From NCBI GenBank assembly GCA_029261405.1, contig JAJDBK010000011.1:124001-188000 (forward strand): 64,000 nt of DNA, in the 5' to 3' direction. This DNA comes from Nitrospinaceae bacterium (GTDB lineage Bacteria; Nitrospinota_A; UBA7883; JAJDBK01). The number at the start of each line of letters is the position of its first letter. Position 1 is the stretch's first letter. Below, piece after piece: positions 1-64,000 of this stretch. The notes beneath the pieces are model-generated. The model was not told the DNA's origin and did not search any database. It saw only the letters and a program-made list of their open reading frames with translations. The position numbers and the translations under genes were made by a program.

Positions 1-2
1 CT

Positions 3-1112
3 GAACTCGCCAAAGGGACAGGAGACGCCCCGCTGGGTGTGATAATCGAATACCCGGATGACAAACGGGAGCTTTCGGAGCCAGCCGAGTCATGCTCCAT
101 AAAAATTCGTGGAAGCAGAAACGCGCCCGACTGGCCGTTACGTTACGCGCTGGTAGGCGCTGGCGCTTTCGGAACATGTATGCTGGTCCCGCAGATGGCC
201 AAAAGGAAAGATCGTTTCTTTTTAAGAGGGGTGGTAAGCCGCGACGCCGTGCGTGGAGGCAACTTTGCCAGAGCGAATCAGGTGGAGCTTTTTACATCCA
301 GCATCGACGAAGTTCTGGCGGACCCCGACATAGATCTTGTGGTGATAGCGACCCGTCACAGTGACCACGCCGAGCAGGTAATAAAAAGCCTTGAAGCGGG
401 GAAACACGTTTTTGTGGAAAAACCGCTGGCCATGACATGGAAAGAACTCGACCGGATCGTGGAGCTGTATAGCGGGCTTGAGGTCAGGCCCTCACTTATG
501 GTTGGGTTCAACCGGCGCTTCTCCCCGGCGATGACGGCCCTGATGTCGGCCATAGAAGGGCGGCGGTCCCCCCTGATAATGCACTACCGGTTAAACGGCG
601 GTTTCATTCCAGCAGACAGTTGGATTCACGGTCCGCAAGGTGGGGGAAGAAATATCGGTGAGGCGTGCCATATGTACGACGTTTTCCGGTCTCTGGCAAA
701 AGGGCCTGTGACCGCAGTCACCGCATCCGCCATCAACCCTGGCGATACCCCCTACCAATGCAACGACAACTTCTGCGCTACAGTTACTTATGAGGATGGA
801 AGCGTCGGCAACCTTGTCTATACAGCCCTTGGACCTAAACAGGGCTTACCGAAAGAACGGGTGGAGGTCTACTGCGATGGTGAGGTATATATACTTGATG
901 ACTACAAATCGTTGACAAGAGCAAGCGACGGCGAAATTCTGTGGCAGAGTGATGAGGTGGACAAGGGGCATTTTTCGGAACTGAGTCTCTTTGGGGACTC
1001 TATCGCCCAAAACGGAGAACCGCCCATATCTTTCGATGATATCGTCGAAACGACCGCAGTGGCTCTTACAGTCGAGGATCTTATAACTGGCGTGGAAACC
1101 TTGCATGAATAA
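3..1112 (+). CDS. Bi-domain oxidoreductase, C-terminal Gfo/Idh/MocA part (5' truncated by window)
   Basis: The reading frame is open from the first bases, so the gene starts outside the window. The first residues (ending PLGVIIEYP) look like the end of a zinc-alcohol-dehydrogenase domain. They lead into a full Gfo/Idh/MocA NAD(P)-dependent sugar oxidoreductase, with a Rossmann GAGAFG motif, DLVVIATRHSDHAEQ and the family motif VEKPLAM. Two-domain enzymes of this architecture, about 700 residues, are common in exopolysaccharide clusters and are thought to modify nucleotide sugars. A GTG at 39 could serve as a start for a Gfo/Idh-only protein, but the coding-like upstream residues make a longer protein more likely. 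The 3' end overlaps the next gene by 8 bp. The substrate cannot be inferred. Confidence 0.85.
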   Translation, partial: ELAKGTGDAPLGVIIEYPDDKRELSEPAESCSIKIRGSRNAPDWPLRYALVGAGAFGTCMLVPQMAKRKDRFFLRGVVSRDAVRGGNFARANQVELFTSSIDEVLADPDIDLVVIATRHSDHAEQVIKSLEAGKHVFVEKPLAMTWKELDRIVELYSGLEVRPSLMVGFNRRFSPAMTALMSAIEGRRSPLIMHYRLNGGFIPADSWIHGPQGGGRNIGEACHMYDVFRSLAKGPVTAVTASAINPGDTPYQCNDNFCATVTYEDGSVGNLVYTALGPKQGLPKERVEVYCDGEVYILDDYKSLTRASDGEILWQSDEVDKGHFSELSLFGDSIAQNGEPPISFDDIVETTAVALTVEDLITGVETLHE

Positions 1113-2913
1113 ATCAGAATATATCTACATCGATGGCTCCCTTACATGGTCGGGGCTGTTAACAAACGACGAACTGGGAGCTTATACCGAACGGCACAAG
1201 ATCGAGCTGAAAGTTCCCGAACTCTCCCGCATTGACAACCTGGAGGCGGTATACGGCGATTCGGGCGCCAATGGTGTTGTTGTCGGCATGAACCACGGCT
1301 ACCCGGAGAGGGCTATCCTGAAATTTTCCCGTCAGGTGATCCATGAAGGTGGAAAAGTCTTTTACCACTGGCCGAAAGAGAGCGCCGTTGAGGTGATCGA
1401 CAATGAGCGGGTGACAAGCTACTACATACTCATCTTTGTAGTGGCGGTTCATTGCAGAATGGTACAGCTTGGCGTAACCCGGATAGCCGGAAAGATCCTG
1501 CGCCGTCTGAAAATTTTACCGCCCGTCGGCGCCCCGGTTCAATATACCGAAGAGGTAGCGGCTCCTGTCAACCCGGTTGTGATAGCCGCCGCCAACGCCT
1601 CGGATGACGCTGACTCGATCTTTAACAATGCCAGTCCGGTACCCCTCGCGGTTTCAGATATACCGACTGAAAAAAACCGCCTTCCCGGTTGTGGTGTTTA
1701 TTTGAGGCTCGATTTCTGGGCGAAAATATCCTCCGGCGGGAGTTACGGACACACCTGTTACATCGCAAAGGAACTTGCGGCCACCACCGAAAGGTTTACC
1801 GCTTTTATGGCCAACGAATACGACCTGCTCGATGAGTTGGGAGTTCATCAGGTGGAGGTTCCATACGCTCCAAACTACTGCGGTGAAGAGAAAGACCTGG
1901 TGATGGCGACCGAGAGTTACGTCAAGGTCTTGCGTCCCGCCCTCGCCGCTTTGCGTCCCGCTTATATATACGAACGTATATGTCTCGGTAACTACACCAG
2001 CGCAAAACTGAGTCTCGATCTTTCGATCCCTTATATAGTGGAGTACAACGGTTCGGAGATTGCTATGAAACGTAGTTTTGACGGGAACGGTTACGAATAC
2101 GAAGATTTTTATCTCAAGGCCGAGATGGCCGCATTCGCTCAGGCTACCGCTATTGTTGTAGTCTCCGACCCGGTAAAAGAAGACCTTGTGGGCAGGGGTA
2201 TCGACCCCGCGAAGATTTTAGTCAACCCTAACGGAGCCGATACGGACGAGTACTCTCCACCCACCCAGGAAGAACGAAAAAATATCCGGGAGAAACTCGG
2301 ATTCACGGAGGAACAGACGGTTATCGGGTTCACCGGCACTTTCGGCGGCTGGCATGGTGTTGATGCGTTGGCGGAGGCTATTCCCAGAACAGTGGATGCA
2401 AATCCGGACGCGAGATATCTTCTGATCGGCGATGGCAGTTATAAACACATCGTTGACGAAGAGGTGAAAAAACATGGGCTGTGGGGAAAGGTTGTGAGTG
2501 TCGGTAGCGTACCGCAGAGGGAAGGAGCGAGACTGCTCAAGGCGTGTGACATCTTTTTGTCACCCCACAATAAACATATGGTCAACAGCAGGTTTTTCGG
2601 TTCCCCTACAAAACTGTTCGAGTATATGGCGGTAGGTGGTGGCATTGTGGCAAGCGACCTGGAACAGATAGGTGAATGCCTGACTCCCGCCTTGCGCAAC
2701 TCCGATCTTACAGAAAACGATATTAACGCAGGTGACCGCAGGGCGATCCTGTGCGAGCCGGGTGATGTGGATCAACTGGTGGAGGCGACCAATTTTCTGG
2801 TGAATAACCGGGAGGTTTGCATGGCCTTGGGCGCCAATGCACGGACTGCGGCGATTGATAAATACTCGTGGCGCCGTAACGTCGAGAGAGTCTGGGGGAG
2901 TTTTTGTCGATGA
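1105..2913 (+). CDS. Glycosyltransferase family 4/1 with N-terminal extension
   Basis: 602 residues. The C-terminal part from about residue 195 is a GT-B glycosyltransferase. It has a glycine-rich acceptor loop (SSGGSYGHTCYIAKEL), then VNPNGADTDEYSPP, IGFTGTFGGWHGVDAL and YLLIGDG, and the donor-site region SPTKLFEYMAVGGGIVASD. The first 190 residues have no recognisable domain and include a hydrophobic stretch near residues 110-125 that may be a membrane contact. The gene overlaps its neighbours by 8 bp upstream and 4 bp (ATGA, if the next gene starts at 2910) downstream, so it is translated as part of the polysaccharide operon. It probably adds a sugar to the exported glycan; the donor is unknown. 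Confidence 0.85.
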   Translation: MNKSEYIYIDGSLTWSGLLTNDELGAYTERHKIELKVPELSRIDNLEAVYGDSGANGVVVGMNHGYPERAILKFSRQVIHEGGKVFYHWPKESAVEVIDNERVTSYYILIFVVAVHCRMVQLGVTRIAGKILRRLKILPPVGAPVQYTEEVAAPVNPVVIAAANASDDADSIFNNASPVPLAVSDIPTEKNRLPGCGVYLRLDFWAKISSGGSYGHTCYIAKELAATTERFTAFMANEYDLLDELGVHQVEVPYAPNYCGEEKDLVMATESYVKVLRPALAALRPAYIYERICLGNYTSAKLSLDLSIPYIVEYNGSEIAMKRSFDGNGYEYEDFYLKAEMAAFAQATAIVVVSDPVKEDLVGRGIDPAKILVNPNGADTDEYSPPTQEERKNIREKLGFTEEQTVIGFTGTFGGWHGVDALAEAIPRTVDANPDARYLLIGDGSYKHIVDEEVKKHGLWGKVVSVGSVPQREGARLLKACDIFLSPHNKHMVNSRFFGSPTKLFEYMAVGGGIVASDLEQIGECLTPALRNSDLTENDINAGDRRAILCEPGDVDQLVEATNFLVNNREVCMALGANARTAAIDKYSWRRNVERVWGSFCR

Positions 2914-3770
2914 AGGATGAGACCATGGATACAGAAGAGAAGAAAGGGAACGCCTCCCTTGAAAGGATCGACGCCAACGACGAATACAAGGAGCAGACCC
3001 AGGACCAGTGGAATAACGATCCTTGCGGTTCCCACTACGTTGAGGACGCAAAAGAACACACGCTGGAGTGGTATCTCCAGGTGGAGCGATACAGGTACGA
3101 TGAGTACGGCCCATGGATGCCTGAGGATATGGAGTTTTCCCGTCATTCCGGAAAGAAACTGCTCGAGATCGGCGCAGGGATCGGCACAGACTTAAGCCAG
3201 TTCGCAAAAAACGGGGCCGAAGTTACCGATATAGATCTTTCAGCGGGCCACCTGGCTTTGGCAAAAGAAAACTTTGAACTGCGCGGTCTTGATGGAACTT
3301 TCGTACATCACGATGCGGAGACGCTCCCTTTCGATGACAATACCTTCGACGTGGTATATAGCAACGGAGTCATCCACCACACACCGAACACGTCAAAAGT
3401 GGTGCGGGAAATCTACCGGGTGTTAAAACCGGGCGGCAAGGTCATTATCATGGTCTACGCGGAGCATTCACTTCACTACTGGGCAAGACTTGTCTACGCT
3501 CTCGGACTGCGAAAAAATATGCTCGAAGAGTGGTCGATAGGAGAGATCATGTCGCGGCATGTTGAGCTTTCTGAAACCGGCGCAAAACCGTTGGTAAAAG
3601 TGTATACAAAAAAGCGGATCGAAAAGATGTTCTCCACATTCAAAAACATCAGCGTAATAAAACGCCAGCTTATCCGGGCGGAGCTTCCACCATATACAAG
3701 CTGGCTTCCCCTTCCTCTACTGGGCAGGATCATGGGGTGGAACCTGATCCTCAAAGCGGAAAAACCGTAG
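2910..3770 (+). CDS. Class I SAM-dependent methyltransferase
   Basis: 286 residues when started at the ATG at 2910, which overlaps the upstream TGA as ATGA. A TTG at 2904 is also in frame but less likely. The Rossmann methyltransferase core is clear: motif I LLEIGAGIGTDLSQFA near residue 85, an acidic residue ending strand 2 (DIDLS), ETLPFDDNTFDVVYSNGVIHH and the post-motif LKPGGKVIIMVY. The family is Methyltransf_11. It most likely methylates a sugar or a lipid-linked intermediate in the surrounding polysaccharide operon. The acceptor cannot be told from sequence. Confidence 0.85.
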   Translation: MKDETMDTEEKKGNASLERIDANDEYKEQTQDQWNNDPCGSHYVEDAKEHTLEWYLQVERYRYDEYGPWMPEDMEFSRHSGKKLLEIGAGIGTDLSQFAKNGAEVTDIDLSAGHLALAKENFELRGLDGTFVHHDAETLPFDDNTFDVVYSNGVIHHTPNTSKVVREIYRVLKPGGKVIIMVYAEHSLHYWARLVYALGLRKNMLEEWSIGEIMSRHVELSETGAKPLVKVYTKKRIEKMFSTFKNISVIKRQLIRAELPPYTSWLPLPLLGRIMGWNLILKAEKP

Positions 3771-3777
3771 GCCCATT

Positions 3778-5850
3778 GTGATCTCAAGATTAAAAAGGGT
3801 TTTGGCCCGAATCGTAAAAGGGGGGGAGAAACCGGAAACGCCAGCCGAAGAGCCGAACGGTTTTTTTGATGACCTTGCGTTGGCTCGAATTACCGAGGAC
3901 GACTGGATATCAAAATTCAGGGAAGGTCGATTTTTCTACACCGATATCCCGGATGAAGCGGTAGCTTCGATAAAGGGAAAATTTACCGGGCCGACAGTAA
4001 AAACCGTTGAACTCGCCGACACGATCATTGAGCATAAATTCGATCTTTTAGGTAGCGGTCAGTTTGTTCCGGTCGATCCTGACCGGCAGGCGAATGATGG
4101 ATATATACCGATCAACTGGCTCACCGATCCTGTGGAGGGTGTAATATTTCCCTCCGGGTTCCATCATAAAAAGTGGAACATGGAGACCATGCGCCCCGGC
4201 CTTGCCGACATAAAACATCCGTGGGAACTTTCGCGCTGTCAACATTTCACCGCTCTGGGGCAGGCTTACAGACTAACTGGTGAGGAAAAATACGCCAGTG
4301 AAATAGTGAACCAGATTCGCGATTTTATGGAGGCCAACCCGGTTGGTATGGGTGTCAACTGGGTCTGCACCATGGACGTTGCCATCAGGGCGGCGAATAT
4401 GGCTATCGGCCTCACCATGATCCGCTCGTGTCAGACGATCCCGGAAAAGGTATTAATGGAAACCTGCAAGGCTCTCTACGACCATGGCATTTTCATCTTC
4501 AGGAACTTTGAGAACAACTACGAAGTGACAAGCAATCACTACTTGAGCAATATTACCGGTCTTTATTATTTGGCGACGATGTTCGGAAAACTTCCGCAGG
4601 CGGCGGAGTGGAAAAAACATTGTAGAAAGTCGCTGGAGGAGGAGATAGAACTCCAGATCCTCAATGACGGGGCGGATTACGAATCTTCCGTGCCGTACCA
4701 CCGGCTTGTCACAGAGCTTTTTATGGGACCGGCGCGACTGGCGGAATTTTGCGGCGAACCTTTGTCGGAGCGTTACCTTGAGCGGTTACGTTGTATGGTC
4801 GAGTTCATGGCAGGGGTTATGCGCCCCGACAGGCTTACTCCGCAGATAGGCGACGCCGACGACGGACGACTCCATATTCTCGCAGGTTACGGTGATTATA
4901 AACCGCAGGATACACTGCACCTGTTCGGCCCGGCGGCGTTCCTGCTCGATAATAAAAGCTGGCTGTCTATGGCGGGTGAACGGGAGTTGTGGGAGGCGGC
5001 CTGGTGGGGGTACGATGTTAACGATGTCAAACCTTCAGATTCGCTTCCGCCCGATAACATCACCGCATATCGGAACGCGGGTCTCTATGTAGCGCGGCGC
5101 GGGGAAAACTATCTGCTGATTTCAAACTCCATTGTCGGCACCAAAGGTTTCGGTAACCATAAACATAACGACCAGCTCTCTTTCGAATACCATGTTGATG
5201 GATCGCCGCTCATTGTCGATCCCGGAAGTTACGTCTATACATCCGATCCGGACGCGCGGAATCTTTTCCGGAGCAATACATACCACAACACAGTAACCAT
5301 AGATGGCGCCGAGCAGAATGAAATGAACCGGGAGTGGCTCTTCCGGTTATTCGAGAAGGCCAATCCGGAAACCCTTGAGTGGGAGGCCGGGGATGAGCGG
5401 GTTAGATACCGGGGAGTTCATACAGGTTACATGGAGCTATCGTCGAAAATCACACATGAACGAACGTTTGATTACAAACCTGATTCAGGTGGTCTGTTCA
5501 TTTCTGACCGGTTGACAGGTGACGGGGCGCATACGGCCACATGGCATTTCCATCTTTCACCCGGCGTTTCGGCTAACCTTGGAAAGGGCGCGTGTCTCCT
5601 CTCGGTTGGTGGCGCGGAATACAGGATTGAGTATCCCGGAAAACTGGAGGCGAGAATATCGGACGTGTTCTACTCCCCATCTTACGGCGTTAAAATTCCG
5701 TGCAAGGCGCTCGACCTTTCATGTTATGTCGATCAGGACGAATCGTCGTCCTGGTTCTTCGCGATAGGCTCAAACGGGTGGCTGGACAATGATGAAACTA
5801 GAACCAGTGTTGAGAAAGCCAGGTCAGCAATGAACGGAACTTCCAGATGA
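3778..5850 (+). CDS. Heparinase II/III-family protein
   Basis: 690 residues from a GTG at 3778, 7 bp after the upstream stop. The N-terminal half looks like the alpha/alpha toroid of the family (HPWELSRCQHFTALGQAY, NNYEVTSNHYLSNITGLYYLA). The C-terminal beta domain carries the signature GNHKHNDQLSFEYHVDG near residue 458, then PLIVDPGSYVYTSD and FRSNTYHNTVTIDG. No signal peptide is evident, so it may act in the cytoplasm or on lipid-linked intermediates. Relatives in O-antigen and exopolysaccharide clusters are often called alginate lyase or heparinase, but their reaction is usually unproven: lyase, epimerase-like or editing roles are all possible. It overlaps the exporter permease gene by 4 bp. 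Confidence 0.85.
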   Translation: MISRLKRVLARIVKGGEKPETPAEEPNGFFDDLALARITEDDWISKFREGRFFYTDIPDEAVASIKGKFTGPTVKTVELADTIIEHKFDLLGSGQFVPVDPDRQANDGYIPINWLTDPVEGVIFPSGFHHKKWNMETMRPGLADIKHPWELSRCQHFTALGQAYRLTGEEKYASEIVNQIRDFMEANPVGMGVNWVCTMDVAIRAANMAIGLTMIRSCQTIPEKVLMETCKALYDHGIFIFRNFENNYEVTSNHYLSNITGLYYLATMFGKLPQAAEWKKHCRKSLEEEIELQILNDGADYESSVPYHRLVTELFMGPARLAEFCGEPLSERYLERLRCMVEFMAGVMRPDRLTPQIGDADDGRLHILAGYGDYKPQDTLHLFGPAAFLLDNKSWLSMAGERELWEAAWWGYDVNDVKPSDSLPPDNITAYRNAGLYVARRGENYLLISNSIVGTKGFGNHKHNDQLSFEYHVDGSPLIVDPGSYVYTSDPDARNLFRSNTYHNTVTIDGAEQNEMNREWLFRLFEKANPETLEWEAGDERVRYRGVHTGYMELSSKITHERTFDYKPDSGGLFISDRLTGDGAHTATWHFHLSPGVSANLGKGACLLSVGGAEYRIEYPGKLEARISDVFYSPSYGVKIPCKALDLSCYVDQDESSSWFFAIGSNGWLDNDETRTSVEKARSAMNGTSR

Positions 5851-6752
5851 TAGTCAGGATTCTGAAAAAAATTGTACGCTCCGTTACCGACGATACCACG
5901 AGACTGACCCTTCACAAGTGGAAACGGCTTATGACAGGGTTTGCCCGATCGCTAAAGGAGACCACCTTCGATACCACCCGGATAATGTATGAGAACCGCG
6001 ACATACTCATAGCCATCAGCCGTGTCGATCTTGCAAAACGGTATTCCGGGTCGGTATTCGGCCTGGTATGGGTCGCCCTCTATCCGGCGCTCCTGCTGTC
6101 GATATATGTCTTCGTATATATGGTGGTGTTCAAGATGCGTTTTCCCGGTATGGGGGAGTACGATTATGTACTCTTTATCTTCACCGGGCTGATCCCCTAT
6201 CTTGGATTGGCCGAAGCGCTCACCTCCGGGTCTGTTTCCGTAAAGCAGAACATCCACCTGGTAAAAAACGTCATGCTTCCGATAGAACTGATCCCGGTCA
6301 AGGCGGTGATCTTAAGCATGGTCAGCCAGGTTGTCAGCATGGTCATATTGACGCTCATGCTCGGAATTGGAGGGGTTTTTTCCTGTTACCTCTTCTGGGC
6401 GCCGGTTGTGTTTTTGTTGCAGGTAATGTTTCTTGTCGGGCTGGTATGGATACTCTCGGCTCTTGCGGTGATTATTCTTGATGTCGGATATTTCGTGAAC
6501 CTTGTTGTACTGCTACTGATGTTTATATCGCCCATAGCGTTTACACCCGACATGGTTCACGGAACCCTCAAGGTTGTGATTTATCTGAACCCGATATTTT
6601 ATATGACCGAGATGTTCAGGGGGGCCATGCTCTACGGCAGATATCCGGACGCTGAATTGATGATGGCCTACTTTATTATGTGTGTTGGAACCTACTGTGT
6701 CGGCGCCATGTTTTTCTGCAAACTCAAAGGGGTGCTGGTTGACTATGAGTGA
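5847..6752 (+). CDS. wzm: Polysaccharide ABC exporter permease (Wzm-like)
   Basis: 301 residues and an ABC-2 type permease. A cytoplasmic N-terminus is followed by the family element DLAKRYSGSVFGLVWVALYP, then about six hydrophobic helices, including FIFTGLIPYLGLAEALTSG, LVWILSALAVIILDVGYF and LVVLLLMFISPIAFTPDMV. This matches Wzm/TagG permeases that move completed, lipid-linked polysaccharide across the inner membrane. The start overlaps the heparinase stop (ATGATAG), and the 3' end overlaps the Wzt-like ATPase by 8 bp, so permease and ATPase are translationally coupled. Confidence 0.93.
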   Translation: MIVRILKKIVRSVTDDTTRLTLHKWKRLMTGFARSLKETTFDTTRIMYENRDILIAISRVDLAKRYSGSVFGLVWVALYPALLLSIYVFVYMVVFKMRFPGMGEYDYVLFIFTGLIPYLGLAEALTSGSVSVKQNIHLVKNVMLPIELIPVKAVILSMVSQVVSMVILTLMLGIGGVFSCYLFWAPVVFLLQVMFLVGLVWILSALAVIILDVGYFVNLVVLLLMFISPIAFTPDMVHGTLKVVIYLNPIFYMTEMFRGAMLYGRYPDAELMMAYFIMCVGTYCVGAMFFCKLKGVLVDYE

Positions 6753-9441
6753 TCCTGTCATCCGCGCGAGGAACCTCTCAAAAATATACCGGCTCTACAC
6801 CAAACCTCATCACCGGTTTCTCGACCTTTTCGGGCTTTTGGACAAGGCGGACGGGCTCTATACAGAACACGCGGCCTTGAGCAATGTCTCCCTTGATATC
6901 GGACGTGGAGAGAAGATCGCCATCATCGGACGGAACGGCGCAGGGAAAAGCACGTTCCTCAAAATCGTTTCCAAAGTGATAGAGCCGACATCAGGCGTGA
7001 TCGAGATTAACGAGCGGATTCACGCCCTGCTCTCCATAGGGACAGGGTTTCATCCCGATTTTACAGGCCGCGAAAATGTCTACTCCTACCTGGCCCAACT
7101 CGGCGTCACCGGGGAGGAGGCGGAGGCGCGAGTCGAAGAGATCATAGAATTCGCCGAACTCGAAGAGTATATTGACCAGCCGACAAAAACCTACTCAAGC
7201 GGTATGGGGGTGAGGCTGATGTTCTCCACATCTACTTCCATCGAGCCTGACATACTGATCCTCGACGAGGTTTTAGGAGTCGGTGACGCTTATTTCGCCA
7301 ACAAGAGTTACGAGCGCATCAACCGACTTTGCACCGAGGGGGGGACCACTCTTCTTCTGGTAACCCACGATGTCTATTCGGCGATGAAAATATGTGATCG
7401 CGTTATCTGGATCGATCAGGGGAAAGTCCTGATGGACGATGTAAGCTCCGTTGTGGTCAAGGCGTATGAAGACTCCATAAGGGAGCAGGAGGAACGCCGG
7501 TTAAGAAAAAGAAAACTGCTGAAACTTGAAGGCATGAAGGATGTCGGAAAGAGCCGGGTCGGCCATGTTTTAGTCGAGATACGGGGGAAAGGTAACAGAC
7601 CTCAGCCGGGCCTGATCCATTTTAGCCGTATATCGTACATGCTCGATGGCGAACCGGTGGAGAGCCTCCCTATAGGAGATGGGTTGTTCGATGAGACCGC
7701 TGTCTCTCATCTGGTAAAAGACGCCACGAACTGGGGCGAGTCCTCCATGTTTAACGGCAGGCTGTCACGACCGTTGTTAAACTACGGCTCCTCCTTCCAC
7801 AAAGTGGCCGGAATGTTTGTGGCCCCCGCCGAACTTTTCGATAAAGGATCGAAAGTCAAACTTGTAATAGATTATTTCATGGAAGAGAAGTCGGAGTTTA
7901 CGGTCACTATCTTCAGCGATGGGGAAGAGATCAGTCTGGGCGAACTTGCCGGTGAACCGGGCAAATGGGCCACCGGAGTTTTGCTCCATACGAAAAAGAG
8001 GGACGAGGAGATCGAAGATGGCTCTGTAGATACCGAGAGGTTGAAGGCGCAATCAAACTCCGTTAATACATCGGGTGTCTACGGCAGTGGCGCCATTGTG
8101 ATAGAAGAGGTCAAAGCTGTGGGTGTCGATGGAAAGGAGTGTTACCACTTCATCCATGGGGCGCCTCTTGAGGTCAGGGTCCGGTACAAAATAAACACTC
8201 CCGACCTGAAAGAGAGATCGCAGGTTCTGTTGGCGTTCCACAAGGATGGTGTGCAGGATGTAATGCGTGTTATCACAAGAGAACTGCTGTTTGATGCGGG
8301 CTCATCGCCGACAGGTGTCGTAACCATGAAACTCCCGAAAAACCCTCTTGCGGACGGAAATTACTCCGTAACAGTAATGCTTGCCAAAGAGGGGTATTAC
8401 GACAAGGAACAGACCATGTTCTTTTCGGTAAACCCGGATGTCTATACATGTGTCTCCCGGCTCTTTGATATTGTGGTAAGCGGTGGTGGAATCGTCGGCA
8501 GTGGCACCTCGGTCGTATCTGAAGCGGATTGGTCGATGGATGGGGAAACAGCGCCGCCGACTACCGATAGGCTGGAAATCGATTTTCCGGCTTGTGTGCA
8601 AAGAGAGTTTCCAGAATCTTTCGATGCCGCCTGGTCGTCGATAAACGACATATGGGCGACGATGAAAGACGCTGATTTCGCATCTCTGGTGGAAAAATCA
8701 CCGGAGCTTGAAGGGTATGACTGGCAGACTTATCTGAAATGCAGTGTGGCCCGTATGGTCCGGGCGGTCGATTCGTTTCATGGTTTTGGTGTCGAATCGG
8801 GTCGTCTGCTCGATATCGGCTCTTATTTCGGTAATTTCCCGTTGATGTTCGCCAGAGCGGGGTACGAGGCGCAGGCTCTCGATTCATATGACGGGTACGG
8901 CGAAAGTCTTTCACCTGCTGTAAATATCCTTAAGTCTGAAGGGGTGGGGATTCTTGATTTCAGGGAGACCGGTTACAACCTCGAAGAGATTCCTGACGAT
9001 ACCTACGACGCGGTTTCACTCATGGGGGTGATCGAACATATACCCCACACACCCCGGTTACTTCTGGAGGGGATAACAAGGGTATTAAAACCGGGCGGAG
9101 TCCTTCTGATCGACACGCCAAATATAGCGTATATCTACAACCGCCAGAAACTCTCAAAAGGTGTAAGCCCGCTTGCGTCTATAGAGTCGCAGTTTGAGTC
9201 GACCATTCCGTTTGAAGGTCATCACAGGGAATATACCGCCGACGAGATGGTCTGGATGTTAAAAAGAGTGGGGCATGTCGATATAAAAGTAACCATGTAC
9301 AACTACAGCCTCTACGGTTCGAGCGCCCTTACCGGAGTCGATCTTGAAAACTACAGGGCTATGCTCGCCGATCCGGGGCAGATGGAACTTGTCATGACCG
9401 CATCACGAAAACCTGGCCCCGATGACCAAGGCGCCGCCTGA
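6745..9441 (+). CDS. wzt: Polysaccharide ABC exporter ATPase fused to a methyltransferase (Wzt-MT)
   Basis: 898 residues from the ATG at 6745; a more upstream ATG lies inside the permease gene. Residues 1-245 are a Wzt/TagH-type ABC ATPase with Walker A GRNGAGKST (62-70), signature YSSGM (150-154) and Walker B LILDE (171-175). A central beta-rich region, about 300-610, occupies the place of the Wzt carbohydrate-binding domain. The last 220 residues are a class I methyltransferase with LLDIGSYFGNF, GVIEHIPHTPRLL and VLKPGGVLLIDTP. Typical Wzt proteins are 400-450 residues, so the fused methyltransferase is notable. It may modify the glycan end that the exporter then recognises. The stop lies within the next gene (20-bp overlap). 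Confidence 0.9.
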   Translation: MSDPVIRARNLSKIYRLYTKPHHRFLDLFGLLDKADGLYTEHAALSNVSLDIGRGEKIAIIGRNGAGKSTFLKIVSKVIEPTSGVIEINERIHALLSIGTGFHPDFTGRENVYSYLAQLGVTGEEAEARVEEIIEFAELEEYIDQPTKTYSSGMGVRLMFSTSTSIEPDILILDEVLGVGDAYFANKSYERINRLCTEGGTTLLLVTHDVYSAMKICDRVIWIDQGKVLMDDVSSVVVKAYEDSIREQEERRLRKRKLLKLEGMKDVGKSRVGHVLVEIRGKGNRPQPGLIHFSRISYMLDGEPVESLPIGDGLFDETAVSHLVKDATNWGESSMFNGRLSRPLLNYGSSFHKVAGMFVAPAELFDKGSKVKLVIDYFMEEKSEFTVTIFSDGEEISLGELAGEPGKWATGVLLHTKKRDEEIEDGSVDTERLKAQSNSVNTSGVYGSGAIVIEEVKAVGVDGKECYHFIHGAPLEVRVRYKINTPDLKERSQVLLAFHKDGVQDVMRVITRELLFDAGSSPTGVVTMKLPKNPLADGNYSVTVMLAKEGYYDKEQTMFFSVNPDVYTCVSRLFDIVVSGGGIVGSGTSVVSEADWSMDGETAPPTTDRLEIDFPACVQREFPESFDAAWSSINDIWATMKDADFASLVEKSPELEGYDWQTYLKCSVARMVRAVDSFHGFGVESGRLLDIGSYFGNFPLMFARAGYEAQALDSYDGYGESLSPAVNILKSEGVGILDFRETGYNLEEIPDDTYDAVSLMGVIEHIPHTPRLLLEGITRVLKPGGVLLIDTPNIAYIYNRQKLSKGVSPLASIESQFESTIPFEGHHREYTADEMVWMLKRVGHVDIKVTMYNYSLYGSSALTGVDLENYRAMLADPGQMELVMTASRKPGPDDQGAA

Positions 9442-11668
9442 CATTTTTTCCCCATCGCCGGGAGAGCGCCTTGCTGATGTAGGGTTTGTTACCGAATTTT
9501 TAAAACCGTTCCCCGCCGAACTGGTTACCGAAATTCTCCGTTCATCCGATCAGCCGGTGGTTGTTGTGAAACCGGATCGGGCAATCAACCGATTTAAACT
9601 CAACCCTGACGGGGCGATAGAAAAAATCGAGGCGGTTTTAGGCGCTCTTGCCGGAGATGAATCGAAGATCGTCTGGCTGGCTGGCGGTGAACCGGCGTAT
9701 GGACTCGACGATTTTGAAGCCTCCGCCCTTTTCGGTCAGTGGCTCGAGATCTCCGTGACTGCCCAAACTATTGATGACAACAATGAAAAACGGTTACTGG
9801 TAGTCGGTTCCATTAGAAAAGAGATAACAGGAATCTGCTTCCATCTCACCTCTTCTGCCCTCGACGATGGCTCCGCTGAAAAATCGCTAAAATATATTGA
9901 TGAGGCCGATCTATCTGTCACCACTCTATTTGTGAGCAATCGGGCGGCTGAAAGGTTACTTGCTTATCCGAGCCGACTTTTGGGGCGAATGATCGAAACC
10001 GGGAAAATATCGCCGGGGCTTTGGGTCTCCCGGAACGATTCAAAAAGAGCGATCACGGACCTGAGAAGTGAAGCGGAGCCTGTGAAAAAACTTGGCGGCG
10101 AGGTTGCGCATCTCCGTTTTGAAGACCCGACAGGTTTTTCCGACAAGCTGGCGCCCGCCGCTCTGTCAGCCGGTATCCTCTACGACAGCAGTATGACTCC
10201 GAAATTTGCCGGGAATGATAATCCCCTTAGAATGGATCGGCCTTACTTCGATACCGGGGCGTACTTCCCCCAGCCGTTTGACATAAGAACTCCCGCGGGT
10301 GATGTTGCCCAGAGATCGCTCATAGAGATAGTCGCCGAAGATACATTCACGTCAGACCGCAAACGGACTATCGCCAGAATTTCACGGCTCACAGATTTTT
10401 TTCGGCAACAGGCCTATTTCGATAATGTGGGTAGTTCGAGGTTTCTGGCCCAGAGCTATCACGAATACAGGGTCTATAACTGGCCCAAGCCCGATTCATC
10501 GCCAAAGGTTCGCCTTATTGACGGTGGATCGTTGGGCGATACCGAACGAGCGCGAGGTTTCTTTGAATTGAAATTGGCTACAGCCGACCAGTTGATTTGC
10601 GCCGCAAAAAAAGAAGCCACCAGAAGAACAGCCAGAGCCGAAACGAGGTTTGATACACAGATAAACGCTCATGACTACTTGGAAGAGACGGCCAAAGAGC
10701 CACTGAGGGCCGATTGTCTCGATTTCGCAGGTTTTACTCCTGAATCACTCGGCGTTGCGTTGGAGCTGGGCAGTGGCGCAGGATCATTGGCGGAGGTGTT
10801 GGCGCCAAGGGCGGATCGTTATTACTGCTGTGACCTTATTTTGCCTCTGCTGGCCGGATCGCCCCTTCCCGGAGTTACAGCCGATGCGCACGCCCTCCCT
10901 TTTGTCAATGGCGCATTCGATTCGATAATAGCCAATAATGTTATCGAACATCTATATTCGCCGTTGCAATCATTATTTGAGATAAAGAGGACACTCAAGC
11001 CGGGAGGGCGCCTCTACGCCCTGATTCCGCTCGACGCTTTAAACCCCGATCATCAGTTGCAGACCCATCTCTGGAAAACCGACATTGACGGGATCGGCTA
11101 CGCAGTAAAAAAGGCTGGATTGAGCCTCCTTTCAGCCGAACCGATAAATCTTTACGATATGGGAATAGACGGTTCTTTCCCTTCATGTAACGGATATGTA
11201 GTAAAACTTATGGCTCAAAGGCCATTCGCCGGAAAATCGTCGGCGAAAAATGAAGATATCAGTATGGAAGATCATAAAATCGTGACTGGAACCCAAAGCC
11301 CCGGAGTGAACGCCTTGCCGCGCGAGATAGAGTCGATAATCGAGATAGAGTCGATAATAGAGAAGGTGGAGCTTGAGGGCGCTATCGCCAAACGGGAAAA
11401 TCGGATAAAAGAACTGGTCGCGAAAGTCTCATGGTTCGAGTCCCACGCAGAAGATCTCAAAAACAATATAGAATGCCTTACCATGGAAGTTGAACGTCTC
11501 AATGGCGTTGTGGCGGGTCAGGTCAAAGCTTTTGAAAAGCTGGAACGCGATTCTGTAAAAGAGATAGAAACCCGCGACTCGATCATTGAAGAGTTGAACG
11601 GCAGGTTGGTCGTTCGCATGGAAAACAGAATAAGGCGGTTCGCCAATCGAATAAAAAAGGGTGAATAG
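9422..11668 (+). CDS. Methyltransferase with degenerate deacetylase-like N-terminus and C-terminal coiled coil
   Basis: 748 residues. Residues 140-310 read like a decayed NodB-type polysaccharide deacetylase (ICFHLTSSALDDG, LSVTTLFVSNRAAERL) but lack a convincing metal triad. A class I methyltransferase follows near residue 440 (ALELGSGAGSLAEVLAP, IIANNVIEHLYSPLQSL, LKPGGRLYALIP). The last 110 residues are charged heptad-like helix (ELEGAIAKRENRIKELVAKV) and end with a basic tail. A methyltransferase followed by a coiled coil recalls WbdD, the chain terminator and length ruler that works with Wzm/Wzt exporters. That comparison is inference. It lies directly between wzt and asnB. Confidence 0.75.
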   Translation: MTKAPPDIFSPSPGERLADVGFVTEFLKPFPAELVTEILRSSDQPVVVVKPDRAINRFKLNPDGAIEKIEAVLGALAGDESKIVWLAGGEPAYGLDDFEASALFGQWLEISVTAQTIDDNNEKRLLVVGSIRKEITGICFHLTSSALDDGSAEKSLKYIDEADLSVTTLFVSNRAAERLLAYPSRLLGRMIETGKISPGLWVSRNDSKRAITDLRSEAEPVKKLGGEVAHLRFEDPTGFSDKLAPAALSAGILYDSSMTPKFAGNDNPLRMDRPYFDTGAYFPQPFDIRTPAGDVAQRSLIEIVAEDTFTSDRKRTIARISRLTDFFRQQAYFDNVGSSRFLAQSYHEYRVYNWPKPDSSPKVRLIDGGSLGDTERARGFFELKLATADQLICAAKKEATRRTARAETRFDTQINAHDYLEETAKEPLRADCLDFAGFTPESLGVALELGSGAGSLAEVLAPRADRYYCCDLILPLLAGSPLPGVTADAHALPFVNGAFDSIIANNVIEHLYSPLQSLFEIKRTLKPGGRLYALIPLDALNPDHQLQTHLWKTDIDGIGYAVKKAGLSLLSAEPINLYDMGIDGSFPSCNGYVVKLMAQRPFAGKSSAKNEDISMEDHKIVTGTQSPGVNALPREIESIIEIESIIEKVELEGAIAKRENRIKELVAKVSWFESHAEDLKNNIECLTMEVERLNGVVAGQVKAFEKLERDSVKEIETRDSIIEELNGRLVVRMENRIRRFANRIKKGE
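11324..11359 (+). repeat. 18-bp tandem duplication inside the coiled-coil coding region
   Basis: GAGATAGAGTCGATAATC (11324-11341) is repeated with one change at 11342-11359. It duplicates six residues (EIESII) at the start of the predicted coiled coil of the methyltransferase at 9422, keeping the frame. Confidence 0.9.
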
Positions 11669-11674
11669 ACAGGT

Positions 11675-13678
11675 ATGTGTGGAATAACAGGCTCGTTTAA
11701 CCCCACAGGGGAGGTTGCGGGAAAGAAGATTCTCACCGCCATGAGGGATATGATGGTTCATCGCGGCCCGGATGGCGAGGGTGTCTGGTTTGCGAAGGAT
11801 CACCGGTGCGGACTTGCTCACCGCCGCCTTTCTATTATAGACCTCTCTGAAGCGGCGGCCCAGCCGATGAGCAACGCCGAAGGGACAGTGACAGTGGTCT
11901 ATAACGGTGAAATATACAATCACGCCGAAATACGGAGGGAATTAGGTGGAAAATACCGGTGGAAGACCGATCACTCCGATACCGAGGCGCTTCTTCACGC
12001 TTATGAGGAGTGGGGGCTTGATTGCGTAGAGCGGTTTTATGGTATGTTCGCCTTCGCAGTTTACGACACCAGGGTTCCCGGTAAACCGCAGTTACACCTC
12101 GTCCGGGACCGGATAGGGGTCAAACCGCTCTATATCACCCGTACAAATAGAGGGGAGTGGTTGTTCGCATCGGAGATACGGGCTTTGTTTCCCCATCCCG
12201 ATGTTTCGCCGGAGATGGATCTGACCGCTTTCTGGCACTACCTGACTTTTATCGTCACACCTGCGCCGCTGACTCTATTCCGCGGCATTTTCAAAATACC
12301 GGCGGGTTTCATGGTCACGGTGGATCATAACGGACACGCGAAGGCCAAACAGTACTGGGATTGCAAACCGTCAGCCGAATCAACCTTGTCGGAAAAGGAT
12401 ATCAGCGAGGCCGAGGCGGTTTCTGAACTGGAGCGGTTGCTGAAACAGTCGATATCACGACGAATGGTCTCCGACGTGCCGTTTGGTGTACTCCTCTCCG
12501 GCGGTGTCGATTCGAGCATGAACGTGGCCCTGATGAGCGAACTGATGGACAGGCCGGTAAAAACATTCTCCATAGGTTACGAGGGGAAAGAGGACTATAA
12601 CGAGTTCCAGTACGCAAGGCAGATCAGCAAACAGTACAAGACCGAGCATCATGAGGCCCTTATCAACCGCAAACAGATGCAGGAGTTTCTCCCGTTGCTT
12701 GTGCGGTTGCAGGATGAGCCGATAGCCGACAACGTCTGTATTCCCCTCTATTTTCTGGCCGAGCTTGTGAAAAAGAGCGGTACGACTGTGGTTCAGGTGG
12801 GTGAAGGGGCGGATGAAAATTTCCTCGGCTACTGGTGGTGCGACCACTATAGGGAAAAAGAGGAGTCGATCTACGGACCGGTAGCCAGAAACGGAAGGCT
12901 TCCCTGGATCAAACGTCTTATGACCATGGGAAAATCGGCGCTTCCCGGTCCTTTGAGTGGCGAAGACGAGGAGATCAGAAGGCGAGCTGTGGGTGGAAAG
13001 GAGCTTTTCTGGGGTGGCGCCGTCTGTTGGTGGGGCGACCTGCGGGATAAACTTACTCCCGACCCTTCGGCGTTTGCGCAGGAGGTGAACTGTCCGGTGG
13101 AGGGTTTGTTACCCGAAGGACATGACTCTATTAACAGCCATAACGTGGTGGATCATTACCTTGGAGGTCTGACCGGATCTCTCGTCACACCGGAAGTGTT
13201 GCAGAAAATCCCTTATATGGAACATAAACTGAGGCTGCCAGAGCATCTGCTGATGCGGGTTGACAAGATGACGATGGCCCACTCTATAGAGGCCAGAGTC
13301 CCGTTTCTCGATCATGACGTGGTGGAGTTCGCCGCGAAACTCCCCCCTTCCTACAAACTTCGGGACGGAATAGGGAAGAGTGTATTAAAAAAGGTTGCAG
13401 AACCGTTCCTAAGCCATGATATAATCTACCGAAAGAAACAAGGATTCGGCGCACCCATGGATGAGTGGTTCATGGAGGGTGATTTTGGTAAGCGGTGTCA
13501 AGATGCCTTTGCCGGATCGCAGATGAGCCGGATGGGTCTTTTTGATAATGGTTTCTTTTCAGACCTTTTGAAAAGACAGTGTGATGGTAGCGGGGGTTAC
13601 AGCTTTCATTTATGGACTGTTTTAAACGCTGTTTTGTGGTATGATTCATGGGTAGAAGGAAAAGAGCCGCTTTCATGA
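11675..13678 (+). CDS. asnB: Asparagine synthase (glutamine-hydrolysing)
   Basis: 667 residues starting MCGITGSF, so Cys2 is the glutaminase nucleophile after loss of Met1. The N-terminal Ntn amidotransferase domain has MMVHRGPDGEGVW, LAHRRLSIIDLS and VVYNGEIYN. The synthetase domain has the PPi motif LLSGGVDSSMN near residue 276 and VQVGEGADENFLGY. It may make asparagine or, as often in polysaccharide clusters, amidate a sugar acid or glycan component. It is the last gene of the operon, 6 bp after the preceding stop, and about 200 bp of non-coding DNA follow. Confidence 0.93.
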   Translation: MCGITGSFNPTGEVAGKKILTAMRDMMVHRGPDGEGVWFAKDHRCGLAHRRLSIIDLSEAAAQPMSNAEGTVTVVYNGEIYNHAEIRRELGGKYRWKTDHSDTEALLHAYEEWGLDCVERFYGMFAFAVYDTRVPGKPQLHLVRDRIGVKPLYITRTNRGEWLFASEIRALFPHPDVSPEMDLTAFWHYLTFIVTPAPLTLFRGIFKIPAGFMVTVDHNGHAKAKQYWDCKPSAESTLSEKDISEAEAVSELERLLKQSISRRMVSDVPFGVLLSGGVDSSMNVALMSELMDRPVKTFSIGYEGKEDYNEFQYARQISKQYKTEHHEALINRKQMQEFLPLLVRLQDEPIADNVCIPLYFLAELVKKSGTTVVQVGEGADENFLGYWWCDHYREKEESIYGPVARNGRLPWIKRLMTMGKSALPGPLSGEDEEIRRRAVGGKELFWGGAVCWWGDLRDKLTPDPSAFAQEVNCPVEGLLPEGHDSINSHNVVDHYLGGLTGSLVTPEVLQKIPYMEHKLRLPEHLLMRVDKMTMAHSIEARVPFLDHDVVEFAAKLPPSYKLRDGIGKSVLKKVAEPFLSHDIIYRKKQGFGAPMDEWFMEGDFGKRCQDAFAGSQMSRMGLFDNGFFSDLLKRQCDGSGGYSFHLWTVLNAVLWYDSWVEGKEPLS

Positions 13679-13732
13679 TGTCCGATGATGTCGTAAATGC
13701 GTTATTTTTTCGCGCATGGGTTAAAGTTAGTC

Positions 13733-13761
13733 TTGACTGAAAAGATTTAATTTTGTAGTCT
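13733..13761 (+). promoter_or_regulatory. Possible sigma-70 promoter for the secreted propeller gene
   Basis: TTGACT at 13733-13738 and TAGTCT at 13756-13761 with a 17-bp spacer. The -35 is good but the -10 matches only 3 of 6 positions. It would give a leader of about 115 nt before the gene at 13885. Confidence 0.3.
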
Positions 13762-13808
13762 TATTTGCATTTCCCTCATATCCCTATCTGGTGTGGGGGG
13801 TGGATTTA

Positions 13809-13870
13809 GCCTTAAGGTGGCCTTGAGGCTTGTGGCCCAAGGCCGTAAACAATATTCTTACTAGTAAGAA
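13809..13870 (+). promoter_or_regulatory. Structured 5' leader with alternative hairpins and a palindrome over the Shine-Dalgarno
   Basis: GCCTTAAGG (13809-13817) can pair with CCTTGAGGC (13821-13829), counting one G-U pair. GGCCTTG (13819-13825) can instead pair with CAAGGCC (13838-13844). The two hairpins share bases and exclude each other. Downstream, TTCTTACTAGTAAGAA (13855-13870) is a perfect 16-bp palindrome that runs into the ribosome binding site AAGAAGGAG (13866-13874). This could be RNA structure controlling translation or a DNA operator. Confidence 0.5.
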
Positions 13871-13884
13871 GGAGACGAAAAGAG

Positions 13885-15111
13885 ATGAAAAGAGGATCAT
13901 TATTGAAAAGGGGACTTGTACTCCTCGCCGCGACGCTGTTTGTAGCGTCCTCGGTCGCCAGCGCAGGTAGCGGGCATCTGGGGAACATGGACTTTGGTGA
14001 CGATGGAGATAAAGGCACTCCTGAGATGCTGTGGCTGAGCAGCGCCGGTACATTCGGCCTGTGGGAGGGCATTACGTACTCCTCTACCAGCAAAAACTTC
14101 AGCTACACAGCTACCGCCATTGGTAGCGGCTCTGTTGATCTGACCGCCTGGTCACTGCTTGGATATGGCGATTTCGGCGCGACCACCGAAGTTGGCTGTA
14201 CCGCTGAAGGCTTCATAGGTATTTATTCCACCATGGCTCAAGGGCACAACTACTGCCAGTCAACGCTTCTGTGGCGTTCGACCGATGGACTGCTCGCCGC
14301 ATGGCCTCTTCGCCCTTACGACTTGGCCAAATGGGCCTACACCCCTTCGACCGTCTATTATGATGGTCTTGGTAAAGTGACATACATGCCTTCCTCCACA
14401 TGGGAGTTCGTAGGTATTGGTGACTTCGACGGTAACGGTATCAAGGATGTCGCCTGGCGCAGTTCCGAGTACGTCTACATCTGGTACATGTCTGGCGGCA
14501 AAATCGGTACAGTTCAGAAAACCGGCACAAAGTTTGCCTCTGGATACGTTGCTAAAGGTGTTGGCGATGTCTATAACGGCGCGACCCACATGGACGACAT
14601 TATCTGGGAGTACACCAGTGGTACTACTGTTTCAATCTGCGCATACGGTTACACTTCCACAGCCGCTGGCACAACCGCTACAGGTAGCTGTCAGGCTCTC
14701 TCCACAGGTGAGACCTTTGTTGTTGTAGGCAGGTTTACCGGTATCACCGGTCAGTTGGGCGATCAGGTTATCGTAGTTGGTAGCACAGGTACATATGCTA
14801 TCCTTGACCAGGGTACCAATACAACCTGGACAAAAACTGCAATCACCTCTTCTCTTACCGGCTACAACGTTATTGGTTCGGGTAACTTCGGTAAATGGGA
14901 TGACTCCGATTCGGCTAACGGTGGTAGCGCAGGCGTTCACGGTTCAATGGACGAACTCGTTGTTCAGAAAACCAGTGACGGACAGATTGGTATTACTTAC
15001 ATAAGTGAAACCAAAACTGGCTCCAAGATTGCTGGAACAGTTTTCAGCCTCAACGGTGGTTTAATCACAACCGACTCTGGCTGGTCCCTGATTTCACAGT
15101 CGAACAACTAA
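13885..15111 (+). CDS. Secreted FG-GAP/VCBS-like beta-propeller protein
   Basis: 408 residues with a classical signal peptide: basic MKRGSLLKRG, hydrophobic LVLLAATLFVAS and cleavage near VASAG. The rest is Gly/Ser/Thr-rich. It contains at least five spaced copies of a G-[DN]-F-type turn (LLGYGDFG, VGIGDFDGNGIKDVAWRS, KGVGDVYNG, VVGRFTG, IGSGNFG), each followed by a short beta hairpin, as in FG-GAP/VCBS propellers. It has a strong Shine-Dalgarno (AAGAAGGAG), its own leader and a strong terminator, and favours codons such as GGT, GTT and AAC, which suggests high expression. It sits just upstream of the type II secretion operon and is the obvious candidate substrate; that link is inference. No enzymatic motif is visible. 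Confidence 0.8.
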   Translation: MKRGSLLKRGLVLLAATLFVASSVASAGSGHLGNMDFGDDGDKGTPEMLWLSSAGTFGLWEGITYSSTSKNFSYTATAIGSGSVDLTAWSLLGYGDFGATTEVGCTAEGFIGIYSTMAQGHNYCQSTLLWRSTDGLLAAWPLRPYDLAKWAYTPSTVYYDGLGKVTYMPSSTWEFVGIGDFDGNGIKDVAWRSSEYVYIWYMSGGKIGTVQKTGTKFASGYVAKGVGDVYNGATHMDDIIWEYTSGTTVSICAYGYTSTAAGTTATGSCQALSTGETFVVVGRFTGITGQLGDQVIVVGSTGTYAILDQGTNTTWTKTAITSSLTGYNVIGSGNFGKWDDSDSANGGSAGVHGSMDELVVQKTSDGQIGITYISETKTGSKIAGTVFSLNGGLITTDSGWSLISQSNN

Positions 15112-15166
15112 GCGTCTCTTTCAGGACGGTAACGTCTTTTAAAGAAGCATAGTCAAGCTGATCTTG

Positions 15167-15215
15167 GCCCCGTCGGTGAGAGTGTAATAACGCTCTTCAT
15201 CGGCGGGGTTTTTTT
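15167..15215 (+). terminator. Rho-independent terminator
   Basis: CCCCGTCGGTGAGAG pairs with CTCTTCATCGGCGGGG around a short loop and is followed by seven T at 15209-15215. It ends the propeller transcript and separates it from the secretion operon. Confidence 0.9.
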
Positions 15216-15294
15216 GTGATAGTTCCCCGCCACTGATATTCATCCAAAGGGATAAGGTTACAGACGATATCTAAAGCCGGTTGCTGATTTTCAT

Positions 15295-15323
15295 TTGCCG
15301 GTATCTTCTTTTTTAACTATAAT
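15295..15323 (+). promoter_or_regulatory. Candidate sigma-70 promoter of the type II secretion operon
   Basis: TTGCCG (15295-15300), a 17-bp spacer and a perfect TATAAT (15318-15323). A second possible pair, TTGAAC (15348-15353) and TATTAT (15372-15377) with an 18-bp spacer, lies closer to the gene. Together with the terminator these fill the 318-bp gap after the propeller gene; nothing else is seen there. Confidence 0.5.
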
Positions 15324-15429
15324 ACTCTTTTTTCTCTAACCTTATTTTTGAACCTCCGGCTGTTGTGTCCGTATTATCAAACAGACTGCGATATTGGCTT
15401 AATAAAGACGGATTTACGGGAACAGTTTT

Positions 15430-16200
15430 GTGAATAATAAATATCCACGTATCAGACGAAGTTTAGGACAAGGACCTCTGGCCGGATTTTTCGTAACCGT
15501 TATGCTTTTTGTCCTGGGTTGTGGGGTTGAAGGCACAGTCATTGACGCCCTGGACAATCAGGGTGACCAACAGAGCAGTACATTACCGACAGCTTTAGTC
15601 ACTCCTTCTCTTGTAAAAGTTACGCGAGACACCAGGGTGCAACTTGACGGGTCGGGCAGTTACGACCCTGCGGGGGGAGCGGTTACATACGCCTGGACTC
15701 TTGCCGAGAGACCGAAAGGAAGTCTGGACGAGTTAACCTCTACGGTTAGTTCCATTACCGCAATTCATCCGAGCGAAGGTGGGTATTACACAGTCACTCT
15801 GGTTGTCGCCAACGGATCGGGTGTAGCTGGCCACTCGGCGTCAGCGCAGATAGAGGTAGTAGGGACGGGCGATAACCATCCTCCGGTGTCGATGATCGAA
15901 TATACTCCTACGGACGGATTATCCAATGTCGTAGCATTGGAAGGCGGAACGAGTTATGACGCCGACGGGCAGGCGTTAACCTACGAATGGGGGCTTTTTA
16001 ATACTCCTGAAGGTTTCACCTCATACCTTCAGCATTCAACATCACAAGTGGCGTATCTGCGAACAGATGTGACATACGCATACGATTTTCTGGTCAGACT
16101 TGTGGTTAGTGACGGAATCGACCAGGATGAGTCCTTTGTGACCATCACTGTCGATATAAATGGAAGCCAGGTGTTGATTGTGGACTCCGCTCCAGAATGA
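15430..16200 (+). CDS. PKD-domain lipoprotein, first gene of the T2SS operon
   Basis: 256 residues from a GTG at 15430. A basic N-terminus (YPRIRRSLGQ) and hydrophobic segment end in the lipobox VLGC with Cys31, so the protein should be lipid-anchored. Two PKD-like Ig folds follow: one with VQLDGSGSYDPAGGAVTYAW, the other with GGTSYDADGQALTYEW and LVVSDG. Its stop overlaps gspC by 4 bp (ATGA), which ties it to the secretion operon. PKD domains usually mediate binding. A role as a pilotin-like or scaffold lipoprotein of the secretin, or as a periplasmic substrate receptor, is inference. I do not recognise it as a standard T2SS component. Confidence 0.85.
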   Translation: MNNKYPRIRRSLGQGPLAGFFVTVMLFVLGCGVEGTVIDALDNQGDQQSSTLPTALVTPSLVKVTRDTRVQLDGSGSYDPAGGAVTYAWTLAERPKGSLDELTSTVSSITAIHPSEGGYYTVTLVVANGSGVAGHSASAQIEVVGTGDNHPPVSMIEYTPTDGLSNVVALEGGTSYDADGQALTYEWGLFNTPEGFTSYLQHSTSQVAYLRTDVTYAYDFLVRLVVSDGIDQDESFVTITVDINGSQVLIVDSAPE

Positions 16201-16904
16201 TAATAGCTGTCAGGGCGGTTAACATTGCCCTGCTTGGCGCCTTGTTGTTTCTATCAACTCATATCTACGATGAATTTGCACACTCGAACAGGAAAGAAAC
16301 GGTTAAGGAAACAGTGTTTGAAACGAGTGTCGAATACGATATCAGTGGCGCAGGGAAGCTACTTTTTGCGAAGATTGTGGCGAAACCGGCTCCAGTGGTT
16401 ATCCCCCCCCTTTCGCTCTCCGGTATGAGCCTGCCAGGTATAATTTTTAATATGGGTTCACCGGAGAGGTCCCTGGCGATTTTACAGGTGGATGGAAAAG
16501 GAACCTTGCCATATCGGATTGGTCGGGAGATAAAGGATGGTATTGTTCTGGAACATATTGGCGCGGATTTTATAATCGCAAAAAGGGGAGAAAAAACGGC
16601 CCGGCTGGAACTCGCCGACACAAAAGGCGCCGGTGTGCAGTTAGCCGATACTACCCTTGACGCCATAGAAGACGCCATTGAAGAAGATGAAATAAATGAG
16701 GCTGAGGTTCAGCAGTTAAAGTGGATAGAAAAACAGCTGGAAATCGAAATGTATAAATCGAGTGGAGGTCGGAGGTCAGAACTTCCGAAACCTCCAAAAA
16801 CGACCGATGATCTGAATACCCTGTTCGGTCAGCCATTAGGGGAACAGCCGGGGGGCAGAACATTGACAATGAAAGAATTCCTGGAGTTGGGTAAAGGAAG
16901 ATGA
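16197..16904 (+). CDS. gspC: Type II secretion protein GspC (short, no PDZ domain)
   Basis: 235 residues with an N-terminal membrane helix (VNIALLGALLFLSTHIY) and a periplasmic homology region: LPGIIFNMGSPERSLAILQV, LPYRIGREIKDGIVLEHIGAD, FIIAKRGE. This is the GspC HR domain, which contacts GspD. There is no recognisable PDZ domain. The protein instead continues with an acidic helical stretch (DAIEDAIEEDEINEAEVQQL) and a proline-rich tail. It overlaps its neighbours by 4 bp on both sides. GspC links the inner-membrane platform to the secretin and helps select substrates, so the altered C-terminus may reflect a different recognition mode. Confidence 0.85.
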   Translation: MIIAVRAVNIALLGALLFLSTHIYDEFAHSNRKETVKETVFETSVEYDISGAGKLLFAKIVAKPAPVVIPPLSLSGMSLPGIIFNMGSPERSLAILQVDGKGTLPYRIGREIKDGIVLEHIGADFIIAKRGEKTARLELADTKGAGVQLADTTLDAIEDAIEEDEINEAEVQQLKWIEKQLEIEMYKSSGGRRSELPKPPKTTDDLNTLFGQPLGEQPGGRTLTMKEFLELGKGR

Positions 16905-19009
16905 TACTTCAAAACCTGAAGAGGTTAATCGCCGCCACGCTTGTCACAGGCTTGGCTTTTTCAGGCTCCGTTTCGGCCCAGGTGGCGGACGAAGCGATCA
17001 GCCTTAACTTCAGAAACGCGGATATCAGGTCAGTTATCGAAGCTGTGGGGGAGATTACCGGTAAGACTTTTGTGATAGATCCGGTGGTAAAAGGAACCGT
17101 TACGATCATATCGACCGAACCTGTTTCGATAAACGTAGTTTACAACGCCTTGCTGGCGGCTCTTAAACAGAGGCGTCTGACAGCGGTTGAGGATGGCGCC
17201 CTGATAAAAATTATCCCCGAGAAGAGGGCCAATTTTGAAGGAGGGCCGGTCTACGCAGGTCCGAGTGGCGAAACTGGCGACAAAGTGATTACAAGGCTCT
17301 TTCCGTTGAAATTCGCATATTCAACAACCCTGCTTCCCATTATCAGGGCATTGGTCTCCCCGGACAATCTTGTTCTCGACTATCCTGGTTATAACACGCT
17401 TGTGGTAATCGAATACGCAGGCAATATCGAACGGATCGAACGTCTTGTAAATTCCATGGATAAACCATCGGTCGGGGAAGTGGAGATAATACCGCTTAAC
17501 CACATCTCTGTTTTCGATTTTGTGGATCTGTTCAAACAGGTCTATCCCTACGGAAGCGGAGCAAACGCTCTGCCGGGTTCAGGTAGCGGGAAGGGTGTCA
17601 CAGGGGCGGGAAGCCGTTTCACCATAACCCCCGTCAGCCGTAACAACAGTCTTGTCCTAAGGTATGACGACAGGATAATAAAAGATCAGATTCTGGATCT
17701 GGTGCGGAAAGTTGACATCCCGACACCTGCCGGAAGTGTCAGTGTGATCAAGCTTAAAAACGCCGATCCGGGAGAGGTCGCAAAGATATTATCCGGATTG
17801 ACACTGGATAACATCAGCGCCAAAAAAGATGACAAGGCGCCAGCCACGAAACAGGGGGTAGGGTCTAACACAGTGATACAGGCGGATGTATCTACCCATT
17901 CGCTGATAATTTCCGCCACAGACGAGGTATACAACATTATAAGGCCGCTTATCGAGAAACTCGACGCTCCCCGAAAGCAGGTCTTCGTAGAGGCGCTAAT
18001 AGCGGAGATCACCGCCGAGAAGGTCGCGGAATTTGGAATTCAGTGGCAGTCGTTAAGGGGGTTTGATGTTAATCGTGGAGGCCCCACAGGAATCGGTAGC
18101 GCAAATCTGGGAGTATCGGATAGCGGTAGCATAAGCTCAGTAGCGACCACCGCCGCATCCGGTATAGACCTCGGTTCGGGTGTTAATATCGGAGTAACAA
18201 ACGGCACCCTGACCCTTCCAAGCGGCGCGGTGGTGCCGAACCTGTTGATGCTCGCCCACGCCCTCGAAGCGGACGCCAAGGCGAACATACTTTCGATCCC
18301 AACACTTCTTACGCTCGACGATGAGGAGGCGAAGATCACTGTTGGTCAGAACGTACCGTTTGTAACCGGGCAGTACCAGACCGATCAGTCGGCCTCGACC
18401 ACATCGACCGATACAACAGGGGGCACAACAACCACAGCGTCGGTGACTCCGTTTCAGACCATTGATCGTGAGGATGTGGGAATAACCTTGCAGATACGCC
18501 CCAGGGTGACAAGCGACACAACGGTCAGGATAAATATATATCAGGAGGTGTCGAGCCTGGTGCCTACAACGGTCGATACCGGCGCTTCTGATGTTGTTAC
18601 GAACAAAAGGGCGTTGCAAACCACGGTGACCGTGGAGAGTGGCCAGATAATCGCTCTTGGCGGTCTTGTGGAAGATAAGGTCGTCATGTCGAAGGAGCGT
18701 GTTCCGATATTGGGCCACATACCGATTCTGGGCGCTCTTTTCAGCTATGAGAAGAGACAGAACACAAAAACCAATCTGATAATTTTCCTGCGCCCATACA
18801 TCCTGGATGATCCGGGCGAAGTGGACAATGTCACCCGTGGCAGGTATGACTATATGCTCGGTGTGCAGAGGGAAGAGACAGTGGAGGATAATCTTTTTCT
18901 GCCAGACATGCCCTCTCCGAAATCGCCTGAGTTGCAACTGCGAAAAACACCGGGGAAAGAAGCCATAACGCCTGACAAGGGGGTTGAGGAGAGCAAGATT
19001 GAGAAATGA
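16901..19009 (+). CDS. gspD: Type II secretion secretin GspD
   Basis: 702 residues with a signal peptide (LIAATLVTGLAFSGSVSAQ). Periplasmic N0-N3 domains follow: NFRNADIRSVIEAVGEITGK, LFPLKFAYSTTLLPIIRALV, and a third repeat from residue about 275, SVIKLKNADPGEVAKILSG. The C-terminal secretin barrel has VFVEALIAEITAEKVAEFGI, the gate region ending VPFVTGQYQT, GITLQIRPRVTSD and VPILGHIPILGALFSYEKR. It forms the outer-membrane channel. A Ser/Thr-rich insert (STTSTDTTGGTTTTAS) sits in a barrel loop. No long C-terminal S-domain is obvious, which may bear on whether a standard pilotin is used. Confidence 0.96.
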   Translation: MILQNLKRLIAATLVTGLAFSGSVSAQVADEAISLNFRNADIRSVIEAVGEITGKTFVIDPVVKGTVTIISTEPVSINVVYNALLAALKQRRLTAVEDGALIKIIPEKRANFEGGPVYAGPSGETGDKVITRLFPLKFAYSTTLLPIIRALVSPDNLVLDYPGYNTLVVIEYAGNIERIERLVNSMDKPSVGEVEIIPLNHISVFDFVDLFKQVYPYGSGANALPGSGSGKGVTGAGSRFTITPVSRNNSLVLRYDDRIIKDQILDLVRKVDIPTPAGSVSVIKLKNADPGEVAKILSGLTLDNISAKKDDKAPATKQGVGSNTVIQADVSTHSLIISATDEVYNIIRPLIEKLDAPRKQVFVEALIAEITAEKVAEFGIQWQSLRGFDVNRGGPTGIGSANLGVSDSGSISSVATTAASGIDLGSGVNIGVTNGTLTLPSGAVVPNLLMLAHALEADAKANILSIPTLLTLDDEEAKITVGQNVPFVTGQYQTDQSASTTSTDTTGGTTTTASVTPFQTIDREDVGITLQIRPRVTSDTTVRINIYQEVSSLVPTTVDTGASDVVTNKRALQTTVTVESGQIIALGGLVEDKVVMSKERVPILGHIPILGALFSYEKRQNTKTNLIIFLRPYILDDPGEVDNVTRGRYDYMLGVQREETVEDNLFLPDMPSPKSPELQLRKTPGKEAITPDKGVEESKIEK

Positions 19010-19024
19010 TTCACGAGTCTCTTC

Positions 19025-20506
19025 ATGACAGCCGGTACTCCGTCGGCGAGCATACCCTCCTATAACTTCGCCAAGGCCGGTGGTCTCCTGCTGACAGGAG
19101 TGGGCCAGGAGTTTGCCCAGGTAACCGTATGCGACGGGAAGGTTACATTGTTGGCTCTCGCAGAAACTCGTCGGGCGTGCGGACGACCGTTGCGGATAAC
19201 AAGAGTGGGGGTGAAGGAGTTCGACCGGCTTCTGGAGAGCGAATACTCCTCGGAAGGGGCTGTGCACGATGTGGCCGACAGCCTCGAAAAAGATACTAGC
19301 TTAACGAACCTGGCCGAGGAACTGCCGAAGGTGACCGACCTTTTAGAGTCGGGGGACGAAGCGCCGGTCATCCGGTTTATCAACGTTCTGATGACCCAGG
19401 CTCTGCGGGATAAAGCATCAGATATCCATTTTGAACTCTTCGAGAACAGATCGGTCACAAGGTTTCGGATCGATGGTGTTCTGCGAGATATTATCGAACC
19501 TCCCAGCGCTCTTCATGCGGCTTTGGCTTCCCGTATAAAAGTAATGGCCAATCTTGATATAGCCGAGAAGAGGTTGCCGCAGGATGGAAGGTTCGCTCTC
19601 AAACTCGCCGGAAGACCGGTCGATGTCAGGATATCCGTTTTGCCCACAGCCCACGGTGAGCGAGTGGTCTTGCGTCTGCTCGACAAGATGGAAGGTGTTT
19701 TGGGGCTGGAGAAACTCGGAATGAACCGGCAGTTGCTGGTTCCGGTAGACTCCCTGATAAACAGGTCTCATGGAATCTTGCTCGTAACAGGCCCCACAGG
19801 CTCCGGTAAAACCACCACACTCTACGCCGCCCTATCCCGCCTGAACGTAAAGAAAACAAACATAATGACCGTTGAGGACCCGATAGAATACAACCTCGAT
19901 GGCATCAGCCAGACCCAGGTCAGCGCAAAGATCGGCATGACTTTCGCCGGAGCGTTACGCTCTATTCTTCGGCAGGACCCGGATGTCATCATGATAGGCG
20001 AGATCCGCGACCTTGAAACCGCCCAGATCGCCGTGCAGGCCAGTTTGACAGGCCATCTTGTGATAGCGACTCTCCATACCAACGATTCGATAGGCGCATT
20101 AACGAGGCTTGCCGATATGGGAATCGAACCGTTCCTCCTCTCTTCGAGTGTGCTGGGGGTATTGGCGCAACGTCTGGTTCGGATTCTATGCCCGAAATGC
20201 AAAAAAACGAGGAACCCTGATGAGGCTGAGAGAAAAACCTTGCCCGAAGGCACATCCTCTATTTCAGAGCCGGTCGGTTGTGATGAGTGTAACGGTACCG
20301 GTTATCAGGGGAGATCGGGGCTGTTTGAATTGTGCGTAATGGATGACGAACTGCGCCATATGGTGCATGAAGGTTCGGCTGAGCATAAAATGCGGAACTA
20401 CCTTGTGGAGACCCAGGGGATGAAAAACCTGCGTGGAGACGGGATGCGTCTTGTTTCCAAAGGAGTCACTTCTATCGAAGAGGTTCTTCGAGTTACTGAA
20501 GTCTAG
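19025..20506 (+). CDS. gspE: Type II secretion ATPase GspE
   Basis: 493 residues. This is the cytoplasmic hexameric ATPase that drives pseudopilus assembly. The N-terminal N1E-like region is followed by [20 protein letters not shown], the Walker [16 protein letters not shown] near residue 256, an Asp box (MTVEDPIEY), Walker B ([12 protein letters not shown]) and a His box ([12 protein letters not shown]). A zinc-binding tetracysteine module follows (CPKCKK and CDECNGTGY), typical of GspE and absent from PilT. The start codon is taken as ATG 19025, 15 bp after gspD; no earlier start exists because the gspD stop is in the same frame. A palindromic repeat element follows before gspF. Confidence 0.96.
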
Positions 20507-20516
20507 TCCGTATAAT

Positions 20517-20684
20517 CTAGGAGCCTGTCGGACTTAGGATGATTCTGCTACAAAAGCCTGGTTTTGGCCAGATTTTCCGCCCTTTTTCGGCGAATAGGTT
20601 TACTATTCACCTCAAAAGCGCAATAAATCTGACTCAAAACCAGACTTTTTCGCGAACGAACCCCTAAGTCCGACAGGCTCCTAG
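20517..20684. repeat. 168-bp palindromic MITE-like element between gspE and gspF
   Basis: The ends are perfect 22-bp inverted repeats (20517-20538 and 20663-20684). Inside them the two halves stay similar all the way to the centre: AAAAGCCTGGTTTTG against AAAAGTCTGGTTTTG read on the other strand, and GGCGAATAG/CTATTCACC flanking GTTTA at 20598-20602. The whole unit is one long imperfect hairpin with its centre near 20600. Relatives occur at 31768 and 62400. It has no coding capacity, so it must be mobilised in trans if mobile. It interrupts an otherwise compact operon. Confidence 0.9.
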
Positions 20685-20720
20685 CGGATAACCTGGACTG
20701 CACTCTGGAACAACTATAAA

Positions 20721-21938
20721 ATGCCGGCATTCAAATACAACGCTGTCGATAAAGCCGGAAACCTGAAAGAGGGCATACTTAACGCCGACTCTGTACGTCA
20801 GGTCCGAACGATATTGCGGGAACGGGGATACGTTCCCACCGATGTGTCGGAGGTGTCTGAAACCTCGACCAGAAAAAAAGAGAGCTTTTCGTTCGGAGGG
20901 CGGGTTTCATCGGGCGATCTGGCTCTTGCGACCAGACAGTTCTCTTCACTGCTTGCCGCTGGTATAAGCGTGGAGCGATCCCTCGACGCCCTTATCGAAC
21001 AGACCGAATCGGCCCGTCTGAGAACCGTTATCTCAGGAGTCAAAGGGAGCGTGCAGGAGGGATCGTCGCTGGCGAACTCCCTCTCGAGGTTCAGTACGGT
21101 ATTCCCGGAATATTATGTATCAGTTGTATTGGCTGGCGAAAAGTCGGGCAAACTTGATGAGGTTCTTATAAAGCTCGCCGAATATATGGAGCGTAGCGAA
21201 GAGCTTAAGAAAAAGACCGGTGTCATGATGATATACCCGGTTATTGTGGTTATTGTGGCGATATCGGTGACACTTGGGTTACTGATTTACGTTGTACCGC
21301 AAGTGGCGGGTGTGTTCCAGAGAACTAACCAGACCCTGCCGTGGCTGACGAGGGCCCTTATCGCTTCGAGCGATTTTCTGTTAAGAACATGGGGCTGGTG
21401 GCTTATGGGGAGTGTCGTGACTGTCTTTGCTGTCATAAAGGCGTTTGCCAACGAACGGTTCCGGTTCGCTTTCGACTCCCGTCTGTTGGGCGTGCCGGTG
21501 TTGGGCAGGTTAGTCCGTAACATAAACGCCGCCCGGCTCGCCAACACTCTTGCCATCCTTGTGGGAGGAGGGGTGCCTCTGCTTACGGCGTTGCAGACCG
21601 GATTGGGATCGGTAGCTAACCTTCCGATGAAAGAAGCCCTGACAAGGGCGATAACCGCTGTGGAGGAGGGGAACAGGCTAAGCTTGGCCATGAAGCAGGA
21701 GGGGAGGTTATTTCCTCCGATGTTTCCCCATTTTATATCGAGTGGTGAGGAGAGCGGCAAGTTAGGTGAGATGCTCGAACGGGTCACCGACCAGATATCA
21801 TCGGAGCTTAATCACAGGACCCAGACCTTGACGAACCTGCTGGAGCCTCTGCTTATTCTGATGATGGGTGGCATGGTTCTGGTGATTGTTCTTGCGGTCC
21901 TGCTCCCCATATTCGAAATGAACCAGATAATGAAATAA
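20721..21938 (+). CDS. gspF: Type II secretion platform protein GspF
   Basis: 405 residues, the usual length. It starts MPAFKYNAVDKAGNLKEG, as in most GspF proteins. It contains the two T2SSF domains (LALATRQFSSLLAAGISVER and ARLANTLAILVGGGVPLL) and three long hydrophobic helices (VIVVIVAISVTLGLLIYVVP, WWLMGSVVTVFAVIKAF, LLILMMGGMVLVIVLAVLLP). It is the polytopic inner-membrane protein on which pseudopilins assemble. The start lies 36 bp after the palindromic element, so its expression depends on transcription reading through that element or starting near it. Confidence 0.96.
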   Translation: MPAFKYNAVDKAGNLKEGILNADSVRQVRTILRERGYVPTDVSEVSETSTRKKESFSFGGRVSSGDLALATRQFSSLLAAGISVERSLDALIEQTESARLRTVISGVKGSVQEGSSLANSLSRFSTVFPEYYVSVVLAGEKSGKLDEVLIKLAEYMERSEELKKKTGVMMIYPVIVVIVAISVTLGLLIYVVPQVAGVFQRTNQTLPWLTRALIASSDFLLRTWGWWLMGSVVTVFAVIKAFANERFRFAFDSRLLGVPVLGRLVRNINAARLANTLAILVGGGVPLLTALQTGLGSVANLPMKEALTRAITAVEEGNRLSLAMKQEGRLFPPMFPHFISSGEESGKLGEMLERVTDQISSELNHRTQTLTNLLEPLLILMMGGMVLVIVLAVLLPIFEMNQIMK

Positions 21939-21950
21939 GGGATAAATATT

Positions 21951-22394
21951 GTGCGAAAAATTCGACAACTAAAGGCTGGCCGATCAGGATTTACACTGAT
22001 TGAGATAATGGTTGTAGTGGTAATTCTGGGTATTTTGGCCGCTCTTGTGGTTCCGAAAATCATGGGTCGACCTGACGAGGCGAGAATCGTCGCCGCCAAA
22101 CAGGATATGAAATCGATAGTTCAGGCGTTAAAACTCTACAAGCTCGATAACCGCTCTTATCCAACCACCCAGCAGACTCTCGACGCGCTGGTGAACAAAC
22201 CTGTGACTCCGCCTCTGCCTCCGAACTGGAAAGAGGATGGTTACCTAGATTACCTGCCGAAAGATCCGTGGGGTACAGAGTATCTCTACCTCAACCCCGG
22301 CGCCCACGGCACAATAGATATATTCACATACGGCGCAGACGGTGTCGCTGGTGGTGAAGGGATCGACGCGGATATCGGCTCCTGGGAGCAGTAG
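21951..22394 (+). CDS. gspG: Major pseudopilin GspG
   Basis: 147 residues from a GTG at 21951. A short basic leader ends RSG, followed by the type IV prepilin motif [20 protein letters not shown]. Cleavage by the prepilin peptidase falls between Gly and Phe, and Glu5 of the mature protein is present. The body has the GspG pattern [49 protein letters not shown] and a C-terminal acidic loop ([19 protein letters not shown]) like the calcium site of other GspG proteins. It forms the shaft of the pseudopilus. It lies 12 bp after gspF. Confidence 0.97.
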
Positions 22395-22396
22395 GA

Positions 22397-22900
22397 ATTA
22401 TTACGACACGGCAAACCTGCCCCGGCAAAGATAGCGCAGGATTCACCCTGATTGAGATGATGGTCACGCTGGTCGTGGCGGGAGTGGTCATCTCGCTTGC
22501 GATAATAAACCTTGGTATGGGTGAGGCCGAAACCTTGCGTCGGGAGGCGCAGGCGGTTTCTATCCTTATCGAAGGCGTATATGACGAGTCGGTTACGCGG
22601 GGTGAGAGGATTGTTTTATCTTTTGAAAACGAAGGTTATCGTTTTTACCGGGAAGATAAAATATCGAAAAAATGGATTCCGGTTAAGGATGACCCGTACC
22701 TTGAGGAGGCGATTTTACCGGTGGGAATAAAGGTTTTGCGTTTGAGTATCGATGGGGTTGAGGTTCCTGGCGCAAGAAAACTTATCTTCTCGCCGAGCGG
22801 ACATAACGCCCCTTTTTTCCTGGACCTTAACCTTGGAAAATCTGTAGCCCGGATATCGTGCAACGTAATTGGCAGGACACAAATAACATGGCCCGCATAG
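22397..22900 (+). CDS. gspH: Minor pseudopilin GspH (non-canonical start)
   Basis: About 167 residues. The prepilin motif GFTLIEMMVTLVVAGVVISL is intact, but the first ATG in the frame (22457) lies inside it and would remove the cleavage site. Upstream the frame is open to a stop at 22355 with no ATG, GTG or TTG. The best starts are ATT at 22397 or 22400 behind GGGAG/AGGA, or CTG at 22382. I use 22397. The body (LRREAQAVSILIEGVYDESV, FYREDKISKKWIPV) fits GspH, a tip pseudopilin. Translation may also depend on coupling to the gspG stop at 22392-22394. A sequence error is an alternative. Confidence 0.8.
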   Translation: MITTRQTCPGKDSAGFTLIEMMVTLVVAGVVISLAIINLGMGEAETLRREAQAVSILIEGVYDESVTRGERIVLSFENEGYRFYREDKISKKWIPVKDDPYLEEAILPVGIKVLRLSIDGVEVPGARKLIFSPSGHNAPFFLDLNLGKSVARISCNVIGRTQITWPA

Positions 22901-23280
22901 GTGGCTCTTCAGGATTCACCCTCATCGAAGTCCTCGTTGCGCTTCTTATAGTGGGCATTGCGTTTTCCGCCATAATGGGAACAGCCGGAGTCAGTGTTGA
23001 CGCTCTTGGTGACACGAAAAGAAGACTTGCCGCACTTTATGTGGCGCAAAACAGGCTTGCCGTGACAAGGGTCGATTCAACGGGTGAAAATCCGGTATTT
23101 CCCGGAGTCTTTACCGGGATAGACAAACAATCCTCCACAAAGTTTTACTGGCGGGAAACCGTCACGAGGCCGCCCGGTTATCCGGTGACGCATGTTGTGG
23201 TGGAGGTGTTCCCTGACGACAGATACAAAGCCTCCCTTGCGACTCTTCAAGGTTATGTCCTTGCGCGTATCGACCAATAA
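22888..23280 (+). CDS. gspI: Minor pseudopilin GspI
   Basis: 130 residues from the ATG at 22888, which follows GGCAGGA; a GTG at 22858 is also in frame but gives a longer leader. The leader MARIGGSSG precedes FTLIEVLVALLIVGIAFSAI, the prepilin motif with Glu5. RRLAALYVAQNRLAVTRV and the short compact body match GspI, which nucleates the pseudopilus tip with GspJ and GspK. It overlaps gspH by 13 bp and gspJ by 26 bp. Confidence 0.9.
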   Translation: MARIGGSSGFTLIEVLVALLIVGIAFSAIMGTAGVSVDALGDTKRRLAALYVAQNRLAVTRVDSTGENPVFPGVFTGIDKQSSTKFYWRETVTRPPGYPVTHVVVEVFPDDRYKASLATLQGYVLARIDQ

Positions 23281-23851
23281 GAGCGGGCGCCTTGATGAGG
23301 CAAGCGGTTTCACCCTGCTTGAAACCCTTGTGGCGCTCCTTATCTTCTCGATTTTTTCCACGATGGTATATTCCGGTTTTAACTCTCTTGTGATGACCGA
23401 TACCGCTCTTGCCACAGCCTCATCAGATATCAAGAGCGTCGCTCTGATGTTCAGCCGGATGGAGAACGAGGTTTCCACGGTCTCAAATGGATCGATCAGG
23501 GGCGAGGAGGGGAAATCTGTCCAACCGGTTTCGGGCGGCTCGACCAGTTTTGAGATTATTGTAGTCTCCCCGTCGATGGAGGAGGGGACAGCGCCTTTCA
23601 CCCGGAAGGTCGGGTACCGTTTTACAGGTGATTCGGTGATGGTTTCTGTGACTCCATATTACAGGTACAGATTCAGAACAGAGGAGAACGAATACGAACT
23701 TGTGCGAAATGTAATCGATTTTTCCGTAAGGTACAGGGATGTGGATAACGAGTGGCTCTACGAGTGGGGAGCCGAACCGCCGAAGGCTATGGAAGTGTCG
23801 GTAACGATCTACCCAAACGAGACTTACAGAAGGGTGTTATATATACCGTGA
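23255..23851 (+). CDS. gspJ: Minor pseudopilin GspJ
   Basis: 198 residues from the ATG at 23255 (preceded by AAGG), inside the end of gspI. An ATT- or GTG-type start further upstream would add an unlikely N-terminus. The leader ends ASG and is followed by FTLLETLVALLIFSIFSTMV, the prepilin cleavage motif with Glu5. The body ends with the GspJ-like strand ELVRNVIDFSVRYRDVDNEW and MEVSVTIYPNETYRRVLYI. It forms the tip complex with GspI and GspK. The stop overlaps the GTG of gspK (GTGA). Confidence 0.9.
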   Translation: MSLRVSTNKSGRLDEASGFTLLETLVALLIFSIFSTMVYSGFNSLVMTDTALATASSDIKSVALMFSRMENEVSTVSNGSIRGEEGKSVQPVSGGSTSFEIIVVSPSMEEGTAPFTRKVGYRFTGDSVMVSVTPYYRYRFRTEENEYELVRNVIDFSVRYRDVDNEWLYEWGAEPPKAMEVSVTIYPNETYRRVLYIP

Positions 23852-24789
23852 GCTTATCGTTTGTAAAATCGAATAAAGGGGCGGCTATTATCGTGGCGAT
23901 GGTGGCTGTAGCCGTGGCCACCGCCATTGCCGTCTCCATGACCATAAGAAGGGAGAGTGTCGACCGTCGCCTGGAGAACGTTGTTTACAAAGCCCGCGCC
24001 AACGAACTTGCCCTCTCAGCCATAGACTGGAGTTCGGCTATCCTGGCCCAAAAAATAGCGGAAGGTGAATCGGGAACAGGAAAAGATGGCGCCGAACAGA
24101 TCGAAACCGTTCCGGTCAGGGAGAAGGGTGTGTATGCGACATGTGAGGTTGCCGACCTGCAGGGAAAGTTTAACCTGAACTCCATGATAACAAAGGCGGG
24201 AGCGCAGAACACCCCCGCGGTATTGGTGTTCAAACGTATGTTAAAACTGCTGGAATTACCTGAGGGGCTTTCCGGTGTTGTGGCCGACTGGGTCGATATC
24301 GATTCCTCAGTCGGAAAAGGGGGCGCGGAAGACGGATATTACGGCACACAAAAACCTCCATACAACCCGAGCAACAGGCAACTTGTCTCGCTTGAGGAGT
24401 TGCTGTTGTTAAAAGGTTTCGACAAGTTTGTGATAGAGAGGATATCCCCTCATGTAACCGCTCTACCGTATGCCACCGGGGTGAATATCAACAATGCGTC
24501 GTGGGTTACCATTGCGGGGCTTTTCGATGGTTTGATAATAGGTGAGGCGAAAGATCTGGCGGCCCGGGTCGAAAACAGCCCTTACACCGAGCTTGAGATG
24601 TTAAAAGAGAGTCTGCCCGATTACGCGGTGCGGGATCATAAAAAATCGTGGGAGTTGGTGGCTTTTTCGAGCAACTATTTCCTGTTGAGAGTCAACGTAA
24701 GGTATCATCACGTTTTGCTTGCGCGCGAAGCGGTGGTCATTATTGAAGCAAAAGACCGGCCCCGTGTTCTTTCGGTTCGGGATATCTGA
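23848..24789 (+). CDS. gspK: Minor pseudopilin GspK
   Basis: 313 residues from the GTG at 23848, overlapping the gspJ stop by 4 bp; the longer frame upstream runs inside gspJ. The start region SNKGAAIIVAMVAVAVATAI is the GspK type of prepilin helix, which lacks Glu5 as is normal for the tip protein. The large inserted alpha domain is present: LQGKFNLNSM, LSGVVADWVDIDSS, YGTQKPPYNPSNRQLVSLEE and INNASWVTIAGL. GspK caps the pseudopilus. Confidence 0.92.
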   Translation: MSLSFVKSNKGAAIIVAMVAVAVATAIAVSMTIRRESVDRRLENVVYKARANELALSAIDWSSAILAQKIAEGESGTGKDGAEQIETVPVREKGVYATCEVADLQGKFNLNSMITKAGAQNTPAVLVFKRMLKLLELPEGLSGVVADWVDIDSSVGKGGAEDGYYGTQKPPYNPSNRQLVSLEELLLLKGFDKFVIERISPHVTALPYATGVNINNASWVTIAGLFDGLIIGEAKDLAARVENSPYTELEMLKESLPDYAVRDHKKSWELVAFSSNYFLLRVNVRYHHVLLAREAVVIIEAKDRPRVLSVRDI

Positions 24790-24831
24790 CCGAAAAATGA
24801 TGGATAAGGATATGGATATGGGAGAAAATAT

Positions 24832-26061
24832 TTGGGTTTATTAGGCGCGAAGAACCGGATTTTTCTTTGTATCGGCGAACGATGGCCGACAGAAGGGGGA
24901 ACCTTGCCCTGGTTCCGCGCTGAAGGAGGGGCTATCCGTAACGACCCGCTACGGGATATTCCATCAGCGGGGGCTTACACCATTATCGCTCCTGCGGCGG
25001 TTATCTTCTTCACATCTGTCATGGCGCCGGAGCGAAACCGGAAGCTGATGGAAAAATCGGCTCGTTACGCCATAGAGGATCAACTGATAACCGATCCGGA
25101 CGAAAACCACGTTATGGTTGGACCTGTCTCCGAACAGGGAAAAATGGGAATTGGCGTTATAAGCAAAAAATGGCTCGACGACGTTATTCGCGCTCTTCGG
25201 GTGGAATCGGTTGTCCCGGATACCCTGATAGCCGAAACCCTTGTTCCGCCCATCGACAAGTCGAACTGGTCGATGGTTTACGGAGCGGGGAGTGGTTTTG
25301 TCAGAACCGGGGAATTCGACGGTTTCTGGGCGGGCGACTCTGGCGACGTGGGCAAAATCCCTATCCAGCTCGAACTTGCCATACAATCGGCCCAAGCGAT
25401 AGGGGGCACGCCCGCGACAATCGACCTGTGGCAATGGGATAACGATGAAGATATCGATACAAAAGTATGGGAGAAAACCACGGGTCTGATCGTAAACCGG
25501 ATGGGTCGATGGAATGTTGCGGATATGGCTTGCGACAGACAGGCCGTGAGATTCAACTTCCTCAAGGGTGAATACGAACCGGAGTGGAAAAAGGCGAAAC
25601 TTGGGCGTAACCTTACCGTGACAGGTCTGTTAACCGCCGCCGTGTTGACTCTTCTTCTGGCTTTTATCGGAGGGGACTGGTACAGGTTGAAGAGTGAAAC
25701 AGCCAACCAGAAAGCGGTGATTAACAGTGTTTTACAAGAGTCGTTTCCCGATATCAAAGTAATAATCGACGCCCGCTTGCAGATGGAGCGCCGTCTTGCC
25801 GCCTTGAGAGGCAGGAGAGGTTCGGAAAACGATTTCCTGCCCCTTATCTCAAAGGCCGCCCCACAATTCCCGCAGGGGAGCCGGTTTCACGAGATAATCT
25901 TTGAAGGCGGCGTTCTGAAGGTGAATGTCACCACGCCGTCCGATAAACCATCGACGGTCGTAATCCCCGGTTTCAGCAAGGCCGGATTGAGCTTTGCGGT
26001 CCACTCCGAAGAGAAGACCGACCAGGGGAACCGAATGACCATATCGATCAAAAAACCGTAA
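24832..26061 (+). CDS. gspL: Type II secretion protein GspL
   Basis: 409 residues from a TTG at 24832 preceded by GGGAG. The N-terminal cytoplasmic part is actin-like (ASGAYTIIAPAAV-type core, KSARYAIEDQLITDPDENHV), which is how GspL binds GspE. One membrane helix follows (LTVTGLLTAAVLTLLLAFIG), then a ferredoxin-like periplasmic domain (FLPLISKAAPQFPQGSRFHE). The length matches the family. It couples the ATPase to the pseudopilus. Confidence 0.88.
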   Translation: MGLLGAKNRIFLCIGERWPTEGGTLPWFRAEGGAIRNDPLRDIPSAGAYTIIAPAAVIFFTSVMAPERNRKLMEKSARYAIEDQLITDPDENHVMVGPVSEQGKMGIGVISKKWLDDVIRALRVESVVPDTLIAETLVPPIDKSNWSMVYGAGSGFVRTGEFDGFWAGDSGDVGKIPIQLELAIQSAQAIGGTPATIDLWQWDNDEDIDTKVWEKTTGLIVNRMGRWNVADMACDRQAVRFNFLKGEYEPEWKKAKLGRNLTVTGLLTAAVLTLLLAFIGGDWYRLKSETANQKAVINSVLQESFPDIKVIIDARLQMERRLAALRGRRGSENDFLPLISKAAPQFPQGSRFHEIIFEGGVLKVNVTTPSDKPSTVVIPGFSKAGLSFAVHSEEKTDQGNRMTISIKKP

Positions 26062-26075
26062 CGTACATATAGAAA

Positions 26076-26564
26076 ATGAAATCATACTTGAGTGGGTTGA
26101 GCGGTAGGGAGCGATCTATCCTCATCTCGGGCGCTCTCATCCTGTTCTTGTCTCTGCTCTACGCCTACGGGTTCCACCCGTTACAAAAAGAGCGTCTAAG
26201 GCTCAAGTCCTCCATATCAGAGTCGCGGGAAGACGCCGCATGGATGATAAAGGCGAAAGAAGAGGCTGTCAGGCTTAAATCGGGGCTTCCGGCGGACCTT
26301 GACTTTAATAGATCCGTATCTGGCGACCCGTCAAAAATTGTCGCAACCCAGGCCACCATCGCCGGGATAAAAAACGCGACAGTCACGAGGGTCGGCGTAA
26401 GCAGTGTGAAACTCTCCATAACAGAGGTGAGGCTAGATCAGTTTCTCAGGCTGGCAAAAGAACTACAGCTAAAATACATTATAAAGGTGGAGCGTTGCGT
26501 TATAAGCGCCGTCGAGGCCGAAGGAATGGTTTCGATAGATTCAACGCTGACCTTGACACAGTAA
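26076..26564 (+). CDS. gspM: Type II secretion protein GspM
   Basis: 162 residues: a short cytoplasmic start (MKSYLSGLSGRERSIL), one membrane helix (ILISGALILFLSLLYAYGF), a coiled segment (RLRLKSSISESREDAAWMIK) and a small periplasmic ferredoxin-like fold. This is the layout of GspM, the partner of GspL. It lies 14 bp after gspL and completes a C-to-M set. No gspN, gspO (prepilin peptidase) or gspS is present in the window, so processing of the pseudopilins relies on a peptidase encoded elsewhere. Confidence 0.85.
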   Translation: MKSYLSGLSGRERSILISGALILFLSLLYAYGFHPLQKERLRLKSSISESREDAAWMIKAKEEAVRLKSGLPADLDFNRSVSGDPSKIVATQATIAGIKNATVTRVGVSSVKLSITEVRLDQFLRLAKELQLKYIIKVERCVISAVEAEGMVSIDSTLTLTQ

Positions 26565-26613
26565 ATCATATTATCCTTTTTCCCGATGATCGATCAGTTC
26601 CCGGAGGAATGAG

Positions 26614-28776
26614 TTGAAAAGAATCCTTGTCCATATAGTTATAGTATCGATGGTGGCGTTCGCCGCCTACTCCAACTCTTTTTCCGTACCGTTCCAGTTC
26701 GATGACCAAGCGAACCTCGATACGCCGATCATGAAAGACCTCACATACTTTCACGATTATGAAAAGGCGAGCGAGTTGCGGCTCTCCCATGTGAGAAGTA
26801 ATATTTTCGCCAGATACTTCGGCAGTCTGTCATTCGCCCTGAATTACCATATTCATGGTCACAAGGTGTTTGGATATCATGTTGTGAACATGGCGATTCA
26901 TCTGATAACGGCCCTGCTCATATACGCGCTTGTACGAATGTTGTTTCAGACTCCATTCTTCGCTGGTGGCAAGGGTGTCGGTTTGGGTGTCGGGGTCGGG
27001 GAGCGGTCGCAAGAGTATCTGGCTCTTTTTTCCGCCCTCTTTTTCGTATGTCACCCGCTCCAGACCCAGGCGGTGACCTATATTGTTCAGCGGTTCGCCT
27101 CAATGGTCACCCTCTTTTACATAGCGTGTGTGTTGGCGTATCTTCTCTTCCGGCTGGCTAAACCCGGTTTTGGCAAGGTCGGCCTTTTCATCCTGGCTAT
27201 CGTTTTGAACCTCGTGGCGATGAAAACCAAAGAGAATGCGTTCACCCTGCCCATAACACTTTTTATGGTGGAGGTGATGTTCTTTTCAGGACCGTTCGGG
27301 AAGCGGACTTTATACCTGTTACCTTTTCTTGTCAGTCTTGCTATTGTGCCATACCAGGTTTTCGGCGGTAAAGACACCCTAGACGTGGTGGATGGCGACT
27401 TTCAGTTTCCCGGCCTGAAGATGACTGGAACGGTGTATATGATGACATCGTTTCGGGTAATTGTTACTTATCTGCGTCTGCTTTTTGTACCGGTCAATCA
27501 GAATCTCGACTACGACTACCCGATCTACGACACTTTTTTTGATCCGAACGTTTTTCTCTCATTCATACTGCTGACCGGACTTTTTTTGACAGCAGGATAT
27601 CTTTTCTGGATATCTTCTGTTGGGAACAGGGCGTACAGGCTTGTCTCTTTTGGAATCTTCTGGTTCTACATAACCCTTGCGGTCGAATCGACCATCGTTC
27701 CCCTTCCGAACGTGATTTTTGAACACAGAATGTATATGCCGATGTTCGGGGCCGTATTGGCGATAATGGCTCTTATTGTCTCTTTCTACAATAAGTCGTC
27801 CGCGCGTAAAGGCGCCCTTCCCGGACCGCTGGTCGTTTTCCTGTCGCTACTGGTCCTTGTCTATTCATACGCCACCTACAACAGGAATCTCGTATGGCAA
27901 GATCCACTCGTTTTCTGGCTCGATATCGCCAAAAAAAGCCCGAACAAAGCCCGCGCCCATACCAATGCGGGTCTCTACTACTCCTCCGGGGGGATGTATG
28001 AGGAGGCTGAAAAGGAGTTACTCAGGGCGATAGAGATAGACCATGCGGACAGCCATGCGCTTAACAACCTGTCGGCGAATTATCTCAGGATGAAACGCTA
28101 CGACGATGCGATAGTATACGGCATAAAGGCGGTTGATCTTAACAACACCCAGGTGGACGCCCACATTAATCTGGCCATCTCTTATGCGCATATCGGCAAG
28201 CTGGACGAGGCGATCAACGAATTGAGGGTTATCGTGAAAATCGACCCCGACTCGGCTTATGTGATGTATAAATTCGGCCTGAACTACGCCAACCAGTTGA
28301 CCGTTATAAACGCGATCAAGGTCTTCAGCGAAATGCAGGGTAAATGGTCGAGCTTTTTAGACTCGAGCGTCCATAATGATATCGGTCTTGGTTTCATCCG
28401 TCAGGGGCGGTACGAGGAGGCGGAAAAGGAGTTTGCCACATCCCTTGAAATAGACCCTGACAGAGCCATAACCGTCAGCAATATCGCCGTGCTCGAATAT
28501 GAGCGGGGCAACCTTGACAAGGCTGTGGACCTCTATAAACGGGCGTTGGAGATGGACGAAAAGGCTCCTGTTATCCATAATAATCTGGGTGTGACATACG
28601 AGCGTCTCGGTATGGATGATGAGGCTGTAGAGCATTACAGCAGAGCCATTGAGATAGCGCCCGGCTACCGTGACCCCTACTATAACCTTTCCGTTATTTA
28701 TAAAAGGGGAGGGGATGAGAAACTGGCCCTGGAGTATCTGAACAAATACAGGGCGTTTAACAAGGGGAAACGTTGA
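26614..28776 (+). CDS. TMTC-like GT-C membrane glycosyltransferase with C-terminal TPRs
   Basis: 720 residues from a TTG at 26614 behind GGAGG. The first loop carries YSNSFSVPFQFDDQANLDTP, the acidic pair of GT-C enzymes, and then FALNYHIHGHKVFGYHVVNM and AIHLITALLIY, the H-x-x-N-x-x-x-H pattern of TMTC proteins. About ten hydrophobic helices follow to residue 430. Residues 445-720 hold about eight TPR units (for example YEEAEKELLRAIEIDHADSH). Eukaryotic TMTCs are O-mannosyltransferases using dolichyl-P-mannose, while bacterial relatives are mostly uncharacterised. It follows gspM by about 50 bp, and a DPM1-like donor synthase is at 30080, so it may glycosylate secreted proteins. Confidence 0.8.
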   Translation: MKRILVHIVIVSMVAFAAYSNSFSVPFQFDDQANLDTPIMKDLTYFHDYEKASELRLSHVRSNIFARYFGSLSFALNYHIHGHKVFGYHVVNMAIHLITALLIYALVRMLFQTPFFAGGKGVGLGVGVGERSQEYLALFSALFFVCHPLQTQAVTYIVQRFASMVTLFYIACVLAYLLFRLAKPGFGKVGLFILAIVLNLVAMKTKENAFTLPITLFMVEVMFFSGPFGKRTLYLLPFLVSLAIVPYQVFGGKDTLDVVDGDFQFPGLKMTGTVYMMTSFRVIVTYLRLLFVPVNQNLDYDYPIYDTFFDPNVFLSFILLTGLFLTAGYLFWISSVGNRAYRLVSFGIFWFYITLAVESTIVPLPNVIFEHRMYMPMFGAVLAIMALIVSFYNKSSARKGALPGPLVVFLSLLVLVYSYATYNRNLVWQDPLVFWLDIAKKSPNKARAHTNAGLYYSSGGMYEEAEKELLRAIEIDHADSHALNNLSANYLRMKRYDDAIVYGIKAVDLNNTQVDAHINLAISYAHIGKLDEAINELRVIVKIDPDSAYVMYKFGLNYANQLTVINAIKVFSEMQGKWSSFLDSSVHNDIGLGFIRQGRYEEAEKEFATSLEIDPDRAITVSNIAVLEYERGNLDKAVDLYKRALEMDEKAPVIHNNLGVTYERLGMDDEAVEHYSRAIEIAPGYRDPYYNLSVIYKRGGDEKLALEYLNKYRAFNKGKR

Positions 28777-28794
28777 TTCCATCTGTATGGCTGA

Positions 28795-28823
28795 ATGAAA
28801 TTGTCAGAGTAAAGTGGTATAAT
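28795..28823 (+). promoter_or_regulatory. Possible promoter upstream of the peptidyl-prolyl isomerase
   Basis: A perfect TATAAT at 28818-28823, preceded at 17 bp by ATGAAA (28795-28800, 4 of 6). A hairpin CGATCCT/AGGATCG (28873-28892) with a nearby T-run at 28899-28903 lies in the leader and may be a weak terminator or attenuator. Confidence 0.35.
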
Positions 28824-28972
28824 CAACGATTGTTTTTTGTAGCGGAATCGTCCTGAGCCCCATCCGGTTTTTCGATCCTCAGGTTAGGATCGGTTCTGTT
28901 TTTCAGATATATGACATTCGAGCGTGACGCCTGTCTATTGAGGTGTTTCGCAACATGGAGAGAAATACGGAA

Positions 28973-30007
28973 ATGATTTTCGCCCGACTGACATTCCTTT
29001 CAACCCTCACGATTGCGCTGGCTCTTACGCTCGTCTCCTGTTCGGGAGGTGGCGAAGAGAAAAAAGCGACCACCCCACCAACAAAACAGAAACCTGTTGT
29101 GAAAATGAGGACGGGCTTTGATTTAGCGTCGATCCCGGAGGTAGTGGCGAAAATCGGCGACAAACAGGTCAAGAAGTACAGGCTGATCTCCATCCTTTCG
29201 GGGATAGAATCGTCGATGGGTGAGGCCATGTTGAAGGACCGCGCCGCCCTTGAAAGGTTACGGGGTGACGTGATCGAGCAGTATATAAACAATGAATTAT
29301 TCATTGTCAAAGCGGAACAAAAAGGGATAGTCGCATCCGAAGAGGAGGTTGGCAAACAGCTCAGGGAGGCTATCAGGAAAGCTGGTGGCGCTGACCCTTT
29401 TTACGCCCGGCTCAAGGTGTCCGGCAAGAACGAGAATGTCGTTAAGGAAGAGATCAGAAACGACATTGTAATAAATAAGTTGATGAAGACAGAGGGTGTG
29501 TTTGATGTAACCATTCCTGATGAAATCCTGAAGAAATATTACGACGAAAACAAAGATGAGTTTGCCAAGGGGGAGATAGTCCGTCTTGCGGAGATTTTCG
29601 TAAAGAAAGAGAAAGACGACAATGACGGCGCCAAGGTAAAGATGAAACTTGCCGCAGTAAAAGAGGCTCTTGATAATGGTCAGGATTTTTCCAGGGTCGT
29701 AAAGGAATTGAGCGAAGACCCCGCTTCCGCCGCAAGAGGTGGAGAGATCGGTTTTGTCGAGCGGGGCACTGTGCCGGTACTCGACGTTGTTTTCAATTTG
29801 AAAGCTGGAGAGGTGGCCGATCCCATCGAAGTGAAGGTTGGCTATCATATCGTAAAGGTTATGGAAAAAAGGCCGCCAGGCATATTGAAGTTTAGTGAAG
29901 TGAAGAATACCATCTTCGAAAAGCTGTCCCGGCAGATAAGAGATAAACAGACATACGAGTATGTAAATCGTCTCAGGAAAGAGTTCAACATAACCATCTT
30001 CATGTAA
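28973..30007 (+). CDS. Lipoprotein peptidyl-prolyl cis-trans isomerase (SurA/PrsA/PpiC type)
   Basis: 344 residues from the ATG at 28973; GTG 28943 and ATG 28955 are in-frame alternatives. The signal peptide ends in lipobox LVSC with Cys23. A SurA-like N-terminal helical domain follows (LEQYINNELFIVKAEQKGI-type region), then a parvulin domain (RLAEIFVKKEKDD, LSEDPASAARGGEIGFVERG, AGEVADPIEVKVGYHIVKVM). It should fold exported proteins in the periplasm. Its place between the secretion/glycosylation genes and the DPM1-like gene suggests help for secreted or outer-membrane clients; SurA-like and PrsA-like roles cannot be told apart. Confidence 0.88.
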   Translation: MIFARLTFLSTLTIALALTLVSCSGGGEEKKATTPPTKQKPVVKMRTGFDLASIPEVVAKIGDKQVKKYRLISILSGIESSMGEAMLKDRAALERLRGDVIEQYINNELFIVKAEQKGIVASEEEVGKQLREAIRKAGGADPFYARLKVSGKNENVVKEEIRNDIVINKLMKTEGVFDVTIPDEILKKYYDENKDEFAKGEIVRLAEIFVKKEKDDNDGAKVKMKLAAVKEALDNGQDFSRVVKELSEDPASAARGGEIGFVERGTVPVLDVVFNLKAGEVADPIEVKVGYHIVKVMEKRPPGILKFSEVKNTIFEKLSRQIRDKQTYEYVNRLRKEFNITIFM

Positions 30008-30079
30008 CAGCCCCCCTTTGCAAGGCTACTCCTTTCGCAAGGCGGTTCGAGGCTGGCGGTTGACTGGAAATATCTCATT

Positions 30080-30943
30080 ATGAATAAGAAAATAAGCGTC
30101 ATCATTCCCGCCAGGGATGAAGAGGAGGGGTTACGCTCTTTCCTCCCCCTTCTGCGGGAGACACATCCAGATTATGAGATTGTGGTTGTGGACGATGGAT
30201 CGACCGATGGCACGGTGGACGTATGTAAAAAGAATGGTGTTACGGTGGTATCGCACCCTTACAGCATGGGAAACGGAGCCGCCATAAAGACCGGCGCCAG
30301 AAACGCCAATGGTGAAATATTCGTATTCATGGATGGCGACGGCCAGCACAACCCGAACAATATCGCCTCCCTTCTGGCGAAGATGGATGAAGGCTACGAT
30401 ATGGTGGTCGGCGCCAGAACCGACAAATCGTCCCAGGCCAATATCCAGCGCCATGTCGCCAACGGAGTTTTTAACCTGTTCGCGGGTATTTTGGTCGGGC
30501 GTGAAATACCCGACCTTACGTCCGGGTTCCGCGCGGTAAAATCGGGTCTGTTCCTGGAGTTTTTGAGCCTGCTTCCAAACGGTTTTTCATATCCCACCAC
30601 CATCACCATGGCTTTTTTCCGGTCCGGTTATTCGGTGGCTTACATTCCCATATTTGTGAGCAAGAGGTTAGGGGATAGCCACATCAAGCCGGTCAGGGAC
30701 GGGTTCAGGTTTTTACTTATCATGACAAAGATGGCGGCTATCTATTCGCCGATGAAACTGTTTGTGCCGATGAGCCTTTTCTTTTTCACTACAGGTTTTT
30801 TCTACTACATATATACTTATGTTACTTATCATAGCTTCACCAATATGGGAGCGCTCTTTTTCATAACGTCGATCCTGATATTCCTGATCGGGCTGGTATC
30901 AGAGCAGATAACCAACCTGATGTATATCTCCAAACATAAATAG
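30080..30943 (+). CDS. GT2 glycosyltransferase, DPM1/polyprenyl-phosphate-sugar synthase-like
   Basis: 287 residues. The GT-A core is classical: SVIIPARDEEEGLRSFLPLL, IVVVDDGSTDGTVDVCKKNG, VSHPYSMGNGAAIKTGARNA, the DxD region FMDGDGQHNP and DLTSGFRAVKSG. Two C-terminal hydrophobic helices (LFVPMSLFFFTTGFFYYIY, GALFFITSILIFLIGLVSE) anchor it in the membrane. Enzymes of this kind load a sugar from a nucleotide donor onto polyprenyl phosphate. That product is the donor for GT-C enzymes, so it pairs naturally with the TMTC-like protein at 26614. The sugar is not determined. Confidence 0.88.
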   Translation: MNKKISVIIPARDEEEGLRSFLPLLRETHPDYEIVVVDDGSTDGTVDVCKKNGVTVVSHPYSMGNGAAIKTGARNANGEIFVFMDGDGQHNPNNIASLLAKMDEGYDMVVGARTDKSSQANIQRHVANGVFNLFAGILVGREIPDLTSGFRAVKSGLFLEFLSLLPNGFSYPTTITMAFFRSGYSVAYIPIFVSKRLGDSHIKPVRDGFRFLLIMTKMAAIYSPMKLFVPMSLFFFTTGFFYYIYTYVTYHSFTNMGALFFITSILIFLIGLVSEQITNLMYISKHK

Positions 30944-30952
30944 TAGCTCTTC

Positions 30953-31732
30953 ATGATTGATCTGTTTCCGGGAAGCGAACTTTACCACGACAGATCGCAG
31001 GGTCCGCTCGCCAGGTGGTACTGCCGTCTGTTCGGTGTCCCTATTATCGGATTACGGATCAGACTACGCAGAATCTCAAAACTCCTTCCCGACACCGCCA
31101 CAACGATTTTAGACGCCGGGTGCGGGCGTGGTGTAATTACACGATTGATAGCTGGCAGGTATGCGGACGCAACTATAGACGCAGTGGACGACAACGCAAA
31201 AGGTCAGGAGATAAACCGTACTATTTCGCAGAAGGCCGGTTTTGATAACATAGACTTTATAACCTCCGATCTGCGCGATTTTACCAGCGGAAAAGAGTAC
31301 GACCTTATAGTTTCGGTGGACAATCTTGAACATATAGAAAACGACATCGAAGTAATGACGAAATATTGCGATATGATGAAACCGGGTGGCCTCTTTCTGG
31401 TTCACGTCCCCCACTACCACCGTCGCTGGCCCTTATTCAAAAAGGAAATAAACTTCGACGTGCCGGGACATGTGCGACCCGGATACACAAAAGAGGAGCT
31501 TGAGGAAAAGGTCAAGCAGGCCGGATTTGTGGCGGAACGATCTGGCTACTCCTACGGTTTTGTCGAGAACATGGTGAACAACCTCTCATACATGATAACA
31601 AAGGCGGAGGAGCGGAACAAAGAGATCTACGCGCTCCTCTTCCCCTTCATGAACGTCGTAGCGTGGTTCGGGCAGTTCATCTGGCCCGATTTTGGCGCCG
31701 GAGTATGGGTGGTAGCCAGAAAACCGGAGTAG
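30953..31732 (+). CDS. Class I SAM-dependent methyltransferase
   Basis: 259 residues, 9 bp after the GT2 gene. Motif I is TTILDAGCGRGVITRLIAG, motif II region DYDLIVSVDNLEHIENDIEV (written EYDLIVSVDNLEHI), and the post-motif is MKPGGLFLVHVPHYH. The rest has two hydrophobic patches (IYALLFPFMNVVAWFGQFIW), which suggests a membrane-associated substrate. It could methylate a lipid-linked sugar or quinone-like lipid; pairing with the DPM1-like gene favours the former. It is the last gene on this strand before a half copy of the palindromic repeat. Confidence 0.85.
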   Translation: MIDLFPGSELYHDRSQGPLARWYCRLFGVPIIGLRIRLRRISKLLPDTATTILDAGCGRGVITRLIAGRYADATIDAVDDNAKGQEINRTISQKAGFDNIDFITSDLRDFTSGKEYDLIVSVDNLEHIENDIEVMTKYCDMMKPGGLFLVHVPHYHRRWPLFKKEINFDVPGHVRPGYTKEELEEKVKQAGFVAERSGYSYGFVENMVNNLSYMITKAEERNKEIYALLFPFMNVVAWFGQFIWPDFGAGVWVVARKPE

Positions 31733-31767
31733 CCTGAACGGAAACCTCCAAAAAACCGTGTTCTCGA

Positions 31768-31800
31768 AGTCTGTCGGACTTAGGATGATTCTGTTAAAAA
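31768..31800. repeat. Single end of the palindromic repeat family
   Basis: AGTCTGTCGGACTTAGG and the following GATGATTCTG match the left end of the element at 20517 and the right end, read in reverse, of the element at 62400. No matching opposite end is seen before hisS, so this is a solo or decayed half. It lies between two convergent transcripts. Confidence 0.75.
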
Positions 31801-31836
31801 GTATAGTGCCTTTTTAATCAAAATGTTCGGGTATGA

Positions 31837-33135
31837 TTAATTCGGATCGACGTTCTCCTGCTCTCCCAACAGGTCGTCCAAAACTTCCGGCAGGTCGTTT
31901 AAGGCCGCTTTTTTCTGGACCCCGGTTACCATATCCCGCAGAGTGGCTGTTTGGCTCAGAATCTCTTCATCCCCCAGGATCAGCGCGAATCTGGCGCCTG
32001 AGCGGTCCGCTTTTTTCATCTGGCGTTTCATGTTTCCGCCGTCGAAACTCCGGTCTACCTTGTAGCCGAAAGAGCGGAGTCGGTGCGCAATCTCGAAAGC
32101 CTGTTCATTCGCCTCATCGTTCATAAGGAGCATGAAGACATCTGGAACATTGGCTGTTGTATGCATGGTTGAATCGATATCTACGAGGTCGATGAGTCGC
32201 TCCATTCCAATGGCGAACCCTATGGCGGGTGTGGGTGGACCTCCTAACCGTTCCACAAGTTTGTCGTATCTTCCGCCACCGGCCACCGCGTTCTGCGCTC
32301 CGAGGTTTTCCGATGTGATTTCAAAAGCGGTGCGGGAATAATAATCGAGTCCCCGGACAAGTTTCGGATCGACAATCACCGGAAGCTCCAGGTCGAGCAG
32401 GGGTCGTCTCATGCCATTAAAATGATCCTTACACTCCCCGCAGAGATAATTGTCCAACGTTGGCGCGTCTTCCGTGGTTTTTTTGCACAGGGTCGATTTG
32501 CAATCGAGCGCTCTTAACGGATTCATGTCGATTCGGGTCCGGCAGTTATCGCACAACTCCGTCTCCCGCTCCTTCAGAAACTTTAGCAGAGCCTCCTTAT
32601 AAGAAGGGCGACATTCGGGGCATCCCAAAGAGTTCAAAACGATTTTTAGCCCTGTGACCTTCAGCTCGGAGAAGAAATCCATCAACATTATTACAAGCTC
32701 GGCGTCAACAGCCGGATCGGAGGAACCGAAAATCTCGGCGCCGATCTGGTGAAACTGACGAAACCGGCCAGCCTGGGGACGTTCGGCTCGAAACATCGGG
32801 CCGAAATAGAAAAGCTTGGTGATACCGGGCGGGTTGTACATCTTGTGTTCGATATACGACCTGACGACGCTGGCTGTCCCTTCGGGGCGCAATGTCAGCG
32901 ACTCGCCTCCGCGATCTGTGAAGGTATACATCTCCTTGGAGACGATATCGGTTGTCTCACCGATTGAGCGGCTAAAAACCTCGGTCCTCTCGAAAATCGG
33001 TGTGCGCACCTCCCGGAAGTTGTACAGCTCAAAAATATCCTGGGCCACAGCCTCCACAAGGCGCCAGGCCATCGCTTTTGCTGGAAGAATATCCTTTACC
33101 CCTTTGACATTCGTTAATATCTCTTCTCTAGCCAT
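31837..33135 (-). CDS. hisS: Histidyl-tRNA synthetase
   Basis: 432 residues, normal length. Class II motifs are clear: LRPEGTASVVRSYIEHKMY (motif 2 start), FYFGPMFRAERPQAGRFRQF, the histidine signature GLDYYSRTAFEI and GGGRYDKLVERLGG, and motif 3 AIGFAIGMERLI. The C-terminal anticodon domain ends with a short acidic tail. It charges tRNA-His in the cytoplasm. Its ATG abuts the stop codon of the upstream sirtuin gene with no gap. Confidence 0.97.
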   Translation of the reverse strand: MAREEILTNVKGVKDILPAKAMAWRLVEAVAQDIFELYNFREVRTPIFERTEVFSRSIGETTDIVSKEMYTFTDRGGESLTLRPEGTASVVRSYIEHKMYNPPGITKLFYFGPMFRAERPQAGRFRQFHQIGAEIFGSSDPAVDAELVIMLMDFFSELKVTGLKIVLNSLGCPECRPSYKEALLKFLKERETELCDNCRTRIDMNPLRALDCKSTLCKKTTEDAPTLDNYLCGECKDHFNGMRRPLLDLELPVIVDPKLVRGLDYYSRTAFEITSENLGAQNAVAGGGRYDKLVERLGGPPTPAIGFAIGMERLIDLVDIDSTMHTTANVPDVFMLLMNDEANEQAFEIAHRLRSFGYKVDRSFDGGNMKRQMKKADRSGARFALILGDEEILSQTATLRDMVTGVQKKAALNDLPEVLDDLLGEQENVDPN

Positions 33136-33885
33136 TTATTTCTCCGGTATCTGTTCAATCAGTGGTGGCAAAACCTCGCCCGCTTTTCCGAGAATAGTGT
33201 AGTCGGCGAGACTTGTGAGGGGTGTCGGTTCTAGGTTGATTTCAATTACAGTTGCGCCGTTGTTTTTTGCCATTCCCGCCAGACTCGCCGCAGGCTGAAC
33301 CACTCCCGAGGTTCCGATCACAAAAAAAAGATCAGCGCGGGAGGATGTGTTAAAAACCCTCGACAATACCGATTCATCAAGCGATTCGCCGAACCAGACT
33401 ATGTGGGGGCGCAAAAGTCCGCCGCATTTTCCGCATTCGGGGGGAATTTCGGGAAGGGGAGTATCCCTGTTCTCCCTGATATCTCCGTCGGTAAGACAAC
33501 GTGTGTACCAGATATTCCCGTGCATCTCTACAGGATCAAGACTGCCAGCCAGACGGTGATGCCCGTCCACATTCTGGGTTATGAGTGTGAAATCGTCGTA
33601 GAGTTTTTCAAGATCGGCCAATGCGGTGTGACCAGGATTTGGTCTGGTCTTAGCAACCAGACCTCGCCGCCAGTCGTACCACTGCCAGACAAGTTCCGGG
33701 TTGCGGGCAAACGCCTCCGGGGTGGCAAGCTCCTCGGCCCTGTGGTTTTTCCACAACCCTTCCTCCCCACGAAAGGTCGGGACACCCGATTCCGCCGATA
33801 TCCCCGCTCCGGTCAGGACGGCGACGCTTTTTGCGTTTGAGATAACCTCAATCGATTCAGCGGGAAACTGTGTAAAAGTGGCCAT
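33136..33885 (-). CDS. cobB: NAD-dependent protein deacylase, class III sirtuin (CobB type)
   Basis: 249 residues. NAD-binding motifs are VLTGAGISAESGVPTFRG and LITQNVDGHH, the catalytic His122 is in VEMHGN, and IVWFGESLDES and VIGTSG follow. Tyr70 and Arg73 (WYDWRR) match the Y-x-x-R pair that recognises acyl carboxylates in SIRT5 and E. coli CobB, so desuccinylase or demalonylase activity is likely as well as deacetylation. The zinc site has Cys130, Cys151 and Cys154; the fourth Cys is missing from the first pair, as in other class III members. It is the upstream gene of a cobB-hisS pair. Confidence 0.93.
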   Translation of the reverse strand: MATFTQFPAESIEVISNAKSVAVLTGAGISAESGVPTFRGEEGLWKNHRAEELATPEAFARNPELVWQWYDWRRGLVAKTRPNPGHTALADLEKLYDDFTLITQNVDGHHRLAGSLDPVEMHGNIWYTRCLTDGDIRENRDTPLPEIPPECGKCGGLLRPHIVWFGESLDESVLSRVFNTSSRADLFFVIGTSGVVQPAASLAGMAKNNGATVIEINLEPTPLTSLADYTILGKAGEVLPPLIEQIPEK

Positions 33886-33972
33886 TGTTTAATCAAAACG
33901 CCGATTTTATCATATTACCCGGTATTGTTCATGCCGTTTGAGGTTCAGGTAGTGTCCTGATGGGGGTAATGC

Positions 33973-34119
33973 TTGTTTATTGTTTCCGAATATGGTTGCC
34001 CAGACTGTGGGGAAATTCCAGCTTGTCTAAACCGACATTGGCATAGTACCCCACAAACCCGTGAATATATTAGCTCATATGTTGAGGTGGGTATAAGGAT
34101 AGCTTACTCTTTATCATGA
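33973..34119 (+). CDS. Possible small zinc-motif ORF
   Basis: A 48-codon frame from a TTG at 33973 with GGGGGT 5 bp upstream. It contains CPDCGEIPACLNRHWH, a compact Cys/His cluster that could bind zinc. The rest of the 287-bp interval between cobB and the NDT-like gene shows no clear feature and is AT-rich near 34100-34150. The frame may be chance; the supporting evidence is the Cys/His spacing and the ribosome-site-like purines only. Confidence 0.25.
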   Translation: MFIVSEYGCPDCGEIPACLNRHWHSTPQTREYISSYVEVGIRIAYSLS

Positions 34120-34172
34120 ACATTGTTAGTATAGAATAGTCGGAGTGTACCGATTAGAAAAGGACAATAGCA

Positions 34173-35117
34173 ATGAACATTCCTGAACGTGAACTCGATC
34201 CGTGTAGTGTCTGCAATACAGATGGGGCTGAATCCAAAACACCCATGTCATCTAATGGAATTAGACAGCTTTGTATAAGGTGCGGTGAATTTGAAGCCAA
34301 CGGAGATGCTTTGAATCTCCTTAGTACTGGTCTTGGTCCTGACAAACGAGCCAAGATTTCAGGGTGGGTGCGGGAACAATTCAGGGCGGGGGTTGTTCCA
34401 GTAATCTTGACTGGCAATCGAATAAAGCAAATTTTATCGCTCCCACTGCCCACTATCATGGAACGGGCGGAGCTACTGCTACTTGAAGCGGTTAAAGGTC
34501 AAGATAAACTTGGAGAGATTTTCAACATTACTGATCCAAGATTCCTTGCCGCATCATATTCTACTGAATATGACGACGTACACTTTCTGCAAACAGTTCT
34601 TAGAGGAAAGGACATGCTACAGACCATAGCAACGGGAGGTTCAGCCGAGGTGATGCCTGACGGTTACATACATGCAGATAATATTTCCCGCAAACAAGTA
34701 AACTCTAGCCAAGCATTCGTTGCAATGTGGTTTGATGAAAATTTGATCAAAGCATATGAAAATGGCTTTGCGACTGGAATTATCAATGCTGGTTACGACC
34801 CACTCCGGATTGACAAAGTGGAACATATCAACAGGATCGATGATGAGATCATAGCCCAGATAAAGGTTTCTCGTTTCGTTGTCGCAGATTTCACCGGTCA
34901 TCGCACAGGGGTCTACTTTGAGGCTGGTTACGGAATGGGACTGGATTTGCCAGTGATTTGGACTTGTCACAAGGATAGCATGGATGACCTTCATTTTGAT
35001 ATTCGACAGTTCAACTGTATCGATTGGGAAGAGCCAAGCGACCTTGCTGAAAGGCTCCAGAAAAGAATCGAGGCGGTTATTGGTGTTGGACCGAAAAAGA
35101 TTTTAGATAGCCCTTGA
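34173..35117 (+). CDS. Zinc-finger plus nucleoside 2-deoxyribosyltransferase-like (NDT/TIR-like) protein
   Basis: 314 residues with AAGGA 8 bp upstream of the ATG. Cys11/Cys14 (CSVC) and Cys34/Cys37 (CIRC) form a probable N-terminal zinc site. A helical linker follows. The C-terminal domain starts AFVAMWFDENLIKAYENGF and continues GYDPLRIDKVEHINRIDDEI, VVADFTGHRTGVYFEAGYGMG and LPVIWTCH. This is the fold of nucleoside 2-deoxyribosyltransferases, with Asp239 and the likely catalytic Glu250. Relatives of this stand-alone type are usually uncharacterised. The domain is structurally related to TIR-type NAD-consuming effectors. An immune-effector role is inference, helped by the neighbouring toxin-antitoxin pair and differing base composition. 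Confidence 0.75.
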   Translation: MNIPERELDPCSVCNTDGAESKTPMSSNGIRQLCIRCGEFEANGDALNLLSTGLGPDKRAKISGWVREQFRAGVVPVILTGNRIKQILSLPLPTIMERAELLLLEAVKGQDKLGEIFNITDPRFLAASYSTEYDDVHFLQTVLRGKDMLQTIATGGSAEVMPDGYIHADNISRKQVNSSQAFVAMWFDENLIKAYENGFATGIINAGYDPLRIDKVEHINRIDDEIIAQIKVSRFVVADFTGHRTGVYFEAGYGMGLDLPVIWTCHKDSMDDLHFDIRQFNCIDWEEPSDLAERLQKRIEAVIGVGPKKILDSP

Positions 35118-35193
35118 AAACGCATGGCTTGCAAAAGGTTGATGCCCTGCTTTCAGGTTGCGAGGAGATCGTAACTAACCTGTACAGCGCTTA

Positions 35194-35241
35194 TTGACAG
35201 ACCTTCTAACGGTGCTATTATATGGTCGTATAAGAGACCAT
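35194..35241 (+). promoter_or_regulatory. Promoter and operator of the toxin-antitoxin pair
   Basis: TTGACA (35194-35199), a 16-bp spacer and TATTAT (35216-35221). Just downstream, ATGGTC (35222-35227) and GACCAT (35236-35241) form an inverted repeat with 8 bp between arms, covering the start site. This is the expected place for autorepression by a Phd-family antitoxin. Confidence 0.75.
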
Positions 35242-35254
35242 TACGGAGGTGAAA

Positions 35255-35524
35255 ATGAACATCAAGTTTTCCGAGGACTTGATTCCCCTTACCGATTTAA
35301 AGGTAAACCCCGGTCGAGTCGTCAAGCAGACAACCGAAGCGCATCGCCCTGTACTTCTGACAAATCGGGGACGAGGAGTCGCCGTACTCCAGTCGGTCAC
35401 CGATTTTGAGAAGGGGGAGGAGGAACGTGATTTTATGCGTGCGGTTATCGCTGGTTTAGCCGATCTCGACAACGGCGCGGAATTGTCGCTGAAGGATGCC
35501 AGGAAGCGGCTTGGCCTTAAATAG
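35255..35524 (+). CDS. Phd/YefM-family antitoxin
   Basis: 89 residues from the ATG at 35255, 5 bp after GGAGG; the GTG at 35249 overlaps the Shine-Dalgarno and is unlikely. The N-terminal DNA-binding fold is recognisable from FSEDLIPLTDLKVNPGRVVK, then RPVLLTNRGRGVAVLQSV. The C-terminal tail (GAELSLKDARKRLGL) is the part that wraps the toxin. It neutralises the ParE/RelE-type toxin encoded 21 bp downstream and probably represses its own promoter through the palindrome at 35222-35241. Confidence 0.92.
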   Translation: MNIKFSEDLIPLTDLKVNPGRVVKQTTEAHRPVLLTNRGRGVAVLQSVTDFEKGEEERDFMRAVIAGLADLDNGAELSLKDARKRLGLK

Positions 35525-35545
35525 CAGACACAACGCACGACCCTT

Positions 35546-35848
35546 ATGGAGATAACTTTTGCTGAGTCCGCAGTCGGCGACCTTGAAGATATTCGTGATT
35601 GGTACGCCGAGCAAGGTGTGCCGGATGTCGGTCTCCGTTTTGTTTCCGAAATATTTCAACAGGTCGAACACCTTATCCGCCATCCGGAGATAGGTAGAAT
35701 TATTCCTGAATTCGGACAAGCGTTTTTGCGTGAACTGATCCACCCACCTTTTCGTGTAGTATACAAACTCGATGCGAATGGCATTCGCGTTGTTCGTGTT
35801 TGCCGGAGTGAACGGCTTCTTCGCCTTCGCGTAGATACGAAGCTGTAA
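35546..35848 (+). CDS. RelE/ParE-family toxin
   Basis: 100 residues. The fold is typical: ITFAESAVGDLEDIRDWYAE, FQQVEHLIRHPEIGRIIPEF, LRELIHPPFRVVYKLDANGI and RVCRSERLL. The helical hairpin DLEDIRDWYAEQG and the RELIHPPFRVVYK strand match ParE/RelE toxins. Whether it cuts mRNA on ribosomes or poisons gyrase cannot be told. It is co-transcribed with the antitoxin. Confidence 0.92.
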   Translation: MEITFAESAVGDLEDIRDWYAEQGVPDVGLRFVSEIFQQVEHLIRHPEIGRIIPEFGQAFLRELIHPPFRVVYKLDANGIRVVRVCRSERLLRLRVDTKL

Positions 35849-35871
35849 CAGAAGATCCATGAATTATCCGG

Positions 35872-37188
35872 TTAGACTTTCTCCCGTTCTTCTCTTATAA
35901 CGGCTGTTTCGCCTGCTTTTGTCAGGCTGATTTTCATCATGATCGGGCCTGCGAGCTGGTTTACCGCCACCGCCGCCACAACCAGCGATGCGAGTTTCTC
36001 TCCGAAACCTGGGAACTGGCCTGAAACCATTACAGCAAAACCGAGGCTGACTCCGGCCTGGCTGATAAATCCGGGCCAGGCAAGTCTGCCGACATAACCA
36101 TCCTCGCCAGAGAGCCTGAGACCCCATATTGTGCCGAACCGTGTGCCAAGCATTCGAACAACCACAAACAGGGTCGCCAGGAACCACATCGACGACAACG
36201 CGCTAAAATCGAGTCCATGTCCCGCCAATGAGAAGAAGACCACGAATACCGGCAACGATCCGGTTTTAAGCCCTTCGATCAGTTTTTCCCCCTCTTTCGA
36301 GGCGTTCTCTATCAGGAACCCCGCCACGATGGAAGCCAACAGCGGCGCTGAATGGAAAAGCGAACAAACCTCCACCACCATAAACGTAGCGCCAAGGAGG
36401 AAAAGAGGGATATTATCGTCGGTGGCTTTCAGGTAAGCGACCACCACCATCGCTGTTATCGCTCCCACTATGAATGAGAGGCTGATCTCCGAAACGATCG
36501 CGACTATAAATCCCAGCCCCACACCATCGGCGTTTCCGACGAGAAGTTTCGCCGTGGCCAGCGCCAACCCGAAAGTCACGATTACAATGACATCCTTGAT
36601 TACGGTAACGCCGATTATGGTGTCTGCGACCGGTCCCTTTGAGCCTGTTTCGTTGATGACCGCAATGGCTGTGGCGGGAGAGTTGGCGGTGGCTATCACT
36701 CCCAGAAGAAGAGCCCCGGCGATTCCGGCTATGGTGGAGCCTGCGGATATTCCGGTAATAATCAACAACGGAATAAAGGTAAGGAATACGGGAAGAAATG
36801 CGGTAGCGCCCTGGATGATGGCGGTAACAAAAAGCGATTTCAGCCGATCCTTGAACCGGGAGATTTTCAGCTCACCCCCGGCTGAAAATGCAATAAGGGC
36901 CAAAGCCAGGTCGTCCACCAGTTTTAGTGGTATCACATCTTCACGAGTCACTATCTCAATCCCGAACGGTCCGGCCAACACTCCCGCCACGAGAAACCCG
37001 GTAATCATCGGGCCGTTTAGAAGTTTCGAGATTCTTCCCACCAGAAACGAAAAGAGCAACAGGAAACCGAGAGCCAACGCGCTATTGGCGAAAGGGGAGC
37101 TTACACCCGAATGCTCGCCCAGATCGTGGGTAAGAACCGTTACCGCAATAAGGGTTAGCAGTAGAAGAATCTTCCGAAGCAGGTTCAC
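35872..37188 (-). CDS. Cation:proton antiporter (CPA2), second of a pair
   Basis: 438 residues, about 12 hydrophobic helices and no RCK/TrkA-N domain. Family elements include GPMITGFLVAGVLAGPFGIE, LALIAFSAGGELKISRFKDR, the discontinuous-helix region GVIATANSPATAIAVINETG and the helix with the buried acidic residue, IGVTVIKDVIVIVTFGLALA. It should exchange Na+ or K+ for H+ across the inner membrane. It overlaps the other antiporter gene by 4 bp. Two adjacent, non-identical antiporter subunits suggest either a heterodimer or two related specificities. Confidence 0.88.
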   Translation of the reverse strand: MNLLRKILLLLTLIAVTVLTHDLGEHSGVSSPFANSALALGFLLLFSFLVGRISKLLNGPMITGFLVAGVLAGPFGIEIVTREDVIPLKLVDDLALALIAFSAGGELKISRFKDRLKSLFVTAIIQGATAFLPVFLTFIPLLIITGISAGSTIAGIAGALLLGVIATANSPATAIAVINETGSKGPVADTIIGVTVIKDVIVIVTFGLALATAKLLVGNADGVGLGFIVAIVSEISLSFIVGAITAMVVVAYLKATDDNIPLFLLGATFMVVEVCSLFHSAPLLASIVAGFLIENASKEGEKLIEGLKTGSLPVFVVFFSLAGHGLDFSALSSMWFLATLFVVVRMLGTRFGTIWGLRLSGEDGYVGRLAWPGFISQAGVSLGFAVMVSGQFPGFGEKLASLVVAAVAVNQLAGPIMMKISLTKAGETAVIREEREKV

Positions 37189-38396
37189 CGTTGATCCTCT
37201 GTTTTGGCCGGTGTCACGGTTTTCTGGATCAGGATCGGCGCCACTATCTCGTTTATTACTGTGGTAAGCACGATTACACCGAAGACGGCGCCAGACGTTT
37301 CACCCGGGAAGAGTATGACGTAGTTAAGCCCGATCGCCAGAGCCAGCGCCCCCTGCGCCCCCAGCGCAAGCCCCGCCAAGGGGGGCATTGTGTCGTTCTT
37401 GAGAAAGAGAGCCATGCCCGCCCTGATGGAACCGACTTTTAGAGCCAGCCTGCCGATTACCAGAATCAGGCTTACGATAAATACCGCTGGACCGGCGTAC
37501 CTCCACCACAACCCGGAAAGGATGAGCAGAATCACATAAAACGGTTTCTCCGTCGCATAAAGGAGCCGGAAAACCTGATCGTCGTGGGGCAAGGTGTTGG
37601 CCAGAACTATGCCAACCATAAGGCTCAAAAAGAGTGGCGACACGTTGATATAAAACGCCACACCCGATATAAAAACCAGGAAACCGAGAAATACGGTCAG
37701 ATTTTCTTCCCGGTTAAGTTTTTCCCTGCCGAAAAACCGGAATATACCAGCCATTCCCATCGACATGAGCAGTGAGTAGGAGAGAAATTTTATTCCACGG
37801 TCAACATCGAAGCTTTTATCATCGCCTGTAGAAAAAAAGCAGAAGACCAGACCTACCGCGATCAACGCCGGCGCCAGATCAAGGTTTGCGATAAGGGTGA
37901 GTTTTCGCAGAAGTCCGCTTTTTGAACGGTGGAACCGTGGCGCCATGACACTCAATATAGTGGGGGAGGAGATGGCGCCTGCGGCGGCCACCATCATTCC
38001 GGCCGTGATAGTTTCGCTCGACCCGATACCCAGGAACGCCACAGAAAAGAGCGCAAACATGGCAAACAGCCCCATCCCGGTAACAACAGCTTGAAAAATG
38101 GTCAGTTTTATCATCGCCGGATCGACCTTCAGCAGGTCCCTGTATCTAAGCTGTATTCCGAAGATAAGTCCGGCCCATCCCAGACCCATAGCGAGGAAAG
38201 GATTCAACTGGACAAGAAGGTCTTTTGATACGAGGTCAAAACCGAGAGGGCCGACCACAATTCCGATAAGGATGAACTCCCATCCCGTCAGAAAGATGTC
38301 ACGGAAAACCGCCGGGAGAATTTCTTTGGCGAAAGCGAGCCGTCCGCCGATGAACCCCAGGGTAACCAGCAGGATGACCGCCCAGACAGGTTCCAT
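37185..38396 (-). CDS. Cation:proton antiporter (CPA2), first of a pair
   Basis: 403 residues, about 12 hydrophobic helices (FILIGIVVGPLGFDLVSKDL, WAGLIFGIQLRYRDLLKVDP, AAAGAISSPTILSVMAPRF, LIANLDLAPALIAVGLVFCF). The conserved acidic residue is in ANLDLAP, and the short helix break in AAGAISSPT is as in CPA2 exchangers. No cytoplasmic regulatory domain is attached, so control may come from the PII-like protein encoded just upstream (13 bp). Its stop overlaps the second antiporter start by 4 bp. It differs clearly from its partner, so the pair is not a recent duplication. Confidence 0.87.
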   Translation of the reverse strand: MEPVWAVILLVTLGFIGGRLAFAKEILPAVFRDIFLTGWEFILIGIVVGPLGFDLVSKDLLVQLNPFLAMGLGWAGLIFGIQLRYRDLLKVDPAMIKLTIFQAVVTGMGLFAMFALFSVAFLGIGSSETITAGMMVAAAGAISSPTILSVMAPRFHRSKSGLLRKLTLIANLDLAPALIAVGLVFCFFSTGDDKSFDVDRGIKFLSYSLLMSMGMAGIFRFFGREKLNREENLTVFLGFLVFISGVAFYINVSPLFLSLMVGIVLANTLPHDDQVFRLLYATEKPFYVILLILSGLWWRYAGPAVFIVSLILVIGRLALKVGSIRAGMALFLKNDTMPPLAGLALGAQGALALAIGLNYVILFPGETSGAVFGVIVLTTVINEIVAPILIQKTVTPAKTEDQR

Positions 38397-38409
38397 TATC
38401 GACTATGTT

Positions 38410-38757
38410 TTACAGAACTTCAGTGGCAAGCCCCCTGACCCGGTTGACGGGCAGGGTGAAAATGATCCCGGAGGATGGTTCCGTGAAGGATGTGTAGATA
38501 TCCTCAATGATCTCTATGGCCGGATCGACGAGGTCGGCCTCCATGACAGAAAAAATAGTTACGTTCGACTCTCTTGCGCCGGTGAACATCTTTGTAAAAC
38601 CTGCGAAAATCGGGATATCCTGGGAAATGATCTTACCCATACCTTTGGTGTCGATGATGGTACAACCTGTCACGCCAATTTCGAGCAGTCCAGCGAGAAC
38701 ATCCTCCACCGCCTCTGGTTTGTTTATAACACAGATAAACAGTTCCTTATCCGACAT
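38410..38757 (-). CDS. PII-like regulatory protein
   Basis: 115 residues: KELFICVINKPEAVEDVLAG, LEIGVTGCTIIDTKGMGKII, VTIFSVMEADLVDPAIEIIE and SSGIIFTLPVNRVRGL. The beta-alpha-beta repeat with a central glycine-rich loop (DTKGMGKI) matches the PII/CutA ferredoxin-like fold used by PII-like sensors. It lacks the GlnB T-loop uridylylation tyrosine context. PII-like proteins such as SbtB bind nucleotides and regulate neighbouring membrane transporters, so it probably gates the antiporters downstream. The ligand is unknown. Confidence 0.75.
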   Translation of the reverse strand: MSDKELFICVINKPEAVEDVLAGLLEIGVTGCTIIDTKGMGKIISQDIPIFAGFTKMFTGARESNVTIFSVMEADLVDPAIEIIEDIYTSFTEPSSGIIFTLPVNRVRGLATEVL

Positions 38758-38762
38758 GAAAA

Positions 38763-39227
38763 TCAGTCGTTTTCAAGGTCGCGGATAAGTTGATACGCCT
38801 CTGCCCGGGATTTAGAGTTAATCAGTTGCTCAACGGTATCGACCTGCTTGCAGACCCGCACTATGGCCGCCAGAAGACGGAGATGGGTTCTCGGAGAACG
38901 TTCGGAGCCGATAATCATGAACACAAGGTTAACCGGCTCTCCGTCGAGAGCGTCGTACTCCACACCATCAGGTATCTGCCCCAGGACGATCAACATGTCG
39001 TCGATCTTCTCGCCGGAGGCGTGTGGAATGGCGACATGTCCGCCAATGCCTGTGGAACTCAAGGCTTCCCGTTCCAGCAGTTTGGTGACAAGAGCGTCCC
39101 GTCGGGAAGGTTCTATCCGTCCGGCCTCTATCAGGTGATCGACCATCTGCTCACAGACCTGGGCCTTATCGTCGCAAGACATGCCGACCATAGCCAGGTC
39201 TTCGGTGAGGTAGTCACAGATACGCAT
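38763..39227 (-). CDS. PTS EIIA domain protein (PtsN-like)
   Basis: 154 residues, a single EIIA-Fru/Ntr domain: LLEREALSSTGIGGHVAIPH with phospho-acceptor His69, then VNLVFMIIGSERSPRTHLRL. No sugar-specific IIB or IIC domain is nearby. Proteins of this type act as regulators. E. coli PtsN controls potassium transport, so a role controlling the ion antiporters in the same operon fits. It is the first gene of the operon, 5 bp before the PII-like gene. Confidence 0.9.
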   Translation of the reverse strand: MRICDYLTEDLAMVGMSCDDKAQVCEQMVDHLIEAGRIEPSRRDALVTKLLEREALSSTGIGGHVAIPHASGEKIDDMLIVLGQIPDGVEYDALDGEPVNLVFMIIGSERSPRTHLRLLAAIVRVCKQVDTVEQLINSKSRAEAYQLIRDLEND

Positions 39228-39310
39228 ATAGATATATCCAGATTTGTCCGGGAACGGATTTTCCGGAATCTTTCCGTCTGACCCCGATTATTCGTTTCTA
39301 TCTTTTGTTT

Positions 39311-39395
39311 TGGTGCCCTGGTCCGGAGTCGAACCGGAACGGGTCTCCCCACCACCCCCTCAAGATGGCGTGTCTACCAATTCCACCACCAGGGC
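39311..39395 (-). tRNA. tRNA-Leu (GAG)
   Basis: On the - strand the 7-bp acceptor stem GCCCTGG/CCAGGGC, discriminator A and encoded CCA are present. The T arm TCCGG-TTCGACT-CCGGA, the D region AATTGGTAGACACG and a long variable arm of the leucine class are clear. The anticodon loop TTGAGGG gives GAG. It lies about 115 bp downstream of dnaE on the same strand. Confidence 0.95.
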
Positions 39396-39399
39396 AAAA

Positions 39400-39420
39400 C
39401 CGGGTCAATACCCGGACTAT
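39400..39420 (-). terminator. Short hairpin between dnaE and tRNA-Leu
   Basis: CCGGGT (39400-39405) and ACCCGG (39410-39415) enclose a 4-base loop. On the - strand TTTT follows directly, so it could terminate dnaE transcription weakly, or be a processing site just before the tRNA. Confidence 0.35.
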
Positions 39421-39510
39421 CAGCTTTTAAGCCGCCAAAACAGAAAGGTGATTCTACACACCACGCAAGGTTACGTCTATCAAAAAAAACTCTGATCCGA
39501 ATCATCCCGG

Positions 39511-42500
39511 TTATTCCAGAAGGATGGTCCGCTCACCTAACAAGGTCTCCACTTCCTGCACAAGTTCGTCTCCGGCGATTACCTTGTTGCTGTTGGACCT
39601 CATTACAAGCTCCCCTTTTCCGGGAATCGTGAACTGGATCAGGACCGGGCTTGCTCCCTGGTATTTTTCGAAAATCGTTTTTAATTCCTCCAGGGTCTCC
39701 TTCTCGAGACCGGTGGTGGTAACCTTTAGCCTTACAGCGTTCGTGAACTTCTCCTTGGCCTGAGAGAAGGTCATGATCTCTTTGGCGATAACGCTTGCGC
39801 CCTTCTCTTCGTCCACATCGATGTCGCCGACGATAAAAATCGGGTCTTCGCTCTCCACAAGCTCCACATGTTTCTGGTATACGTCGGGCCAGATGATGAC
39901 TTCGACCGCGCCTGCAAGGTCTTCCACCGTAAGCCTTGCCATCGTATCCCCTTTTTTTGTTCTCAGGTTTCTGCGGGCCATGATAATTCCGCCAAAACGG
40001 ACTTCGGTTTTTGTTTTGAAAGAGTCGATGGCGGATGTGTCGCAGGTGGCCAGGAGACGCAGTTCCCGTGTGTATTCATTCAGGGGGTGTCCCGATATAT
40101 AAAATCCCAGAGCTTGTTTTTCGTTATGGAGGCGTTCCTTTTCGGGCCACTCCCGCATTGTTCCACCGTTTACGGGGGATGAGCGTTCCGGCTCCCCCGA
40201 TTGCAAAACTCCGAAAATGTCGGTCTGTCCGATGGCCCTGTCACGCTGGGTCTTCTGACCTGCGGAGAGGGCGCTCTCCACCGACTCGAACAGTACCGCC
40301 CTCGGTGTTCCCAGGGAGTCGAATGCGCCGCACTTCACCAGAGCTTCCGCTACCCTGCGGTTGATGGAAGACGCCTCCACCCGTTCAGTAAAGTCGTTAA
40401 GGGAGTTGAATGTCTTCTCATCCCGTGTGGAGATAATCGACTCCACCGACGACACTCCAATTCCTTTTACCGCCGAAAGACCGAAACGGACCTTCCCTTC
40501 CCGGACCGTGAAATCGCCCATCGATTCGTTTACATCGGGCGGAAGAACTTCGATGTCAAGATCCCCGCACTCCTGGATATACCTGATAACCTTGTCGGAG
40601 TTGTCCATCTCCGAGCTTATGAGGGCGGCCATAAACTCTGGTGTGTAGTGAGCCTTAAGGTAGGCCGTCTGATAGGAGAGGAGGGCGTAACAGGCCGAAT
40701 GGGACTTGTTGAATCCGTATTCACCGAATTTTTCGATATTCGACCATAACTCGGTCACCTTTTCACGTTTATGCCCCTTTTTTACAGCCCCTTCCACGAA
40801 CGACTCCCGCAGGTTGTCCATGATCTCCTGATTCTTTTTACCCATAGCCTTCCGGAGAGAGTCGGCCTGTCCCATGGAGAACCCGGAGAGAACGTTGGCG
40901 ATCTTCATCACCTGTTCCTGGTAGACGATAACCCCGTAGGTTTCGCTCAGAAGCTCTTTTAACACCATAAAGTCGTAGGTGACTTTTTCGTGTCCATGTT
41001 TACGTTTCACATACTGGTCGGCCATGCCGGAGTTTATGGGGCCGGGGCGAAAAAGGGCGACCAACGCGATAATGTCATGAAAATTTGTCGGTTTCATCTT
41101 TCGGATCAGGTCTCGCATCCCGCTCGACTCAAGCTGGAAAATTCCCAGGGTTCTGGCATTTCCAAGAAGGGTAAAAGTCTTTTTGTCGTCGAGTGAAATC
41201 TTGCCGATATCGAAATCAGGGTCTGCCGATCCGCGAATCCTTTTTACCGCGTTATCGATTACCGTCAATGTCCGCAGTCCCAGAAAATCCATTTTCAGCA
41301 GACCGAGACCCTCCACATCCCCCATGGGGAACTGGGTGGTGACATCTTCTGACCCGCCTGTGGTAAATAGAGGCATGAAATCGGTCAGAGGTGTGGGGCT
41401 TATGACAACTCCCGCGGCGTGGGTGGAGGCGTGTCTGCAGGTTCCCTCCAGCGCCGAGGAGATCTCTATCAGCCTGGTTATCTCCTTCTCTTCCTTGACC
41501 ATTTTTGCAAGGCGTGGCTCCACTTCGAGCGCTTTTGCGATGGTCATATTCAGGTCGGCTGGAATAAGTTTGGCGATTCTGTCGGCTGTCGAATAGGGGA
41601 TAGCCATGGTGCGGGCCACATCCCGAACCACGGCTTTGGCTTTCATGGTGCCGAAGGTTATTATCTGGGCGACCCGATGTTCGCCATCAGCGCCTTCGTA
41701 CCGATCCTTAACGTAATCGATCACCTCACCACGCCGGTCCATGCAGAAATCGATATCTATGTCGGGCATTGATATTCTTTCCGGGTTTAGGAACCGCTCG
41801 AATATCAGCCCGTATTCTATCGGGTCCATATCGGTTATGCCCAGCGCGTAAGCGACCATGGAACCGGCGGCGGAGCCTCTGCCGGGACCGACGGGAATAT
41901 CGTGATCTCTGGCGTATTTAATGAAATCCCATGTAATCAGAAAGTACCCGGAAAAGCCCATCTTCCGGATAATCTCAAGCTCCATTTGCAGACGATCATT
42001 ATATTCGCTTCTTTTCTCCTGACGTGGGAAACCACCCCTCTTTTGCGCTTCGATAAATCGAAGTTCAAGATCGTGGGAGGCTCGCTGTTCCAGGTAATCG
42101 TCGATATTCGTATCGGGTGGGGTCGGAAACTGCGGCAGATGATAACTTCCCTGATCGAAAGTGAATCCGATCATCTCTGATATAGCGACGGTATTTGAGA
42201 TCGACTCCGGTATTTCGCCGAACAGTTTTTTCATCTCCTGCGGTGATTTTACATAGAACTGGTCTCCGTGATATCTCAGCCTGCGTTCGTCGCTTACAAG
42301 CTTGCCAGTCCCGATGCAGAGCAGAACGTCGTGAGCGTCGGCGTCGGCCTGAGTGAGGTAGTGCGCGTCGTTAGTGGCCACGAGGGGAAGGGAGGTGTCT
42401 TTTGCGAGACGAACCATCTCCTTTACGACCAGTTGTTGTTCTTTTATGCCGTGATCCTGAATCTCCAGGTAGAACCGGCCCGGGAAAATCTCACTGTAAC

Positions 42501-43011
42501 TGAGGGCGGCGGCTTTCCCCTCTTCATATTTACCCGCTGACAAGTAGCTGGCCACCTCTCCGTGCAGACAGGCGGATAACGCAATCAGCCCCTCACTGTG
42601 AGCGGCTAGTAACTCCTTGTCGATCCTCGGTTTGTAATAGAATCCTTCCGTATACCCTTTGGAGACCAGAGTGCAGAGGTTTTTGTAACCTTTGCTATTC
42701 TGGGCGAGCAGGACAAGGTGGTAATATCGTTCACCGTAACCATCGGTGGCGCCTGCGCTCTTTTCAAACCTCGAACCGGGTGAGACGTAGAGTTCGCAAC
42801 CGATAATGGGAAGAACCCCTGCGGCCACAGCTTTTCTGTGAAACTCGACCGCGCCAAACATCGCCCCGTGATCGGTAATGGCCACGGCTGGCATCTTGAA
42901 TTCCCGAACCCGCTTTATCAGCGGATCGATCTTTATGGCGCCGTCGAGAAGGCTGTATTGGGTGTGAAGATGCAGATGGACAAAATCGCTATGTTCCAAG
43001 GATAGATCCAC
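39511..43011 (-). CDS. dnaE: DNA polymerase III alpha subunit
   Basis: 1166 residues, the usual size of DnaE1. It starts with a PHP domain (FVHLHLHTQYSLLDGAIKID, VAITDHGAMFGAVEF). The polymerase core contains VGPGRGSAAGSMVAYALGIT and the catalytic acidic motif PDIDIDFCMDRRGEVIDYV. Downstream are the GFSMGQADSLRKAMGKK and EYGFNKSHSACYALLSYQTA elements, a helix-hairpin-helix region, and a C-terminal OB fold (EVRFGGIIMARRNLRTKKGD). It is the replicative polymerase. A zinc-ribbon gene precedes it on the same strand. Confidence 0.98.
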   Translation of the reverse strand: MDLSLEHSDFVHLHLHTQYSLLDGAIKIDPLIKRVREFKMPAVAITDHGAMFGAVEFHRKAVAAGVLPIIGCELYVSPGSRFEKSAGATDGYGERYYHLVLLAQNSKGYKNLCTLVSKGYTEGFYYKPRIDKELLAAHSEGLIALSACLHGEVASYLSAGKYEEGKAAALSYSEIFPGRFYLEIQDHGIKEQQLVVKEMVRLAKDTSLPLVATNDAHYLTQADADAHDVLLCIGTGKLVSDERRLRYHGDQFYVKSPQEMKKLFGEIPESISNTVAISEMIGFTFDQGSYHLPQFPTPPDTNIDDYLEQRASHDLELRFIEAQKRGGFPRQEKRSEYNDRLQMELEIIRKMGFSGYFLITWDFIKYARDHDIPVGPGRGSAAGSMVAYALGITDMDPIEYGLIFERFLNPERISMPDIDIDFCMDRRGEVIDYVKDRYEGADGEHRVAQIITFGTMKAKAVVRDVARTMAIPYSTADRIAKLIPADLNMTIAKALEVEPRLAKMVKEEKEITRLIEISSALEGTCRHASTHAAGVVISPTPLTDFMPLFTTGGSEDVTTQFPMGDVEGLGLLKMDFLGLRTLTVIDNAVKRIRGSADPDFDIGKISLDDKKTFTLLGNARTLGIFQLESSGMRDLIRKMKPTNFHDIIALVALFRPGPINSGMADQYVKRKHGHEKVTYDFMVLKELLSETYGVIVYQEQVMKIANVLSGFSMGQADSLRKAMGKKNQEIMDNLRESFVEGAVKKGHKREKVTELWSNIEKFGEYGFNKSHSACYALLSYQTAYLKAHYTPEFMAALISSEMDNSDKVIRYIQECGDLDIEVLPPDVNESMGDFTVREGKVRFGLSAVKGIGVSSVESIISTRDEKTFNSLNDFTERVEASSINRRVAEALVKCGAFDSLGTPRAVLFESVESALSAGQKTQRDRAIGQTDIFGVLQSGEPERSSPVNGGTMREWPEKERLHNEKQALGFYISGHPLNEYTRELRLLATCDTSAIDSFKTKTEVRFGGIIMARRNLRTKKGDTMARLTVEDLAGAVEVIIWPDVYQKHVELVESEDPIFIVGDIDVDEEKGASVIAKEIMTFSQAKEKFTNAVRLKVTTTGLEKETLEELKTIFEKYQGASPVLIQFTIPGKGELVMRSNSNKVIAGDELVQEVETLLGERTILLE

Positions 43012-43090
43012 CTATTCTCAAGGCCCGGGGCGCTTGACTGGGGGCCCCGGACGCTATTCGTGACACCTGGTCTAACAGGATATAAAAAAA

Positions 43091-43104
43091 GAGCGTACAG
43101 GCTC
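43091..43104 (-). terminator. Weak terminator-like hairpin after the zinc-ribbon gene
   Basis: GAGC-GTACAG-GCTC followed on the - strand by seven T (43084-43090 as A on +). The stem is only 4-5 bp, so efficiency is doubtful and readthrough into dnaE is expected. Confidence 0.3.
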
Positions 43105-43110
43105 CCAGGG

Positions 43111-43404
43111 TCAATAATCCTCGTCCGGTACGCTGTCCACTATCAGCCTCTCCTCATCCGCTTTGAATCCCTCTTCACCTTCGGTTACCGGGAATGTTTC
43201 CTCCCCCAATTCTCCTGAAGCTTCGGTATCGGAATCGAAATCGCCCTCCAGCATCTGTTTCGCTGGTTTTTTGAGGGGTTTCTTAGGCGCCTTCCTCTGG
43301 TTCGCACCGCACTTGGGACACAACGGTTTCGGCTTGTTCATGTTGTAGAACTTGGTTCCACACTCGAAGCAGGAGTACTTTTCTCCATATATTGGATGGC
43401 TCAT
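43111..43404 (-). CDS. FYDLN-type zinc-ribbon protein
   Basis: 97 residues. The N-terminus reads GEKYSCFECGTKFYNMNKPK and PLCPKCGANQRKAP: two CxxC pairs around the FYxxN element that names the small FYDLN-acid family. A basic stretch (KKPLKKPAKQ) follows, and then a strongly acidic tail (DSDTEASGELGEETFPVTEG). This order is characteristic of the family, whose function is not established. It is encoded about 100 bp upstream of dnaE on the same strand. Confidence 0.85.
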   Translation of the reverse strand: MSHPIYGEKYSCFECGTKFYNMNKPKPLCPKCGANQRKAPKKPLKKPAKQMLEGDFDSDTEASGELGEETFPVTEGEEGFKADEERLIVDSVPDEDY

Positions 43405-43504
43405 GACAGTCTCAAGTATCGCCCTTATTAGTCAGTTTGAAGATTAATGGGGAATATCAATACCTGAATGGCGCGAAAATAACAACAATTATTTACGTTT
43501 AACT

Positions 43505-43547
43505 GGCAGTTTGAGCCAAAAACAAGCCGATATAGGCTCAAATTGCC
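43505..43547. other. Hairpin with 13-bp arms in the dnaE-guaA interval
   Basis: GGCAGTTTGAGCC (43505-43517) and GGCTCAAATTGCC (43535-43547) pair with one mismatch (G-T) around 17 bases. It lies just downstream of the small lipoprotein frame on the - strand but lacks a T-run, so it may stabilise the transcript end rather than terminate strongly. Confidence 0.5.
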
Positions 43548-43564
43548 CGGTTTACAAGGAAATA

Positions 43565-43744
43565 TCATGGGGTGACCACATGAACTATGCTATTACCGCT
43601 GTCGTTACTTTCACTGTTGTTACCACTCTCACTACCGGAGTTACTGCTTCCGGAGCCGCAACCTGTGGTAACTGTCAAAAAAAGAAATAACAACAGCCCA
43701 AATGAAATTTTGTTTATGATGAAATCTCCCTTAATGGCCCCCAT
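43565..43744 (-). CDS. Small putative lipoprotein (59 aa)
   Basis: From the ATG at 43744 the frame gives a short basic N-terminus, the hydrophobic core FGLLLFLFLTVTTGC with lipobox Cys29, and a Ser/Gly/Asn-rich tail (SGSSNSGSESGNN) ending VHVVTP. GGGAG lies inside the frame, 8 bases before an ATA codon, so the ATG start is not certain. The layout is that of a very small lipid-anchored protein with a flexible tail. It is the only plausible gene in the 460-bp gap between the zinc-ribbon gene and guaA. Function unknown. Confidence 0.5.
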   Translation of the reverse strand: MGAIKGDFIINKISFGLLLFLFLTVTTGCGSGSSNSGSESGNNSESNDSGNSIVHVVTP

Positions 43745-43866
43745 TGATGAAGATATTTAATTCTCGCACGGTTCTACAGAGCCTGAAAGGACATGTGACC
43801 AGCCTGGAGAAGGTCTCCGGACACGATAATCGGGGATGGAGGGGCAAGAGACTTCCGGGAAAGTGG

Positions 43867-45411
43867 TTATTCCCACTCTATGGTGCCGGGAGGTTTTGAT
43901 GTGATGTCGTATACGACCCTGTTTATGCCACGAACTTCGCCTATGACCCTGTTGGATATGGTTGTAAGCAGTTCATACGGTATCGGGGCGAAGTTGGCGG
44001 TCATGGCGTCGCGGCTTGTGACGGCCCTTAACGCCAGTACGTTCTCATAGGTTCGTTCGTCCCCCATTACGCCCACCGATTTCACCGGAAGCAGAACCCC
44101 GAACGCCTGCCACACTTCCTTGTAATAATCGCTCTTCTTGAACTCCTCCAGTATGATCGCATCGGCCAGGCGCAGTACCGACAGCTTCCGCTCTGTCACA
44201 TCGCCAAGGATGCGGATGGCGAGTCCCGGACCGGGAAAGGGGTGTCGCCATACCATATCGTGGGGAATCCCAAGCTCTTCACCCAACGCGCGGGCTTCGT
44301 CCTTGAAAAGCTCTCTCAAGGGTTCGATCAGGTCCATGTTCAAAAGGTCGCCAAGTTCCAGGTTGTGGTGGGTTTTAATGACCGCCGATGGTCCCGCAAA
44401 ACTCACAGATTCGATGACATCGGGGTAGAGAGTTCCCTGCGCCAGGAATTTTACGTTCGGTATCTTTTTCGCCTCTTCGATAAAGATATCCACGAATGCC
44501 GGGCCGATAATTTTACGTTTCTCCTGCGGGTCGGTTATCCCCTTGAGCTTGTCGAGAAAATGAGTGGCGGCGTCCACCTTTATAACTTTCATCTGGAAAT
44601 GGTCCGCGTAAGAGGACATCACCTTCTCCGCCTCCCCCTGACGCAACAGCCCGTTATCGACGAAAATACAGGTCAGCCGGTCGCCGACAGCCTCATGTAC
44701 CAGCTTTGCCGTGACGGAGGAATCGACTCCGCCCGATAGCCCGCAGACGACGTTTGCGTTCCCGACTTCTTCCCGGATCGACTCAAGTTTCTCCTGGATG
44801 AACGAACGCATGGTCCAGTCACCAGCGACTTTGCATATTCTGAACAGAAAGTTCTCCAGCATTTCCGTACCTTGAGGGGTATGGGCCACTTCCGGGTGGA
44901 ACTGGATGCCGTAGACAGGTTTCGTGAGATGTTTTATGGCCGCCACAGGGGCGTTGGCGGTATGGGCTATGACGGCAAACCCTTCAGGCTCCCGATCTAT
45001 CCTGTCACCGTGGCTCATCCAGACCTCCTGACTCTCGTCAAGGCCAAAGAAGAGTTCCGCGCCGGTATCGCATGCGAGTCTTGCGGCGCCATACTCCCGG
45101 TGGTCCGCTTTGCACACCTCTCCACCAAAAAGATGGGTAGTCAACTGCATCCCGTAGCAGATACCGAGTAGAGGAACTCCCAGGTCGTAGACTTCCTTTG
45201 AGACCATCGGCGCGTTTTCGTCGGTAACATACGAGGGTCCTCCAGACAGAATTATGCCGCGAGGCGAGAATTCCCTGATCTTGTCCAAACCGATATCGAA
45301 CCGGTGTATCTCGCAGTAGACCTTCGATTCGCGGACACGCCGTGCGATTAGCTGGGTGTATTGCGACCCGAAATCGAGGATAAGGATCTTTTCGTGAGCC
45401 ACATCGTTCAT
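43867..45411 (-). CDS. guaA: GMP synthase (glutamine-hydrolysing)
   Basis: 514 residues. The class I amidotransferase domain has the nucleophile in LLGICYGMQLTTHLFGG and His/Glu in YGIQFHPEVAHT. The ATP pyrophosphatase domain has VVCGLSGGVDSSVTAKLVHE, and the C-terminal dimerisation domain ends GEVRGINRVVYDITSKPPGT and IEWE. It converts XMP to GMP with glutamine and ATP. It is 3 bp after guaB on the same strand, so both steps from IMP to GMP are co-transcribed. Confidence 0.98.
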   Translation of the reverse strand: MNDVAHEKILILDFGSQYTQLIARRVRESKVYCEIHRFDIGLDKIREFSPRGIILSGGPSYVTDENAPMVSKEVYDLGVPLLGICYGMQLTTHLFGGEVCKADHREYGAARLACDTGAELFFGLDESQEVWMSHGDRIDREPEGFAVIAHTANAPVAAIKHLTKPVYGIQFHPEVAHTPQGTEMLENFLFRICKVAGDWTMRSFIQEKLESIREEVGNANVVCGLSGGVDSSVTAKLVHEAVGDRLTCIFVDNGLLRQGEAEKVMSSYADHFQMKVIKVDAATHFLDKLKGITDPQEKRKIIGPAFVDIFIEEAKKIPNVKFLAQGTLYPDVIESVSFAGPSAVIKTHHNLELGDLLNMDLIEPLRELFKDEARALGEELGIPHDMVWRHPFPGPGLAIRILGDVTERKLSVLRLADAIILEEFKKSDYYKEVWQAFGVLLPVKSVGVMGDERTYENVLALRAVTSRDAMTANFAPIPYELLTTISNRVIGEVRGINRVVYDITSKPPGTIEWE

Positions 45412-45414
45412 CTT

Positions 45415-46887
45415 TTATTCACTTCCAAGAGAGTAGTTGGGCGCTTCTTTGGTGATATGGATGTCATGCACATGACTCTCCCGCAGTCCAGACGACGATA
45501 TCTTGACGAACCGGGCCTTCTTCTGCAAGTCTGGAATATTTTCCGCTCCGCAATATCCCATGCCGGAACGAAGCCCTCCGAGAAGCTGGTTGACCACGAA
45601 CGAGAGTTCACCCTTGTAGGGAACGCGGCCTTCCACCCCTTCAGGAACAAGTTTCACACTGGCGTTCCCCTCCTGGAAATATCGGTCAGCGCTCCCTTCG
45701 GTCATGGCCCCGATTGAGCCCATTCCCCGGTACTCTTTGTATACGCGCCCCTGGAACATGATCTTCTCACCAGGAGACTCCTCCACGCCGGCGAAAAGGG
45801 AGCCGATCATCACACACGACGCTCCGGCGGCCAACGCTTTTACCACATCGCCGGAGTGTTTGACGCCGCCATCGGCTATCACCGGGATACCGCTCTTTGA
45901 CGCTGTAATAGCGCAATCGTTCACGGCGGTTATCTGGGGTACGCCGACACCTGCTACGATTCGGGTGGTGCAGATCGATCCAGGACCGATCCCCACCTTT
46001 ACAGCGTCTACACCCGCTTCGACAAGATCGGCGGTCGCCTCTGCGGTGGCTACGTTACCGGCGATGATTTTTACACCGTTGCAGTATTTTCTGATGGCTT
46101 TGACAGCTGTTATTACAGATTTGCTATGACCGTGGGCGGTATCGATCACTATGACATCGCAACCGTAACGGATCAACTCCTGCGCCCGCTCGTCCCTGTC
46201 CGCGCCAACTCCCACCGCCGCGCCTACCCGAAGACGGCCTTTCTCATCCTTGGAGGCGTTAGGACTCTGAACGCTTTTTTCGATATCATTTATGGTGATA
46301 AGACCGGTCAATACACCTTTGTCGTCCACAACCAGCAGTTTTTCTATCCTGTTGTCGTGGAGCAGTCTCTTCGCGGAGTCGAGATCAACACCAACCTGCG
46401 CTGTTATAAGCCGATCCCTGGTCATCAGATCCCGGATCGGAGTCTCCATGTCGGTGATGAACCGGATATCACGATTGGTCAGTATTCCCACAAGTTTGTC
46501 ACCGCTCGTAACGGGAAACCCGGAGAAACCGTATTTCGCTTTCAACGCAAACGCATCGCCTACCTTCTGGCCCGGGTTAAGACTTATGGGATCGAGGATC
46601 ATGCCGGTAACGTGTCGTTTTACCTTGTCAATCTCCTTGCGCTGTTTTTCTATGGAGAGGTTTTTGTGGACTATGCCCATACCACCTTCAAGCGCAAGAG
46701 CTATGGCGAGACGAGCCTCGGTTACGGTATCCATCGGCGCGGATATGATCGGCGCATTCAGCCCTAAACCTTTGGTAATGTTCGTTCGCACGTCCACTTC
46801 CGCAGGGATCAGGCCAGAGTAGTCAGGTTGAAGCAGAACATCGTCAAAAGTCAGAGCCGTTCTGATAGACGAGAATTTATCGAGCAT
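45415..46887 (-). CDS. guaB: IMP dehydrogenase
   Basis: 490 residues from the ATG at 46887, which follows GAGGAAAC; an earlier in-frame start at 46917 would add ten residues not typical of the family (which begins near the [19 protein letters not shown] motif). Two CBS domains interrupt the barrel ([20 protein letters not shown] and the preceding repeat). The catalytic loop is [20 protein letters not shown], with the active Cys, followed by [20 protein letters not shown]. It oxidises IMP to XMP, the committed step to guanine nucleotides. Confidence 0.97.
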
Positions 46888-47304
46888 CTGTAGTTTCCTC
46901 ACAAAGATCTGAAACAATACTTATAAAGAAACAGCCCCGACAATACAAGCCCCATGACCGGGCCAGTGGCGCGACCACAGCGATTAACGTTATCGCTGGG
47001 ATTGGATGGACTGATTACGATTGCTCCGGTAGGTGCGTGGCGCACACCCATTCACGCTGACGCTGGAAACCGTGGGTCCAGATTACGTTCGCTCCGGTAG
47101 CGCTCACTTCGTTCACTGCCTCCGGCCCCCTTACGGACGAAATATAATTACAGGGCCACAGCCAGTGGCAAATATCCCCATGACTCCGGTAGCAGTGATA
47201 TGTTGGGCGCCAGGCGCCCGTGCAAAGCGCCCGTAATGGTGTGCATATTTTTTGTAAATGGGTTAGAATTCCTCTCGGATGTCGAGTCAAAATCAAGAGA
47301 GCGT
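46888..47304. other. Gene-free interval with short repeats between guaB and the response regulator
   Basis: No credible gene is visible. The interval contains a hairpin CAGCGAT-TAACGTT-ATCGCTG (46978-46998) and a 20-bp direct repeat, GATTACG..GCTCCGGTAG, at 47013-47032 and 47081-47100 (18 of 20 identical). A further CTCCGGTAG sits near 47185, and GGGCGCC-A-GGCGCCC is at 47205-47219. These could be remnants of an intergenic repeat or a structured RNA. Confidence 0.5.
46920..46948 (-). promoter_or_regulatory. Candidate guaBA promoter
   Basis: Read on the - strand: TTGTAT (46948-46943), a 17-bp spacer and TATAAG (46925-46920). Transcription would start about 25 bp before the guaB ATG. Confidence 0.45.
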
Positions 47305-48729
47305 ATGGAAGAAGAAAAAAGACCGGTTATTCTTGCTGTGGATGACGAGGAGGACAACCTTGCTGTTCTTCATGGACGGCTTACGCGCAGAAATTACGAG
47401 GTTGTAACAGTAAACTCCGGGGCCAAAGCTCTTGCGAGTCTCAAGGAAGTGGCTCCCGACATCGTGCTACTCGACGTAATGATGCCGGGTATGGACGGTT
47501 ATGAAACGTGCCACAAGATCAAGGAGATTTCAACCGACCAGTTTCTGCCGATAATTCTCCTTACGGCCAAGGTGGATAAAGACTCCAAAATCAAGGGTCT
47601 GGACACTGGCGCCGACGATTACGTAACTAAACCGTTTGATATGGACGAGCTTTCCGCCCGGATAAGGGCCATGTTGCGGATAAGGAGGCTCCAGCAGGAG
47701 CTTGCCGTAAAGGAGCGGGAAGTAAAAAGGCTCAATACGGAACTTAAGGGCCAGTACAATTTTGAGAATATAATCGGCGCTTCGGAGACCATGCGGGAAG
47801 TCTTTGAAAAAATGGAGGGAGCCGCGCGGATCACAAGCCCTGTGATAATAACCGGCGATTCTGGTACGGGTAAGGAACTTGTGGCGCGGGGAATACACTA
47901 TGCCTCACCTAAAGCGGGCAAACCTTTTGTTCCCGTAAACTGCGCGGCCCTTCCGGCTGACCTGATCGAATCGGAGCTGTTCGGCCACAAAAAGGGTTCT
48001 TTTACCGGGGCGGTATCGGCTCAGGAGGGTCTTTTCAAGTCTGCTGACGGTGGCACGATTTTCCTGGACGAGATAGGTGAAATGCCAACTGCGGTGCAGG
48101 CGAAACTACTGCGTGTTTTGCAAGAGGGCGCCATCCGCCCGGTGGGTGGCACAGCCGAGGTAAAGATAGATGTCCGGGTGATAGCGGCCACAAACATAGA
48201 CCTTGAAGACGCTGTGGAGGATGGCAGGTTTCGGGAGGATCTCTATTACCGAATTTCGGTTCTGAGCCTTGACCTTCCCTCCCTGAGTCATCGCAAGCCG
48301 GACATTCCTGTGTTGGCCAACCATTTTATAAAAAAGTTCAACAAACAGTTCTCGGCAAACGTCAAGGGACTCGACGATTCGGCAATGCAGGCTATCCTGA
48401 ATTACGATTGGCCCGGCAACGTCCGGGAGTTCCAGAACGTTATCGAGCGATGTTACGTCTACGCCGACCTGGAGTGGGTCTCCGAAAAACATTTAAGCCT
48501 TCACCGGGCCAAAAAACCGGGGAGAGGGGCTGAACGGCAAGATGAGAGACATACCGCAACCGAGGAGATCTCAGAAGAGAATTTTCCGACTTTGGAGGTT
48601 GCGGAGAAGAACCTGATCGAAAAAGCCATGCTCCTGGCTGACAACAACAAGGTCAAGGCGGCCAAACTGCTGGGAATCCACCGGTCCCGCCTCTACAAAA
48701 AACTGGAACTTTACGGCATCGGTTTGTGA
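47305..48729 (+). CDS. Sigma-54-dependent response regulator (NtrC family)
   Basis: 474 residues from the ATG at 47305; an upstream in-frame start would add residues from non-coding DNA. The receiver domain has acidic VDDEED, phospho-acceptor Asp57 (VLLDVMMPG) and Lys109 (YVTKPF). The AAA+ domain has Walker A GDSGTGKE (184-191), the sigma-54 contact loop GSFTGA (231-236) in place of the usual GAFTGA, Walker B GGTIFLDEIGE and the R-finger region FREDLYYRISVLSLDLPSL. The C-terminus is a Fis-type helix-turn-helix (KVKAAKLLGIHRSRLYKKLE). It likely pairs with the histidine kinase at 50427. Confidence 0.93.
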   Translation: MEEEKRPVILAVDDEEDNLAVLHGRLTRRNYEVVTVNSGAKALASLKEVAPDIVLLDVMMPGMDGYETCHKIKEISTDQFLPIILLTAKVDKDSKIKGLDTGADDYVTKPFDMDELSARIRAMLRIRRLQQELAVKEREVKRLNTELKGQYNFENIIGASETMREVFEKMEGAARITSPVIITGDSGTGKELVARGIHYASPKAGKPFVPVNCAALPADLIESELFGHKKGSFTGAVSAQEGLFKSADGGTIFLDEIGEMPTAVQAKLLRVLQEGAIRPVGGTAEVKIDVRVIAATNIDLEDAVEDGRFREDLYYRISVLSLDLPSLSHRKPDIPVLANHFIKKFNKQFSANVKGLDDSAMQAILNYDWPGNVREFQNVIERCYVYADLEWVSEKHLSLHRAKKPGRGAERQDERHTATEEISEENFPTLEVAEKNLIEKAMLLADNNKVKAAKLLGIHRSRLYKKLELYGIGL

Positions 48730-48775
48730 TATAACTCTGCAAACCCGGAAATAACAATATGCCGTGTAACGAAGT

Positions 48776-49900
48776 ATGAGAACAACGCTGAAGCAATTTG
48801 ATGCCGGAAGGTACTTGCGCCTTCTTTGCGCAAGTACAGCTCTGGCGGCTACTGTTGTTCTTCTCTCCGCCCCATCTTCATTCGCCTTCGGCGACTCGAA
48901 TGCGTCGATCCACGGTTACATGGACCTCGTCTACAAGCAGGCTAGCGAACCGGAGGGGATTTTCGCGTCGAATGCGGGAGATCCGACCAACGGCTCTTTC
49001 GATCTGCGTCACTTTAATTTTCTCATGGACGTGAAAATTCTCCCTGAACTTAGAGTGAAAGGGCAGATTGAGTATGATCACGGTCCCGACACCGAAAGGG
49101 GACTCGGCGGAATAATTCTGGAGTACGCCTTTGGAGAGTATACCGTTACAGACAACCTTACCATCAGGGCCGGAAAGACACTTACACCCTACGGCATCTA
49201 CAACGAACTGCACGATGCGACACCCGCTTTTCTCTCGGTAGACATCTCCGAGAGTATTTACAAATCGAACATGCAGGGCGGTTTTGCCATGTTCCCCAAA
49301 TGGAGCACCGGGTTGGCTGTTGTAGGCCAGTTACCTCTGTTAAGCGGCCTTGAACTGATCGAATATACACTCTACATTGGCAATGGGGAATCTCTTCTCG
49401 GGACCAACGACAGCCAGTACGACGATAACCTCAACAAAGGTGTGGGGGGCAGGATTAACTTTGTCGGGGACGATTCCATCTTCGAGGCGGGAGTTTCAAT
49501 CTATTATGGCGACAAGGCGGTAACCGAAGACAACCTGGACGAAAGACATCTGGCGGCCATCTTCTCCATCGAGGCGAACATAGACGATATCAATATTCAT
49601 GGTGAATACGCCTACTCCGAACTGGGTGAAAAAGAGCAGAAAGCCTGGTATATACAAGCGTCTTACCGGTTCGGAAGGCTCACTCCTTATATCCGTTATC
49701 AGACTCTTGATCCGCAAGCTGACGTGGACAACGACGAGTGGAATACGATCCTGGGGGGTGTGAACTACAGTATAAACGACAACCTGTTTCTGAAGCTGGA
49801 GTGGAACGAGCACTCCCGTGAAGACAATAACCTGGGGGTGATTGACGAGGGGAACGAAAGTTTCTCCGAGGTACGCACCGCCCTGACACTGTTCTTCTGA
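48776..49900 (+). CDS. Outer-membrane porin-like beta-barrel
   Basis: 374 residues. The signal peptide (STALAATVVLLSAPSSFAF) is followed by alternating amphipathic strands (ASIHGYMDLVYKQ, LRVKGQIEYDHG, NLTIRAGKTLTPYGIY, KAWYIQASYRFGRLTPYIRY). The last strand ends in Phe, the usual BAM recognition residue (TALTLFF). Short turns and longer loops indicate about 14-16 strands. The substrate is unknown; a phosphate- or anion-selective porin is suggested only by the binding protein next to it. It overlaps the next gene by 1 bp (TGATG). Confidence 0.85.
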   Translation: MRTTLKQFDAGRYLRLLCASTALAATVVLLSAPSSFAFGDSNASIHGYMDLVYKQASEPEGIFASNAGDPTNGSFDLRHFNFLMDVKILPELRVKGQIEYDHGPDTERGLGGIILEYAFGEYTVTDNLTIRAGKTLTPYGIYNELHDATPAFLSVDISESIYKSNMQGGFAMFPKWSTGLAVVGQLPLLSGLELIEYTLYIGNGESLLGTNDSQYDDNLNKGVGGRINFVGDDSIFEAGVSIYYGDKAVTEDNLDERHLAAIFSIEANIDDINIHGEYAYSELGEKEQKAWYIQASYRFGRLTPYIRYQTLDPQADVDNDEWNTILGGVNYSINDNLFLKLEWNEHSREDNNLGVIDEGNESFSEVRTALTLFF

Positions 49901-50385
49901 TGCGCCGCCATATCTACCGATCTGGAATGAAGACGACCCTTCTCGTCACTGTTGCGCTACTGGGGGCGATCCTCTTGTTTACGCCGACCGTGGAGTCGTC
50001 CAGCGGAAAGCTCGTGGTTGTGGTAGGCTCGGATAACCCTGTACACGAGCTGACCGGCAAGGATCTTAAAGACATGTTTTTAGGCAGGCGCCTCAAATGG
50101 GCGGACGGAGTGGCTGTCCAGCCGTGCGACCTTGTGGAGAAACAAAATGGCGATGTCGCCAGGTCCGTATTCGCCAAGGAGTACCTGCATAAGGACGCTC
50201 ATACCCTGAAGAACTACTGGATAAAGATGATCTTTTCCGGCAGGGGCAATCCTCCGATGGAGTTCAAGCGGGCAAAGCAGGTGTTGCGGTTTGTCGAAGA
50301 GACAGAAGGCGCCATCGGCTATATGCTGGAAAACCAGGTTACGGGCGATGTGAAGGTCGTCAGGATAATCCAGGGTTCTGATTAG
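49900..50385 (+). CDS. Small PstS-like periplasmic substrate-binding protein
   Basis: 161 residues. An ATG at 49900 overlaps the porin stop; ATG 49927 (MKTTLLVTVALLGAILLF) is an alternative. After the signal peptide the body reads KLVVVVGSDNPVHELTGKDL, KDMFLGRRLKWADGVAVQPC, HTLKNYWIKMIFSGRGNPPM and VEETEGAIGYMLENQVTGDV. This is the compact PstS-like domain used by small phosphate-type binding proteins that occur without ABC components. Between a porin and a kinase it may act as a sensor partner rather than a transport protein. Confidence 0.8.
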   Translation: MRRHIYRSGMKTTLLVTVALLGAILLFTPTVESSSGKLVVVVGSDNPVHELTGKDLKDMFLGRRLKWADGVAVQPCDLVEKQNGDVARSVFAKEYLHKDAHTLKNYWIKMIFSGRGNPPMEFKRAKQVLRFVEETEGAIGYMLENQVTGDVKVVRIIQGSD

Positions 50386-50426
50386 CCCGCCACTGGTAAT
50401 CCCGGACCGGGACCGCAATTCACGTC

Positions 50427-52037
50427 ATGACCAATATCTCCATAAAAGCCAAGCTTTGGGGCAACCTTGCGGTGGTTCTTACCTTCTACATCGCCATGTG
50501 GTTCCTCTCATACTACTCCTCGGTCCAGATAGGCGCTAATCTCGATTCGGCCAAGGTGGAGGCCATGCGGGAGGCGGACACCCTCCGGTTGACCTTGAAA
50601 GATGTGCAGTTGCTTGCCAACGACGCCGCCCAGCTCAAGGACACAGTCCAGCTCGATGAAGCCGATTCAAGAGCCGAAGAATTCAGTAAGGCGATAAAAA
50701 GACTACAAAAACTCGACCCTGAAAACGTAGACGAATATATACAGACCTGGAAAGATTTTCAGACATATTACACTAGCGCCTACAAGGCCGCCGAACTGCT
50801 GATAAACGAAGACGTGTTTTCCGAGGATCTGCGCGAACACGCCAAGGTGGTGACAAGCACTCTGCCTACCCTCAAGAGCGATGTCGACAAGATACTGCAC
50901 CGCAGTTACGACACCTTCAGCGACCTGCTCGACAGATCAACCCATGTGGCCTCCCTACTGGTTACTCAGAACTTTGTACTGTTGATGACGGTGGTGATGC
51001 TCTCGGCCATAGTGTTTCCGATGATAATCAGGTCCATTACCAAGCCGATCAACAAACTCGTTGACGCCACAAACGAAATCGCCGGCGGAAACCTCGACGT
51101 TCAGGCTGAGGTGGTAAGCCTCGACGAAATCGGGGGGCTTGCCATCTCGTTCAACCGGATGACAAGAATGCTCAAAGAGAAAAACGAGGCGTTGGAACGG
51201 ACCGCAGGGGCGCTTCAATCTTCCCTTGGAGTGCGAAGAGAGATGCAGAAGAAGATCCTCGACGCAAACGCGGAGTTAAAGTCGGCAAACCTGAAACTAA
51301 GAGAGGCGGACCGGTTGAAGACAGAGTTTCTCGCCTCCATGTCTCACGAATTGCGAACCCCGTTAAACGCCATAATCAATTTTACCGACCAGATACTCGA
51401 AGACTGGACCCTGCTACAGGACGACAAGGAGTGGTTCGACGAAGCCAACGGAATGCTTTCACGGGTTCTGCGTAGCTCCAGGCACTTGCTGGCCCTGATA
51501 AACGACCTGCTTGACCTTGCCAAGGTGGAATCGGGTATTGTCACGCTCGATTTGGTTGAGGCGGATATCAGGGAGATCGCCGCCGACGCCATAGCCTCGG
51601 TTTCTTCCCTGGCAAAAGCCAAAAACCTCCAGATGAAGCTGACCGCTCCGGACGATCCAAGGCTCTTCAAGCTTGACGAGAGAAGGATTCTCCAGGTCTT
51701 TATCAATCTGCTCTCCAACTCAATCAAGTTTACCGAAAAAGGGTATCTTGAGATCGACATCAAGATTGATAAGAAGACGCCAGATGGCGCCATCATCAAT
51801 GTGATCGACACAGGAATCGGTATCCCGGAGGAACATCTGGACATAGTCTTCGACAGGTTCCGTCAGGTAGACGGAGGAGACGCAAGGAGCCATACGGGAA
51901 CCGGGCTTGGACTAAACCTTGTCAAGGAGCTTGTGGAGCTACATGGCGGATGGGTGAAAGTGACCAGCGAAGTTGGTAAAGGCTCTGTTTTCACCTTCTA
52001 CCTCCCCTATGTAGCGCAGACAGGAGACCTGGAGTAA
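50427..52037 (+). CDS. Membrane sensor histidine kinase
   Basis: 536 residues with two hydrophobic helices (WGNLAVVLTFYIAMWFLSYY near residue 10 and FVLLMTVVMLSAIVFPMII near 184) enclosing a helical periplasmic domain of about 150 residues. Next come a HAMP linker (SITKPINKLVDATNEIAGGN), coiled coil and HisKA with His307 (FLASMSHELRTPLNAIINF). The catalytic domain has N box VFINLLSNSIKFTEKGYLEI and G boxes IDTGIGIPEEHLDIVFDRF and GTGLGLNLVKELVELHGG. It lies about 40 bp after the binding protein gene, which suggests it senses the porin/binding-protein ligand and signals to the sigma-54 regulator upstream. Confidence 0.93.
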   Translation: MTNISIKAKLWGNLAVVLTFYIAMWFLSYYSSVQIGANLDSAKVEAMREADTLRLTLKDVQLLANDAAQLKDTVQLDEADSRAEEFSKAIKRLQKLDPENVDEYIQTWKDFQTYYTSAYKAAELLINEDVFSEDLREHAKVVTSTLPTLKSDVDKILHRSYDTFSDLLDRSTHVASLLVTQNFVLLMTVVMLSAIVFPMIIRSITKPINKLVDATNEIAGGNLDVQAEVVSLDEIGGLAISFNRMTRMLKEKNEALERTAGALQSSLGVRREMQKKILDANAELKSANLKLREADRLKTEFLASMSHELRTPLNAIINFTDQILEDWTLLQDDKEWFDEANGMLSRVLRSSRHLLALINDLLDLAKVESGIVTLDLVEADIREIAADAIASVSSLAKAKNLQMKLTAPDDPRLFKLDERRILQVFINLLSNSIKFTEKGYLEIDIKIDKKTPDGAIINVIDTGIGIPEEHLDIVFDRFRQVDGGDARSHTGTGLGLNLVKELVELHGGWVKVTSEVGKGSVFTFYLPYVAQTGDLE

Positions 52038-52114
52038 ATCCTGGTGACAGTTATTATACTTTTGAATATCTAAAATTCTGTTGTAGCATGATCATAGTAT
52101 AACAGGAGGACAAC

Positions 52115-53309
52115 ATGGCCCAGTTGTTCAAGAACGTCAACGATACGTTAGGTGGGCTTGTTCAATCGATCAGCATGGGTAGCCTGGCCCCTCCTGATAT
52201 ACAGCGTCCGTTTGTATGGAAGAATACCAAGGTTCGGGATCTTTTCGATTCGATGTATCGGGGATATCCGGTAGGTTATTTACTTTTCTGGAAGAACGCA
52301 TACGCTGAAGGGGTTAAAAACATAGGGTCGGAGCAAAAACAGAAATGCGCCAGCCAGCTTATAGTTGACGGTCAACAACGATTAACCTCCCTTTACGCGG
52401 TTATCAGGGGAATTCCTGTCGTCAGAGAAAACTTTCGTACCTGATATCTCACTTATTTGGGCCGAAAAGACTAACATTTTTGATTTTGTTTCCGACTATC
52501 TTGAAAATCTGGCAACTGTCCGTGAACTGACATCCGATGAAAAAAAACGGATACAGGATGCGTTCTCCCGTCTTCAGAACCTCTTGAATTTTCCCTTCAC
52601 AGTATTGGAGCTTTCCGAGGAGCAAGTGGCGGAAGTTTTTGTCCATATTAACAGTAAAGGAAAATCGCTTAACCAGGCTGATTTTATTCTCACCTTGATG
52701 TCGGTCTTCCGGGATCATGGAAGGACACAACTGGAAAATTTCTGTCGCCAATCGAGATTACCGGCTCACGGAGTAGCATCATCGTTCAACCACTTCATTC
52801 ATCCCGATCCAGACCAGCTGTTGTGGGTAAGCGTGGGGCTTGGATTCAAACTGCGCCGGATCATTGCCCGGTGGTTTTTCATGTCGAGTTTGACGAGTCG
52901 GTTCACAAGTTCACCCGAATCGGATATGGAATTTGATTTTGCCAGGTTTCGGGAAACGTCCGATGCCGGTAGCTTCGTAGGTATTCTCAACCGTATTTGC
53001 GATGAGAGCCTCACCCGTGATTTTTGGGATATTACGCTCCCGATCGATATGGCGACATCCTCGCCGAGAAGCCCCTCCATATATGCTTTCTACGCATCCC
53101 TGAATTTGCTTGAGGCGCGTGCGCTCTTTATTCATTCCCGGTTTGAAGATTATCAGAATGCCCGGACTATGGTGGTTGAGTGTTGGCCTTCAGCTTCTCC
53201 GGTCTACGTTTCTGGGCGGAAAAACAAAAGTTTTTACCTTCGCACAGGCGGTTCGACGAGCGAGCTTGATATTGAAAAGGCGCAAGGCTATATCAAGACC
53301 CGATTTTAG
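52115..53309 (+). pseudogene. DUF262 protein, disrupted by frameshift and small deletion
   Basis: The first frame (52115-52444) has strong AGGAGGA and the DUF262 N-terminus: SLAPPDIQRPFVWKNTKVRD, GYPVGYLLFWKN and the nucleotide motif IVDGQQRLTSLYAVIRGIPV. It stops at 52444. Coding resumes at once in another frame with PDISLIWAEKTNIFDFVSDY, then ELSEEQVAEVFVHINSKGKS, LNQADFILTLM and on to 53309. Full-length homologues have about 40-50 more residues between RGIPV and the IW element, so a deletion is likely as well as the shift. DUF262 proteins include GmrSD-like restriction enzymes and other phage-defence ATPases. No DUF1524 nuclease domain follows. Confidence 0.85.
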
Positions 53310-53607
53310 AACTGACTGAAATAACTTGTTCCCGTTTTTCAACAGCCTGTGGAAAACTTATGGATAACTTTACAAATCAACTGTTTCCAGAATCGGGAAT
53401 CGTCAGGAGCGACTTGAGATATGTGCAGACTCTATGCTTGTAACTAGTTGAAATATAACGAGATATATGAGTAAATCTGGATTATTCAAGGTTTTTCGCC
53501 TTTTTGCATTGAGGCTTAAGTAAGTTATCCACAGAACGTCCAGAAGTTATTGAATATTGGACGTTGCGCCGCCAGCTTCTTTCTGAAACGGCTGGCGGCG
53601 CAGACGA
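53310..53607. other. Intergenic region with DnaA-box-like sites and strong hairpins
   Basis: No gene is visible. Sites: TGTGGAAAA (53348-53356, TTTTCCACA on -), TATGGATAA (53359-53367, TTATCCATA on -) and a perfect DnaA box TTATCCACA (53525-53533). Hairpins: AACGTCC/GGACGTT (53535-53541 and 53559-53565), then a 12-bp perfect stem (53565-53576 and 53591-53602) with a 14-base loop just after gltA on the - strand. The larger stem has no T-run but may end gltA or block readthrough. Confidence 0.6.
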
Positions 53608-54900
53608 TTATCTGTGGTGTATCGGAACGTAATCCCTTTTTGCGTGACCCACATAGAGCTGGCGCGGTCGACCGATCTTCATAGCCGGGTCAGCGGTCAT
53701 TTCATTCCACTGACTGATCCAGCCTACACACCTTCCGATGGTGAAAACCACAGTGAACATGTTTGTGGGAATGCCGATGGCCCGCTGAATGATTCCGGAA
53801 TAGAAATCGACGTTCGGGTAGAGTTTTTTGCTTATAAAATAGTCGTCCTTCAGGGCTATCTCTTCGAGTTTCAGCGCGATATCAAACAACGGATCGTCTA
53901 CTTTCATATCTTCGAGAACATCGTAGCAGGCTTTCCTGATGATGGCCGCGCGAGGATCGTAATTCTTGTAGACACGGTGACCGAACCCCATAAGCCGGAA
54001 CGGGTCGTTGGAATCCTTGGCCTTTTTGACATATTTGTCGATATGCGACACATCTCCGATAGTGCTGAGCATGTTTATGACAGCCTCGTTGGCGCCTCCG
54101 TGAGCCGGACCCCACAAGGCGCCCACACCGGCGGAGATACCGGCGAATGGATTGGCCTGGGATGACCCGGCGAGGCGGACCGTGGAGGTGGATGCGTTCT
54201 GTTCGTGGTCGGCGTGCAACAGGAATATAAGGTCAAGCGCCTTTGCGGCGGAAGGATTTATCTCATAATCTTCCGATGGGAAAGAGTACATCATATGCAG
54301 GAAGTTCTCGGAGTAGGAGAGGCTGTTCTTCGGGTAGGCAAACGGCTCCCCCCTGGAGAAACGGTAGGCCCATGCGGCTATCGTCGGCAGTTTGGCTATG
54401 AGTCTGTGTGCCGATATCTCCCTGTGGGTGGGATTTCTGATGTCGAGCGAATCGTGGTAGAAAGCGGAGAGCGCGCCTACGACTCCAACCATGACCGCCA
54501 TCGGGTGGGCGTCTCTTCTGAAACCGGAATAGAAATCCTTTAACCCTTCATGGAGCATGGTGTGATGTGTGATCATATCCTCGAAATTGGTCAGTTCATT
54601 ATCGAGAGGCAATTCTCCGTAGAGGAGCAGGTAACAGACTTCCAGGAACGAGCTGTGTTCCGCTAGCTGGTCGATAGGGTATCCCCTGTATAACAGGATC
54701 CCCTTTTCTCCGTCGATGAATGTGATCTTGCTCTCGCAAGAGCCGGTGGCGACGAAACCGGGATCGTATGTAAACATGCCAAGCTCCTGGTAGAGCTTCC
54801 CGATATCCATGAGGGGAGGGCCATGAGTTCCGCGTTTGATCGGAACTTCTATGCTTTTCCCCGTGGAGTTGTCTATGATGGTGACTGTATCTTTGCCCAT
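53608..54900 (-). CDS. gltA: Citrate synthase
   Basis: 430 residues, type II (GltA) length with the N-terminal beta-rich extension ([20 protein letters not shown]). The catalytic residues are in [20 protein letters not shown] (His), [14 protein letters not shown] (His) and [20 protein letters not shown] (Asp). It condenses oxaloacetate and acetyl-CoA at the start of the TCA cycle. It is on its own on the - strand; the CDGSH protein gene lies 29 bp upstream on the same strand and may be co-transcribed. Confidence 0.97.
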
Positions 54901-54929
54901 GCCCTGTTCTCCCTGGTAACCGTTTGATA

Positions 54930-55172
54930 TTATGGAAGTTTCGTGTGCGCGCCGTCACAAAACGGAGGCGTTTGAGTATGCTTGCACATGCACCACGGCG
55001 CTTTCCCGCTTTCGGTGATTTTCACCTCTTTGGGAGCGAGACCGGTTCCTTTGTGGGAGCCGTCACAAAACGGCTGATTCGAGGAGCGTCCACATGCGCA
55101 CCACCAATATGTTCCCGGTTCCACGTCTTGTACGAGAGGCCCTTTGCCCGCTACAACTGGTTCTTCAGCCAT
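54930..55172 (-). CDS. Tandem CDGSH iron-sulfur protein
   Basis: 80 residues with two CDGSH-type motifs: [16 protein letters not shown] and [16 protein letters not shown]. Each supplies three Cys and one His to a [2Fe-2S] cluster, as in mitoNEET-type folds. Small tandem-CDGSH proteins of this kind are usually soluble. They may store or transfer clusters or act in redox sensing. There is no signal peptide. It sits next to gltA and may be in one transcript with it. Confidence 0.93.
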
Positions 55173-55308
55173 GATAAATCCCCTTTTTAAAGTTAGCGTA
55201 TATCATACCTCAATAAAACGACTCTAACATACAGATAATATGGGCCAATAGTTGCGAATAAACCTCTGGTCGGATAGAGTTGACCGCTTTAACGATAATT
55301 GAAACCGG

Positions 55309-55848
55309 ATGCGCCTCCTCAAGATATTAATAAAGTCTGTAGACAACCTGTCCGAATGGACCGGCGGGATTGTGTCGTGGCTTGTGGTTTTGCTCACCTT
55401 CGTGACCTTCTACGACGTTGTGGCGAGGTATCTCCTGAAATCGGGATCTGTCGGCATTCAGGAGATGGAGTGGCACCTTTTTGCGTTGATCTTTCTCTTG
55501 AGCGCCGGATGGACGTTAAAACATAAAGCCCATGTCAGGGTCGATATCTTCTACGCCAAACTTTCCCGAAAAGGGAAGGCTATCGTCGATATCGGTGGGG
55601 CGCTCTTCCTGCTACTCCCGTTCTCGATACTGATTATCTACACCTCCCTCGATTTCGTCGTCAACTCGTGGTCTGTGCGGGAAGGGTCGGGCGATCCGGG
55701 TGGTTTGCCCGCCAGATACCTGATAAAAGCGATGATACCTGTCGGATTTGCCCTGCTCGCTCTTCAGGGAGTCTCTGAACTGCTACGAAATATATCCATA
55801 CTGGTGGAAGGGGATGATATCAGCGGGAAGGAGGCGACAAAATCTTGA
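55309..55848 (+). CDS. dctQ: TRAP transporter small permease (DctQ)
   Basis: 179 residues with four hydrophobic helices and the DctQ elements TFVTFYDVVARYLLKSG, GIQEMEWHLFALIFLLSAGW and KAHVRVDIFYAKLSRKGKAI. It is the four-helix partner of DctM in a sodium-driven TRAP transporter. The stop overlaps the TTG start of dctM (TTGA). There is no DctP substrate-binding protein next to it, so the ligand is unknown. Confidence 0.93.
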   Translation: MRLLKILIKSVDNLSEWTGGIVSWLVVLLTFVTFYDVVARYLLKSGSVGIQEMEWHLFALIFLLSAGWTLKHKAHVRVDIFYAKLSRKGKAIVDIGGALFLLLPFSILIIYTSLDFVVNSWSVREGSGDPGGLPARYLIKAMIPVGFALLALQGVSELLRNISILVEGDDISGKEATKS

Positions 55849-57185
55849 CCGAAGAGTATCTTCCGCTCATGATGGTCGGAACGCTCTTCGTGGCGCTCAT
55901 GGCCGGTTATCCGGTGGCGTTTACCCTGGGGGGCGTGGCGCTTTTATTCGGATGGATCGGTTTCGGGTTCGATTTCTTCTTTCTGCTTCCGTTGCGGATA
56001 TGGGGAATCATGACCAATTTCACCTTGCTGGCGGTTCCGCTGTTCGTCTTCATGGGTGTACTGTTGGAACGATCCGGCCTCGCCGAGGACCTGCTCGAGA
56101 CCATGGGGCTGTTGTTCGGAAAGGTACGAGGCGGGCTGGCCATCTCCGTCGTGGTGGTAGGCGCGTTGCTTGCCGCTTCCACCGGCATCGTCGGAGCTAC
56201 GGTGGTCACCATGGGTTATCTGGCCTTGCCGACCATGCTGAAAAGAAACTACCAACCGGAGCTTGCCACAGGCGTAATCACCTCCGCTGGCACTCTGGGT
56301 CAGATCATCCCGCCATCCATCATTCTCGTAATTTTAGGGGATATCATCAACGTGCCGGTCGGGGAGCTTTTTCTGGCCGCTGTAGTTCCCGGTTTTACGC
56401 TGGTTTTCATGTATATCGTCTGGATCATTTTTATTTCGGCCATAAAACCGGAACTAGCGCCCGCTATCCCGGTGGAAGAGAGGGCGAAAACATCCGGGGT
56501 AAAACTTTTCAAAAGGGTTCTGCTGGCCCTGCTTCCCCCCCTTGCCCTGATGACCTCTGTTTTAGGTTCGATATTCATGGGGATAGCAAGCCCCACCGAA
56601 TCGGCCGCCATGGGTGGTATAGGCGCCGCTCTGCTCGCTTTTTCCCACGGCAAACTCTCATTTAAAACTGTGCGGGAATCAGCGGAGGTGACCACCAGGC
56701 TGACCTCCATGATATTTATTATCCTCATCGGCGCAACGACTTTTGGTCTCGTATTCAGAGGTCTGGGCGGGGACGATCTCATACGCGAATTCCTCAGCTC
56801 GGAAGCGATCGGAGAGAATCAGGCGCTCTTTATGGTCATGGCGGCTCTCTTCCTGCTTGGGTTTTTTCTCGATTTTATCGAGATAACATTTATCGTTATT
56901 CCGATAGTCGCCCCGATAATGGTCGATCTGGGATTCGACCCGGTCTGGTTCGCCATTCTGGTGGCCATGAACCTGCAAACATCTTTTTTGACGCCCCCGT
57001 TCGGTTTCTCGCTCTTCTACCTGAAAGGGGTGGCTCCGCCATCGATCACCACAGGAGTGTTATACCGGGGTGCAATCCCATTTGTGATAATTCAGGTCGT
57101 GACTATTACGGCCCTGATTTTTTTCCCCGATCTCGTCTTATGGCTTCCGGGAATTGTAAACGAGGCGATGTTTAGCGCCAGGTAA
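55845..57185 (+). CDS. dctM: TRAP transporter large permease (DctM)
   Basis: 446 residues from a TTG at 55845. About 12 helices, with the DctM/YiaN elements LLAVPLFVFMGVLLERSGLA, ASTGIVGATVVTMGYLALPT, TSAGTLGQIIPPSIILVILG, AISSPTESAAMGGIGAALLA-type repeat (SPTESAAMGG) and LQTSFLTPPFGFSLFYLKGV. It forms the translocation pathway for an organic acid or other small molecule using the sodium gradient. Convergent with the small membrane protein gene at 57529, only 2 bp away. Confidence 0.94.
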   Translation: MTEEYLPLMMVGTLFVALMAGYPVAFTLGGVALLFGWIGFGFDFFFLLPLRIWGIMTNFTLLAVPLFVFMGVLLERSGLAEDLLETMGLLFGKVRGGLAISVVVVGALLAASTGIVGATVVTMGYLALPTMLKRNYQPELATGVITSAGTLGQIIPPSIILVILGDIINVPVGELFLAAVVPGFTLVFMYIVWIIFISAIKPELAPAIPVEERAKTSGVKLFKRVLLALLPPLALMTSVLGSIFMGIASPTESAAMGGIGAALLAFSHGKLSFKTVRESAEVTTRLTSMIFIILIGATTFGLVFRGLGGDDLIREFLSSEAIGENQALFMVMAALFLLGFFLDFIEITFIVIPIVAPIMVDLGFDPVWFAILVAMNLQTSFLTPPFGFSLFYLKGVAPPSITTGVLYRGAIPFVIIQVVTITALIFFPDLVLWLPGIVNEAMFSAR

Positions 57186-57187
57186 TT

Positions 57188-57529
57188 TTATTTTCCGCCA
57201 AAATTAAATTTCGACAAACCAGATAATGTAATCACCAGCGCGCCTAACCCTGTACCCATAATCGGAGTTGGCATGGCAGTAAGAACGCCTGAGAAGACTC
57301 CTTTGCTGACCCCCTCGCCATAAGTGTCGTCATCGAGAAATATCTGTATGGAGGAGACAGAAACCGTAGTTATCATCAGCAGAATCAATGCAACCGGAAA
57401 TGTTCCCAGACCCAGGGTAACGGCGTTCGCCCCCCAAAAGATCATATCGAGAAATATTATGATTACTCCGCTGAACGGATGAAGATTGATCCTGCTTCGT
57501 TTGGAGTTTTTTGCTTTGTCCTCGTCCAC
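57188..57529 (-). CDS. Small membrane protein of unknown function
   Basis: 113 residues. A basic N-terminal tail (KAKNSKRSRINLHP) is followed by hydrophobic segments GVIIIFLDMIFWGANAVTLG and FPVALILLMITTVSVSSIQI, an acidic loop (FLDDDTYGEGVSKG) and a glycine-rich last helix (GVLTAMPTPIMGTGLGALVI). Its start abuts the nrnA stop directly, so it is the last gene of the aroE-pilT-nrnA operon. I do not recognise a family. Confidence 0.75.
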   Translation of the reverse strand: MDEDKAKNSKRSRINLHPFSGVIIIFLDMIFWGANAVTLGLGTFPVALILLMITTVSVSSIQIFLDDDTYGEGVSKGVFSGVLTAMPTPIMGTGLGALVITLSGLSKFNFGGK

Positions 57530-58501
57530 TTAGAGGCGTTCTTTTACAGCTTTGACAAGTTTCTTTATAGCTGTAGAAAGGTCTTCTTCTATAGTGCATC
57601 CAGCGGCTTTGGAGTGACCGCCCCCGCCTAACGTGTTGGCAAGGCGGTTGACATCGAAATCGTTTTTTGATCTGAGGCTTGCGCGTGTGACCCCCGGTTT
57701 TACTTCGCGCAACAGTGCGGCTACCTCCACGCCCCGGATAGCTAAAGCATGGTTTACGAATCCTTCCGTATCGACCTTTTTCCACTCCTCGCTCGTCACG
57801 AACTCGTGGGAGTAGCAGGCGGTAGCCATCTTTCCCCCTAAATGAAGCTTAATGGAGTTGATCATCCTGCCCAGAGCCATGGTGGTCTCAATGGTGTTGT
57901 GATAGAAGAGCCGTTCGGTAATATTATTCGGATCGGCGCCAGCTTTCACAAGTTCCGAGGCTATTCTCAAAACCGTGTGCGACGTGTTGGAGAAGCGGAA
58001 CCTGCCGGTATCGACAATTATTCCCGTATACAAGTATTCGGAGCAATCCTTGTCGGGTGACAGACCCATTGCCGTAATGATGTTGTATACAAGCTCGCAC
58101 GACGAGGAGGCGCTCTCATTGATATATCTCGCTGTTCCCTCCGGTTGGTCTGTGGGATGGTGGTCGATAATCAGGATTTCGGCGTTATCCGATATCAGCG
58201 ACTTTACGGCTCCCAGTCTTTCGGTATGGGGAGCGTCGGCTACTATCACGGTGTCGTAAGGCGCGACATTTCCGGCTTCCTCCGACATGCGTCCCACCCA
58301 CTGGTAGTTTGCAAGAAAACCGAGGGTCTCAGGTGGTTCAGACTCGATGATGATATCCGCATCGACCCCTCTTTGACTCAAAGCCCACTTTAACGCCAAA
58401 ACAGCGCCGATCCCGTCACCATCCGGGTTTACATGAGTCGATACCAGAATGCGACTTCGGCCTTCTATAAACCGGATTGCTGGATCGGGAGAATCAGACA
58501 T
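57530..58501 (-). CDS. nrnA: DHH-family oligoribonuclease / pAp phosphatase (NrnA)
   Basis: 323 residues from the ATG at 58501; a start at 58513 would add four residues. DHH motifs: STHVNPDGDGIGAVLALKWA, VIVADAPHTERL and ILIIDHHPTDQPEGT, then TGIIVDTGRFRFSNTSHTVL. The C-terminal DHHA1 domain ends GGGGHSKAAGCTIEEDLSTA. It degrades nanoRNA dinucleotides and dephosphorylates pAp. It lies 2 bp after pilT. In species lacking Orn this is the enzyme that clears pGpG, so it may end c-di-GMP signals in a pilus-bearing cell. Confidence 0.93.
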   Translation of the reverse strand: MSDSPDPAIRFIEGRSRILVSTHVNPDGDGIGAVLALKWALSQRGVDADIIIESEPPETLGFLANYQWVGRMSEEAGNVAPYDTVIVADAPHTERLGAVKSLISDNAEILIIDHHPTDQPEGTARYINESASSSCELVYNIITAMGLSPDKDCSEYLYTGIIVDTGRFRFSNTSHTVLRIASELVKAGADPNNITERLFYHNTIETTMALGRMINSIKLHLGGKMATACYSHEFVTSEEWKKVDTEGFVNHALAIRGVEVAALLREVKPGVTRASLRSKNDFDVNRLANTLGGGGHSKAAGCTIEEDLSTAIKKLVKAVKERL

Positions 58502-58503
58502 TT

Positions 58504-59580
58504 TTACCCCCAAACGTCGGGCGCCTCCTTGAGGAACTGGACGAACCGGCTCTTCTCTACCGCCTTGGTATACGCCTCTTCAGCGGATACCCATCCTTTT
58601 TGCAGAAGATCGAGAATAGCGTCGTCGAGCGATTGCATTCCGAATTTCTTGCCTGTCTGGATTACCGACGGTAGCTGGAATGTCTTGCTTTCGCGGATAA
58701 GGTTGCCGACGGCTGGTGTGCAGACGAGAACCTCAAGAGCCGCGCATCGACCCCGTTTGTCGATTCGTTTGAACAGGTTCTGGGCTATAACGGCTCTAAG
58801 GGATTCGGACAGGGTGGTCCGTACCTGCGCCTGCTGGGAGGAGGGGAAAACGTCGATGACACGATCAACGGTCTTTGCCGCCGACTGGGTGTGCAACGTT
58901 CCGAAAACCAGATGGCCTGTTGAGGCGGCCTCAAGGGCCAGCGCGATGGTTTCAAGGTCGCGCATCTCACCGACCATGATGATATCGGGATCTTCGCGCA
59001 ACGCCCCGCGTAAGGCGGCCGAGAAAGATTTCGTATGGGTACCCACCTCCCGGTGGTTGACTACACATTCCCGCGACAGATGAACAAACTCTATCGGGTC
59101 TTCAACAGTCAGGATATGGTCTTTTCTGGTCTTGTTGGCGTGATCGACTATGGCGGCCAAGGTTGTGGATTTTCCCGAACCGGTCGGGCCGGTCACGAGA
59201 ACCAGACCTTGCGGCAGTGAGGCTATCTTGGTGAAGATCGAGGGGAGACCGAGTTGCTCGGCGGTAAGTATCTCTGAGGGGATGGCCCGGAACACGGCGC
59301 CGATCCCGTTTTTCTGCATGAAAAAGTTGGCCCTGTACCGGCTCATTCCTGGAATCTCGTAACCGAAATCGAGGTCGCCAGACTCTTCAAAAGTCTTGAC
59401 TTTATCTTCCGGCGTGATCTCGTACAGCATCGCCTGGAGTTCTTCGTTTTCGAGAACCTTGTATTTGACCCGTTCCATGTCACCGTGGATACGCAGGACA
59501 GGTTGCTGTCCCGACACAAGGTGAAGGTCGGATGCCTCCTGCTCGAACATTAGCTTGAAGAAAGCGTCAATCTTGGCCAT
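58504..59580 (-). CDS. pilT: Twitching motility ATPase PilT
   Basis: 358 residues, the usual PilT size. PAS-like N-terminus (ASDLHLVSGQQPVLRIHGDM), Walker A GPTGSGKST (131-139), Asp box (ILTVEDPIEFVH), Walker B (DPDIIMVGEMRDLETIALAL) and His box (GHLVFGTLHTQSAAKTVDRV). The C-terminal helix TPAVGNLIRESKTFQLPSVI is close to the AIRNLIRE motif of retraction ATPases, and there is no zinc tetracysteine module. It powers pilus retraction, but no pilus structural genes occur here, so those must be elsewhere. It overlaps aroE by 14 bp. Confidence 0.95.
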   Translation of the reverse strand: MAKIDAFFKLMFEQEASDLHLVSGQQPVLRIHGDMERVKYKVLENEELQAMLYEITPEDKVKTFEESGDLDFGYEIPGMSRYRANFFMQKNGIGAVFRAIPSEILTAEQLGLPSIFTKIASLPQGLVLVTGPTGSGKSTTLAAIVDHANKTRKDHILTVEDPIEFVHLSRECVVNHREVGTHTKSFSAALRGALREDPDIIMVGEMRDLETIALALEAASTGHLVFGTLHTQSAAKTVDRVIDVFPSSQQAQVRTTLSESLRAVIAQNLFKRIDKRGRCAALEVLVCTPAVGNLIRESKTFQLPSVIQTGKKFGMQSLDDAILDLLQKGWVSAEEAYTKAVEKSRFVQFLKEAPDVWG

Positions 59581-60445
59581 GCTTGTTCTCCGCCTTTAAT
59601 CTGTCCATTAGCTTTTTACGAACTTTAACCGCCGGAAATTCTTTTCCAGTCCATAAATTAAACGCCTTGCTACCCTGATGTATCAACATCCACAAGCCGT
59701 CGACCGTTTTGGCCCCCTTTTCCCTGGCAATCCTCAACAGCTTTGTATCGAGCGGTTTATATACGAGGTCAACTACCATGCTCTCCGGTCGAATATCAGT
59801 CGCCCAGGGCAAGGTTGAATTCACGTCAAAACCTTGCATACCGAGCGTGGAGGCATTCACAATTATATCGGCCTCATTGAACGATTCAATGGTTTTATTC
59901 GATTCCTGTTCATACGCCTCCACATCAACGGAGGGAAACGCCGTTAAAATTTGGGTGGCAAGTCTCTTTGCTTTCTCCGTTGTGCGGTTACAAAGGGTCA
60001 GCCGTGACACCCCGTCCCGGGCTAGACCGATAGCCACAGCTCTTGCGGCGCCACCACATCCATACACAAATACCGACTTGCCATGAACATCCTCACAGCC
60101 ACCGCTCCGCAGAGACTCCATGAAACCGTAAACGTCGGTATTGTACCCTGTCAGATTTCCGTCCCGGTTGACGATGGTGTTTACCGCCTGGGTAAGTCTG
60201 GCTTCTTCGGAGATATCGTCCAGATACTTCATTACCGCCACCTTGTGCGGAGTGGTGACGTTCAAACCATCTATCCGTAAGGCTCTGACCCCGTCTATCG
60301 CCTTGCCAAGGTTTTCCGGAAGGACCTCGTAAGCGCAGTACGAAAGGTCCACGTCGCAAAGCGATCCGGCTGTAATGTGCAACGCGGGGGAGAGAGAATG
60401 GCCTATGGGGTGACCAATAACACAAAACGAAATCGGTTTCGACAC
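59567..60445 (-). CDS. aroE: Shikimate dehydrogenase
   Basis: 292 residues. The N-terminal substrate domain has GHSLSPALHITAG, LNVTTPHKVAVMKYLDDIS (catalytic Lys) and TQAVNTIV followed by GYNTDVYGFMESLRSGG (catalytic Asp). The NADP-binding domain has VFVYGCGGAARAVAIGLARD and IVNASTLGMQG. It reduces 3-dehydroshikimate in aromatic amino acid synthesis. It overlaps pilT by 14 bp and follows the deacetylase gene by 36 bp. Confidence 0.95.
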   Translation of the reverse strand: MSKPISFCVIGHPIGHSLSPALHITAGSLCDVDLSYCAYEVLPENLGKAIDGVRALRIDGLNVTTPHKVAVMKYLDDISEEARLTQAVNTIVNRDGNLTGYNTDVYGFMESLRSGGCEDVHGKSVFVYGCGGAARAVAIGLARDGVSRLTLCNRTTEKAKRLATQILTAFPSVDVEAYEQESNKTIESFNEADIIVNASTLGMQGFDVNSTLPWATDIRPESMVVDLVYKPLDTKLLRIAREKGAKTVDGLWMLIHQGSKAFNLWTGKEFPAVKVRKKLMDRLKAENKHGQD

Positions 60446-60481
60446 TACTTTATTCCGCTACTGTTTATTAAAAAGGGCATT

Positions 60482-61486
60482 TTAACCTCTGAAATGATCG
60501 AAAGAGGGGAAAACGTTACCTTTCGACTTCGCCTCGATAAACTCTTCCAGCTTTTTTAACGAATATCTGGTAGTCGCTTTCGGGTGACCGATAAGGACGA
60601 GATTCACGTCATCCGGGTCGTTATCAAAACCAATATGCCTGTCGAAGGCTTTCGAGAGGAGGGACGCCTTGTAACCATCAATGGAGACCACCGACCTTGT
60701 GAAAGTAAACATCTTCTGTAACAGGTCGGATCGGGAGTGTTTTGTTGTTGTCCCTTTTCCGAAACTTGAGAACTCCTCTTTTTTAAACCGCTGGGCCAGA
60801 GCGTATCTGTAATAGAAAAAGGGGGAGAGCGGAATTGATGAGATAGGAACCTCGGTAAAGTAGCCATCGTTCTTCTCCACCAGCGGGTCGTTCCCGAATT
60901 TCCAGTGGCTCTTCATGTCGGGCGCATTGATAAAGTCGTATGAATGGGTTTTTGAATGCCGTAATCCGCCCGGATATACGGAACTGTCGAGCCACAACCC
61001 GTTATTTCTGAGCGGTTCCATTAACCGGTCAAACGGTTGCAAACACCAACCACCAGCCCGGTGGGCGAAGACATTATCGCCGACGACAGATGCCAGACGC
61101 TCCCTGTTTCTGGTGACAATTTCGCTTATTTCATCGTCGGGAAAATCGAAGAGGCTAAACCTGCTATTATCAACGATCCAGCGGTCACCATCGTAATAAC
61201 AGTCGGCCCAACTCGGATGGATATGAAGCTGGACGCTGTGTCCGGCTTTCCTGACTTCCTCAAGCTGGTTTGTTACCCGGAAGAGATCATTTTGCAATGC
61301 GGGGAAATTTTTGGCGTATTCATCAAGCTTGAGCAGGTACCCGGTATCGACAAAGAAGGTGAGGCCGACCCCATGTTTTTCGGCCAGCCTGATGAATTCC
61401 ATGGTCGGCTCAATCAAACAGTCGGAGGCGCCACCTGTTCTTTCACCGAAATACAGTTCATAATCAAGGGTGATAAATATCTTCAT
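60482..61486 (-). CDS. Polysaccharide deacetylase-like protein
   Basis: 334 residues. The NodB-like fold is suggested by KIFITLDYELYFGERTGGAS (Asp/Glu near the start), VGLTFFVDTGYLLKLDEYAK, HSVQLHIHPSWADCYYDGDR (metal His pair) and NVFAHRAGGWCLQPFDRLME. The usual D-D of the first motif is replaced by LDYE. It probably deacetylates a glycan or peptidoglycan-linked sugar, without a signal peptide, so the substrate may be on the cytoplasmic face. The last 4 bp of the upstream wecG-like gene overlap its start. It differs from the degenerate deacetylase-like region at 9422. Confidence 0.75.
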   Translation of the reverse strand: MKIFITLDYELYFGERTGGASDCLIEPTMEFIRLAEKHGVGLTFFVDTGYLLKLDEYAKNFPALQNDLFRVTNQLEEVRKAGHSVQLHIHPSWADCYYDGDRWIVDNSRFSLFDFPDDEISEIVTRNRERLASVVGDNVFAHRAGGWCLQPFDRLMEPLRNNGLWLDSSVYPGGLRHSKTHSYDFINAPDMKSHWKFGNDPLVEKNDGYFTEVPISSIPLSPFFYYRYALAQRFKKEEFSSFGKGTTTKHSRSDLLQKMFTFTRSVVSIDGYKASLLSKAFDRHIGFDNDPDDVNLVLIGHPKATTRYSLKKLEEFIEAKSKGNVFPSFDHFRG

Positions 61487-62232
61487 GAACTATCAGGTTT
61501 TCTCTTTGTAAAAAACTCCTCCAGTACCATCTTGACGAAAATCGCGTTTTTCACAAAAGACCTTTTCCACATACGGCGCGGCTCCAGCCAGAAACGGTGC
61601 AACCATTCGAGGCATAACCGTTGCATAATAACCGGCGCCCGTGTTGTTTTTCCGGCCACAACGTCGAAACTGCCGCCTACTCCCATGGTGAACGGAACTT
61701 TCATCTTGTCGAGCCATCGCGCAAGAAATACCTCTTTTTTCGGTGTTGGCATGGCTACGAAGAGGATATCGGCGGAACTTTCCATTATGTCACGGGCTAT
61801 CGACTCCTCATCCTCTTTCTTAAAGTAGCCGTTCCGGTACCCTGCTATATTGAGGAGAGGGTACTTCTTTTTGAATATACCGACGACCCGCAACACCACT
61901 TCGTCAGTACCACCGAAAAAGTATGGACGATACCCTTTGTGGGCGGAAACACGCACAAGCTCCATCATAAGATCGATACCGGCCACACGCTCAGGCGGCG
62001 GATGACCTAACAGTCGTCCGGCCAGGACAATCGATTGTCCGTCTGCGCTAACGATATCGCATCCGGCCACTGCGTCGAACAGCTCCCAGTTATCGGACAT
62101 ATCGACGACTTTGGCGGCGTTTAACGCCACATGCTGATGAGGTTTGCCGGTGGCGATCATCTCTTCCACCTTCGCGATGGTCTGCTCCATCGTAAGAAGA
62201 TCAAGTGGACATCCGAAAAACTTCGTTCTCAT
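61483..62232 (-). CDS. WecG/TagA/CpsF-family glycosyltransferase
   Basis: 249 residues: QHVALNAAKVVDMSDNWELF, AVAGCDIVSADGQSIVLAGR (catalytic Asp region), GIDLMMELVRVSAHKGYRPY, FFGGTDEVVLRVVGIFKKKY, ILFVAMPTPKKEVFLARWLD and GVGGSFDVVAGKTTRAPVIM. This is the full GT26 domain. Such enzymes add ManNAc-type sugars to a lipid-linked acceptor at the inner membrane. The C-terminal helix is basic and aromatic (EWLHRFWLEPRRMWKRSFVK), consistent with membrane binding. First gene of the operon; it overlaps the deacetylase gene by 4 bp. Confidence 0.93.
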   Translation of the reverse strand: MRTKFFGCPLDLLTMEQTIAKVEEMIATGKPHQHVALNAAKVVDMSDNWELFDAVAGCDIVSADGQSIVLAGRLLGHPPPERVAGIDLMMELVRVSAHKGYRPYFFGGTDEVVLRVVGIFKKKYPLLNIAGYRNGYFKKEDEESIARDIMESSADILFVAMPTPKKEVFLARWLDKMKVPFTMGVGGSFDVVAGKTTRAPVIMQRLCLEWLHRFWLEPRRMWKRSFVKNAIFVKMVLEEFFTKRKPDSS

Positions 62233-62399
62233 ATTCTATAAACTCACTGGAATCAGAATAAACATGTCGAAAAAAGCGGCCCCGTAATGTAAATAATAGC
62301 AGTAATCAGGTCGTTTCGGGGATTTTTGGCGCACACTTCTTTCTCCGCAGGAGTATCATGTTGAATCAATCGGGGTGTAATGCTAGACTTCCGGGCTAA

Positions 62400-62561
62400 C
62401 AGTCTGCCGGACTTGGTGATTCGTTAGTGAGTAGCGCGACTACCCCGGGTGGCTCGACCATGAGGATACGCGCTGTTTTGAGGTGAAATCGCTGTGGCCG
62501 CGCCACGATGTCGCTGTGGCCGCGCCACTTTGTAGCGGAATCATCCAAGTCCGACAGACTG
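62400..62561. repeat. Palindromic repeat element abutting tRNA-Ser
   Basis: Imperfect inverted ends at 62400-62422 and 62538-62561 match the element at 20517 over about 30 bp (CTGTCGGACTT, GATGATTC, GCTACAAA). The interior is different and contains four 13-bp palindromic motifs: GTAGCGCGACTAC (62431-62443), GTGGCTCGACCAT (62449-62461) and two GTGGCCGCGCCAC (62494-62506, 62516-62528). The last two lie in an 18-bp direct repeat (62489-62506, 62511-62528). It ends 3 bp before tRNA-Ser, so the tRNA promoter must lie in or beyond it. The 170 bp before it, down to the wecG start, shows nothing clear. Confidence 0.85.
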
Positions 62562-62564
62562 CAA

Positions 62565-62655
<91 letters not shown>

Positions 62656-62769
62656 TTTATAATGCTTATTGCGTTGAAAGATAAGTGGTTATTGTCCGGG
62701 TGTATTTCTCGGTCTTACTGATAGTCTTATCGCCATGCCAAGTTTCAAGAGATTCGCTCACGCGATTTA

Positions 62770-62798
62770 TTGTGCTTTCGCTTTATCTTCGCTATAAT
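62770..62798 (+). promoter_or_regulatory. Possible promoter of the terminase-like gene
   Basis: TTGTGC (62770-62775), a 17-bp spacer and a perfect TATAAT (62793-62798). The start site would fall at about 62805, the ATG itself, so any transcript from it would be leaderless. Confidence 0.45.
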
Positions 62799-62804
62799 GA
62801 ATCT

Positions 62805-63248
62805 ATGAAAATCCTGAAAGCATGGGAACGGGTATTCGTCTCACAATATGTTGAGAACGGCCAGAATGGCAAAATCGCCTACATGGTCGCCCGCCCAACT
62901 GCCAAGCCTGACAGCGCCAAGGCCAGCGCCCACAAACTCATGAAGCGTCCATACATTGAGAACGCTATACAAGACGCTCTCTCTCCCAACCTACCATCCA
63001 CTGGCGAAGGGCCAACCGTTACACTTGAGGATGTAACCGCAAAGCTCTTATCTGTTTACGATGAGGCGAGAAAGAATGAACAACTGGAGATAGCCCGGAA
63101 GACGTTAAACGATCTTGCCCGACTACACAAACTGGACGGACAACAGGTTGACGAGGCAGTGAAGTACCAACAGTTGATCGTGAATCTATTTTCGAGTGGT
63201 CTGACCAGCGGACGTGAAGACACCGCAATCACAATCGCACAGAAATAA
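62805..63248 (+). CDS. Phage terminase small subunit-like protein
   Basis: 147 residues from the ATG at 62805; the open frame extends further up but the conserved part begins here. KILKAWERVFVSQYVENGQN, GKIAYMVARPTAKPDSAKAS, AHKLMKRPYIENAIQDAL resembles the N-terminal DNA-binding helix-turn-helix of terminase small subunits. A second helical part follows (VTAKLLSVYDEARKNEQLEI, ARKTLNDLARLHKLDG). This would recognise phage DNA for packaging. No large terminase, portal or integrase follows in the window. The position just after tRNA-Ser fits an integrated element or its remnant. Confidence 0.65.
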   Translation: MKILKAWERVFVSQYVENGQNGKIAYMVARPTAKPDSAKASAHKLMKRPYIENAIQDALSPNLPSTGEGPTVTLEDVTAKLLSVYDEARKNEQLEIARKTLNDLARLHKLDGQQVDEAVKYQQLIVNLFSSGLTSGREDTAITIAQK

Positions 63249-63720
63249 AGCATCCTTTTTTCCTGACAGAAGCGCTTCCCCCCTCCCCCCGGCCTGTAGC
63301 GTTTATATAGTCACCCTGCACACCGATTAAAAAAAGTCGCAATTGTCAAAACCAACCGCCTGTATTGCCTGTAGGGCGTTTGCTCCAGTCAACTGGACCT
63401 GAACCATTCACCATATATCAGATAGTCCGGGTGACTTACTGTGGCTTACCTGCTTCCGTGTTTTAACAGGGATTTAAGCAATGGATGGGCGGTGAGAGCG
63501 TATCTGATCCACACAGCCGTGGCGATATTATCGAAAGACAAAACCATTCTGTTCAGGTACCGGGGACACCTGCGACCCGGCGAACCCTATTGAGATAAAG
63601 CCGGGTCAAGCCCTGTATATATATCGACCGTTACAGGTTAACTCTCTAAAATAGTTTTTGCCTGATCCTGAAAAAAATAAATATTTTTTTGGGAGAATAC
63701 AGGCGGCCTGTTTTAAGGGG
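63249..63720. other. Gene-free stretch
   Basis: No coding frame or structured RNA is recognised. It contains runs of C near 63280, a 5-bp stem ACAGG-CGG-CCTGT at 63700-63712 and A/T tracts near 63670-63690. It may be the non-coding part of an accessory element that continues beyond the window. Confidence 0.4.
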
Positions 63721-64000
63721 TCAATGCCAGGTGTAGCAAACACCTGTTGCCGTATTGCAACTCGTGAGTAGTTCAGGAGCTTTTGAGTACCTAAACGACC
63801 CTTCCTGCGTGCCACAATCTCCTGAGCCAGAGTATAAGCTACAAGAGTAAATGGATATTATCCCTTCCCCTTCGTCCCCAGTAAAATTGATCGCACAGTT
63901 ACATACCGCCCCGCTGGTTAGAAAGATAGTTGTAGAATTCGCCCCAAACCCAAAATCACTAAAATCTAGAACCGCCCCGTTAATATCAGCTGTCCATAAT
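63721..64000 (-). CDS. Cysteine-rich, secreted-looking protein, 3' part (5' end outside window)
   Basis: On the - strand a 92-codon frame runs from the window edge to a TGA at 63723-63721 without interruption. It reads GAVLDFSDFGFGANSTTIFL, TSGAVCNCAINFTGDEGEGI, ISIYSCSLYSGSGDCGTQEG and ends TSCNTATGVCYTWH. Six Cys, many Ser/Thr/Gly and beta-strand-like alternation look like an exported protein with disulfides. The start is beyond the window, so length and signal peptide are unknown. I do not recognise a family. Absence of stops over 92 codons and its composition are the only evidence. Confidence 0.45.
   Translation of the reverse strand, partial: LWTADINGAVLDFSDFGFGANSTTIFLTSGAVCNCAINFTGDEGEGIISIYSCSLYSGSGDCGTQEGSFRYSKAPELLTSCNTATGVCYTWH

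Follow-up and report, generated by a model that had tools for sequence, protein, structure and literature searches.

The window, a stretch of 64,000 nucleotides from a Nitrospinaceae bacterium (contig JAJDBK010000011.1), carries on its minus strand, from position 39227 to position 35872, four co-directional genes in the order EIIA, PII-like protein, antiporter A and antiporter B. The features of this segment are as follows.

38763–39227, minus strand: EIIA-Ntr-like regulator of 154 aa, the first gene of the operon (PF00359, 107.9 bits)
39021–39023, minus strand: codon for His69 of EIIA, the predicted phosphorylation site (near-invariance of H69)
38410–38757, minus strand: PII-like protein of 115 aa (PF00543, 42.7 bits; alignments; low-confidence model)
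37185–38396, minus strand: antiporter A, 403 aa, a divergent CPA-fold paralogue of B (hhalign to B; NHE9B2 match)
37878–37880, minus strand: codon for Asp173 of A, the equivalent of NapA D157 (alignment)
37437–37439, minus strand: codon for Lys320 of A, the equivalent of NapA K305 (alignment)
37185–37188, minus strand: GTGA, the 4 nt shared by the A stop and the B start (sequence)
35872–37188, minus strand: antiporter B, 438 aa, CPA2-type (PF00999, 65.4 bits; NapA match)
36592–36597, minus strand: codons for Lys198-Asp199 of B, the equivalents of NapA D156-D157 (alignment to NapA)

The intergenic gaps are 5 nt between EIIA and the PII-like gene and 13 nt between the latter and A, and A and B overlap by 4 nt. 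Gene calls and domain matches thus bore out the preliminary description of this segment as a compact operon encoding a PtsN-like EIIA, a PII-like protein and two antiporters. The GTGA overlap predicts translational coupling of A and B, and an identical 4-nt overlap was present in 11 other A/B pairs of our first sample and at 4 loci read later. A tRNA-Leu gene (39311–39395) and dnaE lie 5' of the operon on the same strand, and scans of the locus for promoters and terminators gave results no better than chance level. Immediately beyond the end of B, genes for a Phd/YefM antitoxin and a ParE toxin occupy positions 35249–35848 of the window on the plus strand, convergent with the operon.

The first protein of the operon contains a PTS_EIIA_2 domain (PF00359, 107.9 bits against a cut-off of 27), and its phospho-His motif, AIPHA (H69), is kept in 27 of 28 homologues, the sole exception being a protein of family f194 (locus L068) with Asn at the His position. 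Its score fell below the threshold of the PtsN equivalog model TIGR01419 (70.8 versus 138.7 bits), and contig C43 of the same genome carries an rpoN cluster that includes a further EIIA as well as an EIIA-Man; the operon protein is thus an EIIA-Ntr-like paralogue, one of two PF00359 genes in this genome of 3.27 Mb. The genome encodes one EI and one HPr, both in this cluster, indicating that a PTS-Ntr relay exists for phosphorylating EIIA.

The second protein matched the P-II domain above its gathering score (PF00543, 42.7 versus 25 bits); of 40 relatives, 32 matched the domain at an E-value of 0.01. Its monomer model was weak (mean pLDDT 58.5), and the Foldseek matches to that model, with E-values of about 1e-5, were all PII, GlnK or SbtB proteins. 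Alignment with E. coli GlnB showed that Q39, K90, R101 and R103 are replaced by I, I, G and A, respectively, and that Y51, the uridylylated Tyr of canonical PII, is replaced by K. Because the canonical ATP/2-oxoglutarate residues are absent, nucleotide sensing has no residue support. The GlnK of the same genome, which adjoins two amtB genes, keeps both GDGK and EY. The PII-like family has motifs of its own, SQDIPIFAGF...GxRxxN.TIF in the T-loop and EPxxGI in the B-loop, and P49, G97, DIPIFAGF and N..TI are invariant across many families. We therefore prefer to call the protein a sensor rather than a nucleotide reader, with a link to nucleotides as a possibility. The preliminary description had suggested that the operon could connect phosphoenolpyruvate (PEP) and nucleotide status to cation/proton exchange. 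A PEP input remains plausible in view of the conserved H69 and the presence of EI and HPr, but the nucleotide part is weakened by the replaced residues (Q39, Y51, K90, R101 and R103). A PstA/DarA-type, c-di-AMP-binding identity was also considered and dropped, as that family gave no match and the P-II domain matched instead. The Borrelia protein that has been published as 'PII-like' is unrelated and belongs to DUF2179.

Antiporter B matched PF00999 (Na_H_Exchanger) with 65.4 bits against a cut-off of 26.2, and among proteins of solved structure NapA is closest to it (E 3e-14); against TIGR00932 it scored 49.7, the cut-off being 238.3. Homology to NapA makes the predicted membership of B in CPA2 firm. 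Antiporter A gave no Pfam match on its own, PF00999 was matched by 4 of 15 A homologues, and the single antiporter match of A in the PDB was NHA2/NHE9B2 (E 0.0015). When the profiles of A and B were compared, they aligned over the full length of A with an hhalign probability of 100 and an E-value of 7e-41, at 15% identity. A is thus a predicted CPA2 member by profile only, and cation/proton exchange is predicted for both proteins. The earlier claim of two different CPA2 antiporters therefore stands for B through NapA, whereas for A, which has no Pfam match alone, it stands at the level of the profile. The accompanying claim that the antiporters have no RCK domains proved correct, since neither A nor B has a C-terminal RCK/TrkA domain; neither matched PF07556 (DUF1538). 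An AlphaFold model of A from the single sequence (mean pLDDT 47, pTM 0.22) was set aside.

Ion-site residues were mapped through the NapA alignment. In B, Lys198-Asp199 lie at the positions of NapA D156-D157 and Thr349 lies at that of K305; in A, Leu172-Asp173 and Lys320 occupy the same positions. The full set of a TM5 Asp-Asp and a TM10 Lys (NapA K305) is thus found in neither protein. This set is a mark of the electrogenic NapA type and not of every CPA2 member. Among about 30 B proteins that are paired with an A, none keeps Asp-Asp; the first Asp is lost in all of them, mostly to Lys and otherwise to G, S, V, A, M, I, N, T or L, and the Lys at the K305 position is missing from all except the B of the L111 pair. 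Unpaired B proteins, in contrast, all have Asp-Asp, and nearly all have the Lys. In the tree, A forms one clade and paired B another, each with support of 100/100, which indicates that the loss of the first Asp was a single ancient event, retained ever since, so that these counts stand for few independent events. The six A proteins of family f150 all carry Arg in place of the Asp and Leu in place of the Lys, and A nevertheless adjoins B in 5 of the 6 genomes, the sixth locus ending with its contig.

We then examined how widely the cluster is conserved, relying on whole-genome searches for relatives of A (an earlier contig scan with A had given a single relative). An A-like match was present in 14 of the 24 genomes of the window's phylum, and the EIIA-PII-A-B cluster was complete in 12 and split over two contigs in one more. 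The same order was found in four other phyla (families f111, f150, f194 and f237). In a prospective check, further phyla were searched with the A profile alone and eight new loci were read. The complete cluster was present at five, one of them with interrupted EIIA/PII frames, at two others PII-A-B was seen and the contig stopped short of EIIA, and at the exception, L136, A is the last gene on its contig and has no PII beside it. The conservation of the four-gene order, which the preliminary description had proposed as a check, thus held in 13 genomes of the phylum, in other phyla and at 5 of the 8 new loci. Departures from the arrangement also occur: the A/B pairs at L104, L109 and L111 have no EIIA/PII nearby, L110 has PII without EIIA, and at L105, L107 and L108 A is alone, with no B beside it. 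Mirror-tree correlations among the four proteins ranged from 0.56 to 0.83 when computed without a species background, and these high values show co-inheritance only.

When the PII-like protein was used as the query against 385 genomes, 58 matches were obtained (E-values up to 1e-8), and 55 of them were examined; an EIIA gene was counted as paired when it was fused to the PII-like gene or shared its strand at a distance of up to 2.5 kb. Such pairing was seen for 38 of the 55 homologues, mostly as directly adjacent or fused genes, and in 22 independent families, of which the window's phylum counts as one. Since the 3.27 Mb of the window's genome contain two PF00359 genes, adjacency within 2.5 kb is expected by chance at about 0.3%, so the EIIA/PII linkage is far above chance. 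An ion transporter lies beside 33 of the 38 pairs: by our count, the A/B pair in 17, other PF00999 antiporters in 11, Mrp (MnhE, MrpF and Proton_antipo_M) in 3 and CLC-CBS in 2. Four pairs (L066, L071, L072 and L083) have no adjoining ion transporter, that of L071 adjoining a Ser/Thr kinase gene, and one pair is at a contig edge. The two small genes are thus found mostly beside ion transporters; the preliminary description had named the opposite, an occurrence mostly without antiporters, as an outcome that would refute its proposal. In-frame EIIA-PII fusions of 270–275 aa are encoded by five ORFs in families f37, f75 and f109, four beside CPA2 antiporters and the fifth at a contig end. These data show that the EIIA/PII pair is a module in itself and is not specific to the A/B antiporters.

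Several other neighborhoods were noted in the same survey. At L115, L116 and L119, two adjacent DD-type CPA2 antiporters are followed by EIIA, PII and a gene for a protein of 1150–1200 aa with 8–10 predicted membrane spans; the one of these large proteins that was scanned, from L116, is a PAS-histidine kinase-receiver protein. This arrangement is another antiporter-pair version of the EIIA/PII cluster. In the genome of the window itself, another PII-like gene (contig C46, L131:3054-5268) shares the EPGxGI B-loop and lines up with a pair of DUF1538 genes, which encode paired antiporters of the UmpAB type, and with a gene for a CBS-domain protein. PII-like homologues were also found between tatC and the genes for ATP synthase I and the a-subunit (L065:1046-2784), immediately 5' of the lipid transport genes MlaE/MlaD, with no EIIA present (L078 and L082, near 5300–8200), and beside the gene for cofactor-independent phosphoglycerate mutase, whose reaction is a single step removed from PEP metabolism (L064 and L075).

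Taken together, we lean, though not strongly, toward a heterodimeric A/B antiporter under post-translational control by EIIA and the PII-like protein. The operon would encode one two-subunit cation/proton antiporter and a dedicated cytoplasmic control unit. Translational coupling would supply A and B in matched amounts for a putative A/B heterodimer, whose B subunit would hold the more conserved ion site. The PTS-Ntr relay would pass phosphate from PEP through EI and HPr to His69 of EIIA, and the phosphorylation state of EIIA, together with a small ligand on the PII-like protein, would set antiporter activity by direct contact, in the way that unphosphorylated PtsN acts on YcgO. Because they are fused in other lineages, EIIA and the PII-like protein are probably one functional unit. 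PII proteins form trimers, CPA antiporters dimers. Given this mismatch in symmetry, a plug like that of GlnK on AmtB does not fit, and the PII-like protein may act through EIIA, with which the EIIA-PII fusions would fit. What the sequences show is which genes are present, how far they are conserved and occur together, the fusions, the residue patterns and the existence of EI and HPr in the genome; heterodimerization, direct binding, the sign of the regulation, the PII ligand and K+ or Na+ as cargo are inferred. Several loci run against this reading: the A/B pairs of L104, L109 and L111, the lone A genes of L105, L107 and L108, L136, the four EIIA/PII pairs without a transporter and the Asn of L068.

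Most A proteins keep both Asp173 and Lys320 and could act alone, A occurs without an adjacent B at L105, L107 and L108, and the solved CPA homologues matched in this analysis are, to our knowledge, all homodimers; A and B might then be separate homodimers for different ions or directions that are merely co-regulated by EIIA/PII. We consider this unlikely, since the 4-nt A/B overlap is kept across phyla and Asp-Asp is lost solely in those B proteins that have A partners. The A proteins of f150 also argue against it, because they lack both key residues and still stand beside B in 5 of 6 genomes, as would be expected if A serves B. The conserved overlap, the confinement of the residue losses to paired members and the retention of A in f150 thus favor, though indirectly, the heterodimer that the preliminary description had suggested.

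EIIA and PII could also be a general signaling pair that acts on many targets or on each other, with shared expression as the only bond to the transporters of their operons. The four pairs without an adjacent ion transporter, including the one beside a Ser/Thr kinase gene, are consistent with this, as are the EIIA-less PII-like homologues near the MlaE, ATP synthase I/a and phosphoglycerate mutase genes. Shared expression alone is insufficient, however, to account for 33 of 38 pairs adjoining ion transporters of several unrelated kinds, and we regard this explanation as improbable. Least probable of all, and by our estimate very much so, is that A/B is an ordinary Kef-like potassium efflux system and the PII-like protein a degenerate remnant that binds no ligand and has no function. 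The loss of the canonical PII ligand residues would agree with this, as would the fact that in E. coli PtsN alone suffices for YcgO (PMC11808508), but the protein has an invariant motif of its own in many families, and five ORFs join it in frame to EIIA. A joint reading, which we put forward tentatively as somewhat short of an even chance for the whole, would make EIIA and the PII-like protein a widespread control module across CPA2, Mrp and CLC transporters, with PEP as the input through EIIA and a new ligand as the input through PII, and A/B an obligate heterodimer in which the Asp-Asp/Lys set has been redistributed, one subunit having become non-catalytic in one family.

PTS-Ntr has long been connected with potassium balance, and the action of PII proteins on transporters is also known. 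Unphosphorylated E. coli PtsN binds and inhibits the K+/H+ antiporter YcgO directly (PMC11808508). That system resembles ours in its EIIA of the same Pfam family, its conserved phospho-His and its cation/proton antiporter target (PMC11808508). YcgO, however, is a CPA1 protein with RCK and CorC domains contacted by PtsN, whereas A and B have no such domains, and here a single operon adds a PII-like partner and two antiporters. In PII/GlnK-AmtB and SbtB-SbtA, as here, a PII-fold protein is encoded beside a membrane transporter that is likely its target; the differences are the lost ATP/2-oxoglutarate residues and Tyr51, an antiporter in place of an ammonium or bicarbonate carrier, and the pairing of a PII trimer with a CPA dimer. 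PII-like genes of the PII-NG group lie beside CzcABC proton/metal antiporters (PMC7726332), and the likeness, as a cluster of a PII-like gene with a proton-cation antiporter, is one of neighborhood as described there. CzcABC is an RND tripartite pump, and EIIA is not mentioned in that paper (PMC7726332). UmpAB (DUF1538), a Na+(Li+,K+)/H+ antiporter likewise encoded by two homologous adjacent membrane genes, was identified as a heterodimer by co-immunoprecipitation (PMC5484666); it is a precedent for the putative A/B heterodimer, although its family is unrelated to A and B. NapA aligns with B from end to end and shares the Asp at D157. B differs from it by Lys for D156 and Thr for K305, and A by Leu-Asp with the Lys kept; in contrast to NapA and other CPA2 Na+/H+ antiporters, A and B are an adjacent pair of divergent paralogues.

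In the open literature that we searched, we found no papers joining EIIA, PII-like proteins and antiporters, nor any on PII-like genes in antiporter neighborhoods or on PII-like proteins with PtsN, and a 2026 review of PTS-Ntr does not mention PII. The occurrence of EIIA/PII beside several unrelated ion transporters suggests a general, undescribed coupling of ion traffic to metabolism. The reach of PTS-Ntr outside the proteobacteria, and its partners, have so far been poorly mapped. If our reading is true, the recurrent EIIA-PII pairing would offer a handle on how carbon and energy status is conveyed to membrane ion gradients, and the PII-like family would define a branch of PII whose ligand is new. 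A CPA heterodimer in which the ion-site residues have been reassigned would, in turn, be a natural experiment on electrogenic versus electroneutral exchange.
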